From: Acetobacterium sp. KB-1
GTDB lineage: Bacteria; Bacillota; Clostridia; Eubacteriales; Eubacteriaceae
Direction of reading: 5' to 3'
Assembly (NCBI RefSeq): GCF_003260995.1
Contig: NZ_CP030040.1
Span: forward strand, 1,587,736-1,651,735
Length of the DNA stretch: 64,000 bases
The notes under the pieces are model-generated. The model did no database searches, was not told where the DNA came from, and was given only the letters and a program-made list of their open reading frames with translations. Both the position numbers and the translations under genes were made by a program. Positions 1 to 64,000 of the stretch are shown here, piece by piece. The number at the start of each line of letters is the position of its first letter. Position 1 is the stretch's first letter.

Positions 1-1659
1 ATCAAGTGCAGCTTGTGCAATTTTTTTTGCATCTTCATAACGAACGCTGCGAATGATTTTTTTTATCTGAGGAATTGACAGTGCACTCATACTAAATTCA
101 TAAAGGCCCAGTCCCAAAAGCAGGATCGCCGCTAACGGATCGCCGGCCATTTCACCACACATGCCGGTGAAAAAGTTATCTTTTGATGTTGCCGTAACCT
201 GTTTAATCAGACGCAGAATAGCCGGATTAAACGGATCGTACAGATAGGACACGTCCTGATTCATTCTGTCTACCGCCAGCGTATACTGGCAGAGATCATT
301 GGTGCCAATGCTGAAGAAATCGACCTCTTTTGAAATAATATCGGCGGCAATGGCAGCCGATGGAATTTCAATCATTACACCTACCTTGACCGCCTTATCA
401 TAGGGTAGCTGCTCCTCATCGAGTTCCTTCATACAATCTAAAAGGATCGTTTTTGCCTGTCTTACCTCGGTAATGGATGAAATCATCGGAAACATGATAT
501 GGGCATGTCCATAAACGCTGGCGCGCAAAATGGCCCGGAGCTGGATTTTGAATAATCCAATTTCTTTGAAACATAGCCGGATTGCCCGCAAGCCTAAAAA
601 GGGATTTAATTCTTCATCCATTGGTAAATACGGCAATTTTTTGTCACCACCAATATCCAGCGTCCGAATAATTACCGGCCCATCAGGAAACGCTTCTAAA
701 ACGGACCGGTAAGCTGCAAACTGTTTTTCTTCACTGGGCATTACTTCGCTGTTCATGTATAAAAACTCAGTTCGATAGAGTCCAACCCCGACTCCACCAT
801 TCTTCAGAACGCCAGCCACGTCATTGGGTTCACCAATATTCCCAACCAGTTCAACTTTTCTACCGTCTAAGGTGACCGCGTCCAGGTCTTTTAGTTCTTC
901 CAATTCTTTTAGATAATTCTGGTATTTCAGTTTCTCGTTTTCATATGATTTTAGTTGTTCTTTAGTTGGATTAACGCATACCTTACCCGTCAAACCATCT
1001 ACCACCATTAAATCCCCGCTTTTAACGGTCTCAGTGATGTCACCTAAACCAAGTACCGCGGGAATTTCGAGACTACGGGCCATAATAGCGGTATGAGATG
1101 TTCGGCTACCGATGTTAGTCGCAAAACCCATCACCCGTTTCTTATCCATTTGTGCCGTATCCGAAGGTGTCAGATCATCGGCAATGATAATGACATCGTC
1201 ATCGAGTTGGGACAAATCTGCCTGGACAATTCCCAGAATATTATGGAGAACCCGGGTCCCTACATCTTTAATATCAGCAACCCGGGCTCTGAAATAAGGG
1301 TCATCCATCTGATCAAATATTTCATAGAACCGGTCCGTGACGATTTTAACCGCATGATCCGCACTCAGGTGATTGTCATTGATTTCTAATTCAACCCCTT
1401 CTACAAATTCCGGATCATCCAAAACCATCGCATGGGCTTCAAAAATTGCACCTTCTTCTGCACCAAGTTCACTGACGGCTTTTGCTCGAATGGTTTCTAA
1501 TTGCTCATGACTTTTCTTTAGCGCATTCTGGAATTTGACAATTTCAGCCTCGGCGTCTTCAATTTTACTTTTGTTAACTTCCACCTGAATTTTTTCATAA
1601 ACGAGTGCCTTGGCAATAACAATACCAGGCGATGCAATAATTCCTTCTTTAACAAACAT
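1..1659 (-). CDS. ptsI: PTS enzyme I (partial, 3' end outside window)
   Basis: Phosphoenolpyruvate-protein phosphotransferase, the first cytoplasmic phosphate carrier of the sugar PTS. It takes phosphate from PEP and passes it to HPr. About 553 residues are visible of a usual 570-575, so only the C-terminal tip is missing. The phosphohistidine motif SRTSHTAIMARS lies near residue 188, with the PEP-binding barrel motifs FFSIGTNDLCQYTLA and GMCGEMAGDP (active-site Cys) downstream. I chose the ATG at 1659 because GGAG lies about 7 bases before it; an in-frame ATG at 1665 is too close to that site. It lies directly downstream of recR with about 24 bases between them. Confidence 0.95.
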   Translation of the reverse strand, partial: MFVKEGIIASPGIVIAKALVYEKIQVEVNKSKIEDAEAEIVKFQNALKKSHEQLETIRAKAVSELGAEEGAIFEAHAMVLDDPEFVEGVELEINDNHLSADHAVKIVTDRFYEIFDQMDDPYFRARVADIKDVGTRVLHNILGIVQADLSQLDDDVIIIADDLTPSDTAQMDKKRVMGFATNIGSRTSHTAIMARSLEIPAVLGLGDITETVKSGDLMVVDGLTGKVCVNPTKEQLKSYENEKLKYQNYLKELEELKDLDAVTLDGRKVELVGNIGEPNDVAGVLKNGGVGVGLYRTEFLYMNSEVMPSEEKQFAAYRSVLEAFPDGPVIIRTLDIGGDKKLPYLPMDEELNPFLGLRAIRLCFKEIGLFKIQLRAILRASVYGHAHIMFPMISSITEVRQAKTILLDCMKELDEEQLPYDKAVKVGVMIEIPSAAIAADIISKEVDFFSIGTNDLCQYTLAVDRMNQDVSYLYDPFNPAILRLIKQVTATSKDNFFTGMCGEMAGDPLAAILLLGLGLYEFSMSALSIPQIKKIIRSVRYEDAKKIAQAALD

Positions 1660-1683
1660 CTTCATTCTCCTTTTCTTAAAGGT

Positions 1684-2283
1684 TTAGATCTCATTTCTTC
1701 CTTCAAAGGCTTTAATTAATGTTATTTCATCTGTATATTCAAGGTCAGCACCAATGGGGATGCCCTTAGCCAAACGGGTAACCTTCACCCCGAGAGGACT
1801 AATCAGGTTTCCGAGATACATAGCAGTTGCCTCGCCTTCGACCGTCGCATTGGTTGCCATGATAACCTCTTTTATATCGCTTTCACCAATGCGCAGTAAG
1901 AGTTCCCGGGCTTTGATGTCCGCAGGTCCAATGCCGTCCAGTGGTGAAATGGCGCCGTGCAAAACATGGTACAGGCCATGGTATTCCCGCGTTTTCTCAA
2001 TGGCAAAAATATCACGACTATTTTGAACCACACAGATGGTTTGCTGATCCCGCTTTGGGTTCTCACAAATATCACAGATCTCTTTATCCGTGATGGTAAA
2101 ACATTTCTGACATAATACGATTTTTGTTTTCGCCAAAACTAAGGCCTCAGATAGGCTTGATATTTCTTCATCTGAGAGATTGATTATGTGAAACGCTAAC
2201 CGTTGGGCCGATTTTTCTCCGATGCCGGGTAGTTTTCCCAACTCCTGAACTAACCGCTCAAGGGTTTTCGGGTAGTATCCCAT
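1684..2283 (-). CDS. recR: Recombination protein RecR
   Basis: Recombination mediator that works with RecF and RecO to load RecA at gaps. At 199 residues it has the family's usual length. An N-terminal helix-hairpin-helix (PGIGEKSAQRLAFH) is followed by a four-cysteine zinc finger (CQKCF...CDIC, about residues 58-74) and a Toprim domain with acidic residues further on. The order dnaX, ybaB, recR is a classic bacterial string and is kept here, with 7 bases between ybaB and recR. Confidence 0.96.
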   Translation of the reverse strand: MGYYPKTLERLVQELGKLPGIGEKSAQRLAFHIINLSDEEISSLSEALVLAKTKIVLCQKCFTITDKEICDICENPKRDQQTICVVQNSRDIFAIEKTREYHGLYHVLHGAISPLDGIGPADIKARELLLRIGESDIKEVIMATNATVEGEATAMYLGNLISPLGVKVTRLAKGIPIGADLEYTDEITLIKAFEGRNEI

Positions 2284-2290
2284 CGATCGC

Positions 2291-2635
2291 CTACATTAAA
2301 CCCGGAATATTCATGCCACCGGTAATTTTTCCCATTTCGCTATTTACCATCTCCTCTGCTTTAACAATGGCTTCATTAACCGCTGCCAACACCAGGTCTT
2401 CAAGCATTTCAATATCGTCTTCGTCAATTACTTCAGGATCAATCTTAATCGATAAAATATTTTTTTTACCAGTCGCTACAACTTTAACCGCACCACCACC
2501 GGCTGTCGCCTCAACTTCGCGTTCTTCCAGTTCTTCTTGTAATTTTGCCATATCTTGTTGCATTTTCTGCACTTGTTTCATCATGTTATTCATATTACCG
2601 CCGCCCATTCCGGCCGGCATTTTTCTTTTTGCCAT
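2291..2635 (-). CDS. ybaB: YbaB/EbfC family nucleoid-associated protein
   Basis: Small DNA-binding protein of the YbaB/EbfC family, 114 residues. The N-terminus is rich in Met, Gly and Asn ([22 protein letters not shown]), followed by the conserved acidic helix and a strand segment with the typical [15 protein letters not shown] motif. The start is backed by AGGAGG just upstream. It sits between dnaX and recR, the usual neighbourhood. Its exact cellular role is not settled for the family. Confidence 0.93.
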
Positions 2636-2722
2636 TCTATCCTCCTATAGTTCTCTATTCTTAATAACTTCATTATTATAACACTAATAGTCCATGGATA
2701 TCACTATCTTTTTAACCTAATT

Positions 2723-4468
2723 TTATTGTTCATCCTCGGTTTTGATTATTTTTACAGCTTCATTGTTAACGATTCGCAGGGTTTTTTCAAGTAGATCGAG
2801 CTGATTAAAATTTTCTTCTTCCAACTGGATTGAAACCATAATGGATTTTCCTGTTTTTTGAAGCAGCACTGCTTCAAAACCTTTAATCAGCTCCGGTTTA
2901 TTAACAAACTGATAAAAATTTTTATTCTCCACCGAATAAATAATCACTAGATGTCCTTCATCTTTCAGAGCCGGTTCGCCACGTTTTAAAAACATCGCCT
3001 GCCCGGAGTTCGTTTTTCCTATTTCCTCACAGAGAATTTTAAAAAAACGCATCTCATCATGACGATTCCCGCCAGTCGTGTTCTTATTATCTGGCTTAGG
3101 TTGAGAAACTGTTTCTTCTTGTCCGGACAAGCCTTCCTTATCAATATGTTCAGGAACCGCTTCAAAATTAGCTACACCGGGAGCAAATCGATCCTCTTCC
3201 TGATCATCATACTCAGTCTCAGGTAGGCTGCTTTTTGATGGCAGCTGTTCTGCTTCCGGCTTTTTTTCAGGTAACGACGCTTTAGTGACCGGTCTGCTTT
3301 GAGGTGCAATTGGCGGCAATGGCTGGCGCTCTATTTTTTGCGCGACCATTTCTGCTTTTGGGGTCAATTTTTGTTCTTCCAAACATAGTTTTAACAGAGC
3401 CATCTCCACAATAATTCCCTGAAGGCTGCTGTATTTTAGTTTATTTTTCTCGTCAATCAGTTGGCTGATCATTTGATATAATTGATTAAAGCTCAGCTGT
3501 TCACTAAATTCTTGATAGGCTGCAAAATCCTCAGTTGTACAGAGTAGAATTTCCTTAGCCGTCTCTTTTGCGGTTTTCGTTATCAAAATCCCCCGCAAAA
3601 ATTCAATTAGCTGATCCATTAGTAAAATATTATCTTTTCCATTGCTGATTAGCCCTCTTAATCCGATTAAAACTCCAGTGCTGTCATGATTAATAATTTG
3701 CTTTACTAAATTACCAATACTTTGTTTATCAGCCATGCCCGTAAATGCCAGCAGATCAGAAAATGCTACTTCTCCGGCATCGTCTTTTAAATCGATGACC
3801 TGATCTAATAAACTAAGCGAATCGCGCATTGAGTTTTCACCCCGAGTTGCAATAAAATCATAGCTTTCTTCCGACATCGTCACCTGAATATCCTGACAGA
3901 TCTTTTTCATCTGTTTTATAATCAGCGCTTTGGGAATTGGCCGAATTTCATAACGCTGACATCGGGACAAAATTGTCACCGGACATTTATTCGGTTCTGT
4001 TGTGGCCAGTATGAAAACAGCATGTTCCGGAGGCTCTTCGAGCGTTTTTAGGAGCGCATTAAACGCTTCCTTAGTGAGCATATGAACTTCATCAATAATA
4101 TAAACTTTATACCGACCAACGGTTGGAGGGTACTTTATTCGTTCCCGAATTTCACGTATTTCATCGACTCCGCGGTTTGATGCACCATCAATTTCGATGA
4201 TATCCATAACGCCCGGTCGATCAATTTTTAGACAAACATCACATTGATTACATGGATTTCCGTCAATCCCATTGGGACAATTGATGGCTTTAGCGAATAT
4301 CTTTGCCAATGATGTTTTTCCCGTTCCTCGAATCCCTGAAAAAAGGTAGGCGTGCCCAATTCGACTAAATTTAATTTGATTTTTTAGTATTCGGGTGATA
4401 CTATCCTGGCCCACCATCTCATCAAAGGTTTGCGGCCGATATTTCCGATAGAGTGCTAAATATGACAT
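2723..4468 (-). CDS. dnaX: DNA polymerase III subunit gamma/tau
   Basis: Clamp-loader ATPase of the replisome, 581 residues. The N-terminal AAA+ domain has Walker A GIRGTGKTSLAK, a zinc module (CNQCDVC, near residues 76-82), Walker B IIDEVHMLTKEAFNALLKTLEEPP and the sensor/arginine-finger SRC motif. A low-complexity Pro/Glu/Lys linker (about residues 370-460) leads to a tau-type C-terminal domain. A promoter lies immediately upstream. I see no SRP RNA gene in front of it, although many Firmicutes carry one there. Confidence 0.96.
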   Translation of the reverse strand: MSYLALYRKYRPQTFDEMVGQDSITRILKNQIKFSRIGHAYLFSGIRGTGKTSLAKIFAKAINCPNGIDGNPCNQCDVCLKIDRPGVMDIIEIDGASNRGVDEIREIRERIKYPPTVGRYKVYIIDEVHMLTKEAFNALLKTLEEPPEHAVFILATTEPNKCPVTILSRCQRYEIRPIPKALIIKQMKKICQDIQVTMSEESYDFIATRGENSMRDSLSLLDQVIDLKDDAGEVAFSDLLAFTGMADKQSIGNLVKQIINHDSTGVLIGLRGLISNGKDNILLMDQLIEFLRGILITKTAKETAKEILLCTTEDFAAYQEFSEQLSFNQLYQMISQLIDEKNKLKYSSLQGIIVEMALLKLCLEEQKLTPKAEMVAQKIERQPLPPIAPQSRPVTKASLPEKKPEAEQLPSKSSLPETEYDDQEEDRFAPGVANFEAVPEHIDKEGLSGQEETVSQPKPDNKNTTGGNRHDEMRFFKILCEEIGKTNSGQAMFLKRGEPALKDEGHLVIIYSVENKNFYQFVNKPELIKGFEAVLLQKTGKSIMVSIQLEEENFNQLDLLEKTLRIVNNEAVKIIKTEDEQ

Positions 4469-4498
4469 TGTTCCCTCTTTATTCTGAACTTTTATTTT

Positions 4499-4527
4499 AT
4501 TATATTACAATCTGAATTAATTGTATA
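4499..4527 (-). promoter_or_regulatory. Sigma-A-type promoter of dnaX operon
   Basis: On the minus strand, TATACA (4522-4527) and TATAAT (4499-4504) are separated by 17 bases, about 30 bases upstream of the dnaX start. The -10 is a perfect match and the -35 matches 4 of 6. Likely drives dnaX-ybaB-recR. Confidence 0.5.
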
Positions 4528-4556
4528 GTCCAAAGCATACAACCATTCAGAGTGTA

Positions 4557-4586
4557 CAAAAAAAGAAGTTCCCTTTAAAAGGAACT
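4557..4586 (-). terminator. Intrinsic terminator after the coiled-coil gene
   Basis: Minus-strand hairpin with AGTTCC/GGAACT arms (4567-4586) followed by a run of Ts, 10 bases past the stop codon of the gene ending at 4596. It separates that gene from dnaX. Confidence 0.75.
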
Positions 4587-4595
4587 CCCTAATTT

Positions 4596-5525
4596 CTACA
4601 AAAGGTGGAATGGCAGATCTTTTTCTCGCTTCGCCTTTTTTGCCTGTTCTTTTTGTGCTTGAGCTTTCTGTTTCTTTTTCGCAATTTCCGCGCGAACTTT
4701 ACGTTCTTTTGAAATTGCACGTTCTGCTGCCTTTGCCGTCAATTCTTGAAGTTCTTTGGCTTTTTTTATAATTTCTTTACGAAGCCGCTCTTCTTGCTCA
4801 ATTTTATTTTTAGCTTCATCTTCAACCGCTTTTTGACGGGCCCGTTCAATTCTTTTTGCCTCGTCTTGTTCAGCTTTTAATTTCGCTGCTTCTTCGGCCG
4901 CTTTTTTCGCTTTAATTTCAGCTCGTTTTTTTGCTTCCTGTTCTTTTCTAGCTATTTCTGCTACGCGCTTATCTTCAGCTACTTTTTTAAGTGCCGCTGC
5001 TTCATCCTGAGCTTTTTGATGGACTTTTTCAAGTAAATCCTTTGATTTTGCAGCTGCTGCTTTTGCTTTTACCTCAGCAGCAACTTTAGCTGCTGCTGCT
5101 TTTTTAGCCAGCTCCCTTGCTTTTGCCTCGGCCGCTTCCAATTCTGCCTTAATTTTTTCTTCGGCTTCCTGTTTTTCTTTTTCTTCCGCTACCGCCTTGG
5201 CTTTGGCTTCTGCTTCCTTCTTAGCTTTGGCTTCTGCCTCCGCCTTGGCTTTAGCTTCTGCTTCCTTCTTGGCTTTGGCGTCTGCCTCCGCCTTGGCTTT
5301 GGCTTCTGCTGCAATTTTTATTTCATTCATTTCCGGGGGATTATTGTCACTCAAATCTTCGGCGCTTTCCTCTTTACCAGTGATCACTCTGCCAACTTTT
5401 TTTATAAAATCATCCAATTTTCCCACTTCTTCATTCCCCGCTTCACTTGAATTCGATGTATTCAAATTATTTTGAATCGCAGTCTCTTTTATTAATTGTG
5501 ATTTAGGTTTACTTTTTCGAGCCAT
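4596..5525 (-). CDS. Lys/Ala/Glu-rich coiled-coil protein beside the pdu operon
   Basis: A 309-residue protein that I do not recognise as a named family. After about 70 less biased residues (with a short predicted helix around LDDFIKKVGRVI) it is almost wholly Ala, Lys and Glu and should form one long charged helix or coiled coil. Residues about 75-115 are made of an 8-residue pattern, KAEAEAKA/KKEAEAKA, encoded by 24-bp tandem DNA repeats. It ends in a short hydrophobic tail, DLPFHLL. There is no signal peptide or membrane segment. It lies just after pduT but behind two hairpins, so it is probably transcribed separately. A scaffold or positioning role for the microcompartment is only a guess; TolA-like low complexity makes homology searches unreliable. 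The start has AGGAGAG upstream. Confidence 0.75.
   Translation of the reverse strand: MARKSKPKSQLIKETAIQNNLNTSNSSEAGNEEVGKLDDFIKKVGRVITGKEESAEDLSDNNPPEMNEIKIAAEAKAKAEADAKAKKEAEAKAKAEAEAKAKKEAEAKAKAVAEEKEKQEAEEKIKAELEAAEAKARELAKKAAAAKVAAEVKAKAAAAKSKDLLEKVHQKAQDEAAALKKVAEDKRVAEIARKEQEAKKRAEIKAKKAAEEAAKLKAEQDEAKRIERARQKAVEDEAKNKIEQEERLRKEIIKKAKELQELTAKAAERAISKERKVRAEIAKKKQKAQAQKEQAKKAKREKDLPFHLL
5195..5310. repeat. 24/48-bp tandem repeat inside the coiled-coil gene
   Basis: About four to five imperfect copies of a 24-base unit, alternating between two versions, so the real period is 48 bases. They encode the KAEAEAKA/KKEAEAKA residue repeats. Copy number is likely to vary between strains. Confidence 0.7.
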
Positions 5526-5557
5526 GACACTCTCCTTTTTAATGACATAGTGTGGTT

Positions 5558-5598
5558 CTATTTTTTATAAATGGCCTTGGAGCATTTATAAAAAATAG
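5558..5598. repeat. Perfect 16-bp inverted repeat
   Basis: CTATTTTTTATAAATG and its exact complement flank a 9-base loop. It lies between pduT and the coiled-coil gene. The A/T-only ends make it a possible bidirectional terminator or a regulator site for the downstream gene. Confidence 0.65.
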
Positions 5599-5612
5599 AA
5601 ATCTAGTGTATA

Positions 5613-5644
5613 AAAAGACAAATGACCGAAGCCATTTGTCTTTT
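5613..5644 (-). terminator. Terminator of the pdu operon
   Basis: A 12-bp perfect stem (AAAAGACAAATG and complement) with an 8-base loop, running into a short T-run on the minus strand, about 25 bases past the pduT stop. It should end most pdu operon transcripts before the coiled-coil gene. Confidence 0.75.
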
Positions 5645-5669
5645 ATACATTTCAGTTTTTATTCTTGTG

Positions 5670-6218
5670 CTAAAACAGGATTTTCGCAATATCCTTATGT
5701 GGTGAAGCGATAACTGAATAACTCGTAATGAGGTTTGATTCAGCCATCTCTGTCTGTGCTGTTTGAATAGCCATCTTAACAGAAGAAATTTCACCAGTGA
5801 TTAATACAAAGCCTTTTCCACCCAAGCCTCTAGCAATTCGAATTTCAAGGAGTTCTACGTTTGATGCTTTCGCACAAATATCTCCGATCAAAATTGAAGA
5901 AATTGCATTAATCGTTTCAACAATACCTAGCGATTTCACATCACCGATTTCACCGGCGCCTAACATGGCCGGTAGAACATCGGGGTGAATATTCGGTATA
6001 ACGTGAGATTCTAACATGTGGATACCACCCACATGTGCCCCATTCTTTATTGATGCTTCGACGGCTCCCACATCTCCAGCAATAATACTGACGTATTTTC
6101 CAGGACATAAAGGTGACGCCATCAGCAGCTCAACATTTGCGGATTTCAGCATTTCATCAGTGGATTCTATACCAACTGGAATGCTCTTAAATTCCATAAA
6201 ACCAACTGCTTTTTTCAA
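5670..6218 (-). CDS. pduT: Microcompartment shell protein PduT (tandem BMC, Fe-S Cys)
   Basis: A 182-residue shell protein with two BMC domains (about residues 3-85 and 95-175), the arrangement that forms pseudohexameric trimers. Cys38 sits in MASPLCPGK, the position of the cysteine that binds a [4Fe-4S] cluster at the pore of PduT in Citrobacter and Salmonella, so an electron-conducting pore is likely. The start is a TTG at 6218, supported by that alignment (Cys38 falls at the same residue number) rather than by a strong ribosome site. It is the last gene of the operon before a terminator, close to pduS, whose Fe-S flavoprotein is thought to work with PduT. Confidence 0.9.
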   Translation of the reverse strand: MKKAVGFMEFKSIPVGIESTDEMLKSANVELLMASPLCPGKYVSIIAGDVGAVEASIKNGAHVGGIHMLESHVIPNIHPDVLPAMLGAGEIGDVKSLGIVETINAISSILIGDICAKASNVELLEIRIARGLGGKGFVLITGEISSVKMAIQTAQTEMAESNLITSYSVIASPHKDIAKILF

Positions 6219-6287
6219 AATACCACTTCTTTCTATACTGTGAATGTTTAATTTTTTTTAATTTTTACCAAATACTTCAACTAAAGA

Positions 6288-7244
6288 TTAAACTAAGATT
6301 AATCCACCAATAATTACGGTATTGATAAGCTGTGTTATAAAGATTGTTACGGCTGGAGGGTCGATGTGGGTGTCGCAATGACTGTTAAGCGTTTTTGCTG
6401 CCCATTCGCCTACGAAAGCTGTAAACATACCTGTAATCGCGCCGCCGATAATTGCAGCAAAAGGATTTAAGGTAGCTGTGAACACTAATACTGCGGTTGT
6501 ACCTGAAGGTAAAACAATATGATGCCATCCTTCAAAGTAAACACCACACATGATTAAGATCAGTGAGAATGCCGCAATTGCAAAACCAATAACGGGTGTC
6601 ATTGAGAACAGATAAGCTGCTTCAGCAACGCCATCAACTAATCCTAGTGTTCCTAAGGCAGCAGCAACACCACCAATTAAGATACCGATACCAGCGCCAT
6701 AAGTAAGTACAAAACCTAAACGGCTTCCGGTCGCAATCCATTCGCGTTTTTCTCCGGCTGGTGTTTTTCCCGTTAGACCAGTTTTACCAAATACTAAACG
6801 AACAATAATACCAGAAAGCATAACAGTGAAAGCAACGGTGTCAGTCCAGCCAGCAGCGCCTTCACCAAGAAGTCCACCAAAGACGACTGGTCCAATCACT
6901 GGTCCAACAATGTATTGGATCAGGAAACCAACCATACCGAAGATACCACCTACGATCAATACCATCGGATCACCAAATTTTACAAGTGGTGTTACGATAT
7001 CTTGACCATTTTCAATGTGATTTCTGGTCATTGCAAACGCAGCACCTGCTACAGCACCACCGAAGGCAACATGAGGACCAAACCAGGAACCGAAACTAAT
7101 AATACCAATTGCAGGAGCCCCAAATTCTCCACCCATGATTGCCGCTAAAACGGTTAAACCGGTGAAAACAAAGGCTGTGATCCCGCCCATAAATGTGGCT
7201 AATACGCCACCGCCAAATGCGGCGATTAACATTGTAAAGTCCAT
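6288..7244 (-). CDS. Polytopic membrane protein of the pdu operon
   Basis: A 318-residue, very hydrophobic and glycine-rich protein with about eight to nine predicted membrane helices and no clear soluble domain. Charged loops occur near residues 75-90 (TRNHIENGQD) and 155-170. It lies 23 bases after pduS and before pduT, inside the operon. Enteric pdu operons carry the aquaporin-like diffusion facilitator PduF. This protein is not PduF-like (no NPA boxes seen), but uptake of propanediol or another diol is a reasonable guess. A membrane partner of PduS is the other possibility. No family name can be supported from sequence alone. Confidence 0.85.
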   Translation of the reverse strand: MDFTMLIAAFGGGVLATFMGGITAFVFTGLTVLAAIMGGEFGAPAIGIISFGSWFGPHVAFGGAVAGAAFAMTRNHIENGQDIVTPLVKFGDPMVLIVGGIFGMVGFLIQYIVGPVIGPVVFGGLLGEGAAGWTDTVAFTVMLSGIIVRLVFGKTGLTGKTPAGEKREWIATGSRLGFVLTYGAGIGILIGGVAAALGTLGLVDGVAEAAYLFSMTPVIGFAIAAFSLILIMCGVYFEGWHHIVLPSGTTAVLVFTATLNPFAAIIGGAITGMFTAFVGEWAAKTLNSHCDTHIDPPAVTIFITQLINTVIIGGLILV

Positions 7245-7267
7245 AATTATCCCCCTTAAAATATGAT

Positions 7268-8593
7268 TTAGGACTCGATAGTGATTTTCTCACTATCCGC
7301 GGCTGAAATCCTACCGCTAATACTAGCAAAAATTTTTGAGCTCAGTTTTCCCTCAGGGATATCCCCGATGAGTTGTCCTCGTTCCACATGATCTCCAACG
7401 TTTACAACGGCCACTGCAGGAGCACCTATATGTTGTGACAATAATAGGTTGACTTTCGAAAACGTCTTCTCCGTTTTTACCATCGGGGCCGGAAGATCAT
7501 ACTTCGTCAGTCCCAATCGTGATACTAAACGGTAAACGTTAAACTGTTTGCCTTCTCTGAAGGGCACAGCTGCTGTTGGTTCATTGTGATGAGGATTTTT
7601 GATCCCTTTGCTTCCAAATTCTCGCTTGAGCATGGCATTGAACTTCCAAGGTTGTAGGTCCATTACGCATGCATATTGACATAAGCCACATTCACAGCAT
7701 AGAAAAGCGTTTGTAGCTTGAGTGGACGTGTCGCAGGTTGAACCATAAGCAGCGATCCGCATCAGTTTATGGGGTTCCAGGTTATGACCCAACGCGTATC
7801 TTGGACATAGCTCTGTACAATAGTTACATTGCATACAAGCCATCCCTGCCATTTTCATGGTTTCCTTGATGGACTTTGTTTTAGAAATAATCAGCGAATG
7901 ATCTTTTGCTAAGACAATCAGTCCTTTGGTTGTTTTTGTAATCGTTGACTCTAAATCGACAATTTTTCCCATCATTGGTCCGCCGTTAATTACGACAAAA
8001 TCCGCGATGGTCGTTCCGCCAGCTAATTCCAAAGCTTCACGAACGGTGATACCCAAAGGTACCTTTGTTGTTAGTTTGTTCTTAACCTCACCTGTTAATG
8101 TCAAATATGTATCCATAACCGGTTTATTGTCTACCATTATATCATAAATGTTTATAAGTGTCTCCACATTTATCACTAATGTACCGACATTTAACGGAAT
8201 TCCGGCTTCAGGAACAATCCGTCCGGTTGTTTCATAAACAAGAACCTGTTCATCCCCAGCCGGGTAAAAATTTTTCAACAAGTGCATTCTAATCTTCGGA
8301 AATGCAATTAATTCTTTGTCTATCGCTTCAATAGCAGGTGTATATTTCTTTTTGAGGCCAATAATGCCTTCCTTTGCTTGTGTTTGATCCATAACAGCCT
8401 GAAGAGCTGTTAACATTTTAACAGCCTCCAGTGCCATCAGTTGTTGATCAACGCGCAATAATGGTTCGCATTCTGCGCCGTTAACGACGACTGTGTCAAC
8501 GGTGCAATTTAATTTGACCTGGGTTGGAAACCCTGCCCCGCCAGCACCAACGATGCCGGCGTTTTGTACCAATTCTACTAAATTTGCGCTCAT
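7268..8593 (-). CDS. pduS: Cobalamin reductase PduS (RnfC-like Fe-S flavoprotein)
   Basis: An RnfC-like protein of 441 residues that reduces cob(II)alamin for the adenosyltransferase PduO and may pass electrons through PduT. An N-terminal NADH/FMN-binding domain has the glycine loop GIVGAGGAGFPT, followed by an SLBB-like segment and two ferredoxin-type clusters, CMQCNYCTELCP (about residue 255) and CCECGLCQYAC (about residue 300). The C-terminus resembles the RnfC barrel-sandwich end. I chose the ATG at 8593 because AGAGGTG lies about 7 bases before it; the longer GTG start has no room for a ribosome site. It follows pduP by about 15 bases. Confidence 0.92.
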   Translation of the reverse strand: MSANLVELVQNAGIVGAGGAGFPTQVKLNCTVDTVVVNGAECEPLLRVDQQLMALEAVKMLTALQAVMDQTQAKEGIIGLKKKYTPAIEAIDKELIAFPKIRMHLLKNFYPAGDEQVLVYETTGRIVPEAGIPLNVGTLVINVETLINIYDIMVDNKPVMDTYLTLTGEVKNKLTTKVPLGITVREALELAGGTTIADFVVINGGPMMGKIVDLESTITKTTKGLIVLAKDHSLIISKTKSIKETMKMAGMACMQCNYCTELCPRYALGHNLEPHKLMRIAAYGSTCDTSTQATNAFLCCECGLCQYACVMDLQPWKFNAMLKREFGSKGIKNPHHNEPTAAVPFREGKQFNVYRLVSRLGLTKYDLPAPMVKTEKTFSKVNLLLSQHIGAPAVAVVNVGDHVERGQLIGDIPEGKLSSKIFASISGRISAADSEKITIES

Positions 8594-8607
8594 GAACAAC
8601 ACCTCTA

Positions 8608-10017
8608 TTATTTAATCGTAAATCCTCCTACTAATACACATCTTCTTTTACGAGTAAATGTCTTAGCAGATGTCAGGCCTTCACCAGTAGGACCGGCAAT
8701 GGTAAAGGTTGTATAACCTTCTCCGCCAACGCCGATACCAGCGTATGAAGGACCATTTTTAACAAAAATAGTGGTTTGCACTCTTTTTGCCATTTCAGTT
8801 AAGTTATTGATATTTGTTGAATGCATAATCGCGGTATGTCGGTTGCCATGCTCAAGGGTTACTGCCAAATCAATTCCTTCGGCAATATTTTTAACGCGAA
8901 CAATTGGTAGGATTGGCATCATCAATTCTTCAACTGCAAAGATATGATCTTTAGCTGTTTCCATAATGATTACCCGAACCGAATCATCGACTTCAATCCC
9001 AATTCCTTTTAGAATCACTTTGGCACTTCTGCCCACATAATCGCGGCTTAAACGACCACCGGGAATAACCAGTTCTTCTAATTCGGCAATTTTTTTGGCA
9101 TCTTTCAGTTCGTAAGCACCATTTTTTTTCATGTTAAAAATCAGATAATCCGCCACCTGTTCAACAACAACCACTTCCTTTTCAGCGATACAAGGTAAGT
9201 TATTGTCAAAACAACAGCCATCAATAATATCTTTTCCAGCTTTTTCAATATCAGCCGTTTCATCAACTAATGCTGGCGGATTTCCCGCTCCGGCACCAAT
9301 TGCTTTTTTACCACTTTGCAAAACCGTTTTTACAACTCCCGGACCACCAGTTGCACAGAGCATGGTGATTTGGGGACTGCCAAACATTAAGTTCGCACTA
9401 TCAATGGTTGGTTCAGCTGTTGTGACAATCAGATTTTCTGGTCCACCAGCTTCTAAAATTGCTTTGTTAAGCAGTTTAACTGTTAAAGCGCTGGTTTTTT
9501 TAGCACTGGGATGCGGAGCAAATACAACCGTATTTCCAGCCGCCAGCATGCCAATTGAGTTACAGATAACCGTTTCACTGGGATTGGTTGATGGCGAAAC
9601 CGCACCGATCACACCAAAAGGTGATTGTTCAATCAGGGTTAAACCATCATCTCCGGTAAATGCATCTGCAACAAGATCTTCTACCCCAGGTGTTTTAACT
9701 GCGGCCAGTTCATGTTTTAAAAGCTTATGTTCGTAGTTGCCCATACCGGTTTCCTCAACCGCCATTTGACAAATCATTTCCATATTCTCTTTTTTTAGCA
9801 TTTCAGCTCGCATCGCCGCAATCAACTTACTTCGAAACGCCATCGATTGTCTCATAAATGACTTTTGCGCTTCAAAAGCAGCGTCAATGGCATTTTCCAT
9901 ATTATTAAAAACACCAAGTTCGCCATCTTTTAAAGGCTTACCACCATCAACTGCACAATCAATTTCAGCCATTACTTTTTTTACAATATATTCTATACCT
10001 GTTGTATCAATATTCAT
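8608..10017 (-). CDS. pduP: CoA-acylating propionaldehyde dehydrogenase PduP
   Basis: Converts propionaldehyde (or acetaldehyde) plus CoA and NAD+ to acyl-CoA inside the microcompartment. It has 469 residues, the usual length. The aldehyde dehydrogenase fold shows the nucleotide-binding segment SPSTNPSETVICNS and the catalytic cysteine in FDNNLPCIAEKE (near residue 274). The N-terminal 20 residues (GIEYIVKKVMAEI) form an amphipathic helix of the encapsulation-peptide type. AGGAGG lies just upstream of the ATG. Enzymes of this family feed PduL, also encoded in this operon. Confidence 0.95.
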   Translation of the reverse strand: MNIDTTGIEYIVKKVMAEIDCAVDGGKPLKDGELGVFNNMENAIDAAFEAQKSFMRQSMAFRSKLIAAMRAEMLKKENMEMICQMAVEETGMGNYEHKLLKHELAAVKTPGVEDLVADAFTGDDGLTLIEQSPFGVIGAVSPSTNPSETVICNSIGMLAAGNTVVFAPHPSAKKTSALTVKLLNKAILEAGGPENLIVTTAEPTIDSANLMFGSPQITMLCATGGPGVVKTVLQSGKKAIGAGAGNPPALVDETADIEKAGKDIIDGCCFDNNLPCIAEKEVVVVEQVADYLIFNMKKNGAYELKDAKKIAELEELVIPGGRLSRDYVGRSAKVILKGIGIEVDDSVRVIIMETAKDHIFAVEELMMPILPIVRVKNIAEGIDLAVTLEHGNRHTAIMHSTNINNLTEMAKRVQTTIFVKNGPSYAGIGVGGEGYTTFTIAGPTGEGLTSAKTFTRKRRCVLVGGFTIK

Positions 10018-10051
10018 ACAAGGTACCTCCTGGATCGTGTTATTTTTTGTC

Positions 10052-10462
10052 TTATTTTAATGCGTCTAGTCCAGCTTGAGCAACAGTCATGTCTTCTGCA
10101 ACACTGCCACCGCTCACTCCAATACCTCCGATGATCTTATCCCCTTCAAAAATAGGGAAACCACCGCCAAATACAACCATTCTACCTTTATCACAGGACG
10201 CGATTCCGAAAAGTTGTCCTGATTCTTTGGCAAGATCGGCTGCTTGATCAGTACCCATTTTAAGCGCAACGGCTGTATAAGCTTTGTTCGTTGCAATATC
10301 CATACTAGCGAGTAAAGAGTCTTCCATGCGGTTAAATAAAACCGTGTTGCCACTGGCATCACAAACTACAATCACCATTGGCACATCAATTTCGATTGCT
10401 TTTGCAGCCGCCGCTTCTGCCATTTTTTTTGCCATATCTAATAATTTTCCAGTCGTTGTCAT
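10052..10462 (-). CDS. GlcG/HbpS-family protein
   Basis: A 136-residue stand-alone GlcG/HbpS domain (PF03928 type), about 50-60% similar by eye to the C-terminal domain of the adjacent PduO. Shared segments include NKAYTA.ALKM and GRMVVFGGG.P, and both end with GGIGVSGGS. In PduO-type proteins this domain binds haem or cobalamin or helps oligomerise. The start is the ATG at 10462 with GGAGG upstream; the longer open frame would run into pduO. It looks like a tandem duplication of the PduO C-terminal half. Function within the microcompartment is unproven. Confidence 0.85.
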   Translation of the reverse strand: MTTTGKLLDMAKKMAEAAAAKAIEIDVPMVIVVCDASGNTVLFNRMEDSLLASMDIATNKAYTAVALKMGTDQAADLAKESGQLFGIASCDKGRMVVFGGGFPIFEGDKIIGGIGVSGGSVAEDMTVAQAGLDALK

Positions 10463-10490
10463 TTTTTCTTCCTCCTGATTAATTAGTATT

Positions 10491-11501
10491 CTACAAAATA
10501 GCCAAAGCACTCTTGGCAATAATCATATCTTCGTCAACGCTTCCGCCACTGACACCAATTCCGCCAATCACTTCACCATTGTGTTTTAATGGATAACCCC
10601 CGCCAAAAACAACCATGCGACCATTATTTGTCCATTGCAGACCATATAGGGAGCCATTCTCTTTTACTACATCGGCAACCTTATCGGTGGACATTTTCAG
10701 TGCATTGGCCGTATATGCCTTGTTCACTGAAATATCAATGCTAACCATTAACGCATCTTCCATGCGTTCAAAGTAGGCCAGATTACCACCGCTGTCGACA
10801 ACTGAAAAAACAATCGGCACATTGATTTCTTCTGCCTTAACTCGGGCTGCTGCCGCCATTTTTTTTGCTAACGTGAGTAATGAATAATCTTTATTACTTG
10901 CTCCACTGTTAACGCTATCCAAATCAGTCTGTTCTAACGCGTTCAGTTTTTCTTTTACCCGATCGACAATTTCTTTGACAAAACCATTAAACTCGACGGT
11001 ACGGGCTAAAACAAACAAGGTATCTGAAAGCCGATTAACAAATTTCACCAATTCCGGACGACTTTCTTCATTTTCACGATTATATTTTACAATCAATCGT
11101 TCACCTCGTCGGACAACCGTTCGAGCAACGTGAAGTGCTGCTGATGCGGGACTGGCGCCAGGGATAATGAATGCTTTTTGGGGACCAATAATCGCGAGAT
11201 ATTGTTCCATTGTACATTCCATGTAATCCACATCGGCCTGAGAAATTCTGTCTGCAAGCATCGCCTTGCCTTTTTCATCGCTGGCAAGTTCTGCGCCTAA
11301 AACAAAGATTCGTTTTTGCAAATAGTGTAATATTTCTTTGATATCATTATCTTCACAAAGTGAATAGGCTAAACCAATAGTCGAATTTGCTTCGTCCATG
11401 GTTCCATATGCATCGACACGGATATTATCCTTCGGTGTTCGACTGGATCCAAAAAGACCGGTCTCACCTTTGTCCCCGCCTCGGGTATACACATTTGGCA
11501 T
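10491..11501 (-). CDS. pduO: ATP:cob(I)alamin adenosyltransferase PduO
   Basis: Two-domain protein of 336 residues. The N-terminal adenosyltransferase domain (about 1-185) carries the ATP-binding TRGGDKGETGLFG loop, the Arg-rich RTVVRRGERL helix and NRLSDTLFVLAR. The C-terminal GlcG/HbpS domain (about 200-336) ends in GGIGVSGGSVDED. It makes adenosylcobalamin from ATP and cob(I)alamin, renewing the cofactor of PduCDE with PduS as reductase. It overlaps neither neighbour once the next start is corrected, and lies 12 bases after pduN. Confidence 0.94.
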   Translation of the reverse strand: MPNVYTRGGDKGETGLFGSSRTPKDNIRVDAYGTMDEANSTIGLAYSLCEDNDIKEILHYLQKRIFVLGAELASDEKGKAMLADRISQADVDYMECTMEQYLAIIGPQKAFIIPGASPASAALHVARTVVRRGERLIVKYNRENEESRPELVKFVNRLSDTLFVLARTVEFNGFVKEIVDRVKEKLNALEQTDLDSVNSGASNKDYSLLTLAKKMAAAARVKAEEINVPIVFSVVDSGGNLAYFERMEDALMVSIDISVNKAYTANALKMSTDKVADVVKENGSLYGLQWTNNGRMVVFGGGYPLKHNGEVIGGIGVSGGSVDEDMIIAKSALAIL

Positions 11502-11513
11502 CTCTTCACCCCG

Positions 11514-11792
11514 CTAAACAATCTGAATTTCATCAACAATGCCAACAATGGTCATATCAAGCGGAGCCATCTTGTCACCATATACATAACGGGCATTACT
11601 TCCCGATGTCACGATCACTGTTTCGCCAATACCTGCACCCACTGAATCAACGGCAATTGCTGTAGAAGAACTTGAATATTTTTCAAATTCACCATATTCG
11701 TCAATTTTTTTTATTATCAATAGTTTACACCCCACAAGATTTGGATCTTTTTGGGTTGATACTACGTTTCCGACTACTTTTGCTAACTGCAT
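11514..11792 (-). CDS. pduN: Microcompartment vertex protein PduN (EutN/CcmL family)
   Basis: Pentameric shell vertex protein, 92 residues, the standard length. It begins MQLAKVVGNVVSTQKDPNLVGCKLL and has the family's DSVGAGIGETVIVTSGS motif in the middle, ending in a short hydrophobic strand. Pentamers cap the twelve vertices of the polyhedral shell. GGTGG precedes the ATG. It lies between the flavoprotein gene and pduO. Confidence 0.94.
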   Translation of the reverse strand: MQLAKVVGNVVSTQKDPNLVGCKLLIIKKIDEYGEFEKYSSSSTAIAVDSVGAGIGETVIVTSGSNARYVYGDKMAPLDMTIVGIVDEIQIV

Positions 11793-11809
11793 ATATTCAC
11801 CACCCTTAC

Positions 11810-12649
11810 TTAAATCCTGATAATCTGGAGCCCAAATTCCTTTGCGGCATCCGCAGCATACCCCGTTATAATTGACCCCGATGGTATTTTAATCACATCC
11901 GATTCCCTGGCTTTTAAAATATCGACCCGTGAAATGACATTTTTATCAATCACGCATTCGCTACTCTTGCCCAGCAAGATCTGATTAACCACCGTTTCTT
12001 TGCTAACAGGCCGCGCTGTCTTTTCAACGATTAAATCATTTGCTTCTGTGGGGGTTCCACCAACACAAGTCGCATACAAGTCTTTACCACTTACTAATTT
12101 CATTCCAAAATCCCGCAGTGTTTTGATGTTATTATTCAACATTTCGCGGTATTTTGGAGACGATTTTCCCATTCCGAGAGTTGCTCTCTGGGGATCATCC
12201 GGATCGCACGCATTGATCGCTGCAACGACCGGTGTTCCAGCCATAAATCCGTGATTTACAAGGGATAAAAGCACCGTATCGGTTATTCCCACAGCCAGTT
12301 TGGCTGCTGTATTCACGCTCATGGTAGCCATTACAAATAGATCTGCCGATCCGTAAAGCTCTTTTTGGCTTTTGATGTTCCCACTGTGATAAATCACATC
12401 AAGACTTAATTCTTTTTGAATAGCTAAAGGGTCTAACACCTTCATACCATCATCAGAAAGAACAACTTTTAATTGCCAACCATCTTTTTGTAATTTCAAC
12501 AGTGAATCCATCGACTCGTCAAAACCAATCGTAGCTCCCGTAAAGAAAACAACTGCTTTTTTGGGTTGATTTTTTATTCGCCTGACAACCTCGTCAACAA
12601 TTTTTTGAATAAGTATATCCAACAAACCGCTTTCGAGCATTTTCTCCAT
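11810..12649 (-). CDS. Microcompartment-associated flavoprotein
   Basis: About 279 residues, resembling the flavoprotein gene seen in propanediol operons of Firmicutes such as Listeria. Residues about 30-150 look like a phosphopantothenoylcysteine-decarboxylase/flavoprotein fold: FFTGATIGFDES (loop after the first strand), ATMSVNTAAKLAVGITDT and the VVAAINACDPDDPQ segment. The first 25 residues (LLDILIQKIVDEVVRRIKN) are an amphipathic helix like those that target PduD, PduE and PduP to the lumen. The start is uncertain among a TTG at 12655, an ATG at 12649 and an ATG at 12640. The reaction is unknown; cofactor handling is one possibility. Confidence 0.8.
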   Translation of the reverse strand: MEKMLESGLLDILIQKIVDEVVRRIKNQPKKAVVFFTGATIGFDESMDSLLKLQKDGWQLKVVLSDDGMKVLDPLAIQKELSLDVIYHSGNIKSQKELYGSADLFVMATMSVNTAAKLAVGITDTVLLSLVNHGFMAGTPVVAAINACDPDDPQRATLGMGKSSPKYREMLNNNIKTLRDFGMKLVSGKDLYATCVGGTPTEANDLIVEKTARPVSKETVVNQILLGKSSECVIDKNVISRVDILKARESDVIKIPSGSIITGYAADAAKEFGLQIIRI

Positions 12650-12673
12650 GTCCAAATTCTATCACCACATTTC

Positions 12674-13498
12674 TTACCTTTGACAATTAAAGGCGATCCC
12701 TAAGGGTGTTACCAATAATGGTTCTACTGGTTTAATGGTTTTGATACCTGTTTCATCTTCAAATATTTTTTCAAAATTATCAAAAACACAAGCCCCACCA
12801 ACCACATAAATAACATCTACATCATACCCGACCACAAATCGATTGACGATCGACGCCATCTTTTGAACAACGGGTTTAATAATTGGAAATATTTTGTTTT
12901 GTGATTCGTTCTTTTTTAGTTCCTCTGCCTCTTCAAAGCTGATGTGATGAAAACCTGCCAGTACCAGACTCATATGTGTTCCTCCGGTCGCTTCATCGGC
13001 TGTGAAAATAACTTCACCATCTTTGAGAATACTGATTCCCGTGGTTCCGCCACCAACATCCACTACCGCTCCATTTTGGATACCAAGAACGGTGGCTGCT
13101 GCGGTTGGTTCATCAACGACATTTGTAACCACAAAATCGGCTGAATCGACCACGTTGGAGATAATTTTAGTATTCCCGGCCAAGATACCAGGAGGAATGG
13201 CTGTGGCTGCTTTGGCATATGTTAAGTCAATGCCTAAAATTGCTTCAACCTCACCTTTAAGTTTTCGTACAATTTGACTCGCTCCGAGATAGTCAACGAC
13301 AATTCCGTCGCGAACCACTGACGCGCCTTGAGTCGCTCCGGCAATGGGACGATTGTTCTCATCAACCACAGCGATGACAATATTTGCAGTACCGAGATCG
13401 ACACCAACTTTTAATTCGCCCGTGTAGGCATTGGCTTTTTTCCCCCGAATTAATTCTGCAAATTCCAATATTGCGTCGTTACCAGATTTCCAATCCAT
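12674..13498 (-). CDS. eutJ: EutJ-type actin/Hsp70-like protein
   Basis: Chaperone-like ATPase of the EutJ family, 274 residues. The actin/Hsp70 fold shows phosphate 1 KVGVDLGTANIVIAVVDE, phosphate 2 GAVVDVGGGTTGISIL and an adenosine motif IYVVGGACVFDNF. Family members sit in ethanolamine and propanediol operons and are presumed to help assemble or reactivate enzymes, but no activity is firmly established. AGGTG precedes the ATG. It follows pduL by only 4 bases. Confidence 0.88.
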   Translation of the reverse strand: MDWKSGNDAILEFAELIRGKKANAYTGELKVGVDLGTANIVIAVVDENNRPIAGATQGASVVRDGIVVDYLGASQIVRKLKGEVEAILGIDLTYAKAATAIPPGILAGNTKIISNVVDSADFVVTNVVDEPTAAATVLGIQNGAVVDVGGGTTGISILKDGEVIFTADEATGGTHMSLVLAGFHHISFEEAEELKKNESQNKIFPIIKPVVQKMASIVNRFVVGYDVDVIYVVGGACVFDNFEKIFEDETGIKTIKPVEPLLVTPLGIAFNCQR

Positions 13499-13502
13499 TA
13501 TT

Positions 13503-14156
13503 TCACCTGTTTGGGATTATTTTTAAATAATCATTGTTACTTAGTCCTGCTGCGTTTGCTTCATCGGTATCTAAATGCATTTCGTAATCAAATTTATCGG
13601 ATACTCGGGCCAACACATTACAGAAAACAGTTTTCCGAATTCCGCTTGTTTCAACGCAAACCCAGTCTTTATCCTTAATGCCAAGTTTTTTAGCGACCTC
13701 AGTCGGCATATGAATGTGCCTTAGTGCAACAATCACGCCGTGACTAAGGGTAACCGAACCGCATGGTCCTTCAAGTGTAATTCCCGGTGTCCCTTCAAGT
13801 TTCCCTGACTCACAAACTGGAGCTTTAATGCCTAAGGTTCTGGCATCCGTTAAAGATACTTCAATTTGACTTTCCGGTCTGGCAGGTCCTAAAATACGAA
13901 CCGTGTCAAAGCTGCCCTTCGGCCCTATTACCTTAACGGTTTCTTTTGCGGCATATTGTCCGGGCTGTTTTAAGTCTTTCATATTGGTCAGTTCATAACC
14001 TTTGCCAAAAAGTGTTTCAATATCTTCCTGGGAAAGATGAATGTGTTTGTTAGAAATTCCTAAAACAACACGATTCGGAGTGTCTTTTTCTTCCATCAAT
14101 TTCTTAACCGTATTGATTACGATTTGTTCAATGACTTTTTTTTCGTCTGCATTCAT
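13503..14156 (-). CDS. pduL: Phosphate propanoyltransferase PduL
   Basis: Converts propionyl-CoA and phosphate to propionyl-phosphate and CoA, recycling CoA in the lumen. About 217 residues with two PTAC beta-barrel halves. The zinc-ligand histidines are visible in SNKHIHLS and LRHIHMP. The N-terminal helix EQIVINTVKKLMEE matches an encapsulation peptide. I chose the ATG at 14156 with AAAGG 8 bases upstream over a GTG three codons earlier. The matching kinase (pduW) is absent from this operon, so the acyl-phosphate is probably used by a housekeeping acetate or propionate kinase. Confidence 0.94.
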   Translation of the reverse strand: MNADEKKVIEQIVINTVKKLMEEKDTPNRVVLGISNKHIHLSQEDIETLFGKGYELTNMKDLKQPGQYAAKETVKVIGPKGSFDTVRILGPARPESQIEVSLTDARTLGIKAPVCESGKLEGTPGITLEGPCGSVTLSHGVIVALRHIHMPTEVAKKLGIKDKDWVCVETSGIRKTVFCNVLARVSDKFDYEMHLDTDEANAAGLSNNDYLKIIPNR

Positions 14157-14216
14157 AGTTAACACCTTTTCTTCAAAAGATCATTTTTGTCTGAATCATT
14201 CAACAGATTTAAGTGA

Positions 14217-14633
14217 TTATTCTTCTGTATTTTCTTCTGCTGTTTCTTCATTTTCTTCTGCTGTTTCTGCTGTTTCTGTATTTTCTTCTATAGTGACGGC
14301 TTTCGTGACAACTTCAGCTTCTGGTTCGACTGGTGGTGTAAACCCGACTGTTTGATTATTGTAAATTAATTTCTCAATTCCTTCACTGGGTCTGGCGATC
14401 ACTTTGGTTGCCCAAACGCCCCGGCCTTTAGCACAAGCAGCCGTAGCCGCATCAACTGCCGCTTTAACAGCACCGATATCGCCTGCTACTTTAATGGTCG
14501 ACATCCCGTCGCCCTTACACGCTTCGTAACCAATCAGTCTTACATTTGCTGACTTGACTGCCGCATCGGCCGCTTCAATCGCTGTGGCCAACCCAATAGC
14601 TTCTATTAGGCCAACGGCCTCTCTTCTATTCAA
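14217..14633 (-). CDS. pduK: BMC shell protein with acidic C-terminal tail (PduK position)
   Basis: A single BMC domain (about residues 5-90, with EAADAAVKSANVRLIGYE and [13 protein letters not shown]) followed by a 45-residue tail very rich in Glu and Thr (ENTETAETAEENEETAEE). It occupies the place of pduK. Enteric PduK has a cysteine-bearing tail that may bind metal; here the tail has no cysteine, so the symbol reflects position only. The start is a TTG at 14633 with AGGAGG 7 bases before it. The tail would probably line one face of the shell and add negative charge. Confidence 0.85.
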   Translation of the reverse strand: MNRREAVGLIEAIGLATAIEAADAAVKSANVRLIGYEACKGDGMSTIKVAGDIGAVKAAVDAATAACAKGRGVWATKVIARPSEGIEKLIYNNQTVGFTPPVEPEAEVVTKAVTIEENTETAETAEENEETAEENTEE

Positions 14634-14645
14634 ATTAACCCCTCC

Positions 14646-15020
14646 TTACGACAGTTCCGTATTATCAAGATTCTTAAAGGGCATTCTTTTCACCAGCCTG
14701 GCAGCGTTGCTTCCGATTGCTCGTAGCGTTGCCTCATCGCTGTAAGCTGGAATTTTAAAAATTGGATGATCCTCTTTTAATTTTATATAATGGAGTACCA
14801 CTTCATTTTCCGTAATTCCAATTCCCACGCCAAGGTGGGATAGTTCCGCGCCTCGAAAAGCGAGTTCCACCGGATTGGTTTCTTCCAGTTCTTCGATAGA
14901 AAACGGAATGCCTTCTTCTTCGATTCCGTGTAATACTTCATCAACGACCTTTTGATACGTTATATTTTTGCCATGGACAACTTTTATTTCTGGTTTTGGA
15001 GCATCAAAATCCATTCGCAT
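14646..15020 (-). CDS. pduH: Diol dehydratase reactivase small subunit PduH
   Basis: Small subunit of the factor that swaps damaged cobalamin out of diol dehydratase, 124 residues. It has the family's AFRGAELSHLGVGIGITENEVVLHY segment, which is also related to dehydratase medium subunits. It follows pduG with 2 bases between them, and ATG at 15020 has GAGGGTG upstream. It acts with the ATPase PduG in the cytoplasm or lumen. Confidence 0.93.
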   Translation of the reverse strand: MRMDFDAPKPEIKVVHGKNITYQKVVDEVLHGIEEEGIPFSIEELEETNPVELAFRGAELSHLGVGIGITENEVVLHYIKLKEDHPIFKIPAYSDEATLRAIGSNAARLVKRMPFKNLDNTELS

Positions 15021-15022
15021 CT

Positions 15023-16837
15023 TTATTCACCCTCTTCGTAAGCAAGTACGAGACCAGTGGCTACTGCGTTACGTGGACCCTCAACCCCTCTAATATTGGC
15101 CCGTCCTGAAACAATGCTATACTTGGATAAGGCGTCCGTTACTAATTGCGGAATCTCAAAATCGAGGGCTGATCCGCCAACTAAGGTAACAAATTCAATA
15201 TCCCGACAGTTTCCGGTCGGGCTGACACGTTCTAATGAACGAATCGCATTTACAACAAATACTTTTGTTTTCGCTTCTCGACGTATTGCTCGAATACGTT
15301 CTAGTGAATAATTACCCGGCATGGGTATCATTCCATTTGGTGTCAAAATGACAACCCGTGCAAAAGTTCTGGGATCAAGTGGCTTGTCAAAAAATTGAAC
15401 GGTTCCATCTTCATGACGAATATGGAATAAACTTTCAACCTTAGCTAACGGATATTTTTTAATATCTTCCGCCAGAGCCATGTTGTCATATCCTAATTCA
15501 GATGCGATGAGCAGGGTGACCATGTTTCCGGCACCTGCTAAATGGATGGACTTAATTTCACCTGCCCTGTTAATAATCGCTGCGTCTGTCGATCCTGCGC
15601 CCATATCGATAATCGCTAAAGGCTTATTACTACCAGGTGTTGTTAACGCACCACGGATCGCCATATCGGCTTCAACTCCGCCCACTTCAACTTTTACACC
15701 CAGTTCAGCTTCCAATTCATGGGCAATCATATTCATCTGCAATTTATCAGCCTTAACCATGGCGGCAATACCAACGGCATTCTCCATGGAAAATTCTTCC
15801 GCAATCCCACCTTTGACTGTTTGAGGAACGAAAGTATCGACGGCTAATAAATCTTGAATTTTAATTGCACTTGGCAGTTGATCTGTCAGGTTTGACATGA
15901 CCTGTCTCACCTTTTCAAGCATTCCACCGGCATTGGTGCCAGCTTCTCCTTTAATATCTTCTACCGGAGCTACAGAACGTATTGCTTCCATAATTTTTTC
16001 AGCACCATCATCCACATTAACCTGAGCTTTTTTGTTTGTGCCCTGAATAATGATTTGGCCAGCCGGGATTTTTCTTTCTTTGACATCCCCTGCCGGCGTT
16101 TTGATAACAACTGCTGAACGATTTCCGATGAGGGCTCGTGAAACAGGCACAACCTGTTTTGTCTCGTCGGATGTTAAATCAAATACGGTTGCAATACCGT
16201 ATGGGTTTGATAGCTGTTCAACTACCGAACCTGGTGCGGCAACCTCAATGGCAGCACGCATGTTTCTTGGCACCTTATCAATCAGCGAAACTTCATCAAC
16301 AATCGGAATTTTTTTGACAAGTCGGTTATTAATTAAAACGCCATCATCACGTTGGACAATGGCACCATTAATAAATATGCCGTTATTAACAGCATGGTTA
16401 ATAATTCGAGAGGAATCATCAAAATCCACTTCTCTTGGAATAACAACGATAACTGACTCGCCTTTATCACAATCATTAACTTCTCTTATGTCTACGGTCA
16501 CACCCACACCGATCCCCAATCCCCCTGGTGTCGAGGGATTGTGACCGATCATGGTTGATTCCGTAATAATTGTTTCCGTAATTGTTTCCATCGCTACATC
16601 CCCAATAACGGGAGCAGCTTCATTGATCCGGATTAAATCAACATTTTCTACGGTTAAACCAGCTTTTTCAAGGGCTTGTTTGAGAGAGGCGAAAACTCCA
16701 TGAATATTTTGACGGGTTCCCTTCATCCCAGTGGTATCAACAATACCGCTACAAAGAAATTCAGGCTTTCCATCTACATATCGGGCAAGAGCTGTTTCAG
16801 TACTTGCGTTTCCAATATCTATTCCTGCAATAATCAT
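15023..16837 (-). CDS. pduG: Diol dehydratase reactivase large subunit PduG
   Basis: ATP-driven reactivating factor, 604 residues, close to the 610 usual for PduG/DdrA. It opens with the actin-like motif IIAGIDIGNASTETALARY. Later motifs include PLAIIDMGAGSTDAAIINR (phosphate 2) and VTLVGGSALDFEIP (adenosine loop). It releases inactivated cobalamin from PduCDE, after which PduS and PduO renew it. GGGAGG lies upstream of the ATG. It is 37 bases after pduE. Confidence 0.96.
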   Translation of the reverse strand: MIIAGIDIGNASTETALARYVDGKPEFLCSGIVDTTGMKGTRQNIHGVFASLKQALEKAGLTVENVDLIRINEAAPVIGDVAMETITETIITESTMIGHNPSTPGGLGIGVGVTVDIREVNDCDKGESVIVVIPREVDFDDSSRIINHAVNNGIFINGAIVQRDDGVLINNRLVKKIPIVDEVSLIDKVPRNMRAAIEVAAPGSVVEQLSNPYGIATVFDLTSDETKQVVPVSRALIGNRSAVVIKTPAGDVKERKIPAGQIIIQGTNKKAQVNVDDGAEKIMEAIRSVAPVEDIKGEAGTNAGGMLEKVRQVMSNLTDQLPSAIKIQDLLAVDTFVPQTVKGGIAEEFSMENAVGIAAMVKADKLQMNMIAHELEAELGVKVEVGGVEADMAIRGALTTPGSNKPLAIIDMGAGSTDAAIINRAGEIKSIHLAGAGNMVTLLIASELGYDNMALAEDIKKYPLAKVESLFHIRHEDGTVQFFDKPLDPRTFARVVILTPNGMIPMPGNYSLERIRAIRREAKTKVFVVNAIRSLERVSPTGNCRDIEFVTLVGGSALDFEIPQLVTDALSKYSIVSGRANIRGVEGPRNAVATGLVLAYEEGE

Positions 16838-16874
16838 ATGTTAGTCCTCCCAACACTTCCTATTTATGCTAATT

Positions 16875-17378
16875 CTATAAGAATTCTTTTGATCGTTTTC
16901 GGTTATAGTATACTTCAGCAGCTTCAGCTACTAAAGAAGCGGAAATTGGAGCATTGAACTGGTTTTTAAGTTCAGCAGCAATCGCCAGTAATTCTTCTTT
17001 AGTCGATTTGTATGGACGCAGGGCATTGTAGATTTCTAATAAACGAGCATCTGGAACAGCAATTAGTTCAGCCGCTCTTCTTAGATTTCTGGCAAATGCA
17101 TCACGTTTTACAGATTCAGCAACCTGAGCTTGAAGTTCAAGGGTTTCTGGTCTGATTCGTAAATCTTCTGGTGTTAATTCCCCAGCTAATAATTTATCTA
17201 AGGTTAATTCTTTGTAAGCTTTACCAGTAGCGGATTTAATCAACTCTGGTCTTTTATCACCGATAGGGTAATCAGCTTTTGAAACAGTTCCGCAAGATTC
17301 TGTAGCAGGAGCTGCAGCGGTACTCATAGAACTCATAACTTGTTTAACGATTTGTTCCAACATTTGTTCTTGTGTCAT
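16875..17378 (-). CDS. pduE: Diol dehydratase small subunit PduE
   Basis: Small (gamma) subunit of the adenosylcobalamin-dependent propanediol dehydratase, 167 residues. The conserved block DYPIGDKRPELIKSATGK is present, followed by LRIRPETLELQAQVAE. The N-terminal TQEQMLEQIVKQVMSSM helix fits an encapsulation peptide. The ATG at 17378 follows GGAGGTGA by 5 bases, which decides this start over a GTG five codons earlier. Confidence 0.95.
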   Translation of the reverse strand: MTQEQMLEQIVKQVMSSMSTAAAPATESCGTVSKADYPIGDKRPELIKSATGKAYKELTLDKLLAGELTPEDLRIRPETLELQAQVAESVKRDAFARNLRRAAELIAVPDARLLEIYNALRPYKSTKEELLAIAAELKNQFNAPISASLVAEAAEVYYNRKRSKEFL

Positions 17379-17393
17379 TCTGGTCACCTCCAC

Positions 17394-18053
17394 TTATACA
17401 AACGAAACTTGTTGTTCGACGGCTTTTTTACCGGCTTCAACATGTTCAGTTTCTTTAATATGTAATAGGGCCGCTTTCGCCTGGTAAGCTGGACGAGCCA
17501 TCTGGTCGTTTCTTACTGGAACGGGTGCTGGGCTTTCGCCTTTAGCATATTTAGCAGCATTTTTCCCGATCGCTCTGAACGTATCTAAATCGATCAATGG
17601 CGCTTGGGAGAATAATTCTAAGTTACTTAACTGTGGTAAATCTTTTTGGTGAATGAGGCAGGTACCTTTTGACTGTAAGCCAATGCCGATACCTGATCCA
17701 GAAAGTTTAGCAGCGGTATGACCGCACACAGCAACGTCAGAACTTCGGTAAATTTTGATAACTCGAGCTTTTAAGCCTTCTTCTTCAATCCCAGCGATAA
17801 TTTCTTTAAGAACCTTATCATGTGGAATACCGATGATCGTTTCATGTTGAGACTCAGCAAAAGCTGGTGCTAAACCGATTATTACTTCATCACTCGCCAT
17901 TCCTTGTTTTGCTTCTCCGACTGGAGACAGTTTAACAGCGCCGGCAGCAGTAGCTGCTGGTGCAGAAGCTGGTGCAGAAGCTGGCGCAGCGCCAGTCATT
18001 TCTTTTAAGACATCTTCAATAATGCTTTTTAACATTTGTTCGTTTATAGCCAT
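17394..18053 (-). CDS. pduD: Diol dehydratase medium subunit PduD
   Basis: Medium (beta) subunit, about 219 residues, that holds part of the cobalamin site. The amphipathic N-terminal helix [17 protein letters not shown] is followed by an Ala/Pro-rich linker (about residues 20-45), as in other encapsulated PduD proteins. The core shows [23 protein letters not shown] and [23 protein letters not shown] chose the ATG at 18053, because the longer frame would overlap pduC and lacks a ribosome site. Confidence 0.95.
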
Positions 18054-18069
18054 TTTATTACACCCCTTC

Positions 18070-19731
18070 CTATATGCTTGCTGGGTCAACAGCCCATGGA
18101 ATATCTTGGATTTGTGCCCATCTTTCGTCACTGATTACATAACCAGTTTTTACTCCATGATAGGTATTTGGATAGTTAACTGCTGAAATACATTCCCATG
18201 TAGAGCTTAATTTAGAAGCAGTGTGTAAGTAGTCACCAGCACATTTCTGTAATTGAATGTTAAAGATCGATTCAGCAACATCTCTCATGCCGCCTCGGTC
18301 TAAAGCTTTAATAAAGTCAACCGCTGTTGCGCCACGACCCATTAAATCTTCAACAGATTTTAAGTCAGCGACAACATCACGGTCAGGCATGTCTTGTGAT
18401 CCACGAGCATAAGTTGCAGCTTCAACTTCAGCATCAGTGATTTCGGTCAAGCCTAATTCTCTGAATAAGATCTGCATTGCGCGAGCGCCTTTAGCACGAG
18501 CAGCAACAACGGTATCTTCATCAGCAGGTTGTAAACCGGCATCGATTTTTAAGTCACGTTGGATTACATTCCAATCATCATAATCATCGGCATCCCAGTT
18601 AGAGCCTGCAAACATATTATCATAGTTAGGTGTAGCAGAGTAACCAGAACAGATGTAATCAGTTCCTGGTACCATTTGCATTAATGAACGCGCAACGCGT
18701 CGTAAGTCAGAGTGAGTAAAGGTCTGGTCATTAGAAGAAGCACACTCTAAATCGAGGCATGCTGCTAATAAGTTTTCAGCCAATACTTCGCGGATACCGC
18801 CCGGTACACCAGCTGGAACACCGATACAAGAAACTGAACCATTCTGGCTTCCTTGTACGCCGGCACCCTTAGTGATATATAAGCATCGCGCTTCAAGATA
18901 AAGCATTGATTTACCTTCAGCATAACCCATTTGTACTTCTGATCCAGAACCAGATGTAAAACGCATTTTCAAACCACGGGAAGCGTAGCTTGATGCTAAG
19001 AAAGCTTTAGAGTATGGAGTATCATCGCCATCCATGAAAACGGGTTCGGTACCATATACCGAAATCGTTTCAGCGTAAGCGGTGTAACCTTTCATACCAA
19101 GATCAAGTTCGGTCGCTTCTTCAACCGCACATTGTGTTAAGATACCGGGACGACCAACATTTGCGCCGACCATGATAGCAAGAGCATTAAATGGTGCATA
19201 ACGACCGATACCGACGGTTGTTTCCATTTCATCAAATCCACGGATAGCAGCTTCTGCAGCATCAGCAGCGATTTGAACCATGTTATCTTTTACGTTGGTA
19301 ACGTGACATTGGTTAGAAGGCATTAGACGAGCTCGCATTTTACTTTGAGCCATCATCATTTCCAACACGGTCATGTGACCAAGAACTTCGGTAATTTTAG
19401 CAGGCGTGATTGATGTTGTAATATCAACAACAACGTCTCTCGGCACATTAATATCAACAAGCATATTAGCAATTTTTAAAGAATCCATCGCCATATATTC
19501 TTGGGCTTTTTCTAAACGAATAGCATAGTTCGCGATGAATGTATCAAGCATATCAAACTCAGCTCGTTTTTTTCCATCTAATTCAACAACCACACCATTT
19601 TCAACCACCAGGCTCGGTGTTGGATCTTGAGGGCTGTTCATTGCAATGAGACCTACTTCTGGCCATTCTTTAACAAAACCATCCTTTTTGACTGGACGAG
19701 CTGCTAAAGCTTCAAATCTTTTTGACTTCAT
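18070..19731 (-). CDS. pduC: Propanediol dehydratase large subunit PduC
   Basis: Catalytic (alpha) subunit of B12-dependent diol dehydratase, 553 residues against 554 in Salmonella. It turns 1,2-propanediol into propionaldehyde; ethylene glycol and glycerol are common side substrates. Conserved segments include [14 protein letters not shown] at the start, [32 protein letters not shown] and [15 protein letters not shown] chose the second ATG (19731) because it aligns with the Salmonella start; GGAGG lies 10 bases before it, and 4 before the ATG at 19737. Confidence 0.96.
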
Positions 19732-19775
19732 AGTCATTATTCCTCCTTCTTTCTTAGAAAACTAACAACAGCTGC

Positions 19776-20561
19776 TTAAATATAAGGTGTTGTTACAGGT
19801 GGGCAAGGACCGCCAAGAGCTTCTAAAGCTTGTTTACCAACTTCTCTAGCTGCGTATACGGCTTGACGAACTGCGCCAGCGTCTCCAGAAATGAAGATCA
19901 TTGATTCATTCGAGAATTTAGTACCACCATTATCAGGTGAAGCATAACCACAAAGTTCTACGTTAGCAGCTTTCAAAGCAGCATCAGACATTAATACGCC
20001 GATACCAGCTGGAGCACCAACAATGATTGCGAAAGCTTTTCCAATTGGAGCGCCTAATACCATATTACAAGCAAAACTTGCTCGAGCTGTGTATTGGAAT
20101 TCCAAATGACCTGCAGCGTTTGCATATACATCTCCGAAGGTTCTGTTTAGGTCGTTAAGGGCAACTTCAACAGCACGTTTTGCATCAGATACATCTTCTG
20201 CACCAAAGATAATTAAAGAACCATGACCTGCGCCACCTTCAGTATCTCTTGCGAATTCACAAGAAACAACTTCGCAATTAGTCGCTTTGACAGCTTCATC
20301 AGCAGCAAATACCTGTGGACCAGCACCAGTTCTAGCAGAAAGAATACCGATAGATCTGTATTTAGGATCAATTTTCATTGCTTCGTGTAAAGTTCTGTCC
20401 ACGTTTGCAATAACAAAACCAATTGTGTTACCAACAGCGGTTCCTACAAATTCGGTCAATCCGCATACACCTGTGGCAGCGGCAACTGAGCCAGTTTCTT
20501 CAACTTCACTCATTTTTTTCATAACTTCTTCCATCAACTTGTTCATTAAATCATCTTTCAT
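19776..20561 (-). CDS. pduB: Trimeric shell protein PduB
   Basis: Major BMC-T shell protein, 261 residues, with two permuted BMC domains (about 50-150 and 160-255) as in EutL/PduB. Segments NVDRTLHEAMKIDPKYRSIGILSARTG and GAPAGIGVLMSDAALKAANVELCGY are typical. The N-terminal 25 residues (LMNKLMEEVMKKMSEVEE) form a helix like those that tether enzymes; in Salmonella this region links the shell to its cargo. GGAGGTG precedes the ATG, 28 bases after pduA. Confidence 0.95.
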   Translation of the reverse strand: MKDDLMNKLMEEVMKKMSEVEETGSVAAATGVCGLTEFVGTAVGNTIGFVIANVDRTLHEAMKIDPKYRSIGILSARTGAGPQVFAADEAVKATNCEVVSCEFARDTEGGAGHGSLIIFGAEDVSDAKRAVEVALNDLNRTFGDVYANAAGHLEFQYTARASFACNMVLGAPIGKAFAIIVGAPAGIGVLMSDAALKAANVELCGYASPDNGGTKFSNESMIFISGDAGAVRQAVYAAREVGKQALEALGGPCPPVTTPYI

Positions 20562-20589
20562 TAATTTACACCTCCGTAATTATTAAATA

Positions 20590-20865
20590 TTATAGACTTG
20601 GTAAAATTTTCTCCACATCACCGTGTGGTCTTGGGATTACGTGTACAGAAACAACCTGTCCTACTTTGTCAGCAGCCGCAGCACCTGCATCAACTGCAGC
20701 CTTAACAGCTCCAACATCACCACGAACCATAACAGTTACTAATCCAGAACCGATTTTTTCGTAGCCTACTAATGATACATTTGCTGATTTTACCATTGCA
20801 TCAGCTGCTTCAATTACTGCAACCAGTCCTTTAGTTTCAATCATGCCTAAAGCTTCGTTTGTCAT
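20590..20865 (-). CDS. pduA: Hexameric shell protein PduA
   Basis: Major BMC-H shell protein, 91 residues, usual length 90-95. It begins [23 protein letters not shown] and contains the lysine-bearing edge [18 protein letters not shown]. The pore loop reads KIGSGLVTV, the family's usual KIGSG. The ATG at 20865 has AGGAGG 9 bases upstream. It is the first gene of the operon, so its upstream region (20866-21094) should hold the operon promoter. Confidence 0.95.
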
Positions 20866-21005
20866 AAGCTCTATCCTCCTTAATTTCAAGATTTTGTTAC
20901 TGAACTACCTCTATTTTAATTCAAAGTCTATGATAATTACTTGTGCTATTCTTATAAAATTATTCTAAGTTTCTCAAAATCGCTCTGAAAACCTTTTACT
21001 ATCGC

Positions 21006-21032
21006 TGTTTTTTGTATCTGTACACAAAAACA
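21006..21032. promoter_or_regulatory. Candidate operator upstream of pduA
   Basis: Imperfect dyad: TGTTTTTTGTA, 4 bases, then TACACAAAAACA. It lies about 140 bases before the pduA start, between pduA and the AraC-type regulator gene. An AraC-type response regulator would be expected to bind repeats here, though direct rather than inverted repeats are common for that family. Binding is inferred. Confidence 0.35.
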
Positions 21033-21094
21033 TAGTGCAATATTTTGTCGAATCCCTGCACTTTAAAGCCAGCCTTGCTTATTCTTTCACTAAA

Positions 21095-21128
21095 AAGAAC
21101 AGGTCAACCATCAGGTTTTCCTGTTCTT
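21095..21128 (-). terminator. Terminator of the two-component genes
   Basis: Stem AAGAACAGG/CCTGTTCTT with a 16-base loop, followed by TTTTT on the minus strand. It lies about 28 bases past the response regulator stop and separates it from pduA. Confidence 0.7.
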
Positions 21129-21156
21129 CGTTTTTGCTGTTTTACTCAATTTTTAT

Positions 21157-22275
21157 TCAAGAAACTTCTCGATGCTTTTCTGAATATTTTTCTTCATTGG
21201 AATGCGTATTTCCCGAATGATTTTCTTCCTCTAAAGCAATACTACGGCGCTCTTTCCGATACTCTGTCGGTGTCATCCCGGTGCTCTTTTTAAAAACCTT
21301 ACTGAAATAGTTCGGTTCATGGTAAGAAAGATCCAGGGCAATATTGATAATCGGAACATCGGTATTTGCCAGCATATCTTTCGCAATTTCGATTTTTCGT
21401 TCCGTTAGGTAGGTTACGAAATTAACGCCTGTTTCCTTTTTAAAGATCTTGCTTAAATAATAGGAACTCATATTTGCATACTCGCCGACCTGATCGAGAG
21501 AAATGTCTTTATAACAGTTTCGGTCAATATAGTTTAAAATATCTTCGATATTATTCTTTCGCGTTTCTTTATTATCCAGCATCCGGTCAAAAACCTTGTC
21601 GATGGTTTTCATGATCTCAATTTTTAGATCGTAGCGGTTCTTGTAGCCGCTGACAAATTGCATGTTATTGCTTGAACAGAGCGGACTATTCAGCTCATAG
21701 CCGCACATATCCTGAGTGACAATATTAAGTTCTTCCATAAAGTGTTTAATTTCTGACTGGACCGACATAATATCATAGGTATGATAATCATAAATCATAT
21801 CCAGATAGTTGATCAGTGCTGTTCTGGCATCGCTGTATTTTTTCTGAATAATTGCAAAAATGACTTCATTCATTTTTTCATCAAATCGTTCTTTCGCATT
21901 ATTCTTTAAAGAAGCAATACTCTGATTGATCGAATCCATGAGTTGCTGGGGACGGATCGGTTTTAACAGAAAATCATCCACCCGGGCTTTAATGGCTTGA
22001 TGGGCAAAATCAAATTCATTGAATGCCGTAATTAAAATGACTTTTTTTTCATGATCTTCTTTTTTGATCATTTTTAAAACATCAATTCCGTTTATCTCTG
22101 GAATATTAATATCCAGCAGGATAATATCCGGATTTAATCGACGGATTTCTTCAATGGCTACCAATCCCGAAGATGCTTCGCCCACAACTTCAATATTTTC
22201 CCCATGCTGACTGAGAATGAGCTTAATCGCTTCAATCTCTAAATGCTCGTCTTCTACAATAAACAGTTTATACAT
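21157..22275 (-). CDS. AraC-type response regulator (pdu regulator)
   Basis: Two-component response regulator of 372 residues. The receiver domain (1-120) begins YKLFIVEDEHLEIEAI, has the phosphoacceptor Asp in PDIILLDINIPEINGIDVLK (about residue 54) and the conserved Lys in FLLKPIRP. A middle region of about 110 residues leads to a C-terminal double helix-turn-helix of the AraC/XylS family (DISLDQVGEYANMSSYYLSKIFKKETG...). It lies 2 bases after the PocR kinase gene and just upstream of pduA in the same direction, so activation of the pdu operon is likely. Confidence 0.92.
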   Translation of the reverse strand: MYKLFIVEDEHLEIEAIKLILSQHGENIEVVGEASSGLVAIEEIRRLNPDIILLDINIPEINGIDVLKMIKKEDHEKKVILITAFNEFDFAHQAIKARVDDFLLKPIRPQQLMDSINQSIASLKNNAKERFDEKMNEVIFAIIQKKYSDARTALINYLDMIYDYHTYDIMSVQSEIKHFMEELNIVTQDMCGYELNSPLCSSNNMQFVSGYKNRYDLKIEIMKTIDKVFDRMLDNKETRKNNIEDILNYIDRNCYKDISLDQVGEYANMSSYYLSKIFKKETGVNFVTYLTERKIEIAKDMLANTDVPIINIALDLSYHEPNYFSKVFKKSTGMTPTEYRKERRSIALEEENHSGNTHSNEEKYSEKHREVS

Positions 22276-22277
22276 GA

Positions 22278-23531
22278 TTATAATCCCCTCCCAGCTAGAG
22301 ATTTACGGGGTATTTTAATCGTAATTTCAGTGCCCTTTTCAAGCTCACTTTTTATTTCAACCCCATAATCAACGCCGTAGTAATACATAAGCCGCTTGTT
22401 TGCGTTATTAATTCCAATTCCGGTATTCTTTTCCCGTCCGTCCGCTTCATAGGTACCATCCAAAATTTTATGGATGCGATCATCAGGAATACCCTTGCCG
22501 TCATCGACAATTTTGAGAATGGCAATTTCTTTTAGAATATCAGCGGTTATTCTGACTTCACCACCTCTTGCATTCGGTTCAATGGCATGAATAATGGCAT
22601 TTTCGACAAAAGGCTTGATGGTCATAAACGGACATAAGATATCTTCAGCCATCTCATCCACTTCCACCAGATAATTTAATCGATTGCCCAGACGCATCTT
22701 CTGGATCGATAAATAATTTTGCACATGTTCCATTTCTTCTTTTAGCGTTACCACATTGTTCTTTTCTTTTTTCAGGGTGTAACGCATCATATCCGAAAAC
22801 GCATAAATCATTTCCTGAGTTTTATCTGCCCCTTCCAAAAGTGCCAACCGGCCAATGGTATTTAAAACATTAAACAGAAAGTGTGGATTAATTTGAGCCT
22901 GTAAAGCTTTTAAATCAGCTTCTTTTAACGAAGCCTCGACTTCACTTCGCAGTTTAACCTCTTCCATTAATTCCAGGTTCTTATTATGCAATTCCTCCTG
23001 AATAATATGAATCATCTGTTTTTCTACCAGATAATTGGCAATGGTATAAAGCAAATCTGCTGCCGATCTTACCTGTGTTAATGTTGTTTTTAGTGTTTTG
23101 TCATATAGATCCATTATTTCAGGATTCTTTGAAAAATCGGTCAGTTCATGACTTGTCCCAAAAGGCAACCGTTTCATTTCTTCTTCATCTATTTTTACCT
23201 GGCCGGCCATAATAGCGCCAAGATAATTACCTTTGACCATGATCGGAACGGCAAGGTCGACCAATCCCCCATGACAAATGTAAATCGATGGTTTCCCAGA
23301 TCGGGCTGACTCAATCCCGCCGTGGGCATCTGACTGAAAGCAACAATCCCGATTGCTACTTTCTTTTCTGACGCAGGTACAGTATTCTGAAAAATTACTG
23401 TATTCCGTAATCGGATTGCCTTTGTAATCAACAGTAACCGCAGCAAGCCCAGTGGCATCTGAAAAAGAATCCTGAATTCTTTGCAGTACCTCTACGTCAA
23501 TAATGTCAGTAATCTTTAGTAAGACTCTCAT
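22278..23531 (-). CDS. PocR-domain histidine kinase
   Basis: A 417-residue sensor without membrane helices. The N-terminal PocR domain (about 5-165) keeps the cysteine-rich ligand region YCTCVRKESSNRDCCFQSD and CHGGLVDLAVPI. A coiled linker (about 170-205) is followed by a LytS-type phosphoacceptor (QINPHFLFNVLN, His about 218) and an ATPase domain with PFVENAIIHAIE and DDGKGIPDDRI. PocR domains sense propanediol-type ligands in enteric and Listeria regulators. There PocR is fused directly to an AraC helix-turn-helix; here sensing is split onto a kinase. Confidence 0.92.
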   Translation of the reverse strand: MRVLLKITDIIDVEVLQRIQDSFSDATGLAAVTVDYKGNPITEYSNFSEYCTCVRKESSNRDCCFQSDAHGGIESARSGKPSIYICHGGLVDLAVPIMVKGNYLGAIMAGQVKIDEEEMKRLPFGTSHELTDFSKNPEIMDLYDKTLKTTLTQVRSAADLLYTIANYLVEKQMIHIIQEELHNKNLELMEEVKLRSEVEASLKEADLKALQAQINPHFLFNVLNTIGRLALLEGADKTQEMIYAFSDMMRYTLKKEKNNVVTLKEEMEHVQNYLSIQKMRLGNRLNYLVEVDEMAEDILCPFMTIKPFVENAIIHAIEPNARGGEVRITADILKEIAILKIVDDGKGIPDDRIHKILDGTYEADGREKNTGIGINNANKRLMYYYGVDYGVEIKSELEKGTEITIKIPRKSLAGRGL

Positions 23532-23875
23532 ATAACAACCCCTTTAGTCAATAATCCCATAATTCTCATTTGTTTCGATTCCCATTTGAGTAATATTATA
23601 ACACAAACAGGAAATTTTTGGCATTTTTTTTACCACTTTATATTATTTTGCTTTGCATCAGTATTATATTGCTGCGAATTTTTAAGTTTATTGGTGTTTT
23701 AGATAAATCAGGTATTTTCTTGACTGCGACAATTTGAACAATTCCGAATTTTATCGGTTACCTGTAAGAAATCCGATTTTTTGTATTCTCAACCAAATAA
23801 TCAGTACTTTTCCAATCATTTTATCTCAATTTTTTTAAAAAACCGAGAATTTGTCTGAACTTTTTAAAAAAACAC
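23532..23875. other. A/T-rich intergenic region upstream of the kinase gene
   Basis: About 340 bases between the divergently placed kinase gene and the tRNA promoter. It is strongly A/T rich with several runs of T and A and no open frame worth calling. The kinase promoter should be here but I cannot pick one confidently. Confidence 0.5.
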
Positions 23876-23904
23876 TTGCAAAAAAAAGACACCTCAATTA
23901 TACT
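23876..23904 (+). promoter_or_regulatory. Promoter of tRNA-Ala
   Basis: TTGCAA (23876-23881) and TATACT (23899-23904) are spaced by 17 bases, about 30 bases before the mature tRNA. Good sigma-A match. Confidence 0.65.
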
Positions 23905-23933
23905 GTAAAAGTGTCCTGAAAGCAGTATCATCT

Positions 23934-24009
23934 GGGGGTGTGGCGAAGTTGGGATCGCGTCTGACTGGCAGTCAGAAGGCCAGGGGTTCGAGTCCCCTCA
24001 TCTCCACCA
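23934..24009 (+). tRNA. tRNA-Ala (anticodon GGC)
   Basis: A 76-base cloverleaf that I could fold by hand. The acceptor GGGGGTG pairs with CATCTCC and includes the G3:U70 wobble that marks alanine tRNAs. The D stem is GCGA/TCGC, the anticodon stem TCTGA/TCAGA encloses CTGGCAG (anticodon GGC), and the T stem AGGGG/CCCCT encloses TTCGAGT. The CCA end is encoded. It is a solitary tRNA followed by a terminator and integrase debris. Confidence 0.96.
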
Positions 24010-24024
24010 ATAAGAATTGAGCAA

Positions 24025-24051
24025 GAGAGCCGATGAGGTTCTCTTTTTTTT
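24025..24051 (+). terminator. Terminator of tRNA-Ala
   Basis: Stem GAGAGCC/GGTTCTC with loop GATGA, followed by eight Ts. Confidence 0.85.
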
Positions 24052-24122
24052 ATGTCCCAGGGGCAGAAGAGGTCAAAAAACCTCTACCTTGGGGACAATT
24101 TGGAGACCGTTACAAGAAAAAC

Positions 24123-24153
24123 TAAAGCTCAATCACAAAACGTTATTGAGCTT
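24123..24153 (-). terminator. Hairpin at the end of the integrase remnant
   Basis: AAAGCTCAAT and ATTGAGCTTT form a 10-bp stem that overlaps the original integrase stop codon and runs into TTTTT on the minus strand. Confidence 0.6.
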
Positions 24154-24731
24154 TACGGGCTTTTGTGACTAGAATATGATCCAGTGCATCGCTTGCTTTT
24201 GCATCGGCCGAATTAATCACATGGGCATAACGTGCCGGTTATGGATAAATTAGAATGTCCCAGCCATGAAGATACCGTTTTGAGATCCACACCACTGGCA
24301 ATCAGTATCGAAGCGTTTGTATGCCGCAGTGAATGCAGATGCACTGGCTTTAGCCCATGCCTGTCTGTGAATTTCTTCAAATAACCGCCGATGGTGTCCA
24401 GGCTCATGGGTTCCCCGTTCCACCGGGTAAAAATAAAATCATGATCTTGCCACCGATCCCCCACCTTAAGGCGCTCTTCCACTTGCCAGACCTTATAGGC
24501 CTTAAATAAATCAAAGACGAAATCAGGCAGCTTAATACTTCTTCTGGATTTAAATGTTTTGGTTTCCCCTTCAAACAGCCCCACACCGGCAATGTATTTT
24601 AAAGCCCTCTTCACTGTGATAATCTTATCATCGAAATCAATGTCCGACCATTTCAGGCCGCCGATCTCCCCACGCCGTAAACCACTGAATATTAGAAGAT
24701 TAAGAGCCAGCTTATATTTTATGGGTTCCAA
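24143..24731 (-). pseudogene. Tyrosine recombinase/integrase remnant
   Basis: Catalytic half of a phage-type tyrosine integrase. Visible motifs are LLIFSGLRRGEIGGLKW (first catalytic Arg), HLHSLRHTNAS (His-x-x-Arg) and WLGHSNLSIT. Near 24240 the frame shifts: continuing in the next frame gives ARYAHVINSADAKASDAL, which supplies the catalytic Tyr, and then the original end at 24143. The N-terminal core-binding domain is missing, since sequence before about 24740 has a stop and no homology. It is therefore dead by both truncation and frameshift. Its place beside tRNA-Ala suggests the tRNA 3' end was the attachment site, though I found no second copy of that end in the window. Confidence 0.88.
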
Positions 24732-25046
24732 TCCCTATCTTAATTTTTTATATTTTTTTATAACAACGTACCGGCGGTCAACTTTCTTATAACACGCAGG
24801 TCGCATGCGTGACCCCCCTCCCTTGAAATAATAGTTCTGGATTTATCAGTCATTGAATAGGGTTACCTCTTCCAACTATGCGGATTGTGGAAAAGTTTTT
24901 TGCCACCAAATTAGGCGATTACTTTATCTGAAAAATCAGAAAAAGACTTTTGCTCAAAAATATTCAAAAGTACCAGGGTAATTGGCTCCCGAAAAAACGT
25001 GAACCAATCTTGCTTTCCAATTGTGGCAAGGAACACCGGCGCGATT
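24732..25046. other. Non-coding debris upstream of the integrase remnant
   Basis: About 315 bases with no convincing gene. The short open frames on both strands lack ribosome sites and recognisable residues. Probably deletion scar of the integrated element. Confidence 0.5.
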
Positions 25047-25166
25047 TTACGCCGATCTTGCCAGTCCTTTACTTTCAAGGAAATCAATGAATTCATCCAA
25101 AAATTGGTCATGATCCACATTATCAGGCAGTTCAACAACGCCGTTAAGTTCTATGTATCGACTCAT
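25047..25166 (-). CDS. Small hypothetical protein after the antitoxin gene
   Basis: A 39-residue open frame, MSRYIELNGVVELPDNVDHD followed by a helical stretch DQFLDEFIDFLESKGLARS. It overlaps the end of the antitoxin gene by 23 bases, which suggests translational coupling in a three-gene toxin-antitoxin operon. The acidic composition is protein-like. No family recognised; it may be a fragment of a longer protein. Confidence 0.45.
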   Translation of the reverse strand: MSRYIELNGVVELPDNVDHDQFLDEFIDFLESKGLARSA

Positions 25167-25476
25167 TTATTGGCGCTTTCTTTTCTTTTGGAACGATGGC
25201 CAGTGTATAACCCAATGGATCAAGCAGTTTAAACAGGGTGTCAATCTTCGGGATCGATTTGAGATTCTCAAGGCGTGCAATGGCCGGTTGCTTTAGACCT
25301 GTTAGATCAGCAAGCTTTTGTTGAGAAAAACCGCTCGCTTCACGTGCTTCAATTAGTTTACCAATAAGGGCTACCTCAAATTCGACCTCTGCCCTTTCTG
25401 AATCGCTCATAAAATCAGGGTCATTATAAAGGTCGCTGAACTCTGTAAATTCTTCATTGCCTATTTTAATACTCAT
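25144..25476 (-). CDS. HigA-type antitoxin (XRE helix-turn-helix)
   Basis: About 110 residues, with a Cro/C1-type helix-turn-helix in the second half: GFSQQKLADLTGLKQPAIARLEN. The N-terminal part is acidic and probably binds the toxin. The ATG at 25476 falls just after the toxin stop, while an upstream GTG would overlap it. The toxin-first order matches the HigBA arrangement. It should repress its own promoter upstream of the toxin gene. Confidence 0.88.
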   Translation of the reverse strand: MSIKIGNEEFTEFSDLYNDPDFMSDSERAEVEFEVALIGKLIEAREASGFSQQKLADLTGLKQPAIARLENLKSIPKIDTLFKLLDPLGYTLAIVPKEKKAPINESIHRT

Positions 25477-25478
25477 TT

Positions 25479-25838
25479 TTAACACATCCTTTCATTAAAA
25501 TCTTTCATGTTTTTTATTGCTTTGTCAATTTCTTTCTGCGGGGTTTTCTGCGTTTTCTTATGGAAATAGTGTAGCAAAACAAAAGTATTATCTTTCCAGT
25601 AAAAGAAAAATATCCGGTCTGCTAAAGGTCTTAGCTCCCAGATGTCACCATCAATGTGCTTAACGGTTGGGTTACCAATCCGGGTACCATATTCTTGTAA
25701 TGATCGCATATAGGTAGTGATTTTTGTAAATTTGATACGATCTTGCTTACTGGTGCTGGATTTGGCCTTTAAACTGGTGAGATATTCCCTTACAGGCTCA
25801 TTGCCTTTTAAATCTTTATAAAATATTACTTTAAACAT
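25479..25838 (-). CDS. HigB/RelE-type toxin (phage Gp49-like)
   Basis: A 119-residue toxin of the RelE/HigB superfamily, probably a ribosome-dependent mRNA endonuclease. It shows the family's YLTSLKAKS start helix, GNPTVKHIDGDIWELRPLADRIFFFYW core and the HYFHKKTQKTPQKEIDKA end. It is transcribed just ahead of the antitoxin gene. The pair sits inside the integrated-element remnant, where such modules often persist. Confidence 0.88.
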   Translation of the reverse strand: MFKVIFYKDLKGNEPVREYLTSLKAKSSTSKQDRIKFTKITTYMRSLQEYGTRIGNPTVKHIDGDIWELRPLADRIFFFYWKDNTFVLLHYFHKKTQKTPQKEIDKAIKNMKDFNERMC

Positions 25839-25857
25839 ATCAACCTCTTTATTTGAT

Positions 25858-25881
25858 TAAATTATAACATATTTGTTATAA
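25858..25881. promoter_or_regulatory. Palindrome upstream of the toxin gene
   Basis: TTATAACATATTTGTTATAA is nearly self-complementary and lies about 20-40 bases before the toxin start, the usual place for a HigA operator. TTATAAT at its end could serve as the -10. Confidence 0.5.
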
Positions 25882-26062
25882 TATGGCAATCTGTTTTAAT
25901 TTTTTCCATTATCTCACAAAATAGAAGAGGTTCTAAGAACCGCATAAATAGGATGTATGTGAATTATTTCCATTAATTCCATAAGTTTATAACATTTACA
26001 ACATATATAACAGGGGTTACAAATTAATTTGCGACATTTACGACACGATCCAGAAAATTAAA

Positions 26063-26092
26063 AAGAAGAGGTCTTTGATTGAACCTCTTCTT
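26063..26092. terminator. Hairpin with 10-bp stem
   Basis: AAGAAGAGGT and ACCTCTTCTT enclose about 10 bases. A similar AGAAGAGGTT motif occurs near 25922. There is no strong T-run, so termination is uncertain. Confidence 0.45.
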
Positions 26093-26215
26093 ACAGGCCT
26101 ATAAAGATGTGCTGGATTTTCAGCCGATCTATTGGGGGTCTTGCTCCTCTTCCAGGTGGTCTTTATTTATGCCTCCAGGAACTGATTTTGGATAATAACA
26201 CGTGGAGGTATTGAA

Positions 26216-26638
26216 ATGGATTTTGTAAAGGAATATGACAGGATAATGGCAGAACAGGTGGAAATTGCTTTAGCAACCTGTATTGATGGAGCACCAAATG
26301 TTAGAATTGTAAATTTTTGTTGCCAGGATGATTCGAAGGGGATTATCTATTTTTCTACCTTTGGCGATAATCAAAAGGTTGGTGAATTAGTTAAGAATAC
26401 ATCTATCGCATTTACAACAATCCCCCATGAGGGGAATGCCCATGTGCGGGTCAAACATGGACGGGTCAAAAAAAGTAGCCGTACTCTTTACGACTTGAGT
26501 GCGGAATTCATTAAAAAAGTACCCGATTATGCAATAACGATTGAACAAGTCGGTGAACATCTCGTATTGTATAAAATCGAATTTCACGAGGCAGATACGA
26601 CAGTTGACTTGGAGAATATCGGCCATATTCTTCTTTAA
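26216..26638 (+). CDS. Pyridoxamine 5'-phosphate oxidase-like flavin-binding protein
   Basis: A 140-residue protein of the PNPOx-like split-barrel fold. The N-terminal half reads EIALATCIDGAPNVRIVNF, the usual first strands, followed by GIIYFSTFGDNQKVGEL and NTSIAFTTIP. Such small proteins bind FMN, F420 or haem; the substrate cannot be read from sequence. GGAGG lies about 10 bases upstream. A second, truncated copy of the 3' half lies at 30961-31145. Confidence 0.82.
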   Translation: MDFVKEYDRIMAEQVEIALATCIDGAPNVRIVNFCCQDDSKGIIYFSTFGDNQKVGELVKNTSIAFTTIPHEGNAHVRVKHGRVKKSSRTLYDLSAEFIKKVPDYAITIEQVGEHLVLYKIEFHEADTTVDLENIGHILL

Positions 26639-26830
26639 GACCACCGGGGTGAGGGACTCTCCGATAAAAATGATATTGTTGTGCTGAGTTTTTTTCTAAG
26701 AGTCTCTTCAAACACTATTCTATTCGTTCTGAGTCCTTCAATCACTAAGAACAATAAATTCATATTTATACCAACACTATTGAGTCTGCCTTACGTATTG
26801 CCTGGTTTCTGGGCTGGCTTTTCGATTATT

Positions 26831-28360
26831 TCAAAATTTCTCCAAAATCTCAAAGGACAGCATCAGATGGAGTCTCGTTTGATAATCTGCTAAATCCAAA
26901 CCGGAGATTTCGGTAATTCGTTTGAGCTGATACAAAAAAGTTCCTCTCTGAAGATATAAGACTCGAATCGTTTTTGCAATATTCATATTATTTTCCAGAT
27001 AAACCTTCAAAACCTCGCAATAATTCCGGCTTCGCTTCAGATCATATTCACGCAACCATAAAAGACCAGGAATACAGAGCACCTCTGGATGATAACCTTC
27101 CGATGCCCGATCAATCAAAAAACGCAGCGCATAATTCTCATAGCGATAGCACCAAAGGGTTTCATCATAAACACTGCCCATTTGATACGCAATTTTTGCC
27201 TGTTGATAATAGAAGCCCAGTTTAGAGAACTCATGAAAAACTTCACTGACGCCCGCTTTGATAATCCCTTCCCGAATAAAATACGCTAGGTTTCCGAGGT
27301 GTTGATTTCTGGTTTTAGATGATCGGGTCAAATTAATCAACAACACAATGGCGTTTTCGAATTGGATAACGCAACTCTCCTTAATATTAGTAGAAAGTTG
27401 AAACGATAGAGCATTGGCAGTCAGAACAGATTTTTCATAACTTGAAATGGGTAATTGGCAGCAGAAAAATGAGTCTTTGCCAGACCAGTGATAGTAGTCC
27501 AAATATTTATGCAATAACTTGACTTCAACCTCACGATTTGATAATAGTTCAAATAAAAGGTGATCAAAGTTTTGAGGATGATTGTTATATTGCTCATTAT
27601 CATGATGACGCAAACATAATTCACTATAAAAAGAGAGTGTTCGGATCAGGAAAAGATCACTTTTTTTAATCGGTTGATCCGTTTCGCTAATACAGATCCG
27701 AGCCACATAGATATCTTGAATACGAAGATTATCAAGCAGAATCCGATATCCAAAGGCATCTTTAGGAAAAATGGTGGGCTCATAGGATTTGATGGTTTCT
27801 ATAAACTCAGAGTCGATTTTTAGCGCGTTGACTTCATCAATACTCATGTATTTTTCAGTGTCCGACGTATTAAAGAGCATGAGCTGATCCGGTTTTTCTT
27901 TTTCGGCATAGCAAACGAGCCTTAAATCCGAAGTATAGACGGAAATCGGATTCTCGAAAACACAAAGACTAGCCTCACATAATGCTTTAATGCTTTTCTT
28001 CTGATAAAAGATGGATTGAAGGGTCTCTTCCCATTGGGCAAATTTTTGAAAAATCATTTCAATCGCATTAAAGAGACCGTTCAGTGAAGTGTCCGAATTT
28101 AAATAAAGAAGGTTAACCGTGTTTTTTAAGTAAGCTTCTGGAGGTTTGCCAATACAGACAATGTTATAATGAGCCTCCACACTCTGCGGTTCTGGAAGAT
28201 CGCTGGCATATGATAAATACAGTTGATCCGTTTTCAAATCCATACCAGAGTAAAATAGCAAAACTCCTTTTAAGCTCCCTTTCATGATCGGATCAGCAAA
28301 CTGGGATTCAAATGAAAATCCCTTTAAATGATCTGCAATCACATATAAATTTAATTTCAT
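26831..28360 (-). CDS. PucR-family transcriptional regulator
   Basis: A 509-residue regulator. The C-terminus holds the PucR-type helix-turn-helix (NYCEVLKVYLENNMNIAKTIRVLYLQRGTF...RITEISGLDL). The rest resembles a PucR N-terminal sensory region followed by a degenerate GGDEF-like segment. I chose the ATG at 28360, with AAGGAG 7 bases upstream; the longer frame has no ribosome site. It is divergent from the UroD/MFS pair, which it probably controls. In acetogens such regulators accompany methyltransferase genes. Confidence 0.85.
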   Translation of the reverse strand: MKLNLYVIADHLKGFSFESQFADPIMKGSLKGVLLFYSGMDLKTDQLYLSYASDLPEPQSVEAHYNIVCIGKPPEAYLKNTVNLLYLNSDTSLNGLFNAIEMIFQKFAQWEETLQSIFYQKKSIKALCEASLCVFENPISVYTSDLRLVCYAEKEKPDQLMLFNTSDTEKYMSIDEVNALKIDSEFIETIKSYEPTIFPKDAFGYRILLDNLRIQDIYVARICISETDQPIKKSDLFLIRTLSFYSELCLRHHDNEQYNNHPQNFDHLLFELLSNREVEVKLLHKYLDYYHWSGKDSFFCCQLPISSYEKSVLTANALSFQLSTNIKESCVIQFENAIVLLINLTRSSKTRNQHLGNLAYFIREGIIKAGVSEVFHEFSKLGFYYQQAKIAYQMGSVYDETLWCYRYENYALRFLIDRASEGYHPEVLCIPGLLWLREYDLKRSRNYCEVLKVYLENNMNIAKTIRVLYLQRGTFLYQLKRITEISGLDLADYQTRLHLMLSFEILEKF

Positions 28361-28612
28361 GCTCCAACTCCTTAAAAATTGTTTCACAATTTATATATTA
28401 TATATAAATTATTATCTTAATTCTATATAGTTTGAAGAATTACGAAACCCTGATATTTATGATAAAATCCCTTTATACACAACATCAGACACGTGATTCC
28501 TTATTATTTTAGCACTATTTACTAAATTGTCAAAATTCATATCAATGGTCCTAAATTACATGTATCAAAAATCTATACTTTGTGTATGAAAAAAATGTTA
28601 TTGGAGGAAACG

Positions 28613-29677
28613 ATGAAAAAATTCAAGTTCAACGAAGCAGAATTGGTTACCGATTCGGTCTGTGAGCAGGTTGTTCAGGCATACGGATATGGTTTTTTAG
28701 ATTACCCGGTGCCCAAATTCAATGCGCCCATTACCCCTCGGGAAAATGTTCTGCGAATGTATGCAGGAAAAAGGCCCTTTTGGACACCTAATCTCAACTG
28801 TGATTTTAACTTCATTCAGCCAGAAGTAATGCCCGATGCAAAAGCCAGAAACAAAGGCGGCCTTGATTGGTTTGGGATTGAGTGGAAATATGAAGAATTG
28901 TCTGGTGCCGCCATGGTTAAGCCAGGAACCAGGCGTTTATCCGATATTTGCAACTGGAAAGAAGAACTGATCTGGCCAGATTTAGATGCTATTGACTGGG
29001 CGGCCGATTATGAAGCGAACTTCAAACCTTATGTTGATCCAGATAAAGCATCGCTTTTTGTAATCGTTAACGGATGTTTTGAACGATTGGCTGATTTAAC
29101 AAGCTTTGAAGATACCTTTTGTTATTTGCTGGAAGAACCGGAAGAAGTTGTTGCTCTTTTCGACAAATTTACTGATTTTCATATAAAGTTGATGAGCATT
29201 GCAAAAAAATACTATCATGCCGACATCATCACCTATCATGATGATATGGGAACACAGATAAATTCCTTTATGTCTGAAAAAACCTTTCGAGATGTGATTG
29301 CTCCCCACTCAAAAAAACTGGTGGATGCCGCACATAAAATGGGATTATATGTGAATTATCATTCCTGCGGCCATGTAGAAAACCTATTAGATGCATACAT
29401 TGACTGTGGATTTGATTCCTGGGAAGGCCAGGATACGGCTAATAATATCACTGCGGTCGTTGACCGATATCAAGGAAAAATTGGAACCTTCAGTGCCTTT
29501 GATGTGGGTCAGGATGAAGAAATTATGCGTGAAATACTATCAAAACGGATCACAGAGCAGGGAAAATTTGGTAAATTTATTGCCTGGCCATTTTCTGAGG
29601 ATTTGGATATTGAAAAAAAATCAAATGAAGAACTTTATCGTATTTCAAGACAATATTTTGAGAAAGAGGTAAACTAA
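28613..29677 (+). CDS. Uroporphyrinogen decarboxylase-like methyltransferase (MtaA/CmuA type)
   Basis: A 354-residue protein of the UroD superfamily branch used by anaerobes for methyl transfer. The zinc-site signature YHSCGHVENLLDAYIDCGFD is near residue 255, after THDD-like strand YHDDMGTQINSF. It probably moves methyl groups to or from a corrinoid protein or demethylates a substrate. No corrinoid protein is encoded next to it. The ATG at 28613 follows GGAGG by 5 bases; the longer frame start at 28580 has none. The stop is immediately followed by the start of the MFS gene, so the two are co-translated. Confidence 0.82.
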   Translation: MKKFKFNEAELVTDSVCEQVVQAYGYGFLDYPVPKFNAPITPRENVLRMYAGKRPFWTPNLNCDFNFIQPEVMPDAKARNKGGLDWFGIEWKYEELSGAAMVKPGTRRLSDICNWKEELIWPDLDAIDWAADYEANFKPYVDPDKASLFVIVNGCFERLADLTSFEDTFCYLLEEPEEVVALFDKFTDFHIKLMSIAKKYYHADIITYHDDMGTQINSFMSEKTFRDVIAPHSKKLVDAAHKMGLYVNYHSCGHVENLLDAYIDCGFDSWEGQDTANNITAVVDRYQGKIGTFSAFDVGQDEEIMREILSKRITEQGKFGKFIAWPFSEDLDIEKKSNEELYRISRQYFEKEVN

Positions 29678-30904
29678 ATGAATATTTCATTGTCAAAATC
29701 CAGAACGTTCTTATTTTTGCTGGCGATATTTTTAACAAACGTCTGTACCATGGCCGATTTTGCAATTATTCCGGCTGTCGGTGGCTTGTTTGAAACATTT
29801 GACAACGTCACACTCGTAACATTAATTGTCACTGGTCCATCACTACTTGGAGTATTCTTTTGTATTCTAGGTGGACGCTTAGCCGACAAGTACAATAAAA
29901 AAGCACTGTTAGTCTTTGGTTTTGGTATGTTTACAGTGTCATCAATTCTTGGCGCCACCTTTGATAATGTCTGGTATGTTCTGATTCTTAGAATGATCTC
30001 AGGTGGTATTTCTTGGGGATTTACAAGCTCAGCATCTCTTGCAATTGTAGCCGAAGTTTATCTTGATGAAAATAAAAGAGGTACCGTTATGGGATGGTAC
30101 AATTCTGCCATGGCTGCGATTGGAGCGATTTTAAGTTTTATCGCCGGTTTACTGGCCGTGACATCATGGCAAAATGCTTATAGCACCTATTGGGTTGCCG
30201 CCCCGATTTTAGTTCTGGTCATTTTATTTGTTCCGAATCTTGCTAAAGCAGAAAAGCTGATTGCTGTTAATGTAAGTGATGGAAACATCGGAAGTATTGA
30301 AACAAATGTTGCCGTTGATAAAACCTGGGTTAAAAAATTTGTTCCACTTCTGGCTGCTTTCTTTTCACTCGGCATCGTTTATTACATTATTGTCTATCAA
30401 ATTGCTTTGTATGTTGCCGCAACGGGTATTGGGAATGAAGCAATCTCAGGAACATTGGGCTCACTAGGAACAATTGGCTCGGGCGTTATCGGTCTTATGT
30501 TTGGCTTGATTTTCGGGAAGCTGCATCGTGCAACAATCATCCCTACCTACATTATCTTTGCCGTTGGATTCTTTGCCCTGTTTATCTCAACTAGCTTTAT
30601 TGTTACCGCGATTTGCTGTACACTTCTTGGTGCCGCCTGGGGAAATGCCTATTCGTTCTATTATGTTCGGGCAACAATCATTGTTCCGCCAAGCTTTGTC
30701 GCTACCGCAATCGGTGCGGTGAGTGCCGCCAGTGGTATCGCAGTTTTTCTTTCGAATTTTGTAGCAAACTATTTAAAAGGTCTTCTCGGCACGGATATCG
30801 TCGGTATTTTACCGGTCTTAGCGGGAATTTCTTCGGTCGGAGCAGTGTTATCGATTTTGTTAACCGTTAAAAATAGAAAAGAAGCTGTTGAAATGCAATA
30901 CTAA
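29678..30904 (+). CDS. MFS transporter
   Basis: A 408-residue major facilitator with twelve predicted membrane segments. The loop 2-3 signature GGRLADKYNKKALLVFG is clear. Its start codon abuts the stop of the UroD-like gene, so it probably imports the substrate whose methyl group that enzyme handles. Substrate cannot be assigned from sequence. A weak hairpin (AGCCATC/GATGGCT) follows the stop. Confidence 0.9.
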   Translation: MNISLSKSRTFLFLLAIFLTNVCTMADFAIIPAVGGLFETFDNVTLVTLIVTGPSLLGVFFCILGGRLADKYNKKALLVFGFGMFTVSSILGATFDNVWYVLILRMISGGISWGFTSSASLAIVAEVYLDENKRGTVMGWYNSAMAAIGAILSFIAGLLAVTSWQNAYSTYWVAAPILVLVILFVPNLAKAEKLIAVNVSDGNIGSIETNVAVDKTWVKKFVPLLAAFFSLGIVYYIIVYQIALYVAATGIGNEAISGTLGSLGTIGSGVIGLMFGLIFGKLHRATIIPTYIIFAVGFFALFISTSFIVTAICCTLLGAAWGNAYSFYYVRATIIVPPSFVATAIGAVSAASGIAVFLSNFVANYLKGLLGTDIVGILPVLAGISSVGAVLSILLTVKNRKEAVEMQY

Positions 30905-30960
30905 AATCACTGATAATCAAAGCCATCCCAATTTTTAACTACGGAAACTGAGATGGCTCT

Positions 30961-31145
30961 CACATGGCGTCGTTAAAAAAAGCAAGTATACGATCTATGA
31001 CTTAAGCTCAGAATTCATTAAAAAAGTACCCGATTATGCAATAATGATTGAACAAGTCGGTGAACATCTCATATTGTATGAAATCGAATTTCACGATGCA
31101 GATGTAACGGTTGACTTGGAGAATATCGGCCATATTCTTCTTTAA
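30961..31145 (+). pseudogene. Truncated second copy of the PNPOx-like gene
   Basis: In frame it reads VKKSKYTIYDLSSEFIKK through VDLENIGHILL and stop, nearly the last 58 residues of the protein at 26216-26638. Nucleotide identity is high in the final 120 bases (long exact stretches such as TTGACTTGGAGAATATCGGC). Homology starts abruptly at CATGG near 30963, with no start codon. It lies just past the MFS gene, so the regulator/UroD/MFS block is flanked by a complete gene and its fragment in the same orientation. Confidence 0.88.
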
Positions 31146-31176
31146 CGAATAAACATCGCGCAATTAACACGCAAAT

Positions 31177-31659
31177 TTATAAGTTCAATGCTTCACCCCA
31201 GCAATCCACCAGTTTTTCCAAAGAATAGCTGGCATTGGCGGGACTGGTGGATGGTAGCTTGACAATAGCCTTCTTAGTCGCCTCAAAACAGTATCGGTTG
31301 TATAATTCATAAGCTTTGCCGCCGTTGGCAAAAATAGTTTTGATGTCAGTCTTATTTAATAGTAACCCCATATCATTGGGCACCACATTTTTAATGGAGC
31401 TGTCACTTGAGCCAATGATATCGCAGGAATAAATCACATCCCAGACAGCAATTTGGTTTTCTAGCAGCAGGGTCTTTTGATCTTCAATGGTGTCAGGGGT
31501 TGACCAGCCCACCAGAGCACTGATCACTTTCCAGAATCTATTTTGGGGGTGCTGGTAGTAAAAATCCCTTGCTCGGGACTTTACCGACGGAAATGTCCCA
31601 AGGATCAGGATTTTTGATTTTTTATCATAGACTGGTTCAAAAGTATGGGTTATTGGCAT
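31177..31659 (-). CDS. DNA-deoxyinosine glycosylase (UDG superfamily)
   Basis: A 160-residue DNA repair glycosylase of the family 6/HDG type, which removes hypoxanthine from DNA. Motif 1 is KILILGTFPSVKS, followed by HPQNRFWKVI, VWDVIYSCD and the motif 2 loop KLPSTSPANASYS. It lacks the Asp of classical uracil glycosylases, as family 6 does; an Asn in the NRFW region takes that role. Start ATG at 31659 with GGGAG upstream. Confidence 0.9.
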   Translation of the reverse strand: MPITHTFEPVYDKKSKILILGTFPSVKSRARDFYYQHPQNRFWKVISALVGWSTPDTIEDQKTLLLENQIAVWDVIYSCDIIGSSDSSIKNVVPNDMGLLLNKTDIKTIFANGGKAYELYNRYCFEATKKAIVKLPSTSPANASYSLEKLVDCWGEALNL

Positions 31660-31707
31660 TTTTTCTCCCTCTTCATCTCTTATAACATCATCAAGACCGC
31701 ATCATAA

Positions 31708-31742
31708 AACTCCCGTGAATTTGTTGCAGATTCACGGGAGTT
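31708..31742 (-). terminator. Terminator after the metallophosphoesterase
   Basis: A 13-bp perfect stem, AACTCCCGTGAAT and complement, with a 9-base loop and T-rich 3' flank on the minus strand. It lies 8 bases past the stop at 31750. Confidence 0.85.
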
Positions 31743-31749
31743 TTTATGC

Positions 31750-33417
31750 TTAAATTCGGATTGCCTGCGCCTCGGTCCATTGGGAAATGGTCTGATCCGG
31801 CGAATACTGATACAGATTGACGGTTTCAATGGCTGAACTGCCTTTGGGCGGTGTAATCACCACAAAGGTCCGAGTCGGGTAACCCTGAGCATTATCAATC
31901 CAGGTGCCGCTGTTGGCATAAATGTTTTTTTGATGGTCGCGGTTGGTCATGGGGATAACATCGGCCACATGGGTATGGCCGAACACCACAATCCGTTTAG
32001 ACGAGTCTAAATCAAAAAACTGAGTTTGAGCCTGAAAATCGGTAAAGGCAGGGACTGCTGCCTGGGTAATCGCATCTCTGACAGGGATTTTTGCCTTTAT
32101 TCCATTGATGGTCTGACGCTCCTCCCAGGTATCCTGAATGTTGTGATAAAGCACGCCGCTAATCACTCCTGTTTCTTTATCTTGTTGAGGAATACAGTCA
32201 TTAATGGAATAATTTTCTGTAAATCCATCAATATTAGTTTTTAACACCTTGTCCTCAAAGCTTTCTTTGACTGGCAACACCGATAAAATCGCTTTCCAGG
32301 TTTCATAGTACAAATAGGCATTAAATTGACTGGGGTCTTCTTTGTTGGGAATCATTTCCGGGAAGACATTGTCTGACTGGGGATGGCCCTCAACTACACA
32401 GGTGGTGGCAATACGGGTAAAGAAATAACCCGGCGGCAAAATAGTGGTATTATCGTTTGTGATCGCTCGGTTTGAAAGCGGGTCAGGGGTACAGAAAAAA
32501 TTGTACTTGTGGCCATGCTCAATAACAATTTCTGAATTGGAACCGGTAACGTAGGTACCTAGACCCTGGAGTTCTGCTCGGGCCTGACTGATGCCCGGAA
32601 AGATTCGAGCCACATCGGCCTCAGTCAGCAATAAATCATGGTTCCCAGGAACATAGGTCACCTTGATTTCGCCGGCTTTGATAATGGCATTAAAGCCGTC
32701 AACGATGGCCTGGTTGTTGGCCGCCACCTGATCAAAGAAAGCTGCTTTGGAATCCGGCATCTGATAATCCATCGGTAAAAACCATTCGTCCAGTAAGTCG
32801 CCGCCGATGACCAGTTCTTTGACATTAGGCGAATTTTTGACCTGGCCCAAGAAATCCACCAGCGCCTGTTTATTTTTTTCCAGCTCGGCAAAGGCTGAAT
32901 CAACACCCAGATGAAAATCGCTGGCAATAATAATTTGGGTTCGTTCTTCGTTTAACTCCGGGTTGCCGGATAAATCAAAATCAATATTGGTGACGAAATA
33001 GCCGACATAATCGCACCCCAGCGATGCTTTGGTCTTAGAACCCAGGGTGCTTTTTATCACCAGCTGATACTCTTCCCCCTGGGCAAAACGGGTAATATCT
33101 TTATTATTAATTCGGATGGTTTGGGGATCATTGAGATCGATTTTTACCGCACAGATTTCTTCCACCGGATTTCCGGTGCTATCGATGCGATACAGCTTCA
33201 CCGCATCAGCGATGGTAGATGGATCCAGTTCATCGCTAAATTTAAGCAAAATGGTTTGAATCTTGTCATTTACCGGTGGGTTATCTATCTCGTCTGACAT
33301 TAACACATTGGACTCGATGGTCATCTCTTTTACACCATCCGAAATTGCTGTGTAGGCGCCCAAAATAGAATTGGCGATCTTTAAACACGCCAGGCTGAAA
33401 TACTTTGTGGTTTTCAT
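31750..33417 (-). CDS. Metallophosphoesterase with N-terminal Ig-like domain
   Basis: A 555-residue protein. Residues about 20-150 look like a bacterial Ig-like (SbsA-type) domain: PPVNDKIQTILLKFSDELDP...VKLYRIDSTGNPVEE. The calcineurin-type phosphoesterase follows: DFHLGVDSAF, GGDLLDEWF, GNHDLLL, HGHKYN and GHTHVADVI give the dimetal site, so it is probably active. There is no obvious signal peptide, although an Ig-like domain usually means an exported protein. The ATG at 33417 follows AGGAG by 8 bases. It lies downstream of the ATP-grasp genes but beyond a repeat, so membership in that operon is unclear. Confidence 0.85.
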   Translation of the reverse strand: MKTTKYFSLACLKIANSILGAYTAISDGVKEMTIESNVLMSDEIDNPPVNDKIQTILLKFSDELDPSTIADAVKLYRIDSTGNPVEEICAVKIDLNDPQTIRINNKDITRFAQGEEYQLVIKSTLGSKTKASLGCDYVGYFVTNIDFDLSGNPELNEERTQIIIASDFHLGVDSAFAELEKNKQALVDFLGQVKNSPNVKELVIGGDLLDEWFLPMDYQMPDSKAAFFDQVAANNQAIVDGFNAIIKAGEIKVTYVPGNHDLLLTEADVARIFPGISQARAELQGLGTYVTGSNSEIVIEHGHKYNFFCTPDPLSNRAITNDNTTILPPGYFFTRIATTCVVEGHPQSDNVFPEMIPNKEDPSQFNAYLYYETWKAILSVLPVKESFEDKVLKTNIDGFTENYSINDCIPQQDKETGVISGVLYHNIQDTWEERQTINGIKAKIPVRDAITQAAVPAFTDFQAQTQFFDLDSSKRIVVFGHTHVADVIPMTNRDHQKNIYANSGTWIDNAQGYPTRTFVVITPPKGSSAIETVNLYQYSPDQTISQWTEAQAIRI

Positions 33418-33545
33418 AATCATAACTCCTCTATAAATTTATTGTGGATTTGATTTTGACGAAACTGATCAATCATATGATTCTTTTGAAAAATTGTCAG
33501 AACTAACCCAAGGGCTCCACCGACTACTTCTATAAAGATAAATTA

Positions 33546-33616
33546 AACTGACAATTGCTCAGTGTACGGGCGAGAGTCTAGACCCCTTGACCATCACGGA
33601 TCGACCTCTTGTTATA
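33546..33616. repeat. 70-bp repeat, copy 1
   Basis: Begins AACTGACAATTG and ends near CTCTTGTTAT, with a central GACCCCTTGACCATCACGGA. It matches 35538-35606 in the same orientation with about ten differences. The two copies flank the pair of ATP-grasp genes. Confidence 0.85.
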
Positions 33617-33649
33617 ATACCTAATGCAACTTATATCGCTATTTCCACA

Positions 33650-34567
33650 TCATTTTTGCTTGCGCTTCTGCGCTTCTGCCATAATATTCTTAAGCGTCAG
33701 CAATAAAGGATTGCTCTTGGTATTACTGAGGGCATCCTTAGAGTAGGTCAGCCCGGTCATCGAGTTGGCTTCACAGATGTAATAAGTGTCGTTTTCACCA
33801 AAGAGAAAATCGATACTGCCAAAGTAGATATCCAGCACAGCGGCAGCTCGTTCTGCGATGTTAATCACCTCAGCCGGTGGGGTAATAAATTGCAGATCAC
33901 CGCCCTGAGAAAGGTTGGATTTAAAGTTGTCGCCATTGTCGCGGATATAGGCGGTTGAGAATTTTCCACCGCTTAGCATAATCCGCATATCCCGCCCTTT
34001 TGAGGCGGCGATACACTCCTGAATCAGGATGTGATCATCAAAATTCATGGCCGCATAAAGATCCAGAATGTTTTCCAGTTCTTTTTCGGTCTTAATCAGA
34101 ACCACGCCTTTGCCCTTGCTGCCGTGCATCACCTTAACCACACAGGGTAATCCCAGCTCACTGGCAATAAAGGACGGCTTTGTTTTCGGGGTCATCAGCA
34201 CCGTTTTAGGGAATAAAAAGCCCTGCTCAGCGGCGCCCAGTTTTTGAAAGGTTAACAGCTTGTCAGCGGTATTGTTCAGACTTTCAGAGCTATTGACACA
34301 AAGTACATTAAGGGATTCCAGCATTTTGACAACAGCCTTGCTATGATAGTTATTGCCGCCGAAAAAGGCTGACAGCGAAAAGTCCGGCACCTCTACCGCT
34401 TCGCCGCCGATGAAACAATGCAGACTGTCGCCCGGTTCGCACATCACCTGAACCTCACTGACATCCACGGTTCTGATATTGACCCCCATCTTTTCAATCA
34501 GCGCAATAATCGTCTGGATCGACGGTTCCGCCAGCGTTTCATGATTAACCAATAACCAACCTAGCAT
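33650..34567 (-). CDS. ATP-grasp ligase, RimK/LysX-like (second copy)
   Basis: A 305-residue ATP-grasp ligase, probably joining an amino acid or acid to a carboxylate. After an N-terminal PreATP-grasp domain (about 1-100) come DKLLTFQKL, the ATP lysine in VVKVMHGSKGKGVVLI, IQECIAASKGRDMRIML, NLSQGG and the metal motif YYICEANSMTGL. About 45-50% identical by eye to the neighbouring gene at 34561, with which it overlaps by 7 bases. The substrate-binding N-terminal halves differ most, suggesting different acceptors. Confidence 0.87.
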   Translation of the reverse strand: MLGWLLVNHETLAEPSIQTIIALIEKMGVNIRTVDVSEVQVMCEPGDSLHCFIGGEAVEVPDFSLSAFFGGNNYHSKAVVKMLESLNVLCVNSSESLNNTADKLLTFQKLGAAEQGFLFPKTVLMTPKTKPSFIASELGLPCVVKVMHGSKGKGVVLIKTEKELENILDLYAAMNFDDHILIQECIAASKGRDMRIMLSGGKFSTAYIRDNGDNFKSNLSQGGDLQFITPPAEVINIAERAAAVLDIYFGSIDFLFGENDTYYICEANSMTGLTYSKDALSNTKSNPLLLTLKNIMAEAQKRKQK

Positions 34568-35484
34568 GTTTTTTCACCTTCTCGCAAGCGTTTTTTCCAG
34601 AGCGGTTCCGGTCTGTTTTTTACCTGCTTCATTAAATCCGCAAACATCACTTTGATGTCAAAGGCCACTCCCGGCATGGCATTGGCTTCACATAAATAGA
34701 AGGTATCATTTTCGCCAAAGAGAAAATCGACGCTGCCCATATTGATTTTAAGCAGCTGGGCAACCCTTTCAGCGGCCTCAATCACCGCAGCCGGTGGAGT
34801 ATATTCGACGATATGACCGCCCTTGGCGAGATTGGAACGAAAGCTCTGTTCATTCTGACGGATAAATGATTTGACAAACTTACCGTTGGCCAAAATCATC
34901 CGTAGATCGCGACCGGAGGAGGCTTTGATACACTCCTGAATAATAATTTCATCGCCGATTTCGCTGGCGGTACTCATACTGATCAGGTTATCCAGTTCTT
35001 TTTCATTGTTAACCAGCACCACCCCTTTGCCCTTACTGCCATGCATGACCTTCATCACCACGGGATAATCAAACAGTTTACTGACAAAGGATGCTTCAGT
35101 ATATTCCGTAACCAGCAGGGTTTTAGGAAAACAAACCGCTTCAATGGACTCGGCCACCAACTGAAAGGTCAGCAGCTTATCATCGACATTTTTGATCGCA
35201 TCATACGAATTGATGCAGAGTACGCCCAATGATTCCAGCATTCGCAATGCTGCCGAGGTATGGTAGTTTTTTTCAGTAAAGAAGGCTGCCACCACATAAT
35301 CCGGTACCGCCATGATTTCGTCCCCGACATAAAGTTTTCCGTCAAAGTCATGGTCACAGACCACATGGATCTGTAGCGGATCAACCACCGTTAGGTCAAC
35401 ATGTAACTCTTCCACCACCTTCATAATTTTCACAATTGAAGGATCTTCCATTTTTCCGGGATTTCTTAATAACCAACCTTTCAT
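34561..35484 (-). CDS. ATP-grasp ligase, RimK/LysX-like (first copy)
   Basis: A 307-residue paralogue of the next gene. Matching motifs are DKLLTFQLV, VMKVMHGSKGKGVVLV, IQECIKASSGRDLRMIL, NLAKGG and FYLCEANAMPGV. The Glu and Asn metal ligands and the ATP lysines are intact, so it should be active. The first residues MKGWLLRNPGKMEDPSI parallel MLGWLLVNHETLAEPSI of the partner. AGGAGG precedes the start. It lies 150 bases after the exporter gene, with a repeat between. Confidence 0.87.
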   Translation of the reverse strand: MKGWLLRNPGKMEDPSIVKIMKVVEELHVDLTVVDPLQIHVVCDHDFDGKLYVGDEIMAVPDYVVAAFFTEKNYHTSAALRMLESLGVLCINSYDAIKNVDDKLLTFQLVAESIEAVCFPKTLLVTEYTEASFVSKLFDYPVVMKVMHGSKGKGVVLVNNEKELDNLISMSTASEIGDEIIIQECIKASSGRDLRMILANGKFVKSFIRQNEQSFRSNLAKGGHIVEYTPPAAVIEAAERVAQLLKINMGSVDFLFGENDTFYLCEANAMPGVAFDIKVMFADLMKQVKNRPEPLWKKRLREGEKTC

Positions 35485-35537
35485 TCTAACCTCCTAATTT
35501 TATCTATCTACGTTAAATTTAAGTCTCTTGCAAATTG

Positions 35538-35606
35538 AACTGGCAATTGTGCAGTGTGCGGGCAAAGGTCTGACCCCTTGATCATCACGGATCGCCCCTT
35601 GTTAAA
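35538..35606. repeat. 70-bp repeat, copy 2
   Basis: Same sequence family and orientation as 33546-33616, beginning AACTGGCAATTG with the core GACCCCTTGATCATCACGGA. The words CAATTG and GGTCTGACCCC also occur in the inverted-repeat element at 45808-45924. Confidence 0.85.
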
Positions 35607-35635
35607 TATGTAATTCCACTTATCTATCAGAAATT

Positions 35636-37408
35636 TTAATTATCTGATGCACTTAAATATAAATTGGCGTATAAACCACCCATCTTCATCAGTTCGGTAT
35701 GACTGCCGACCTCTTTAATATCGCCTTCTTTCATAAAAATAATCTTATCGGCGTTTTTGATCGTAAAGAGCCGATGGGCGATGATAAAGGTGGTTCGTCC
35801 CTTCATCATCGCTTCCATGGCCTGGGTGATCAAAATTTCTGTTCGGGTATCCACTGACGAGGTCGCCTCATCCAGAATTAATACCTTGGGATCAGCAATA
35901 ATCGTTCGGGCAATGGCCAGAAGCTGGCATTCCCCCTCGGATAGGGTGGTAAAATCACCGCCGATTCGGGTCTCATAGCCCAGCGGCAGTTTTCTAATAA
36001 ATTCGTCACACTGCGCTTTTTTTGCCGCCGCGATAACATCGTCCCGGGTTGCCCCGCTTTTGCCATAAGCAATATTTTCTTCAATGGTACCATCAAACAG
36101 CCAGGTATCCTGGAGCACCATGCCAAAAGCACTGCGCAGGTTCGGCCGAGTAAGAGCCTTAACATTGAGACCTTCTAACAAAATACTGCCCTGATTAATC
36201 TCATAAAAACGCATCAACAAATTAACCAGGGTGGTCTTACCAGCACCACTGGGGCCCACTACTGCGAGAATTTCGCCAGGCTCTGCTGTTAGCGAAACAT
36301 CATGAAAGAGAATCCGCTCGGGAACATAGCCAAACGCGACATTTTTAAATTCAATTTGACCTTTTGCAGTGGCTACATCAAGAACTTCGGTACTTCGATC
36401 TAGCTGTTCCTCTTCCCGATCCAGAAATTCAAAGATCCGCTCAGCAGCCGCTGCACCGGCCTGAATAAAGTTCAAATTATTAGAGATGAGAGCCGTGGGG
36501 CTGGCAATATTATTGGCATAGATCAGAAAAGCCTGAATTGTCCCAATGGTCATCGTTCCAGTAATAACAAAAATACCGCCTACCACACAGATACCAATGT
36601 AGGCCAGGTTATTGATTAGCTTCATTAAGGGTGAACTCAATCCCGAATAAAACCGGGAACTCAGGTAAGATTTAAAGAACCGCTGATTGATCGCATCAAA
36701 TTTTTCGGCTGACTTTGCTTCATGATTAAACGATTTGACAATTAAATGACCATCATAGACCTCTTCAATCAGCCCATTCAAAGCACCCAGTTCTTTTTGC
36801 TGTCGTCTGAAAAGGACCTGGGTTTTTTTGGTAATCAGTTTCATGACAAAATAAGAAAGTGGAATCGCCACAAAGAAGATCAGACTCAACGACACATTCA
36901 GCACCAGCATCATCACAATAATTCCGATAATACTGGTTGCCTGAACCAGTATCTGGGTCAGATTGCTTTGCAGTGCACTCGAAAGTGTCGTCGCATCATT
37001 GGTGACCCGGGAAAGCAAATCCCCCCGTTCACTCTGATCCAAGACATTGAGCGTCAGTTTATTCAGTTTTTCCTGAATATCGGCCCGTAATCGCTTAATC
37101 GCCAATTGCGACAAATAGGTAGTGCGCATGGTGGCATAATAGGCAAACCCGGCGCTTAAGATATAAAGCGCCGCCAGGATGATTAGCTGCTGCCCGATAT
37201 ATAAAAAATCAATATCGGTATTTTTAGCAATACTATCGGCGATGCTATCGGTGATATCCTTGGTCACCACCGGTGCGAAAATTGCAAAGATGGTACTGGC
37301 AATCAGTGCGACCGTCACAAAAAAGATAACATGTTTTTTATCCTTTAAATAATGACTCAGCCGCTTACCAATAGCACCAAAGCTGTATTTTCTTTTTTTG
37401 GTTTTCAC
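35636..37408 (-). CDS. ABC exporter half-transporter, catalytic partner
   Basis: A 590-residue half-transporter with six membrane helices (about 25-320) and an ATPase domain. Walker A is VVGPSGAGKTTLV, signature TLSEGECQLLAIAR, and Walker B ends in LILDEATSSVD with the catalytic Glu intact. The start is GTG at 37408, overlapping the upstream stop as GTGA, with GGAGG 7 bases before. Together with the gene at 37405-39144 it forms a heterodimeric multidrug-type exporter. Confidence 0.93.
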   Translation of the reverse strand: MKTKKRKYSFGAIGKRLSHYLKDKKHVIFFVTVALIASTIFAIFAPVVTKDITDSIADSIAKNTDIDFLYIGQQLIILAALYILSAGFAYYATMRTTYLSQLAIKRLRADIQEKLNKLTLNVLDQSERGDLLSRVTNDATTLSSALQSNLTQILVQATSIIGIIVMMLVLNVSLSLIFFVAIPLSYFVMKLITKKTQVLFRRQQKELGALNGLIEEVYDGHLIVKSFNHEAKSAEKFDAINQRFFKSYLSSRFYSGLSSPLMKLINNLAYIGICVVGGIFVITGTMTIGTIQAFLIYANNIASPTALISNNLNFIQAGAAAAERIFEFLDREEEQLDRSTEVLDVATAKGQIEFKNVAFGYVPERILFHDVSLTAEPGEILAVVGPSGAGKTTLVNLLMRFYEINQGSILLEGLNVKALTRPNLRSAFGMVLQDTWLFDGTIEENIAYGKSGATRDDVIAAAKKAQCDEFIRKLPLGYETRIGGDFTTLSEGECQLLAIARTIIADPKVLILDEATSSVDTRTEILITQAMEAMMKGRTTFIIAHRLFTIKNADKIIFMKEGDIKEVGSHTELMKMGGLYANLYLSASDN

Positions 37409-39144
37409 AGTGATTCCTCCTTCCCATCGCTATAGGATTGGGATTTCAGAATTTCCTGATAAACCCGGCAATCGCGGATCAGGTCCTCATGTTTACCCTG
37501 ACCGACAATGGCGCCATTATCCAGCACCAGAATCTGATCGGCGTGTTTAATGGTGCTGATCCGTTGGGCGACAATTAACACCGTTTTATCACCAAATTTT
37601 TCGCGTATGGCTTTGCGAACCAAAGAATCAGTTTTAAAATCCAACGCCGAAAAGCAATCATCAAAGATCGTGATCGGGGCTTTCTTAACTGCCGCTCGGG
37701 CGATACTAAGGCGCTGTCGCTGCCCTCCGGAGAGATCCTTGCCGCCCTGAGAAATCGTGCTGGCCACTTGGCCTTCCCGTTCGTTGATAAAGTCAAGCGC
37801 CTGAGCAATCGATAAGGCTTCGATAACCTCTGCCTCGGTGGCCTGATCCTTGCCGACCCGGATGTTTTCCAACACGGTTCCACTAAAAAGCACCGATTCC
37901 TGGGGCGCATAGGCAATAATGCTTCTCAGATCATGCTGGGTTAAGTCCCTAATATCGACCCCATCAATTACAATGGCACCCGAACTAACCTCATAAAGCC
38001 GCATAATCAAATTGACCAGCGTGGTTTTACCCGAACCGGTAGCGCCGACGATTGCGGTTATTTTTCCTGGTTCAGCAACAAAATCGAGTCGCTCCAGAAC
38101 ATTTATTTCAGCACCGCTATAGCCAAAAGAAACCGCTCTAAATTCAATGCGTCCCGCAATGTTCTCAAGAATCACCGGATTTTCTTTATCCTGAATGGAA
38201 AAGTCGCAATCCAATACCTCTTTAACCCGTGACGCCGAAACAGCCGCCTGGGGATAAGCCATAAGCAAAGCCGAAACCAGACCCAGAGCAGACATAAACA
38301 TTAAAACGTATTGAATAAATACCATCAAACCACCCAATGTAACAATTTGCTGCTGAACCTCCTGGGCTCCTAGCCATAAAATGATCACCATCGTCAGGTT
38401 CATCATCAGTTGCATCAGCGGGGCAAAGAAAGCGACTGCATAGTTTGCTTTAACAGCCGCTTGCATACCTTCCTGGTTGGCCTGACCAAATTTCTCGGTT
38501 TCATAATCCTGACGGTTAAACGCTCGGATCGTCCGGACTCCGGTGAGTTTTTCTTTCATCAAAAGATTTAGCCGATCGACTTTCTGCTGCATCAGCTTAA
38601 ATAAGGGCATACTTCGGGCCGTAGTTAGCCCAATAATAATCGTCGTGATCAGAAACGATCCCAATAGCAACAGTGTCAGAGTAATATTTTCGCGAAAAGC
38701 CATCACCAGAGCGCCAACACCGGTAATTGGAACCAGTAGTAATGACCGTAACCCATTGATGACAACGATTTGCATCTGGGTCGCATCGGTGGTGGAGCGG
38801 GTCAGCAGAGTAGCTGCGCCAAATTGATTGAAGTCGGTCTGGGAAAAATCCTTGACCTTGTCAAACACATCCGCCCGAATTCGACTGGTAAAGGACGCGG
38901 TGACATAGGCTGAATAATAACTTGATGCCACCATACAGACCGCCGCCACCAATGAAACCGCCAGCATCATTGCGCCGCTTTTTAGAATATAAGGCGTGTC
39001 CCCCTGAGCCACCCCATTTTCAATAATATCCCCCATCATTGTAGGCAGATAAAGTTGCGCCGCCGCCTGGCTGAGCACAAACACAAAGACCAGAATCATC
39101 TGGAGCCGGTAATCTTTTAAATACCGTAACAGTAAACTGACCAT
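37405..39144 (-). CDS. ABC exporter half-transporter, degenerate partner
   Basis: A 579-residue half-transporter, six membrane helices then an ATPase domain. Walker A is IVGATGSGKTTLV and the signature DLSGGQRQRLSIAR. Walker B reads ITIFDDCFSALD, where the catalytic Glu is replaced by Asp, as in the degenerate site of heterodimeric exporters (for example TM287/288). It is coupled to its partner gene by a 4-base overlap and follows the GH3 genes by 3 bases, so it probably exports their product. Confidence 0.93.
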   Translation of the reverse strand: MVSLLLRYLKDYRLQMILVFVFVLSQAAAQLYLPTMMGDIIENGVAQGDTPYILKSGAMMLAVSLVAAVCMVASSYYSAYVTASFTSRIRADVFDKVKDFSQTDFNQFGAATLLTRSTTDATQMQIVVINGLRSLLLVPITGVGALVMAFRENITLTLLLLGSFLITTIIIGLTTARSMPLFKLMQQKVDRLNLLMKEKLTGVRTIRAFNRQDYETEKFGQANQEGMQAAVKANYAVAFFAPLMQLMMNLTMVIILWLGAQEVQQQIVTLGGLMVFIQYVLMFMSALGLVSALLMAYPQAAVSASRVKEVLDCDFSIQDKENPVILENIAGRIEFRAVSFGYSGAEINVLERLDFVAEPGKITAIVGATGSGKTTLVNLIMRLYEVSSGAIVIDGVDIRDLTQHDLRSIIAYAPQESVLFSGTVLENIRVGKDQATEAEVIEALSIAQALDFINEREGQVASTISQGGKDLSGGQRQRLSIARAAVKKAPITIFDDCFSALDFKTDSLVRKAIREKFGDKTVLIVAQRISTIKHADQILVLDNGAIVGQGKHEDLIRDCRVYQEILKSQSYSDGKEESL

Positions 39145-39147
39145 CGG

Positions 39148-40824
39148 CTACTCCTTATCCACTAAGGCAAAGAAAAAGTTCTCTTTGACCAACGTGTCAA
39201 TCACCCGTACCGGCTTTAACTGATTCCCGGAAATCCCCCGCATAATCATCAGATCACGATAAAGAGCATAGGTTTCTTCCTGAACAAAAGAAATTTCGGA
39301 AGGACTCAAGATTCCACTTTTGACCTTGGAGCCAATCGAAGGGTTGGCCGTCCCTAACTTCGCTTCCATGATTTGACGATATTGTTCATATTGTCCCTTC
39401 GCCAGCGGTTTTTCTAATTCAATAAAGATAACATAGCGACCCGGCGATACCGCCACATCGGCATAGACCGAATAATCCACCAGCTCGCAGTCGGTGGCCT
39501 TGGCAAATTCCTTAACTGCCCAGGAAACGCATTCTTCGGTCGTCTTTTCGCCAGCTATGCTGACCATCTGATTGAGTCGATAAACAAATTTGATCTTGGG
39601 GCATTTTTTATACCAGCCCACCACGCGTACCACGTCTTTGATCCGATAGCGGTAAAAACCAGAGGTGTTGGTTAACACGATCTCATAATCCTTACCGGTT
39701 TCCAGTTGTTCCATAGTCAGCGTTTGTTCCCCTTCTTCCTGATCCACCGGGATAAATTCATAAAAGGCCGAGTCGGGAATCAGGACAAATTCCTGGGCTT
39801 CCATTTCGTTACAAATCGCCATAATTGACTCTGATGCGGCATAAACGCTGAAATAAATGGGAATATCCCCCAAATAGTGACGCATTTTATCCGTATAGAC
39901 TGAAAAACTTCCACTACCAATCGCGTGGACAAAAGCCAGTTCGGGCCAGATTCTGGGAATAATGGGGGTATCAAAACCTTTTTTAAATTCTTCTCGCAGT
40001 TCCGCCGCCCGTTTGGGGTTCGGCTTTATTTGGGTCAATAACTGAACTTTGATCTCATCGGGAATTTTTATATCCGGATCGATGGTGCCTTTTTCGATGT
40101 CATCGACGATCATTTCCCAATTTGTTTCCATATATTTCATCAAGTCAGAAATACCAGTCATAAAGGCAGAAACAATATAGGACAGATTTCGCTCCATCAG
40201 TGCAAAACGAAGGTGCGCATACTTGGTGTCCATTATTTCAGTAGGAAAAACAATTTCTTTAGGTGAGGTGAACATCAAAAACAAAAGGTTTTTGATACTG
40301 TAAACACCCCGCCCTGAAATGGACCCGGCAAACAAACCATTGGACAGCGTTTCAAATTTGACTTCCATCAGGTTTAGTCCGCGACCGCGTTTCCACTTTT
40401 TCCCCAATGCCCGGGCAATGATGGCAAAGCTGAACTGGGTGGCATATTCCCGGTAAAGATCGACCGTTTGTTCCGAAACCGGGATCTTTTTGGGATTATC
40501 AACACTACCGGAAGTCAGGGCATAATGGATGATATTATCCTTAGTCAACAGATCCTTTTCTCCGGCTATCATTCGTTCGATATAAGGGGCGTAATCATCA
40601 TAAATAGAAAAAGGCACCGTGTTCTGATAGTCTTCAATGGTCTTAATCTGGTCAAAGTGATAGCGCCTTCCATACTCGGTGTCGGCATTTTTAGCGATCA
40701 TATCAAGCATCAATTGTTTATTGATTTCCGGAGCATTTTCGGTTAAACGATCAAAATTCTCAATTTTTTTGTAACCTTTTTTAATATTAAGGGAATAAAT
40801 CAGTTTGGGTATCATCTTTATCAT
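39148..40824 (-). CDS. GH3-family acyl-adenylating amido synthetase (second copy)
   Basis: About 558 residues, a full-length GH3 fold. In plants such enzymes adenylate jasmonic or indoleacetic acid and couple it to an amino acid; bacterial members are scarcely characterised. ATP motifs are HYALTSGSVDNPKKIPVS (about residue 90), FSVYAASESIMAIC and the GH3 hallmark GFYRYRIKDVVRVVGWY. The C-terminal lid domain is present. The ATG at 40824 overlaps the upstream stop as ATGA, with GGAAGG upstream; the longer start is unnecessary. Acid and amine substrates are unknown. Confidence 0.88.
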   Translation of the reverse strand: MIKMIPKLIYSLNIKKGYKKIENFDRLTENAPEINKQLMLDMIAKNADTEYGRRYHFDQIKTIEDYQNTVPFSIYDDYAPYIERMIAGEKDLLTKDNIIHYALTSGSVDNPKKIPVSEQTVDLYREYATQFSFAIIARALGKKWKRGRGLNLMEVKFETLSNGLFAGSISGRGVYSIKNLLFLMFTSPKEIVFPTEIMDTKYAHLRFALMERNLSYIVSAFMTGISDLMKYMETNWEMIVDDIEKGTIDPDIKIPDEIKVQLLTQIKPNPKRAAELREEFKKGFDTPIIPRIWPELAFVHAIGSGSFSVYTDKMRHYLGDIPIYFSVYAASESIMAICNEMEAQEFVLIPDSAFYEFIPVDQEEGEQTLTMEQLETGKDYEIVLTNTSGFYRYRIKDVVRVVGWYKKCPKIKFVYRLNQMVSIAGEKTTEECVSWAVKEFAKATDCELVDYSVYADVAVSPGRYVIFIELEKPLAKGQYEQYRQIMEAKLGTANPSIGSKVKSGILSPSEISFVQEETYALYRDLMIMRGISGNQLKPVRVIDTLVKENFFFALVDKE

Positions 40825-42542
40825 TTTTCGCCTTCCTTTGCCCAACCCGCAATGCTGTTACGATCAGGGTATTCCGTTACAATGGTTTTTAATTTTGTTT
40901 GGTTTACATTCTTCCCGGGCATGATTGATCGGGAAAATAACGAATCACGGTAACCATCGCTCACCATTATTACTTCTACTCCCCGTAAGTGGCATGATTC
41001 TCTTAATCGCTGATAGCTGGGCTTTAGCTTAAACAGGTGTTTCTCCAAGTTCAATCTAAAAACCTCACTATCAAACCGCTCTGAATAGGGTTCCAGAATA
41101 AAGATCAGCTTTTTATTCTCCCGATCCAATAAGATCTGATAAAAACGGATCTCCTGATTTAAATAATTAGAAATTGTCTCAATCGCCCCATCAATTTCAA
41201 AGACCCTTAAACTCAGGCGATCCAACTCCAGCTTTTCCGATTCTTTGCACACAAAAACAAGCCTGGGAATCTGATTATTCATCTCCGTCACTCGGACGAT
41301 ATCTTTCATATTATAGCGGTACAAGCCCGAATAGGAGGTAATGATCAGTTCGTAATAGCCACCTTTTTTTAATTCGTGGGCCAAAAGGGTTTGACTCGTT
41401 ACTTCTCCGACTGGTAAAAACTCAAAAAAATAACCAAAAAGAGCAAGTAATCCGGCTGGATCCTGGGCTTTATCTGGTATATTAAACTTTCCTTCACTGG
41501 CGCCGTAGCCCCATTCCAGGAATTTGACCGACTGAGGGAGGTGCTTTTTGATATCGGTCACAATTTTTGCTGCACTGGCTGACATCCAGCAGGACACAAC
41601 CGCAAACTCGGGCCAGATCATTGCCACATCCAGGGTCTTTTTGTTTTTAAGAATTGTTTCCAGTTCTGCTGCCCGCTCCGGATTTGGCAATAATTCCGAA
41701 ACCAATTTTTCCCTCAGTACCGCATCAATGGAAATCTTTGACGATATCTGACCCTCTCTGATATCTTCTAGCAAATCGTCGGCTTGTGCATTCATTTTTT
41801 TTAGTAAAACATTAAAGTGGGCAATATTGCTACAAACAACACCAACCAGATTTTTTTCTGCCAACGCATAGCGAATCGTTAAGTAATCGGTTGTCTCATT
41901 ACTCAGTCCCTTCGCGATCATCATTGCCGGTGGCAGCACCATTTTTTTTAACATCTCGACTGGCATATCCTTGGCCGCCTGGCCAGAAGCGGAGCCAATC
42001 GGAATGCCTCCGTCGGTTTTGCCATACTCCGAGGGGTTAACAATAGCCAATACCTTTTTTCCCGGCGCCATTACTTCCGGGGCCATCATTAATAAAAGGA
42101 TGGCCCGAATCTGAGAAACCAAACCCTTGACACATTCCCCATTTTTACTTTCAGGAATCAGTTTAGGTACACCAGTGGAGCCGCTAGTAGCAACAAAACT
42201 GGCTGTTGGACCGTCAAAAAAAATGTCTCCCTGACCTGCTTTTAACGGTGTCAGCTCTTCTTCAATCTGAGAATAATCCGATATTGGCACCTTGTTTCTA
42301 AAGTCGTCGACGGTTTTAATGTCTGAAAAACCCATTTTTCTGCCAAACTCACTATTCTGAGCAGATTTTAAAATATCCTGAAGCACACGTATTTGTGTGG
42401 CCTCAGGAATACTTTGGATAAAATAAAAACTTTTAATTAATTTTTCATTGGGCATTTCCTTTAAACGTTCTGGAATACTCTTATCATCGTTGCCGCCAAA
42501 AATGGCCCTAAACTGCTCTTCCGCCATACTATTTCCCGCCAT
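40821..42542 (-). CDS. GH3-family acyl-adenylating amido synthetase (first copy)
   Basis: About 573 residues, a diverged paralogue of the next gene. Motifs are FVATSGSTGVPKLIPES, LEWGYGASEGKFN and GLYRYNMKDIVRVTEM. The acid-binding pocket between these motifs differs strongly from the partner, so different acids are likely. The ATG at 42542 is preferred over a GTG two codons earlier because AAGGG then lies 7 bases away. It follows the STAS gene by about 10 bases. Confidence 0.88.
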   Translation of the reverse strand: MAGNSMAEEQFRAIFGGNDDKSIPERLKEMPNEKLIKSFYFIQSIPEATQIRVLQDILKSAQNSEFGRKMGFSDIKTVDDFRNKVPISDYSQIEEELTPLKAGQGDIFFDGPTASFVATSGSTGVPKLIPESKNGECVKGLVSQIRAILLLMMAPEVMAPGKKVLAIVNPSEYGKTDGGIPIGSASGQAAKDMPVEMLKKMVLPPAMMIAKGLSNETTDYLTIRYALAEKNLVGVVCSNIAHFNVLLKKMNAQADDLLEDIREGQISSKISIDAVLREKLVSELLPNPERAAELETILKNKKTLDVAMIWPEFAVVSCWMSASAAKIVTDIKKHLPQSVKFLEWGYGASEGKFNIPDKAQDPAGLLALFGYFFEFLPVGEVTSQTLLAHELKKGGYYELIITSYSGLYRYNMKDIVRVTEMNNQIPRLVFVCKESEKLELDRLSLRVFEIDGAIETISNYLNQEIRFYQILLDRENKKLIFILEPYSERFDSEVFRLNLEKHLFKLKPSYQRLRESCHLRGVEVIMVSDGYRDSLFSRSIMPGKNVNQTKLKTIVTEYPDRNSIAGWAKEGEK

Positions 42543-42552
42543 TTTCACACCC

Positions 42553-42855
42553 TTATTCGATGGTCAAAATATCTGAAAACCCGGTCATATCAAATACTTC
42601 CTGGATTTCCGGCTTGACGTTTTTAATCACCAGACTACCATCAAGTGCCTTGGATTTTTTTTGAATCAGCAGTAACACTCTTAATCCGGCACTGCTGACA
42701 AAATCCAGCTTATCAAAATTCAGAATCATCTTAAATCCTTGTTTAGTATAATACGGCTCCATTTCTTTTTGAAACTCAGGGGAGGTATTGGTATCCATTC
42801 GGCCTTCTAGTTCAACTAGAAAAATATCACTTTCTTGCTTTACTTCAATTTTCAT
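42553..42855 (-). CDS. STAS-domain protein (anti-sigma factor antagonist type)
   Basis: A 100-residue single STAS domain like SpoIIAA/RsbV. The phosphorylatable serine loop is LDFVSSAGLRVLLL (Ser about residue 57). Such proteins are switched by serine kinases and phosphatases; none is encoded here. As the first gene of the GH3/ABC string, it could control the enzymes by direct binding or serve an unrelated regulon. AAAGG lies upstream of the ATG. Confidence 0.9.
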   Translation of the reverse strand: MKIEVKQESDIFLVELEGRMDTNTSPEFQKEMEPYYTKQGFKMILNFDKLDFVSSAGLRVLLLIQKKSKALDGSLVIKNVKPEIQEVFDMTGFSDILTIE

Positions 42856-42967
42856 TCGTATACCCTTTCTTCTTTAAAAATTATAACAATCTGTTGTTTT
42901 CATCTGTAACGATAATTCTGAATTGTTCCAAATTGTCGCCCTGTTGATAAAAGGAGACTTTTCTTGG

Positions 42968-43020
42968 CATAACCCAGTTAAAACGCTTTGACGGTTTAGC
43001 TTTAAAGGCATTTATGCCTT
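42968..43020 (-). promoter_or_regulatory. Possible alternative-pairing leader RNA
   Basis: On the transcript of the STAS/GH3 operon, GGCATAA (43014-43020) can pair either with the adjacent ATGCC to make a small hairpin (43009-43020) or with TTATGCC at 42968-42974, enclosing about 40 bases. The two pairings exclude each other, as in attenuators and riboswitches. No known riboswitch consensus matches by eye. Confidence 0.3.
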
Positions 43021-43042
43021 CAAATTTTTAATTTTAATTGAT

Positions 43043-43071
43043 CATACCACAATAATTTGCCATGCGCAATT
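43043..43071 (-). promoter_or_regulatory. Extended -10 promoter of the GH3 operon
   Basis: Minus strand TTGCGC (43066-43071), 17 bases, TATGAT (43043-43048) with TGG directly before the -10. The -35 is weak; the extended -10 compensates. Confidence 0.45.
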
Positions 43072-43297
43072 ACAAAACCAGTCGAAATACGAAAGTTGTA
43101 TTTATATCCAAATCAATTGCATACTTTATCGTTATTCACGTGTTTAATCCTTTAAAAAATGCATCCATAAAGGCGATCTTTTCAAAAATAATCTCAGCCA
43201 ATAAAGCCCTGTATTTGGGAATCTGCTAAGCATCGTTGAAAGATGTTCTGTTTTTATTTACAAATTCAATTTTCTTTTACATCTTCGTTACAAGCTA

Positions 43298-43326
43298 TTT
43301 ACAACAACCATAATTTGTGCTAGTAT
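43298..43326 (+). promoter_or_regulatory. Promoter of the surface protein gene
   Basis: TTTACA (43298-43303) and TAGTAT (43321-43326) with 17 bases between, about 70 bases before the start codon. Confidence 0.55.
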
Positions 43327-43399
43327 TATTACACTTAGAACAAATCTGAGCACTTATGATTACATTTTAAATTAAATAAATGAAAAGGGAAGGAATGTC

Positions 43400-45739
43400 A
43401 TGAAAAAGAACTCGATTATTTCCATTATTATCATCCTACTAATTCTTCTGACCGCCATTTTGTTTGTTCGTAGCTGCAACCAAGAAGGAAGCGAAATGAA
43501 AAACTATACCGTGGCGGGTACCTACAACGAAACAGCAACCTATCAAAACGGAGAGATTAAGGTTTCTGATGTCAACATCGAAAATGCCACCTTTACCGGT
43601 AATCTAACCGTTACTGATGCGGTTGCCGATGGCGAAATTCGGCTGACCAACGCAGCCGTACAAGGCGAATTACTGGTAAAAGGAGGTGACACCATTTACC
43701 TGGATGGTGGCGCCTACCAGAACATCATTCTTGAGAAACCCGGGGTAAAAATTGTTTTACTTGGCGAAGCAACCGTTGAAACGCTGACCGCCAGAGCAGC
43801 GGCCAACATCGTTGTTGACAATCAAAGTAAGGTAAAGACCCTAAACGTTGAGAAAGCCGCTGCCCGGACATCCATCACCACCCAGGAAAATGGTACCATT
43901 GAAAACATTCAGGCCCGGGGCGCCAGCGACATTATTCTTAACACACCAGCCAAACTAATTGGATTCGGCACCAATGCCGGTGGATCAACCCTTGTAGCCA
44001 ATGCGGTGGTTGATAAAATCGTGGCTGAATCGAAGGTTATTCTCACCCTTAATGCCAATGTGGGAACCGTGTTGTTAACCACTACTGGTGAAGGAACCAG
44101 CATTACACTTGGCAACAATGCCGTAATTGCCTCTCTGGCCACAGAAACCCGGGTTGAGATAACCGGTGAAGGCAGTGTTACCAGTGCCACCACCAACGAT
44201 GTACTGTACATTACCGGGACCGTTACCCCGGAGGTCGTTTATATTACCACCAAGCCGGTTGTCAGTGATACCAATGGTTCATTAGCTGTATCAACCAATA
44301 CCAACCGAGTCGCCGATAGTAGTTCCTCTGGCGGGTCCAGCGGCACCTGGTATTCCGGTTCAAGCGATTCCGGGTCGGTCATTGATACGATTCACGATAC
44401 CCCGTTTATCCCTCCAACCCCACCAAATCCGCCAAGCCCAACCCCACCAACCCCACCGAGCCCACCTGTAAATATTTCGGTGGAAGCAATCCAGGTAACA
44501 CCGGTTGAAGCAGATGTGATTATGGGTAATACTTTAAAACTGAACACCGTTATTTTTCCCAAAAATGCGACCAATCAAACCATCATTTGGGAAACGTCTA
44601 ATAACGCGGTTGCCACCGTCACCAATGGGGTGGTCACACCAGTTTCTAATGGCGAAACCACCATCACTGCCCGAACTCAGGATGGGAATAAAACTGATAC
44701 CTGTAAAATTACAGTCAAAACCAATGTCACCGCTGTGACTATGATTAATACCATCAACACCGTCAATAACAATATTGCACAAACCATTGCCTATGACAGC
44801 AGTTACTCCCTGCCGGTTGTGGTCATCGCCCAGGGTTATGGCAGTGAACTTTTTCCCTGTTCAGTAACCTGGTCCCCCAATACCGTGGACACGAAAAAAA
44901 TTGGTGAAACAATCTATACCGGCACTTTGGTAATGCCTGCTGGCTATGTCAACCTGAATAACACCCAGGCCTTAATCACCCTCACGGTCCTGGCCCAACC
45001 GGTAATTACCGCCAGCTCGGAACTATCCTCCCAACGTGTTTATTTAAATGAAGATCCTGCTCCTGTTTTTGTGGAAGCTGATGTTACTGATGATAAGACC
45101 TTAACCTACCAGTGGTCTTATCGCATCGGTGATGTCGAAACCCCACTACCAGAGGTTACAGGTCCAATTTATGATCCCCCGGCATCCGCAACCCCGGGTA
45201 CTGTCTATTATAACTGTGTGATCTCTTCTGAAAATGCTGATCCGGTCACCGTCTTAGCGGGTACTGTCGTGACCAGTATCGATCCCGCTGTCCTACCAGT
45301 AACACCTGATCCCGCCGATCCTGAAACCGGTGAAACAGAACCGGTTATCGTAACAACATTAGCTGAAATACCAACGATCACGGAACAACCAACCAGTATT
45401 TCACAACTGAGTGACATCGCAGTGGCAACCAGTTTGGCTCAGGCTACCCGCACTGCTCAGGCTGCCCTCGGCGCACCTAAGTCTGAGATAGCAACAGCTT
45501 CTTTTAGAGTAGCTGCCACTGTCAATGATGGCGGTGTCCTCACCTACCAGTGGTTTGAAAGCTCCGTGGCCGTCAATGCCGATGGCAAAGCAGTTGATGG
45601 TGCTACTGATAAGACCTTTGCGGCCGATACCGCCAGTCCGGCCGGAACCACCTACTACTATGTCGAAATCACTAATACCAAAGCCGGTTGTCTGCCGGTA
45701 ACCGCCGTCAGTCTCCCGGTTTCACTCACCGTGATATAG
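43400..45739 (+). CDS. Surface protein with beta-helix, Pro-rich stalk and Ig-like domains
   Basis: A 779-residue exported protein. Residues 1-28 form a signal anchor (IISIIIILLILLTAILF) followed by RSCNQ, which is not a clean lipobox. Residues about 35-300 are short repeated strands rich in Ala, Val, Thr and Asn (NATFTGNLTVTDAVADGEI), suggesting a beta-helix. A Ser/Gly stretch and a Pro-Pro-x stalk (about 335-355) follow. Next comes a Big2-type Ig-like domain (NTLKLNTVIFPKNATNQTIIW) and further Ig-like modules with YQWSYR and YQWFES. No sortase or S-layer motif is seen at the end. Likely a cell-surface adhesin or structural protein. Confidence 0.82.
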   Translation: MKKNSIISIIIILLILLTAILFVRSCNQEGSEMKNYTVAGTYNETATYQNGEIKVSDVNIENATFTGNLTVTDAVADGEIRLTNAAVQGELLVKGGDTIYLDGGAYQNIILEKPGVKIVLLGEATVETLTARAAANIVVDNQSKVKTLNVEKAAARTSITTQENGTIENIQARGASDIILNTPAKLIGFGTNAGGSTLVANAVVDKIVAESKVILTLNANVGTVLLTTTGEGTSITLGNNAVIASLATETRVEITGEGSVTSATTNDVLYITGTVTPEVVYITTKPVVSDTNGSLAVSTNTNRVADSSSSGGSSGTWYSGSSDSGSVIDTIHDTPFIPPTPPNPPSPTPPTPPSPPVNISVEAIQVTPVEADVIMGNTLKLNTVIFPKNATNQTIIWETSNNAVATVTNGVVTPVSNGETTITARTQDGNKTDTCKITVKTNVTAVTMINTINTVNNNIAQTIAYDSSYSLPVVVIAQGYGSELFPCSVTWSPNTVDTKKIGETIYTGTLVMPAGYVNLNNTQALITLTVLAQPVITASSELSSQRVYLNEDPAPVFVEADVTDDKTLTYQWSYRIGDVETPLPEVTGPIYDPPASATPGTVYYNCVISSENADPVTVLAGTVVTSIDPAVLPVTPDPADPETGETEPVIVTTLAEIPTITEQPTSISQLSDIAVATSLAQATRTAQAALGAPKSEIATASFRVAATVNDGGVLTYQWFESSVAVNADGKAVDGATDKTFAADTASPAGTTYYYVEITNTKAGCLPVTAVSLPVSLTVI

Positions 45740-45751
45740 CAAATTTAAAAA

Positions 45752-45787
45752 AAGAAGTGATCATCCAAATAATGGTGATCACTTCTT
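45752..45787 (+). terminator. Terminator hairpin, copy 1
   Basis: A 12-bp perfect stem AAGAAGTGATCA/TGATCACTTCTT followed by TTTT, 12 bases past the surface protein stop. Nearly the same sequence recurs at 45943-45977, on the far side of the inverted-repeat element. Confidence 0.85.
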
Positions 45788-45807
45788 TTAGGTTGTCGTG
45801 CCACTGC

Positions 45808-45924
45808 GTACCGACCAATTGTTAATCTGTTGTTCGCTACGCGATCGGACAGGCTACGCCGTGTTCGCCCCGATGCGTAGGGTCTGACCCCTAGGTCACA
45901 ACATGATGTAACAATTGTCGGTAC
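45808..45924. mobile_element. Short inverted-repeat element A (MITE-like)
   Basis: A 117-bp non-coding element with about 20-bp imperfect terminal inverted repeats: GTACCGACCAATTGTTAATC at the left, GATGTAACAATTGTCGGTAC at the right. Its inner 37 bases (45843-45879) match 54028-54064 of element B as reverse complement with two differences. No transposase frame. Sits between two near-identical terminator hairpins. Confidence 0.75.
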
Positions 45925-45942
45925 GACTTGTACCTAGATTTA

Positions 45943-45977
45943 AAGAAGTGACCACCAAATAGCAGTGATCACTTCTT
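45943..45977 (-). terminator. Terminator hairpin, copy 2 (after pyc)
   Basis: AAGAAGTGACCA and TGATCACTTCTT with one mismatch, flanked by A and T runs so it could act on both strands. It would stop pyc transcripts, 33 bases past that gene. Confidence 0.8.
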
Positions 45978-46009
45978 TTTTAATTAACTTCCTATTATAA
46001 TAGAGTCTC

Positions 46010-49000
46010 TTATTCCATTTCGACGATCAGTTCGCCGGACTCGACGCTTTGTCCATCCGATACATAGATCCGTTTGACCTTGCCGTCTTCGCTGGCGACC
46101 ATTTCGGTTTCCATTTTCATGGCTTCAACAATAACCAGAGCCTGATTCTTTTTGACGTCTTCTCCTTCGTTAACCAATACTTTTAGAACAGTTCCAGGAA
46201 TACCTGAGCCGATCTGTTTAGTGTTTTTAGGATCAGCCTTTAGCATGGTGACCTTTTGCTTGGCCGAGAGGCTGCGCTTATCTTCAACATAGATTTCACG
46301 ACGGAACCCATCCACTTCAAATCGTACTGGGCACATGCCCTCATCATTAGGTACGCCGATGTTGACTAATTTGATGACAAAGCGTTTTCCTTTGGATACC
46401 TCCACATCGACGATTTCTCCGACCTTTAAACCGTAGAAGAAGGCGTGGCTTTCCATTCGCATGTAATCACCGTATTCCTGAATGAATTCCATATATTCTT
46501 TCATTACCTTGGGATATAGAGCAACACTTAACACTTCCCGATCGTCCAGTTCAACACCAAACTCTTCATGGAAGTCTTTTTTTATTTTACCAAAATTTTC
46601 GTCAGGAAGCAGAATCCCGGGACGAACTGTGATCGGTTCTATGCCCTTTAAGACAATTTTTTGAAGCTCAGGATCAAATCCACCTTCTGGCTGTCCGATC
46701 ATGCCCTTGTAAAAATCAACGACCGAATCGGGATAAGATAGTTCTTTTCCCTTTGTTTTAATATTATCAGCGGTTAAGTTGTTCTGAACCATAAAGATGG
46801 CTAAATCACCAACCGTTTTTGATGAGGGTGTCACCTTGACAATATCACCCAGCATCAGGTTCGCTTCCATGTATTTCTCTTTAACCTCCCGAAATTTATG
46901 GCCCAAACCAAAACTTTCCACCTGGGCCCGAAGGTTTGAGTATTGACCTCCCGGTATTTCCAACTTATAAATTTCAGTGGAGCCGGATTTCATTTCAGAT
47001 TCAAACTTACTATAAACCTGACGGGTGCTGCCCCAATAATCCGATAAAATCTGGAGCTCATCTTCATTTAGTCCCGTATCTCTTGGGGTATTTTTTAGGG
47101 CTGCCACAATCGAGTTCAGGGCCGGCTGAGAAGTTAAACCACTGAGCCCGTTTAGCGCTGCATCGGCAATATCGACCCCGGCCATCTGTCCAAAGAGCAC
47201 TGTGGCCACCCCATTACCCGTTGTATCATGGGTGTGAAGATGGATGGGTAGGCTAACCTCCTGTTTTAAGGCTTCTACCAGCTTATAGGCGGCTCCCGGT
47301 TTTAGTAAACCAGACATATCTTTAATCGCCAGAATATGGGCTCCGGTTTTTTCGATCTCCCGGGCCATTCTCAGATAGTAATCGAGATTATATTTGGTTC
47401 TCGAAGTGTCTAAAATATCCCCTGTGTAGCAGATGCTGACTTCAGCAATCTTATCCGTTTTTAAAACCTCCTCAATGGAAATCTTCATCCCATCCATCCA
47501 GTTGAGTGAATCAAAAATACGGAAAATGTCAATCCCACTTTTGGCCGCTTCCTGAACAAAGGCGCGGATCACGTTATCTGGGTAATTTTTGTAACCGACA
47601 GCATTGGCACCCCGCAAAAGCATCTGAAACAAAATATTGGGAACTCGCTTGCGCAGTTCATCAAGCCGTCGCCAGGGCGATTCTTTTAAGAAACGGTAGG
47701 CCACATCAAAGGTTGCGCCGCCCCACATTTCCAGGGCAAAGAGATCCGGTGCCAGGGCTGCGGTTTCCCGGGCGATTTTGATCATATCCCGGCTTCGTAC
47801 TCGGGTGGCAGCGATAGACTGATGGGCATCCCGGAAGGTGGTATCAACCAGCAGCAGTTTCTCCTGGTCTTTGATCCACTTTACCAGACCATCTGGCCCC
47901 TGCTCATCAAGGATCTGTTTACTACCCCGAAATTCGGTATCGACCGGAATAGCCGGGATATAGGGCTCATCATAATCCGGTTTATTTCCAAAGGTTTCAT
48001 TGACAATAATATTCCCGAAGTATTTGAGCAAACTGGACGCTTCACTTTTCTGATCTTCAATCTCAAACAGTTCTGGGTGATCATCAATGAACTTGGTGTC
48101 ACAGTTTCCTTCAATAAAGGTGGGGTGCTGAAGCACGTTGATGAGAAAATCCTTATTGGTTTGAACCCCTTCAATTGTCATTTCTTTCAGCGCGCGCAGC
48201 GCTTTACGACGGGCATCTTCAAAGTTTCTGGAAAAAGAGGTACTCTTGACCAGCAAACTGTCATAATAGGGCGTGATTACTGCGCCAGTAAAGCCATTGC
48301 CACCGTCGAGGCGAATCCCAAAACCACTACCGGTTCGATAAACATCCAATCGGCCCGTATCCGGCATAAAATGATTGTTCGGATCTTCAGTCGTGATCCG
48401 ACATTGGATGGCTGTTCCCCTCGTCTCTATTGACGCTTGACTGGAAATACCAATTTCTTCGGAGTCGAGCGGTAAGCCCTGGGCAATTAAAATTTGAGAC
48501 TGCACCAGATCAATTCCGGTGACCAATTCAGTAACGGTATGTTCGACCTGAATCCGAGGATTCATTTCGATAAAATAATGGTCGCCTTTTTTATCGACCA
48601 GAAACTCAATGGTCCCGGCATTACGGTAGTTTACTTCTTTAGCCAGTTTAATGGCGTCCTTACAGATCGCCTGACGTTGTTCTTCATTGATACTTAAGGA
48701 GGGGGTAAATTCAACGATTTTCTGGTGTCGTCTTTGAATCGAGCAATCCCGTTCAAAAAGATGCACCACATTCCCATGGTTGTCACCCAGAATCTGCACT
48801 TCAATATGTTTCGGTTCTTCTAAATATTTTTCGACAAAAATAGTCCCATCACCAAAGGCTTTGGTTGCTTCACTGGTTGCTGAATGGAACTCTTTTAAGA
48901 GATCTTTTTCGTCCCGGACGATTCGCATCCCCCGACCACCGCCGCCTGCAGCTGCTTTTAAAATGATCGGATAGCCGGCTTTCTGTGCGAACTCCAGGGC

Positions 49001-49438
49001 TTCCGAATCGGAGGTGATTGGTTTTTCAACACCGGGAATCGTGGGGACCTTCACACTTTTGGCGACGATTTTCGATTGAATCTTGTCACCCATTTTTTCC
49101 ATCATTTCGTGCGTTGGTCCGATAAAGACGATCCCTTCCTCTTCACAGCGTTTAGCAAAAAGCGGGTTTTCAGCCAGAAAACCGTAACCAGGATGAATCG
49201 CATCAACCTCTTTTTTCTTGGCCAGGGTGATGATTTTATCCATATCCAGATAAGCTTCCACCGGACCATTCGTGCCAGTAATCAGATAAGCCTCGTCGGC
49301 CTTGGTTCTAAAAAGAGACAGTTTATCTTCCTGCGCGTAAATGGCCACGGTATGAATGCCAAGCTCCTGACAGGCCCGAATGATCCGGATGGCAATTTCT
49401 CCTCGATTAGCGATTAATACTTTATTAAACTTTTTCAT
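46010..49438 (-). CDS. pyc: Pyruvate carboxylase
   Basis: Single-chain biotin enzyme of 1142 residues, making oxaloacetate from pyruvate, bicarbonate and ATP. The biotin carboxylase domain (1-450) has KAAAGGGGRGMRIV and FIEMNPRIQVEHTVTE. The carboxyltransferase domain (about 530-800) has LLVDTTFRDAHQSIAATRVR and DMSGLLKPGAAY. The C-terminal biotin carrier domain carries the biotinyl lysine in VEAMKMETEM. In an acetogen it supplies oxaloacetate for biosynthesis. AAGGAAAG precedes the ATG. Confidence 0.97.
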   Translation of the reverse strand: MKKFNKVLIANRGEIAIRIIRACQELGIHTVAIYAQEDKLSLFRTKADEAYLITGTNGPVEAYLDMDKIITLAKKKEVDAIHPGYGFLAENPLFAKRCEEEGIVFIGPTHEMMEKMGDKIQSKIVAKSVKVPTIPGVEKPITSDSEALEFAQKAGYPIILKAAAGGGGRGMRIVRDEKDLLKEFHSATSEATKAFGDGTIFVEKYLEEPKHIEVQILGDNHGNVVHLFERDCSIQRRHQKIVEFTPSLSINEEQRQAICKDAIKLAKEVNYRNAGTIEFLVDKKGDHYFIEMNPRIQVEHTVTELVTGIDLVQSQILIAQGLPLDSEEIGISSQASIETRGTAIQCRITTEDPNNHFMPDTGRLDVYRTGSGFGIRLDGGNGFTGAVITPYYDSLLVKSTSFSRNFEDARRKALRALKEMTIEGVQTNKDFLINVLQHPTFIEGNCDTKFIDDHPELFEIEDQKSEASSLLKYFGNIIVNETFGNKPDYDEPYIPAIPVDTEFRGSKQILDEQGPDGLVKWIKDQEKLLLVDTTFRDAHQSIAATRVRSRDMIKIARETAALAPDLFALEMWGGATFDVAYRFLKESPWRRLDELRKRVPNILFQMLLRGANAVGYKNYPDNVIRAFVQEAAKSGIDIFRIFDSLNWMDGMKISIEEVLKTDKIAEVSICYTGDILDTSRTKYNLDYYLRMAREIEKTGAHILAIKDMSGLLKPGAAYKLVEALKQEVSLPIHLHTHDTTGNGVATVLFGQMAGVDIADAALNGLSGLTSQPALNSIVAALKNTPRDTGLNEDELQILSDYWGSTRQVYSKFESEMKSGSTEIYKLEIPGGQYSNLRAQVESFGLGHKFREVKEKYMEANLMLGDIVKVTPSSKTVGDLAIFMVQNNLTADNIKTKGKELSYPDSVVDFYKGMIGQPEGGFDPELQKIVLKGIEPITVRPGILLPDENFGKIKKDFHEEFGVELDDREVLSVALYPKVMKEYMEFIQEYGDYMRMESHAFFYGLKVGEIVDVEVSKGKRFVIKLVNIGVPNDEGMCPVRFEVDGFRREIYVEDKRSLSAKQKVTMLKADPKNTKQIGSGIPGTVLKVLVNEGEDVKKNQALVIVEAMKMETEMVASEDGKVKRIYVSDGQSVESGELIVEME

Positions 49439-49616
49439 CTTTCCTTCTACTTTCTGAACGCATTTTTATGCATCAACAATTCTCATCTCCAAAAAAATAA
49501 TTGTAACTATTATATAAAATTGTATGCCATTATTAAAGCTATTTTTTGAGGATTATCAAATTATTTTTAGCGACCACCCAATCACACTCAAATAGGGCTA
49601 AAAATAAGCGTTTTAC

Positions 49617-49946
49617 TCACTTCTGCTTAATGTTTTCTTTAGTTAACTTTTCATTCTTAACCCTTTGGCGATATTTTATTACGACTGCCGCATCCACTTT
49701 TTTTGGGATTTGGACACGTTTTCTTTTTTTTCGCTGATGGTCGCTATGTTTAACCTGAGTTTCACTTATTTCTTTTTCTTTCGCCTTTTCGATTATTTCA
49801 TTTTCCAGACGTTGAAATCCATAGCGCCTTTCTGTTTCTTCTTCCAGCTTGGGATTATCTGAATAGAAGGTGTTAGCCAGACGTTTAACGATAACATATC
49901 CGGGAATGACAATAACCAGAACAATAATAAGCATTCCGGTATCCAT
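49617..49946 (-). CDS. Small membrane-anchored basic protein
   Basis: A 109-residue protein of no family I recognise. Residues 4-20 (GMLIIVLVIVIPGYVIVK) form one membrane helix, and the rest is a highly charged, mostly basic cytoplasmic helix with QRKKRKRVQIPKK. It starts 2 bases after the chorismate mutase stop, so it is co-transcribed with the aro genes, but nothing links it to the pathway. Confidence 0.75.
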   Translation of the reverse strand: MDTGMLIIVLVIVIPGYVIVKRLANTFYSDNPKLEEETERRYGFQRLENEIIEKAKEKEISETQVKHSDHQRKKRKRVQIPKKVDAAVVIKYRQRVKNEKLTKENIKQK

Positions 49947-49948
49947 GA

Positions 49949-50245
49949 TTACTCGCCTCTTTTCAGCGTTTCTTTTTTTTGTATATAATCCTTCTGATAA
50001 TCCTTACTGGAGATCAGAATTTCCTCTAAAAAACGTTCATATTCTTTATCGTAGTTCTTATTTTTCAGCTGCTCCAGATTTTTTTGCAGCATTTTTTCTT
50101 CCCGACTCTGGTCGAATATATTACCATTATTATTGTATTTATATTCAGCCACAGCCTGGATGCAATCCATTCTCTGCTCAAAAAGGACCCGCATCTGCGC
50201 ATCGATCTGATCGATTTTATTTCTAATTTCATCTAATGTTTTCAA
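49949..50245 (-). CDS. Chorismate mutase (AroQ class)
   Basis: A 98-residue all-helical chorismate mutase, turning chorismate into prephenate for Phe and Tyr. It begins LDEIRNKIDQIDAQMRVLFEQRM, the first helix with the conserved Arg and the DxxD/E pattern, followed by VAEYKYNNNGNIFDQSREEKML. The start is a TTG at 50245 with AGGAG 6 bases before. It follows aroC by 9 bases. Confidence 0.88.
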   Translation of the reverse strand: MKTLDEIRNKIDQIDAQMRVLFEQRMDCIQAVAEYKYNNNGNIFDQSREEKMLQKNLEQLKNKNYDKEYERFLEEILISSKDYQKDYIQKKETLKRGE

Positions 50246-50254
50246 TCTTATCTC

Positions 50255-51334
50255 CTAAAGTAAAAAATCTGCCAAACAGATGGCGGTGGCGGCTTCTACC
50301 ACGGGAAAAGCCCTGATCACAATGCAGGGATCGTGACGCCCCTGAATTTTTAAGGTCGCGTTGTTTCGATTGGCCAGATTAATGGTCTGCTGTTCTTTGC
50401 CAATCGAAGGCGTCGGTTTAAAGGCGACCTGAAAAACAATTGGCATTCCATTGGAAATACCACCGTTGATACCCCCGTTGTGGTTGGTTAAGGTCTCAAT
50501 TTGTCCGTTATTGATGCGCAGGCCATCATTAGTTTGGGAACCTCGCAGGCTGACCATTTCAAAACCAGCCCCAAAGGTTACGCCTTTTACGGCGGGAATA
50601 GAAAAGAGTAAGGCCGATAGACGACTTTCAATGGATTCAAAAAAAGGATTGCCAATCCCCGGCTCCAGGCCAGTGATAAAGCCTTCCACCAAACCACCCA
50701 CCGAATCCTCATCTTCCATTGCTGCAATGATTGCCTGTTTCATCGCTTCTTCCAGATTGGCATGATAAAGGGGGAAAGCGGGATTTTTAAAACCCCTGAT
50801 TAGGGTTTGATAGACCTTCCAATCCTCAATCGGGGTATCTTTTACCTCACCAATTGATACAATCCGGCTTCCGATTCCCAGCTCTGGACAAATTACGCTT
50901 AACATCTCTTTGGCAATGGCCCCGGCAAAAACCAGAGGTGCCGTCAGCCGGCCGGAAAAGTGACCGCCGCCGCGATAATCCTGGAAGCCACCATAACGGG
51001 CGTCGGCGGTATAATCGGCATGACCTGGACGCATCAGATCTTTGGTTTTTGCATAATCTCCGGAACGGGTATTTTCGTTGCGGATCAATCCCGCTAATGG
51101 TGCGCCGGTCGTTTTGCCATTAAAAATGCCACTCAGCACTTCAATTTGATCCCCCTCTTTTCGGGGTGTCGCCAGCGGGTTTCCCCGGGCGGCCCGGCGG
51201 TTCAGCTCACTCTGAACCCGCTCCAGATCAATTTTAATTCCGGCGGGGAGTCCATCAATGACTGCACCAATCCCATTACCATGGGATTCACCAAAAATCG
51301 AAAGCTTAAATTTATTTCCCCACGTCGAGCCCAA
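50255..51334 (-). CDS. aroC: Chorismate synthase
   Basis: Last step of the shikimate pathway: 5-enolpyruvylshikimate-3-phosphate to chorismate, needing reduced FMN. About 359 residues. Signature regions are FGESHGNGIGAVIDGLPAG, RPGHADYTADARYGGFQDYRGGGHFSGR and GRHDPCIVIRAFPVVEA. I chose the TTG at 51334 (protein beginning GSTWGNKFKL) because it matches the family start and AGGAGG lies 8 bases before; the GTG at 51343 sits on top of that site. It overlaps the end of aroA. Confidence 0.95.
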   Translation of the reverse strand: MGSTWGNKFKLSIFGESHGNGIGAVIDGLPAGIKIDLERVQSELNRRAARGNPLATPRKEGDQIEVLSGIFNGKTTGAPLAGLIRNENTRSGDYAKTKDLMRPGHADYTADARYGGFQDYRGGGHFSGRLTAPLVFAGAIAKEMLSVICPELGIGSRIVSIGEVKDTPIEDWKVYQTLIRGFKNPAFPLYHANLEEAMKQAIIAAMEDEDSVGGLVEGFITGLEPGIGNPFFESIESRLSALLFSIPAVKGVTFGAGFEMVSLRGSQTNDGLRINNGQIETLTNHNGGINGGISNGMPIVFQVAFKPTPSIGKEQQTINLANRNNATLKIQGRHDPCIVIRAFPVVEAATAICLADFLL

Positions 51335-52613
51335 TCCACTCACCTCCTACCGCTTTAAAGTCTTCCCAGAAATGTGGGTAGGATTTATTGACTGCTTCGG
51401 CACCGTCCAGAACGATCTTTCCTGAGGCCCGAATGCTAGCGATCGCTAAAGCCATCGCAATTCGATGGTCATTATGACTCTTAACCTTGCCCCCAGTGAA
51501 GCCTTCGACCCCGTGAATTATCAGTCCATCGGCGGTTTCTTCAATCTTGCCGCCCAGTTTATTAAGCTCTAAAGCAATCGCCATCAACCGATCCGACTCC
51601 TTAAAGCGCAGTCGCTCACCATTTATTATGGTGGTGGTGCCCACACTCAAGCTGCCTAACACCGCCAGAATCGGAACCAGATCCGGACACTGAGAGACAT
51701 CGATAACAATTCCATGAGTGGTTGATTTTTTTACCACCAGGCCATCAGCTTTAGCACTGATTTCACCACCCATTTGTTTTATCAGATCAACCATTACCTT
51801 GTCCCCCTGAAAAGAAGAAAGATCAAGATCCTTGCAGTCCATCTTTTCACCAATGGCACCCGCTGCCAGCCAGAACGCGCCCTGAGAAAAATCACCTTCG
51901 ACCCGGTAATGACAAGGTCGATAGGCCTGATTTCCCTTAATCAAAAACCGCCGGTCATTGTCATTGACAATCTCAATCCCAAAGTGCTTCAGCATGTCCA
52001 GGGTAATATCAAGATAGGGTTTTGACTCCAGTTTTGATGTAACTTCAATAACCGAATCGCCAGAAAGCAAGGGCAGGGCAAAAAGTAAGCCGGTAATAAA
52101 CTGTGAACTTACCCCGCCATCAATTTGATAGCTGCCGGGAGTCAGAGTTCCTTCTACTGCCAGAGGTAGATCCTGTTGTTTATTTAAATGCTCATAATGA
52201 ATTGATTTTTCTTCAAATAGATCATAATAGGGCTTCATCGGCCGGGTAACCAGACGACCCTTTCCGGTAATCACCACCCGTTTAGGCTGGAGCAGCAAAA
52301 TCGGGATAATAAATCGCAGCGTTGATCCTGACTCATTGCACTCGATGGTCTCCTTCCCAAGTACCAGCGGATCGCAGCCCTTAATTGTTAGTGTAAACCG
52401 CCCGTTTTGTTCTTCATGATAAGAAATGCTTGTCCCTAATGCTTCCATCGCCTCACAGGTAACAATCATATCCTGAGACATCAGCACATTAGAAATCACG
52501 CTTTCTCCCTTAGCCAGCCCCGCCATAATAATCGCCCGGTGGCTGACACTTTTCGAAGGCGGTATTTCCAAACTGCCCGTTAATTGTCTTGGTGTAATCT
52601 CAATCTTTCTCAT
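51312..52613 (-). CDS. aroA: EPSP synthase (3-phosphoshikimate 1-carboxyvinyltransferase)
   Basis: A 433-residue enzyme joining shikimate-3-phosphate and PEP. Substrate motifs are PPSKSVSHRAIIMAGLAKG at the start, NESGSTLRFIIPILLL, GGVSSQFITGLLFALPL and KESDRLMAIALELNKLGG near the end. The ATG at 52613 has GAGGAA upstream; a GTG four codons earlier is less likely. It is the second gene of the aroB-aroA-aroC-mutase string. Confidence 0.95.
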   Translation of the reverse strand: MRKIEITPRQLTGSLEIPPSKSVSHRAIIMAGLAKGESVISNVLMSQDMIVTCEAMEALGTSISYHEEQNGRFTLTIKGCDPLVLGKETIECNESGSTLRFIIPILLLQPKRVVITGKGRLVTRPMKPYYDLFEEKSIHYEHLNKQQDLPLAVEGTLTPGSYQIDGGVSSQFITGLLFALPLLSGDSVIEVTSKLESKPYLDITLDMLKHFGIEIVNDNDRRFLIKGNQAYRPCHYRVEGDFSQGAFWLAAGAIGEKMDCKDLDLSSFQGDKVMVDLIKQMGGEISAKADGLVVKKSTTHGIVIDVSQCPDLVPILAVLGSLSVGTTTIINGERLRFKESDRLMAIALELNKLGGKIEETADGLIIHGVEGFTGGKVKSHNDHRIAMALAIASIRASGKIVLDGAEAVNKSYPHFWEDFKAVGGEWIGLDVGK

Positions 52614-52744
52614 TTTCTTCCTCACAATTTTCTATTTTTACTTTTTTCACTTGGCAAATAGACAATCAATAACTCAGTAGCGATTATTTTTACAACCGGT
52701 TAACCCGTATCGCTACGGGGTTATCGCTCTATTTATTTCAGTTA

Positions 52745-53812
52745 TTATCGAAACAGTTCGATGGCCTGGGGTTTTTGAATTTTGACAATTTGAGCCTTGC
52801 CGATTTTTTCCAGGGCACAAATGTAAAGCGAGTCATTCTCAAACTTTTTGTCCGTAAACAAGATTTCCTGAACCTTGTCCAGAGGCATTTTGGGAAGCTC
52901 AGTGGGCAACCCGTAATTCTCCAGGATTTCGATAATATTCGTGTAGGTGTCCTTCTGACTGATCCCTTCTGCTACCGTTTTCTTCGTGATCTGTGCCATC
53001 CCAATGGCAACCGCTTCACCGTGGGAATATTTTTTAAATTTAAAATAAGATTCCACTACATGGCCGATGGTATGGCCAAAATTTAGAATCCGCCGCAGTC
53101 CCTGTTCATGCTCATCAGTCTGAACCACATCCCGTTTAATCTGACAGCATTTGGCAATGATCTCTTCCATATCTTCAACCAAATCCTCATAATAGGCATA
53201 CCCCATCAGTTTGACAAAAAGCGGGGCACTACTGATACAACCGTACTTGATGACCTCGGCCATACCATCAATCATATAATGATCTTCAAGGGTTTCTAAA
53301 AATAAGGGGTCAATGATAACGGCTTTAGGCTGATGAAAAGCACCGACCAGATTTTTGCCATAATCTAGATCAATCCCGACTTTTCCGCCGACACTGCTGT
53401 CAACCTGTGCCAACAATGATGTCGGTACCTGGATCAAATCAATGCCGCGGAGATAGGTTGCCGCGCAAAAACCGCCCAAATCCCCAACGACGCCACCGCC
53501 CAGGGTTAAAATAGCATCACTGCGGGTGATATTACATTTAACCAGTTCGTCATATATTTCGGCGGTTTGCGACAGGCACTTGCTTGCCTCGCCTGGAGGA
53601 ATGACAATGCTGTAAACCTTGGGACCAGCCTGACGAACCTGACGTTCCACATCGCTTAAATACTCTTTTGCTACATTTTTATCGGTGATAATCACCACCT
53701 TGTGATACTGGGAAAAGAGCGCCTTCATTTGGGCCAGCCGCCCTTTAATGCCTTTTTCGATGATAATGGGGTACTGGTGCATATTCTCTGTTTTGCAAAT
53801 TAATTCCTTCAT
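52745..53812 (-). CDS. aroB: 3-dehydroquinate synthase
   Basis: NAD-dependent second enzyme of the shikimate pathway, 355 residues. Visible motifs are IPPGEASKCLSQTAEIYDELV, TLGGGVVGDLGGFCAATYLRGIDLIQVPTSLLAQVDSSVGGK and the metal histidines in RRILNFGHTIGHVVE and YSHGEAVAIGM. GGAGCC lies before the ATG. A perfect TATAAT about 40 bases upstream suggests a promoter. Confidence 0.95.
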   Translation of the reverse strand: MKELICKTENMHQYPIIIEKGIKGRLAQMKALFSQYHKVVIITDKNVAKEYLSDVERQVRQAGPKVYSIVIPPGEASKCLSQTAEIYDELVKCNITRSDAILTLGGGVVGDLGGFCAATYLRGIDLIQVPTSLLAQVDSSVGGKVGIDLDYGKNLVGAFHQPKAVIIDPLFLETLEDHYMIDGMAEVIKYGCISSAPLFVKLMGYAYYEDLVEDMEEIIAKCCQIKRDVVQTDEHEQGLRRILNFGHTIGHVVESYFKFKKYSHGEAVAIGMAQITKKTVAEGISQKDTYTNIIEILENYGLPTELPKMPLDKVQEILFTDKKFENDSLYICALEKIGKAQIVKIQKPQAIELFR

Positions 53813-53956
53813 TTTCTCGGCTCCTTTAAAATCTTAACCTCTATTATATCATAGTTTTTTCAATTTAAAACCATAAAGCATTGTCCTGGGATTTTTAAAT
53901 GGTTTAGTTGTGTTAACACCTGTCTCCATTGTAAAGACAGATTTGTTTACAAAAGA

Positions 53957-53976
53957 ACCGTCTTATATAAGACGGT
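53957..53976 (-). terminator. 20-bp perfect palindrome, likely terminator, copy 1
   Basis: ACCGTCTTATATAAGACGGT is a perfect palindrome, and on the minus strand it is followed by TTCTTTTG. A near copy lies at 54112-54131, across element B. It probably ends transcripts of the nucleoside transporter operon. Confidence 0.65.
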
Positions 53977-54002
53977 TAAACTATAAACATCGTACCAACG
54001 CA

Positions 54003-54098
54003 GTACCGACAATTATTAATCTGATTGTACGCATCGGGGCGAACACGGCATAGCCTGTTCGATCCCGCGGCGAACAATAGATTAAAATTGATCGGTAC
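54003..54098. mobile_element. Short inverted-repeat element B (MITE-like)
   Basis: A 96-bp element with terminal inverted repeats GTACCGACAATTATTAATCT and AGATTAAAATTGATCGGTAC. The inner 37 bases (54028-54064) match the reverse complement of element A in 35 positions. Flanked by two copies of the ACCGTCTTATATAAGACGGT hairpin sequence. Confidence 0.75.
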
Positions 54099-54111
54099 GG
54101 CAATTTATTCA

Positions 54112-54131
54112 ACGGTCTTATATAAGACGGT
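54112..54131. repeat. Palindromic hairpin, copy 2
   Basis: ACGGTCTTATATAAGACGGT, one base different from 53957-53976. It lies 10 bases past the permease stop at 54141 but has no T-run on the minus strand. Confidence 0.65.
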
Positions 54132-54140
54132 CTTTTCTTT

Positions 54141-55073
54141 TTATCGGTCTTCCTTGAAATAGTTTTTACCCAGCCAGGCTGGTTCTTTTTTGTTGCTGCT
54201 CTTTCGCATCGAGGTAAAGATCAAAACAAATACTGTTGCCAAATAAGGCAGGGCCGTGAAGAAGTAAATTGAAACTGGCAGGGTATATTGCTGGAGCCAA
54301 AAACTGGCAATATCCAAAGCGCCAAAGAAATAGGCCCCCAATAAAGCTTTGCCGGGATTCCACATCGCAAAGATAACCAGTGCTACCGCAATCCACCCTC
54401 GTCCGCTGACGACATTAACCGGATAAATACTGATGTAAACCAGGGATAAAAAGGCTCCACCCAGGCCACACAGTGCTCCACAAAGGGCAATATTAAAATA
54501 TTTATACTTATCCACGGGAATTCCGCTGGCGTCAGCCGCGACCGGATTTTCACCAACCATCCGGGTATTTAAGCCCCACTTGGTTTTATAAAGGTAAACA
54601 TAAATGGCAATCACCAGTAGATAAGAAAAATAAACATAAACACTTTGGTTAAAAAAGATCTGACCAACGTATGGAATATCCCCAAAAATCGGCAGCTTGA
54701 TCGGCGCAAAAAATGTGGTAATCGCTTCCGGCACTTTTTTCCCGACAAAGTTCTTGCCAAAGAAGGCGGCAAAGCCAACCCCAAAAATACTAAGCGTCAG
54801 CCCGGTAACTACCTGATTAGCCTTTAAGCTAATCGTCAGAAAGCCATAAATCAGAGCCCCGCAGGCCCCGGCAATGGCTGCGCAGAGCACCGCGATGTAG
54901 GGATTGCCAAAGGTAAACCCGGCAATAAAACCAACCACCGCCCCCATTTGCATCATCCCTTCCACCCCAAGATTAAGGTGGCCGACTTTTTCTGAAATAA
55001 TTTCTCCCAGAGTCGCATAAAGCAAACAGGTTCCGGCCTTAACCGCAGCCGTTAAGAAAAAAACAAATTCCAT
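54141..55073 (-). CDS. Nucleoside ABC transporter permease (BmpC/NupQ type)
   Basis: A 310-residue membrane protein with about eight to ten helices. The motif ATLGEIISEKVGHLNLGVEGMMQMGAV is the family's conserved segment, which meets the ATPase. LGLGGAFLSLVYIS-like glycine-rich regions follow. Its start overlaps the upstream permease stop (TAATG). Paired with the next permease, it forms the channel of a BMP-type nucleoside importer. Confidence 0.9.
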   Translation of the reverse strand: MEFVFFLTAAVKAGTCLLYATLGEIISEKVGHLNLGVEGMMQMGAVVGFIAGFTFGNPYIAVLCAAIAGACGALIYGFLTISLKANQVVTGLTLSIFGVGFAAFFGKNFVGKKVPEAITTFFAPIKLPIFGDIPYVGQIFFNQSVYVYFSYLLVIAIYVYLYKTKWGLNTRMVGENPVAADASGIPVDKYKYFNIALCGALCGLGGAFLSLVYISIYPVNVVSGRGWIAVALVIFAMWNPGKALLGAYFFGALDIASFWLQQYTLPVSIYFFTALPYLATVFVLIFTSMRKSSNKKEPAWLGKNYFKEDR

Positions 55074-56137
55074 TATGCCACCTCACGTTTATTTTTATCG
55101 GAAACAAAGCGGTACTGCAAGATAAACTCGCTGCCCAAAATAAAAAACAGAATGATCGCCTGAATCATTTCTGCCACCGAACCGGGAATCTGGAAGGCGG
55201 TTTGAATATACGAGGCACCCTGCAACAATACCGCAAAGGCAAAGGAATTAACGACTACAAAGGGCACCTTGAGTCCTGAAAGCCAGGCTACGATAATGGC
55301 TGTGAAACCCAAACCGCCAGTGATTTGAGTTGATAACGCCCCGCTGACACCCGTGGTTTGCATCATCCCGACCACACCGCATAAACCGCCGCTAACAAGA
55401 GCGGCGATCATAATGGTTTTAGTGACATTAATACCGATGTATCGGGCGGTATTTTCACTTTCGCCCAAAACAGAAATTTCAAATCCGATTTTTGATCGGT
55501 TCATAAAATAATACATCGCCAGAACAATAATAACTGCCATCAAGATACTTAAATTAAAACCACTGACACCGGGTAGTAAAGCATTGGGAGGAAGATTAGC
55601 TATTTTAGGCATCCCACTGGCTGCCGGATCCTTCCAGAAATCGTATTGCAATGCAGTTACCAGTGTTAACGCGATATAGTTTAACATCAGCGTAAACAGC
55701 GTTTCATTGGTTCCAAAACGGGCTTTTAAAAAAGCTGGAACCATCAGCCAAACGGCGCCAAATAAAAAAGAAACGACACTCATCAACATCAGCATAATTG
55801 GTAGCGGCAGATCCGGCAGTAGCCGGACTACCAATGTGGTTCCGACTGCCCCCATCAGAAACTGACCTTCAGCACCGATATTCCAAAAGCGCATTTTAAA
55901 GGCAACCATTACCCCCAAAGAGAGCACCAGCAGCGGTACCATTTTCTCGATCGTGGCAGCAAAACGATACACCGAGCCAAAACAGCCCTGAATAATCCCA
56001 AGATATAACTCAAAGGGATTGGCTCCGGCAACCAGAACAAGGATTGAGGCCAAGGCCAACGCTGCTAATACAGCCGACAGCCGAACAACTATTTTTTCCC
56101 GGGTTTTGGGAAGATCTTTCTTTACGATATGGAGCAT
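55073..56137 (-). CDS. Nucleoside ABC transporter permease (BmpB/NupP type)
   Basis: A 354-residue permease, larger partner of the channel. MKMRFWNIGAEGQFLMGAVG is the conserved coupling segment and GFTAIIVAWLSGLKVPFVVV is typical. About ten membrane helices. It overlaps the ATPase gene by 16 bases. Confidence 0.9.
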   Translation of the reverse strand: MLHIVKKDLPKTREKIVVRLSAVLAALALASILVLVAGANPFELYLGIIQGCFGSVYRFAATIEKMVPLLVLSLGVMVAFKMRFWNIGAEGQFLMGAVGTTLVVRLLPDLPLPIMLMLMSVVSFLFGAVWLMVPAFLKARFGTNETLFTLMLNYIALTLVTALQYDFWKDPAASGMPKIANLPPNALLPGVSGFNLSILMAVIIVLAMYYFMNRSKIGFEISVLGESENTARYIGINVTKTIMIAALVSGGLCGVVGMMQTTGVSGALSTQITGGLGFTAIIVAWLSGLKVPFVVVNSFAFAVLLQGASYIQTAFQIPGSVAEMIQAIILFFILGSEFILQYRFVSDKNKREVA

Positions 56138-57660
56138 GCTTGTTCTCCTTCACTAATAACCCCGGACATCATTAATCCAATGGCTTCTTTGGTGGTTTTT
56201 CGCGGATCCACAATCCCTGTTACCCGACCTTCACAAATAACTAAAATGCGATCACAAAGACTCATCAGAACGTCCAAATCCTCGCCCACATAAATGATCG
56301 GTTTCATTTTAACTTTTTGCTCATTGAGCAGCTCATAAATAATTTGAGAAGAACCTACATCCAGACCTCTGGTGGCGTAAGCCGTCACCATCAGTTTCGG
56401 TTCCAGTTCAATTTCCCGACCCAACAAGACCTTTTGAATATTCCCGCCAGAGAGCAAACTGACGGCATGATTTTCAATCGCGGGGGTGGACACGTTAAGG
56501 CGTTCAACCAGGGCTTCGGCCTTGTCCCGGGAAACAACCCGAGAAATTCCCAGCCCTTTTTTGTTGCGGTAATCTTTTAATAAAACATTATCAATAATAT
56601 CCATCGAAGAAACCAGACCCATTCCTAAACGGTCCTCAGGAACGAAGCTCAGACTAATTCCCATCTGACTGATTTTTTCGGGATTCTTGCCGACGATGTT
56701 TTCGCCTTCAAAAATAATCTCACCGGATTTGATATGATAAAGACCAGCGATACTCTCACATAGTTCTTTCTGGCCGCTACCGGCAATGCCGGCGACGCCG
56801 AGAATTTCCCCAGCATAGAGGTCAAAACTGACGTGATCAAGAATATTGACCTTATTTCGATCGATGGCGGTGATATCTTTCACTTCTAGCGCCTTTTCTC
56901 CCCGTTTTACCGCAACATAGGGAACATTAAGCTCCATCATATCGCCAACCATCATCCCGGCCAGTTCCTGCGGCGTGGTTTCTGCTTTATTAACTGTTTG
57001 AATGGTCGTGCCCTTACGCATAATGGTAATCCGATCGCTGATTTCCATAACCTCTTCTAGTTTATGAGTAATAATAATCACTGAACAGCCTGTTGCCACC
57101 ATCTTCTTAACAATTTCAAAGAGATTCTTAATTTCCTGGGGAGTTAGTACTGCCGTGGGTTCATCCAATATTAGAATATCAGCCCCCCGATACAGGACTT
57201 TGAAGATTTCCAGACTCTGCTTTTCGGCAACCGACATTTCATAGACCTTTTTATTGGGATTAATGTCCATTCCCAATTGGGCAATCAATTTCCCCATCTC
57301 ATCTAAAATCTTTTTCTTATTTAAAAAAGGGGTTGTTTTACGACTGCCGGCGGCCACATTTTCCATTGCTGAAAAAGCATCGACCAACTTGTAGTGCTGA
57401 GGCAACATCCCAATTCCCAAGTCCAGGGCAATCTTGGGGGAACTGATACTAACACGTTGGCCCTTCACTTCGATCTGCCCTTCATCCGGCATATAAATGC
57501 CATTTAGAACATTCATCAGTGAACTTTTGCCCGCTCCGTTCTCTCCTAAGATGGCATGCACTTCTCCCTTTTTTAATGAAAATTCCACATGATCCAGGGC
57601 TTTGACCTTACCAAAAACCTTTGTGATGTTTTCCATTTTAACCACATAATCATTATTCAT
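56122..57660 (-). CDS. Nucleoside ABC transporter ATP-binding protein (NupO type)
   Basis: A 512-residue double-ATPase of the sugar/nucleoside importer class. The first domain has Walker A LGENGAGKSSLMN and Walker B ADILILDEPTAVLTPQE. The second has a degenerate GIAGSGQKELCES loop and signature LLSGGNIQKVLLGRE. Asymmetry between the two sites is normal for this class. Powers the two permeases downstream. Confidence 0.93.
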   Translation of the reverse strand: MNNDYVVKMENITKVFGKVKALDHVEFSLKKGEVHAILGENGAGKSSLMNVLNGIYMPDEGQIEVKGQRVSISSPKIALDLGIGMLPQHYKLVDAFSAMENVAAGSRKTTPFLNKKKILDEMGKLIAQLGMDINPNKKVYEMSVAEKQSLEIFKVLYRGADILILDEPTAVLTPQEIKNLFEIVKKMVATGCSVIIITHKLEEVMEISDRITIMRKGTTIQTVNKAETTPQELAGMMVGDMMELNVPYVAVKRGEKALEVKDITAIDRNKVNILDHVSFDLYAGEILGVAGIAGSGQKELCESIAGLYHIKSGEIIFEGENIVGKNPEKISQMGISLSFVPEDRLGMGLVSSMDIIDNVLLKDYRNKKGLGISRVVSRDKAEALVERLNVSTPAIENHAVSLLSGGNIQKVLLGREIELEPKLMVTAYATRGLDVGSSQIIYELLNEQKVKMKPIIYVGEDLDVLMSLCDRILVICEGRVTGIVDPRKTTKEAIGLMMSGVISEGEQACSIS

Positions 57661-57683
57661 GCTTTCACCTTTACTAAAAATAG

Positions 57684-57709
57684 CGGACAGAGTCAGAAGA
57701 CTCTGTCCG
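57684..57709 (-). terminator. Hairpin between the binding protein and ATPase genes
   Basis: An 11-bp perfect stem (CGGACAGAGTC) with a 4-base loop, then CTATTTTTAG on the minus strand. Partial termination here would give more binding protein than transporter, as is common in such operons. Confidence 0.75.
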
Positions 57710-57723
57710 TTAACCCATTTGTA

Positions 57724-58818
57724 TTATTTTAAACTACCAACAACATTATCAACAAACCAGTCCATGCTTAACTGCGCTTCATCTGTCAGAGTAGTTCCAA
57801 CCGGTACTTTTACAGTGCCGCTCTGATCTTTTAATTCGCCCGCAAAAATTACCAGCTCACCTGATTTAATGGCGGCTTCAGCGGTGTCAATCTGACCTTG
57901 AGCCGTTCCTGGCGCCAAGGTTGTCAGTTCATCCAGTAGGACGATCCCATCAGTCATACCACCCCAGTATTGCTGCGATTTCCAGGTTCCGTCAATGACT
58001 GATGAAACCGAATCGGTATAATAACCGCTAAAATCCCAAAGTGGAGCCGTCATATAGACTTCTGGCATACTTTGTGCCGCACTTAAATCATAACCAATCG
58101 ATAATTTACCCGCTTCTTTAGCCGCTTCCATAGTTGCTGTTGAATCCTGATGCTGAGCGGTTACATCACAACCTTGTTGGATCAGCGCTTCGGCGGCTGC
58201 TTTTTCAACAGTTGGATCATACCAGGTGTTGGTCCAGGAAACATTAACAGTGGCTGCCGGATTTACCGATTTTACACCCAATGCAAAGGCATTGATACCA
58301 CGAATTACTTCGGGAATTGGCATCGCTGCTACATAAGCAATTTTATTCGTCTTAGTTGTTAAGCCGGCGACAATTCCGGAAAGGTAACGTGGTTCTTCAA
58401 TTTTTCCAAAGTAAGTCCCCATATTATCAGACGTCATATAACCTGAACAGTGTTCAAATTTAACATCAGGGAATTCTTCGGCTGCTTCAACCATTCCATC
58501 CATAAAACCATAGCTGGTTCCAAAAATAATGGTACATCCCTGATCAACCATATCTCTAATGGTTGAAATAACAGCGCTTTTTTCTTCTGGTACATTTTCT
58601 TTAACGATGGTTTCAACCTTACCGTCTAAGTTTTCTACCATTTTTGCCCGGCCATTGTCATGAGCTTGTGACCAACCGCCATCATCTGCTGGTCCAACAT
58701 AGATAAAACCAACCTTTGTAACCTCAGCTTTACCTGATGTCGCTCCTGAACTGCATCCGGCTACACTTACAACCAATAAAACCAGTGTAAGCATCAATAC
58801 TCCCAATCTTTTTTTCAT
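57724..58818 (-). CDS. BMP-family nucleoside-binding lipoprotein
   Basis: A 364-residue solute-binding lipoprotein of the BMP/PnrA family. The signal peptide ends in the lipobox VSVAGCSSG (Cys about residue 22). Ligand-binding segments include KVGFIYVGPADDGGWSQAHDNGR, and later FGTSYGFMDG and AVASQHQDSTATME-like strands. I chose the ATG at 58818 with AGGAGGAAG upstream; the longer frame is spurious. It is the first gene of the transporter operon. Confidence 0.93.
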   Translation of the reverse strand: MKKRLGVLMLTLVLLVVSVAGCSSGATSGKAEVTKVGFIYVGPADDGGWSQAHDNGRAKMVENLDGKVETIVKENVPEEKSAVISTIRDMVDQGCTIIFGTSYGFMDGMVEAAEEFPDVKFEHCSGYMTSDNMGTYFGKIEEPRYLSGIVAGLTTKTNKIAYVAAMPIPEVIRGINAFALGVKSVNPAATVNVSWTNTWYDPTVEKAAAEALIQQGCDVTAQHQDSTATMEAAKEAGKLSIGYDLSAAQSMPEVYMTAPLWDFSGYYTDSVSSVIDGTWKSQQYWGGMTDGIVLLDELTTLAPGTAQGQIDTAEAAIKSGELVIFAGELKDQSGTVKVPVGTTLTDEAQLSMDWFVDNVVGSLK

Positions 58819-58881
58819 TCTCTTCCTCCTATTTCTAATCTGGTTTAGAACCATCGGATAAACAGTCCTACCCACACTAGT

Positions 58882-58910
58882 ATTTTAACTAAAAAACATC
58901 TAAAATGCAA
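58882..58910 (-). promoter_or_regulatory. Promoter of the nucleoside transporter operon
   Basis: Minus strand TTGCAT (58905-58910), 17 bases, TAAAAT (58882-58887), about 65 bases before the binding protein start. I see no purine riboswitch in the leader. Confidence 0.55.
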
Positions 58911-58953
58911 TCTAAAAAAGTTGAATAAATCGGTCGTCTAAGCCATGTTTCTA

Positions 58954-58982
58954 TTGCAATGCGTTGGTTAATTCGGTATTAT
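58954..58982 (+). promoter_or_regulatory. Promoter of the MarR gene
   Basis: TTGCAA (58954-58959), 17 bases, TATTAT (58977-58982), about 70 bases before the TTG start. Divergent from the transporter promoter. Confidence 0.5.
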
Positions 58983-59054
58983 TATATGTAACCGTGGTGA
59001 ATCGGATTCTTCACCCTGTTAAATGGTAGATTTCGTATTGAAAGGAGTGTCATT

Positions 59055-59678
59055 TTGAAAAAAGAGAAAAAAGCTAAGAAGTTGGACGTCAAAGAAACAA
59101 AAGATTCGAAAAAAGAGACGAAAAAGAAAAGTGCCGCGGAAGAAAAAAAAGAAGGTTCGGTTCAAAAAAAAGAAAAATCAACGGTTCAAAAACCTGAACA
59201 ATCCGATTCTTCCGTAGATCTTGATGCGCTCAAGAAACTGATGATTGATTCTGCTGCTCTTTATCAGGATATTCTTGTTTTACCGCAAACCTTTACAGTC
59301 AATGATGGTTCCTATTCTCTCTATCCTTCTGAACTGAAAGCCCTTGAAATGATCGGCCGATTTTCAGGCATCAATCTGACCCAATTGGCTAATAAATTGG
59401 GAATTTCAAAAAGCGCTATTTCAAAGTGCAGCTCCAAACTACTGGAAAAAGAACTCATAAGAAAAGAAAAATCAGCGGTCAACGTGCGTGAAGTGGTCTT
59501 CACCCTGACCCCCGATGGTCAAGCAATTTTTGATCAACTGGAAACTGTCCATGCCAAACTATTTGCGCCCCTTAATACGGCTTTGAATGGCATCTCACCC
59601 CAGGAAATCAAAGCTCTCCACCGCATCTTCTTAACCATTACTGCAAGCCTTGAGACGATTGTTAAACACCCCAATTGA
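59055..59678 (+). CDS. MarR-type regulator with lysine-rich N-terminal tail
   Basis: A 207-residue protein. The first 55 residues are almost all Lys, Glu and Ser (KKEKKAKKLDVKETKDSKKE), probably disordered and DNA- or RNA-binding by charge. From about residue 65 a MarR winged helix follows: YPSELKALEMIGRFSGINLTQL, ANKLGISKSAISKCSSKLLE and the wing VNVREVVFTLT. The start is a TTG with AAAGGAG 7 bases before. It is divergent from the nucleoside transporter, which it might regulate. Confidence 0.87.
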   Translation: MKKEKKAKKLDVKETKDSKKETKKKSAAEEKKEGSVQKKEKSTVQKPEQSDSSVDLDALKKLMIDSAALYQDILVLPQTFTVNDGSYSLYPSELKALEMIGRFSGINLTQLANKLGISKSAISKCSSKLLEKELIRKEKSAVNVREVVFTLTPDGQAIFDQLETVHAKLFAPLNTALNGISPQEIKALHRIFLTITASLETIVKHPN

Positions 59679-59711
59679 TACAAGCTACTTGTTTTAACAA
59701 CTGATAAAACC

Positions 59712-59778
59712 GTACCGACAATTGTTACATCCTATTATTTGCATCAAGGCAAAAAAGAGATTAACAATTGATCGGCAC
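59712..59778. mobile_element. Short inverted-repeat element C (shortened)
   Basis: A 67-bp relative of elements A and B with terminal repeats GTACCGACAATTGTTACATC and GATTAACAATTGATCGGCAC but only a fragment of the core (GCATCAAGGC). Lies between the convergent MarR and pilO-like genes, where its long hairpin could terminate both. Confidence 0.7.
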
Positions 59779-59813
59779 GGTAATTGTGGTTCTGTTATCG
59801 AATCGCACGGTAT

Positions 59814-60533
59814 TTAGGGCGCTAGCATTTCTTGTGGCTGATACGTTTTTTCTGTCCTCTGATTATCCTGGTTATTTTGCACCACGCCATAGCTTTCGAG
59901 CCTCAGGTGCATCTGTTTTTCAGACCCAGAGCCTTTCTTGATTTCATAGCTGATGACACGAATAACTGGAATTGATTGATTTAATCGATCCAGAAATGCC
60001 ATAAATGTTTCATCATTACCGGTACAAACCACCGTAAATTCACAAGTCGCTAAAAACTTTCCATCCGGTCCTTGAATCGTTTTTTCTTCATTTTCAGTAA
60101 ATTCCGGCGCAATTCTTGCGCCTAGAGGATCATCGATCTGAAGCTTGATCAGTCCAAACTCCAGCGAAGTGAGGCCTACCTCAGCAGTGTCTGCTGTTTT
60201 TGCAACCGCTTCGTAAAGACTGACCGTATCTAAACTTTCCGGCAGGCTATCGTTGGTTATCTTTAACGCTTCACTCATTTCACCCAGTTTTTTTAGATAG
60301 GTTTCCTCCGTCATTTGGTCCGGCAATTCCTGATAATAGCGTACTCTTTTTTCAAGTTCAGCCTTGCTTGCGCCGTAGGCCTGGTATTTAGGAATCACCA
60401 GTAAAGTAACGAAGATGACCAATAGGGCCATTACGACAATCCCTTCCTGAAGCTTTGTTTTACTATTTTTTTGGTGTGCTTCTGGGGCTTTCGGGGTTCT
60501 ATCGCTTAATTGTTTTTCCATCTTTTGATTCAT
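59814..60533 (-). CDS. pilO: Type IV pilus assembly protein PilO-like
   Basis: About 239 residues. A basic cytoplasmic tail (1-30), one membrane helix (IVVMALLVIFVTLLVIPKYQ) and an outer domain with a coiled coil (SKAELEKRVRYYQELPDQM) and a ferredoxin-like fold. This is the PilO layout. It forms the alignment complex with PilN and PilM. ATG at 60533 has GGAGG 8 bases upstream. Last gene of the visible pilus operon. Confidence 0.8.
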   Translation of the reverse strand: MNQKMEKQLSDRTPKAPEAHQKNSKTKLQEGIVVMALLVIFVTLLVIPKYQAYGASKAELEKRVRYYQELPDQMTEETYLKKLGEMSEALKITNDSLPESLDTVSLYEAVAKTADTAEVGLTSLEFGLIKLQIDDPLGARIAPEFTENEEKTIQGPDGKFLATCEFTVVCTGNDETFMAFLDRLNQSIPVIRVISYEIKKGSGSEKQMHLRLESYGVVQNNQDNQRTEKTYQPQEMLAP

Positions 60534-60536
60534 CAC

Positions 60537-61097
60537 TTAAACCTCCGCCACTAGAAGACTTAATGTAAATTCCCACCCGGCTTCCCCGTCCGGCTTAATT
60601 GTGGATACCGCCTCTTTCGTGTTGGTATTAACCATGTTAATTTCTAAAAAGATTTCCAGACCCGTAAGTTTTTCTTTGAATTCCAGGATTTCTTCTTTCT
60701 TTTTTGCTTCACCTGAGACAGACAGTTGGCCATCCCGAAATTCATAATTGGAGAGTTTTATCCCAGCCGGTAGGACCCTGTGAATTTCCTCCACCGTTTG
60801 CAGCGGTAGTCCTTTTCCCTTGTTGATGGCTTCCAAAACGAGACTGCGATGTTTTAACAGCTCTTTTTGCTGGGAAAGATTGGCATAAATCACCTGATAA
60901 TCAGATTTATTTTCAATCAGTGTCTCTACCTTTTTAATCTCTTTCTGATAATGGAGATCCAAACAAGTCAACGCTCCGTAAATAATAAATACTGCTATAA
61001 ATAATCCGATAAAAATCATCTGCACTTTTGTTAGCGTATGCTTCTTTTGTTTTTTCCTTTCTGAAACAACTGGTAATAAGTTCATCTCTAACTTCAT
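60537..61097 (-). CDS. pilN: Type IV pilus assembly protein PilN
   Basis: About 186 residues. The N-terminus EMNLLPVVSERK is the short cytoplasmic motif that docks into PilM. It is followed by one membrane helix (VQMIFIGLFIAVFIIYGALT) and a periplasm-equivalent domain with helix-strand pattern. The ATG at 61097 overlaps the pilM stop (ATGA), which decides the start over a longer frame. Confidence 0.87.
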   Translation of the reverse strand: MKLEMNLLPVVSERKKQKKHTLTKVQMIFIGLFIAVFIIYGALTCLDLHYQKEIKKVETLIENKSDYQVIYANLSQQKELLKHRSLVLEAINKGKGLPLQTVEEIHRVLPAGIKLSNYEFRDGQLSVSGEAKKKEEILEFKEKLTGLEIFLEINMVNTNTKEAVSTIKPDGEAGWEFTLSLLVAEV

Positions 61098-62065
61098 AAC
61101 AAACCACCACGCAACTGCGCCTGTTTGATTAATCCACACACGCAGGGCGTCATTAAGCAGCGTTGGGCTTTGGTCATTTTCCCGGGAAGAATCAGTTCCT
61201 CTTTCTCATCCAAAAGCTCATCGACAGGCCGGATTTTTTTATCTAGCCATTTTGACAGCGTCTCCAGTACGCCGCGATGAAGACTCTCTCCTCCCATCAG
61301 ATAAATATTTTCATTTATATCGTTCATACCGGTTTTTTCATACCCTAATGGAAATTCAAAAATTTGCTCCGTTACCTTAATAATTTCCCGCAAATAGGTT
61401 TTTCCATCCCATCCCGTTTCCAACTCCAACCGATGGTTTTCAACCAATGCGGCGCGGTAATAATAAAAGAAACGGGTCTCACTTTTTCCCATATCAATAA
61501 TAAGTGTTGGCTGATCCACGTTGGGATCAATCAGACTGTCAAAGGTATAAAACTGTGGAACAATCGACGCTAAACGACAGCCGGTTTTACCAAATAGTTT
61601 TGTATACCGACTCAAAAGATCTTTTTTTACCGCAACCCCCAGCACATCCAAGTTTGTCTCATCAATACCAAGATGTTCAAACCACCGGGTCCGCTCCCGC
61701 GCTTGAAAATCGATTCGCCAAAATTCCAGATTTTCTGATGTAAGCAGTTGCAATTGCCAATAGATTGCTTCTTCCACCTCGTTGATTGTCATCATCGGAA
61801 AGGTAAATGAAGCCACTAGCATCTCTTTATGGTTTATGACCAACATCACGTCATCATGACGGCGTGCGCCTTTTAAAAGATGACGCAAAAACCCCCTAAC
61901 CATCGACTGTTCTTCTGAATTGCCGATATTTCTAATCTGTTCTGGTGTTTTTTCAATGCGAAACCCTTCAATCTGGACCCAACCAGACGCACCAATCTCA
62001 CCAACGACTATTTTTGTTAACGCTTCACCCAGATCAATCGCCCAGAACTTTTTTCTCTTTTTCAC
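61094..62065 (-). CDS. pilM: Type IV pilus assembly protein PilM
   Basis: A 323-residue actin-like cytoplasmic ATPase. Phosphate 1 is FWAIDLGEALTKIVVGEI, phosphate 2 PTLIIDMGKSETRFFYYY and the adenosine motif IYLMGGESLHRG. It binds the N-terminus of PilN. Overlaps both neighbours by 4 bases, a tightly coupled operon. Confidence 0.9.
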   Translation of the reverse strand: MKKRKKFWAIDLGEALTKIVVGEIGASGWVQIEGFRIEKTPEQIRNIGNSEEQSMVRGFLRHLLKGARRHDDVMLVINHKEMLVASFTFPMMTINEVEEAIYWQLQLLTSENLEFWRIDFQARERTRWFEHLGIDETNLDVLGVAVKKDLLSRYTKLFGKTGCRLASIVPQFYTFDSLIDPNVDQPTLIIDMGKSETRFFYYYRAALVENHRLELETGWDGKTYLREIIKVTEQIFEFPLGYEKTGMNDINENIYLMGGESLHRGVLETLSKWLDKKIRPVDELLDEKEELILPGKMTKAQRCLMTPCVCGLIKQAQLRGGLL

Positions 62066-62478
62066 ACCGCCCCCACCATTTTCCAGTTAAATCTCACAAT
62101 CTGACCTGACGGCACCGCATCCGTTACCAGCTCAATTTCACCACTGAAATTCATATGATACGCCTTATATTCACTACTTATTTCCACATACCGCAATTTT
62201 TCTGCTGTTTTAAAAACCTGGATTTCATAATAACCGCCGTTCTCATCCGCACTCTTCCCGCCAGTACCCGAATAATTGACATCCTCCTCCAGCTCAGCCT
62301 GAAGAATCGCCATGGCATTTTTTCCTGTCACGATACATAACTGATAATCCTGATTCAAGCGATTGGCTTCCAGTTCCGCCATTCCCCGGGTTAAAGCATA
62401 ACCCGCACCCGCTGTTAATAATGCCATCACGACCAAAACCAGGGGCAGCACAAATCCATCTTCGCTTAGCTTATTCAT
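62062..62478 (-). CDS. PilX-like minor pilin / membrane protein of the pilus operon
   Basis: A 138-residue protein with an N-terminal hydrophobic helix (GFVLPLVLVVMALLTAGAGYAL) preceded by a short tail, and a small outer domain. The position and the GFVLPLVLVVMALL start resemble PilX, whose prepilin site is variable. No Glu5 is seen, so processing by the prepilin peptidase is uncertain. Confidence 0.7.
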   Translation of the reverse strand: MNKLSEDGFVLPLVLVVMALLTAGAGYALTRGMAELEANRLNQDYQLCIVTGKNAMAILQAELEEDVNYSGTGGKSADENGGYYEIQVFKTAEKLRYVEISSEYKAYHMNFSGEIELVTDAVPSGQIVRFNWKMVGAV

Positions 62479-62987
62479 ACAAACTCCACCATTCTTCCAT
62501 GGGAAATCGTCGTTTCGCGATCGTAAGTTGATCCCTCAACCACTAAACTGTATTTTATAACAATTTCCTGATTCGCGCCAAGGGTCATCGAAAAAGACGA
62601 AATACCATCTAGAAATTGACTATTACCCCCAGAACCGATCGAAGTTAAGCCATTTTTATAAACCTTATAGCGTCTCAAAAACCCGCTACTGTAACGATAA
62701 TAGTTGTAATAACTTTCCGGGCTTTCCAGATCCTGAAGATAGACGCGGTTGTTTTTAAAAACTATTTTTTCCGATCTTAAAATCTGTTTTTGAAAATACA
62801 ACTCAATGTATCGCTGTGTATAAAATAATTTTTGATTGGTTTCGGCTTTTTTATTAATCGTATTTGCATAAATCAAGCCCGATAGTAGCAACCCCAGCAA
62901 CAAAGACATCACCATTAAAGACGTTAACAGCTCAATCAGAGAGAAGCCAGAGGGACCCATTTCTTTTCTAAATGACTGGCGTCTCAT
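62475..62987 (-). CDS. Prepilin-like protein (PilW/GspJ position)
   Basis: About 170 residues. Class III prepilin signal SGFSLIELLTSLMVMSLLLGLLL, with cleavage expected after Gly and the conserved Glu at +5. The outer domain is beta-rich with Tyr and Arg clusters. I chose the ATG at 62987 with GGAGG 7 bases upstream; the longer frame overlaps the upstream gene without a ribosome site. Confidence 0.83.
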   Translation of the reverse strand: MRRQSFRKEMGPSGFSLIELLTSLMVMSLLLGLLLSGLIYANTINKKAETNQKLFYTQRYIELYFQKQILRSEKIVFKNNRVYLQDLESPESYYNYYRYSSGFLRRYKVYKNGLTSIGSGGNSQFLDGISSFSMTLGANQEIVIKYSLVVEGSTYDRETTISHGRMVEFV

Positions 62988-63384
62988 CTTGCCTCCAGAA
63001 CACTTTAATATAGAATACCTTATCCCTACTGTTTTTACTCGTATGCGCGATTTCAAGCGTATATAAATTAGGTTGATGATCCGACACGACATTTTTTAAT
63101 TCATAATTCGGGTACCTGCTCATTAAAATAGAATTAACCCGATCATTCAGACTTGTTGTCGAAGGCTCTTTTAAATTGATATTAATTTCGTCGACAATGC
63201 TATTTATTTCCACCGATCGTGAAAAAATCGCCTTTGATACCATCTCTGTTTTTATCGCCATCCCATACAGACCCAAAATCATCACCAGGGCCGCCCCACA
63301 AACAGCAATGGCGATAATCGCTTCCATTATTGTATAACCTTTAAGCGCCTTTATAATTGGTCCGATTTTGAACCTACGATTCAT
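62968..63384 (-). CDS. Prepilin-like protein (PilV/GspI position)
   Basis: A 138-residue minor pseudopilin. The prepilin segment KGYTIMEAIIAIAVCGAALVMIL has Gly before the cleavage point and Glu at +5. The outer part is short. Overlaps both neighbours (11 bases upstream, 20 downstream), so translation is coupled. Confidence 0.82.
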   Translation of the reverse strand: MNRRFKIGPIIKALKGYTIMEAIIAIAVCGAALVMILGLYGMAIKTEMVSKAIFSRSVEINSIVDEININLKEPSTTSLNDRVNSILMSRYPNYELKNVVSDHQPNLYTLEIAHTSKNSRDKVFYIKVFWRQDETPVI

Positions 63385-63865
63385 CTAAATAAATCCTCCC
63401 GTTGCCAACCTGCACCACAATTCTTTTGACATCACCGCTTAAACTTGTCAAATTTATTGTTCCTCCCTGGGACACGGTTCCATGTCCATACAAATTTAAG
63501 GCTGTGGCACCCGTATAGGAGCCTGTGAACCGCAGCGTTTTTACTACAATCTGCTCTGTCTGACTGACCCCGTTTTTTGTCCAGACGACCCGCATCCCAT
63601 CATCTAAAAACCGAACCTGGCGCCGATAGCCATCCATAATGGCTTCATTTTGATACTGAAGCAAGGCATACAGGATTTTTTCACACTCGGCATCGTAGGC
63701 GCTATCGCTAAACGCATTACGACTGTTAAATCCTGTGCCAAGCAGAGTAACCGTGAGTAGAGCCAAAATTGAGAGTGACACCAGTAATTCCAGCAAGGTA
63801 TAACCCTCTTTTTTCCGTAGACATGGACGATTTGCACGTTTCATTTTTTTTGCACTCGTTTTCAT
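63374..63865 (-). CDS. Prepilin-like protein (FimT/GspH position)
   Basis: About 163 residues. Prepilin segment EGYTLLELLVSLSILALLTVTLL with the conserved Glu, and an outer domain with VRFLDDGMRVVWTKNG. FimT/GspH-like by position, first in the row of minor pilins. The start is uncertain: a GTG at 63883, ATG at 63865 or ATG at 63844, none with a strong ribosome site. I prefer 63865. Confidence 0.78.
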   Translation of the reverse strand: MKTSAKKMKRANRPCLRKKEGYTLLELLVSLSILALLTVTLLGTGFNSRNAFSDSAYDAECEKILYALLQYQNEAIMDGYRRQVRFLDDGMRVVWTKNGVSQTEQIVVKTLRFTGSYTGATALNLYGHGTVSQGGTINLTSLSGDVKRIVVQVGNGRIYLDES

Positions 63866-63875
63866 TAAAGTGGCG

Positions 63876-64000
63876 CTATACACCGGGGCTGGCAGTCAAA
63901 CTGATTTCTTTTAAAGCGCTATCATAGGTGAAAACGACACCCTTCGTGACCGCCTTTACTTCCGAATTTTTTAAATAGCCAACACGATTAAGCTCCGTCA
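63876..64000 (-). CDS. Partial C-terminus, probably another pilin
   Basis: The last 40 residues of a protein whose start lies beyond the window: ...GVVFTYDSALKEISLTASPGV and stop. The position in front of the minor pilin genes and the Tyr/Asp/Ser beta-type sequence suggest a type IV pilin, but the diagnostic N-terminus is not visible. Confidence 0.5.
   Translation of the reverse strand, partial: TELNRVGYLKNSEVKAVTKGVVFTYDSALKEISLTASPGV

Follow-up and report, generated by a model that had tools for sequence, protein, structure and literature searches.

We describe a seven-gene operon from Acetobacterium sp. KB-1 that probably makes and secretes a small acyl-amino-acid compound without the use of giant peptide synthetases. 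It encodes two predicted GH3-type amide synthetases, the two halves of an ABC exporter, two predicted RimK-like ATP-grasp ligases, which would also form amide bonds and belong to a family unrelated to GH3, and a STAS-domain protein, and we lean towards the view that these together serve the synthesis and export of a small amide-linked metabolite with no involvement of NRPS modules. A pathway of biosynthesis plus export had been put forward in an initial annotation of this DNA, and this proposal gains support at the sequence level from the linkage of the genes across Acetobacterium and from the recurrence of a combination of GH3, exporter-pair and peptide-ligase genes, in two layouts, in a distant clostridial genus (g32).

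Gene content and catalytic motifs

The window analysed is a stretch of 64,000 nucleotides, in which the genes occupy positions 33650-42855 of the minus strand in the order STAS, GH3a, GH3b, ABC1, ABC2, GraspA and GraspB (Table 1). The initial annotation had reported seven tightly spaced genes on one strand, including GH3, ABC and RimK-like ATP-grasp pairs; all of these open reading frames were recovered at its coordinates, and Pfam domains agree for all six paired proteins. Most junctions are overlaps or spacings of 3-4 bp: STAS and GH3a are 4 bp apart and GH3b and ABC1 3 bp apart, ABC1 and ABC2 overlap by 4 bp, and GraspA and GraspB overlap by 7 bp. The listed start of GH3b (TTG at 40845) creates a 25-bp overlap with GH3a, and if translation began instead at an in-frame ATG at 40824, start and GH3a stop codon would share the sequence ATGA. 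The single exception is the 151-bp gap between ABC2 and GraspA. A single transcript may run from STAS to GraspB, and we only infer co-transcription of all seven genes because this gap could house a separate promoter.

Table 1. Features of the locus and its upstream flank, in window coordinates
Feature	Position	Strand	Basis
STAS-domain protein, anti-sigma-factor-antagonist type, 100 aa	42553..42855	-	Pfam STAS; TIGR00377
GH3a, predicted GH3-type AMP-forming acyl-amino-acid amide synthetase, 575 aa	40821..42548	-	Pfam, motifs, C-terminal lysine, own clade with g32 genes
GH3b, predicted GH3-type amide synthetase, 565 aa from TTG	39148..40845	-	Pfam, JAR1 match, motifs
ABC1, exporter half, 579 aa	37405..39144	-	Pfam; motif scan; solved heterodimeric exporters
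ABC2, exporter half, 590 aa	35636..37408	-	Pfam; motif scan
GraspA, predicted RimK-like ATP-grasp amino-acid ligase, 307 aa	34561..35484	-	Pfam, TIGR00768, acidic residues
GraspB, predicted RimK-like ATP-grasp amino-acid ligase, 305 aa	33650..34567	-	Pfam, TIGR00768
Putative sigma-70 promoter, extended -10, TGGTATGAT	43030..43075	-	Conserved block in upstream alignment
BigP, Big_2-domain protein, hydrophobic N-terminus, divergent neighbour	43400..45739	+	Pfam Big_2

Both GH3 proteins carry N-terminal, middle and C-terminal GH3 domains (three Pfam models each above 23.6 bits), and GH3b matches the GH3 family at 2e-87 (Pfam) and Arabidopsis JAR1 at 3.7e-62 (214 bits). Motifs I-III are present, with minor substitutions, in both window paralogues and in 15 relatives, and read TSGSTGVPK, YGASE and GLYRYNMKD in GH3a and TSGSVDNPK, YAASE and GFYRYRIKD in GH3b; motif III of GH3a has YRYN where YRYR is expected. 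The C-terminal lysine of GH3a (K552), which aligns with a lysine of plant GH3-1, shows no variation across 29 GH3 proteins. Because the nucleotide motifs and this lysine are kept, we rejected the notion of a degenerate GH3a, and the catalytic motifs are intact in both GH3 proteins, as first suggested.

GraspA and GraspB match the Pfam RimK domain (7.1e-26 and 5e-24, respectively) and score 141.1 and 148.4 bits against TIGR00768, a model of RimK-family alpha-L-glutamate ligases with a cut-off of 143.4 bits. The residues D253, E266 and N268 (GraspA numbering), which we take to be the Mg ligands expected of an ATP-grasp enzyme, are unchanged in 19 of 19 sequences, and this bears out the claim of intact catalytic motifs in the ATP-grasp pair. 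Plasmid records contain 43 matches to GraspA, all of less than 60% identity, and ten to GH3b, with the surroundings examined for three of the ten. RimK-like enzymes may act on proteins, a point that we count against a small-metabolite product.

Each exporter half contains ABC_membrane and ABC_tran domains (Pfam). In heterodimeric exporters, one half has an altered Walker B motif and H-loop and the other half has an altered signature. Such one-sided degeneracy is seen here, with FDD in Walker B and a glutamine in the H-loop (AQR) of ABC1, and with LDE, AHR and an altered signature, LSEGE, in ABC2. By this pattern the pair appears to form a heterodimeric exporter, as originally proposed, and the best solved-structure matches of ABC1 include exporters of this type, such as 3qf4 (TM287/288).

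The STAS protein exceeds the cut-off of the ant_ant_sig model TIGR00377 (80.8 versus 53.45 bits), falls below that of the SpoIIAA equivalog (57.8 versus 114.75 bits) and has SpoIIAA-type antagonists as its best solved-structure matches; PF01740 has just one other match across the genome. The putative promoter lies approximately 190 bp upstream of STAS in a block conserved in seven of ten aligned upstream sequences, and is absent from the list produced by a consensus scan because its -35 element is poor. That scan was barely above chance, since it returned 27 promoter-like sites where 20.3 were expected and 13 terminator-like sites where 9.8 were expected. At the gathering threshold, Rfam found a single tRNA in the window and no leader RNA that might point to the amino acid used.

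Conservation and recurrence of the gene set

Both GH3 genes are found in 17 of 19 Acetobacterium genomes and the pair is missing from the remaining two, one of which is 98% complete. Among the 15 other Acetobacterium genomes that have the whole region on one contig, the order of the six non-STAS genes is always the same, and the order including STAS is kept in 14. BigP adjoins the cluster in all 15 of these loci and PYC is conserved upstream in 14, and therefore synteny within the genus is weak evidence when taken alone. The downstream border breaks at GraspB, which is followed by a phosphoesterase gene in only 6 of 15 loci. Comparisons with KR46 and A. dehalogenans gave low dN/dS values of 0.026-0.063 for GraspA, GraspB, ABC1, ABC2, GH3b and STAS, and of 0.130-0.137 for GH3a. 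No GH3 was detected in 21 genomes covering the eight other genera of the family. The initial annotation had named scattered, unlinked genes in relatives as a sign of chance adjacency; what we found is linkage across Acetobacterium.

One g32 locus (L093) has the order GH3b, GH3a, NRPS A-T-C, ABC1, ABC2, wherein the NRPS module stands in the place of the ATP-grasp pair. Its GH3a-type gene clusters with Acetobacterium GH3a in the tree (support 95/83), and the grouping of GH3b with g32 has support of just 88/71. The best matches of its exporter halves in the KB-1 genome are the ABC1 of the cluster (439 bits versus 358 for the next) and the ABC2 (583 versus 443). Two further g32 loci (L094 and L101) carry, in this order, ABC1, ABC2, an ATP-grasp gene, a RimK-like ATP-grasp gene and two GH3 genes, an arrangement that differs from that in Acetobacterium. 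The RimK-like protein of L094 has GraspA and GraspB as its sole matches in the whole KB-1 genome (E <= 0.001). The exporter in this layout is of a different subtype, and because L094 ABC2 finds its two best KB-1 matches in other exporters (490 and 427 bits), with the ABC2 of the cluster coming third (422 bits), we consider the set analogous rather than orthologous.

Among 41 GH3 loci outside Acetobacterium and g32, several of which end at contig edges, none has a RimK-like neighbour and two (L095 and L096) have an exporter pair beside GH3, so a GH3 gene alone does not predict such a cluster. Chance adjacency is nevertheless unlikely, because the combination of GH3, exporter pair and peptide ligase recurs in so distant a genus.

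A proposed pathway and its alternatives

In the proposed pathway, one GH3 enzyme would adenylate a carboxylic acid, either fatty or aromatic, and couple it to an amino acid; its paralogue might activate the acyl-amino acid and add a second amine, or might make a parallel conjugate. GraspA and GraspB would lengthen the free carboxylate by at least one amino acid via acyl-phosphates, with glutamate as the family-default amino acid, and the ABC1/ABC2 heterodimer would pump the product out. The STAS protein would most likely regulate the operon through partner switching, and BigP is probably outside the pathway despite its adjacency. Judging from the encoded enzyme families, a small acyl-peptide or amino-acid conjugate seems the most likely class of product.

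Both GH3 proteins have OlsH (NF052613) as their only NCBIfam match at E <= 0.001, and MsbA is the top NCBIfam model for both ABC halves. Moreover, the authors of the OlsH study suggest, in the accessible part of their report, that other bacterial GH3 enzymes yield N-acyl amino acids (PMC12493201). These points could indicate an amino-lipid pathway, in which the GH3 enzymes would produce membrane lipids of the N-acyl amino acid type, as OlsH does, the ATP-grasp pair would modify their head groups and an MsbA-like transporter would flip them to the outer leaflet. We judge this to be unlikely, since the OlsH scores (111.4 and 65.3 bits) are far under the cut-off of 620, the MsbA scores are also under cut-off, GH3b matches the plant enzyme JAR1 well too, and Pfam revealed no OlsI-like (alpha/beta hydrolase) or other acyltransferase domain in the seven genes and three neighbours. 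The linkage of GH3 genes to an exporter pair and to either ATP-grasp genes or an NRPS module suggests that bacterial GH3 enzymes do more than make amino lipids.

It also seems quite improbable that unrelated functions merely share one operon, with the ATP-grasp enzymes glutamylating a protein or cofactor in the manner of RimK, CofF or MptN, alongside a general drug pump and a separate GH3 pathway. The matched RimK-family models do include enzymes for a ribosomal protein or cofactors, the 151-bp gap sets the ATP-grasp pair apart, and BigP and PYC show that upstream neighbours are conserved as well; but the recurrence in g32 in two other layouts and the end of conservation at GraspB speak against this view. 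Acetobacterium demethylates lignin-derived methoxybenzoates, and the solved-structure plant relatives of the GH3 proteins include benzoate-Glu and auxin-amino-acid synthetases. Detoxification, in which aromatic or fatty acids are tagged with amino acids and the conjugate exported, as in the inactivation of auxin by plant GH3 enzymes, could be imagined on these grounds, yet we hold it to be very improbable: a tag would need fewer than four ligases, an NRPS module occupies the equivalent place in g32, and the sole possible regulator in the operon, STAS, is not of an acid-sensing type.

Within the preferred reading of synthesis and export, we tentatively entertain a more specific model, for which the odds are not in favour, of a hitherto undescribed type of compact assembly line in anaerobes, in which the two AMP-forming GH3 enzymes start an acyl-peptide, the two ADP-forming ATP-grasp enzymes finish it and the dedicated exporter secretes it. 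On this model the ATP-grasp part would be swappable with an NRPS module in related clusters, and GH3 enzymes would act as stand-alone starters of peptide natural products of a kind that signature searches for NRPS or RiPP genes are not designed to look for. Peptide-like natural products of anaerobes could be sought through GH3 genes that lie with an exporter pair and either ATP-grasp genes or an NRPS module. Acetobacterium serves as a model in work on acetogenesis and gas fermentation. If most of the genus shares a secreted metabolite, this would be a new aspect of its physiology and could be tested in A. woodii, from which genes have already been deleted according to the abstract of PMC10472528.

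Comparison with known systems

No described pathway with the GH3, ATP-grasp and ABC set was found in the open-licence literature, whose titles include none on GH3 and ATP-grasp together or on Acetobacterium GH3 enzymes. Likewise, the papers that mention Awo_c266-271, presumed to be the corresponding A. woodii genes, include none on the cluster by title, and the main text of one of them, PMC8407422, mentions no GH3, ATP-grasp, auxin or RimK. The accessible part of an antiSMASH survey of Acetobacterium gives cluster counts and describes two clusters that differ from the present one (PMC6925170).

Several identities were set aside. The seven genes contain no NRPS adenylation, carrier or condensation domain (Pfam), which are present in g32 variants, and an ordinary NRPS cluster was rejected on this basis. 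A microviridin-type RiPP seems unlikely, since the ATP-grasp pair scores 24.9 and 28.3 bits against MvdC (cut-off 425) and, in the three intergenic gaps scanned, the open reading frames of 20-55 codons include none that stood out by eye as a precursor peptide; the length of the ABC2-GraspA gap varies widely among relatives. Anti-phage defence was discarded because PADLOC matched no family for GraspA, GraspB, GH3a, GH3b, STAS, BigP or the phosphoesterase, the seven proteins scanned. Leupeptin is a small peptide built by discrete enzymes. The leupABCD genes have an adjoining transporter gene, according to the accessible part of PMC8283571, and a pathway of this type was set aside because 'gh3' occurs in the main text of neither PMC11480411 nor PMC8283571, and no GH3 could be tied to leupeptin from them.

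The initial annotation described bacterial GH3 enzymes as scarcely studied, which stands with one small update. The planctomycete enzyme OlsH of Singulisphaera acidiphila makes N-acyl-ornithine from a free acid, ATP and ornithine, as given in the accessible part of PMC12493201, and so resembles the enzymes proposed here in joining an acid to an amino acid. That pathway pairs a single GH3 with an O-acyltransferase, OlsI, whereas the cluster has two GH3 enzymes far under the OlsH cut-off; given also the absence of an OlsI partner among the ten proteins scanned, an ornithine-lipid operon was rejected. The main text of PMC12493201 mentions neither 'ATP-grasp' nor 'ABC transporter'.

The GH3 pair shares with JAR1, GH3.12/PBS3 and VvGH3-1 the three-domain family, the nucleotide motifs and the C-terminal lysine. 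Plant GH3 acyl-amido synthetases are single hormone-modifying enzymes, however, without an operon of ligases and an exporter. A Streptomyces PKS cluster, which we presume resembles that of borrelidin (BorL), likewise has GH3 within a natural-product cluster, but it is a single GH3 accompanied by PKS, P450 and thrS genes, and the part that is annotated includes neither an ATP-grasp nor an ABC pair. The ten proteins scanned at our locus include no ribosomal S6, LysW or F420 protein. The ATP-grasp domain, the acidic residues and an F[RK]SN...GG motif are held in common with RimK, MptN and CofF (LysX being more distant), and the cluster differs from these RimK-family systems in having two ATP-grasp paralogues that adjoin GH3 genes.

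Gene arrangement, catalytic motifs and regulation

The genome that carries the window is a single contig of 3.99 Mb. The initial annotation described seven ORFs on one strand, and our reading of the window finds all of them at the positions given, on the minus strand: a STAS gene, two genes for GH3-type amide synthetases (GH3a and GH3b), two for exporter halves (ABC1 and ABC2), and two for RimK-like ATP-grasp ligases (GraspA and GraspB). Pfam assigns all three GH3 domains to each synthetase, a RimK ATP-grasp domain to each ligase, ABC exporter domains to ABC1 and ABC2, and a STAS domain to the remaining protein. No terminator-like site was listed on the minus strand between ABC2 and GraspA by the terminator scan. 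GraspB is the likely end of the cluster, because the phosphoesterase gene downstream comes next in only 6 of 15 genomes.

Coordinates and spacings of features in the window and at related loci (L-numbers)
Feature	Position	Spacing or overlap
STAS-GH3a		4 bp
GH3a	window 40821-42548	
GH3a-GH3b		25-bp overlap from listed TTG; or ATGA overlap from in-frame ATG at 40824
GH3b-ABC1		3 bp
ABC1-ABC2		4-bp overlap
ABC2-GraspA		151 bp
GraspA-GraspB		7-bp overlap
Big_2-domain protein	window 43400-45739	
Extra GH3 gene, genome with A. bakii contig	L070:9280-10968	
SLH-anchored surface proteins	L104:11372-18889; L150:579-9065; L102:4943-9175	
STAS-GH3-MATE-SpoIIE row	L107:8711-14044	
GH3 and radical SAM run	L108:7794-15743	
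GH3 in PKS cluster	L109:1-15491	

The catalytic motifs had also been described as intact, and the alignments bear this out. GH3 motifs I-III are retained with minor substitutions in GH3a, GH3b and 15 relatives, and the positions invariant in 29 aligned GH3 proteins include G123, K129, E352, Y410-R411-Y412, D416 and K552 (GH3a numbering), the last being a C-terminal lysine aligned opposite a lysine of plant GH3-1. D253, E266 and N268 do not vary among 19 ATP-grasp proteins, and the F[RK]SN...GG motif, which RimK also has, is mostly invariant too. In a motif scan, ABC1 has FDD as its Walker B motif and a Q in its H-loop, and ABC2 has LSEGE in place of the LSGGQ signature; this is the one-sided degeneration that is usual in heterodimeric ABC exporters. 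The best matches of ABC1 include solved heterodimers, such as TM287/288.

An extended -10 block (TGGTATGAT) lies approximately 190 bp upstream of the STAS gene and is kept in 7 of 10 aligned upstream sequences; it was not listed by a consensus promoter scan. Promoters with extended -10 boxes are reported for A. woodii (PMC8407422). The genome has two PF01740 matches, of which the STAS protein is one; the nearest relatives of this protein are SpoIIAA-type antagonists. In another lineage (L107), genes for STAS, GH3, a MATE exporter and a SpoIIE-type phosphatase are consecutive, a row that may reveal the connection between STAS and GH3. These neighbours and the affinity of the STAS protein fit, and do not prove, a role as a partner-switch regulator. 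The L107 row directly follows phage-tail-like genes (baseplate J, tail P2 I).

Linkage within and beyond Acetobacterium

Both GH3 genes are present in 17 of 19 genus genomes searched, this one included; of the two genomes that lack the pair, one (98% complete) yields only a 26-bit match and the other (81% complete) yields none. The gene linkage proposed initially held when tested, in that the order GH3a-GH3b-ABC1-ABC2-GraspA-GraspB is kept in all 15 other genus genomes with the region on a single contig, and the STAS gene in 14 of these (absent from G012). In a sixteenth genome the cluster genes are split over two short contigs. One genome (L083) gives a partial match to ABC2, and A. bakii GH3b carries one in-frame stop. 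Nevertheless, synteny within the genus alone proves little, since the divergent gene for a Big_2-domain protein adjoins the cluster in 15/15 of these genomes and pyruvate carboxylase in 14/15.

We computed dN/dS against six relatives. Against KR46 and A. dehalogenans, values are 0.026-0.063 for GraspA, GraspB, ABC1, ABC2, GH3b and STAS, 0.130-0.137 for GH3a, and 0.020-0.022 for pyruvate carboxylase. Values against the other four are at most 0.105 where dS was computable (many dS were saturated or infinite), except for STAS against A. bakii (0.224 on 100 codons). In the KR46 and A. dehalogenans comparisons, the rate for GH3a is roughly double that of the other operon genes (0.13 versus at most 0.063), which may reflect a changing substrate choice. 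A further, distant GH3 gene occurs on another contig of the genome that includes the A. bakii contig; the gene after it encodes a protein with ChW repeats and a match to peptidase M30.

Similar sets recur in a distant clostridial genus (g32, family f21), where GH3 is found in 8 of 12 genomes, against 0 of 26 in the rest of the family. Locus L093 has the order GH3b, GH3a, NRPS (A-T-C, 988 aa), ABC1, ABC2, and a 3.6-kb contig (L148) holds the first three genes of this layout, two of them truncated. The order in L094 and L101 is ABC1, ABC2, ATP-grasp (446 aa), RimK-like ATP-grasp (290 aa), GH3, GH3, which L103 follows until its contig ends after the first GH3. In L149 and L150, both cut on the ABC side, a RimK-like gene and a single GH3 precede a large surface-protein gene, and L150 also has the 446-aa ATP-grasp gene. 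L104 is a broken copy, with ABC pieces and a GH3 interrupted by an in-frame stop; ATP-grasp was not recognised among its genes. Other GH3 genes of this genus lie outside such sets, beside an SLH protein (L102), MATE and NRPS pieces (L147) or a contig end (L154). The L094 set has an NRPS gene (C-A-T-R) at a distance of 3.7 kb, and L101 adjoins a fragment of a similar gene.

In a tree of 55 GH3 proteins, Acetobacterium GH3a joins the second GH3 of L093 and L148 (95/83); the surrounding clade (100/100) includes a tandem pair from family f133 (L167) as well. The grouping of GH3b with the GH3s of the g32 clusters (88/71) falls under the strong-support mark. Searched against the whole genome that carries the window, L093 ABC2 and ABC1 best match their cluster counterparts (583 bits, next 443; 439 bits, next 358), whereas L094 ABC2 finds two other exporters (490 and 427 bits) ahead of cluster ABC2 (422). 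On this evidence, the L093 core looks orthologous to that of the window. L094, whose RimK-like protein matches only GraspA and GraspB at E <= 0.001, is an analogous set whose exporter belongs to another subtype. That like parts are combined there with a different exporter makes a functional link more credible; it does not do the same for a claim of common descent.

GH3 genes of this genus also adjoin genes for very large SLH-anchored surface proteins (L104, L150 and L102), two with FctA domains, to be compared with the Big_2 protein beside the Acetobacterium cluster. This adjacency may be coincidence.

GH3 genes elsewhere in bacteria

The 21 genomes searched from the family's other eight genera gave no GH3. 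Outside the genus, the order has GH3 in 2 of 48 genomes; matches occur in 27/391 genomes at class level and 35/398 at phylum level (many of the latter weak), and among 14 control genomes only in Bacteroides ihuae. Within the named collection, 12 loci closely related to GH3b were found, ten in Acetobacterium and two in unclassified Firmicutes/Bacillota MAGs. Among the 41 GH3 loci outside Acetobacterium and g32 (33, comprising 30 from genomes and three plasmids of other phyla, plus 8), several of them short or contig-cut, none has a RimK-like neighbour (phmmer, 1e-6) and two (L095, L096) have an exporter pair nearby. Small misses are possible, given these short or cut loci and a simple ORF caller that overlooked even the GH3 gene at L109 and L194; L109 was checked via its annotation.

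Contexts across these loci are varied. Bacteroides GH3 lies among housekeeping genes. In family f133 (L187-L191, L167), GH3 genes form tandem pairs, related to GH3a where placed in the tree (L167), with a LysR regulator adjoining in both loci tested (L187, L189) and with neither an exporter pair nor RimK-like neighbours. The L167 pair lies beside four similar genes of approximately 700 aa, of which the one tested is type I phosphodiesterase-like. On a Citrobacter portucalensis plasmid, a distant GH3 is followed in one run by four radical SAM genes and an N-acetyltransferase gene. On a Streptomyces sp. SGAir0924 plasmid, GH3 lies within a PKS cluster that resembles the one for borrelidin, with P450, aminotransferase, F420 oxidoreductase and thrS genes.

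Proposed pathway and known systems

GH3 enzymes form an acyl-AMP, from which the acyl group passes to an amine, and RimK-like enzymes go through an acyl-phosphate to attach an amino acid. The combination of four ATP-dependent amide ligases, drawn from two unrelated families, with an adjacent exporter pair is consistent with an acyl-(amino acid)n product. Because an NRPS stands in for the ATP-grasp pair in L093, peptide-bond formation is pointed to as their common task. The chain order, acid and amino acids are what we infer. The observations of the initial annotation on ORFs, strand, domains and motifs are thus confirmed, and its biosynthesis-plus-export reading is supported, with the product class left as a proposal from sequence.

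Within the open-licence literature, the scope of our search, we found no pathway with this gene set. A bacterial GH3 that forms an N-acyl amino acid is described in PMC12493201, namely the planctomycete enzyme OlsH, which makes N-acyl-ornithine. However, the window GH3s score 65 and 111 bits against the OlsH model (cut-off 620), and Pfam finds in the operon no gene like that for OlsI, the O-acyltransferase partner of OlsH. We see the cluster as a variant of ligase-built small-molecule clusters.
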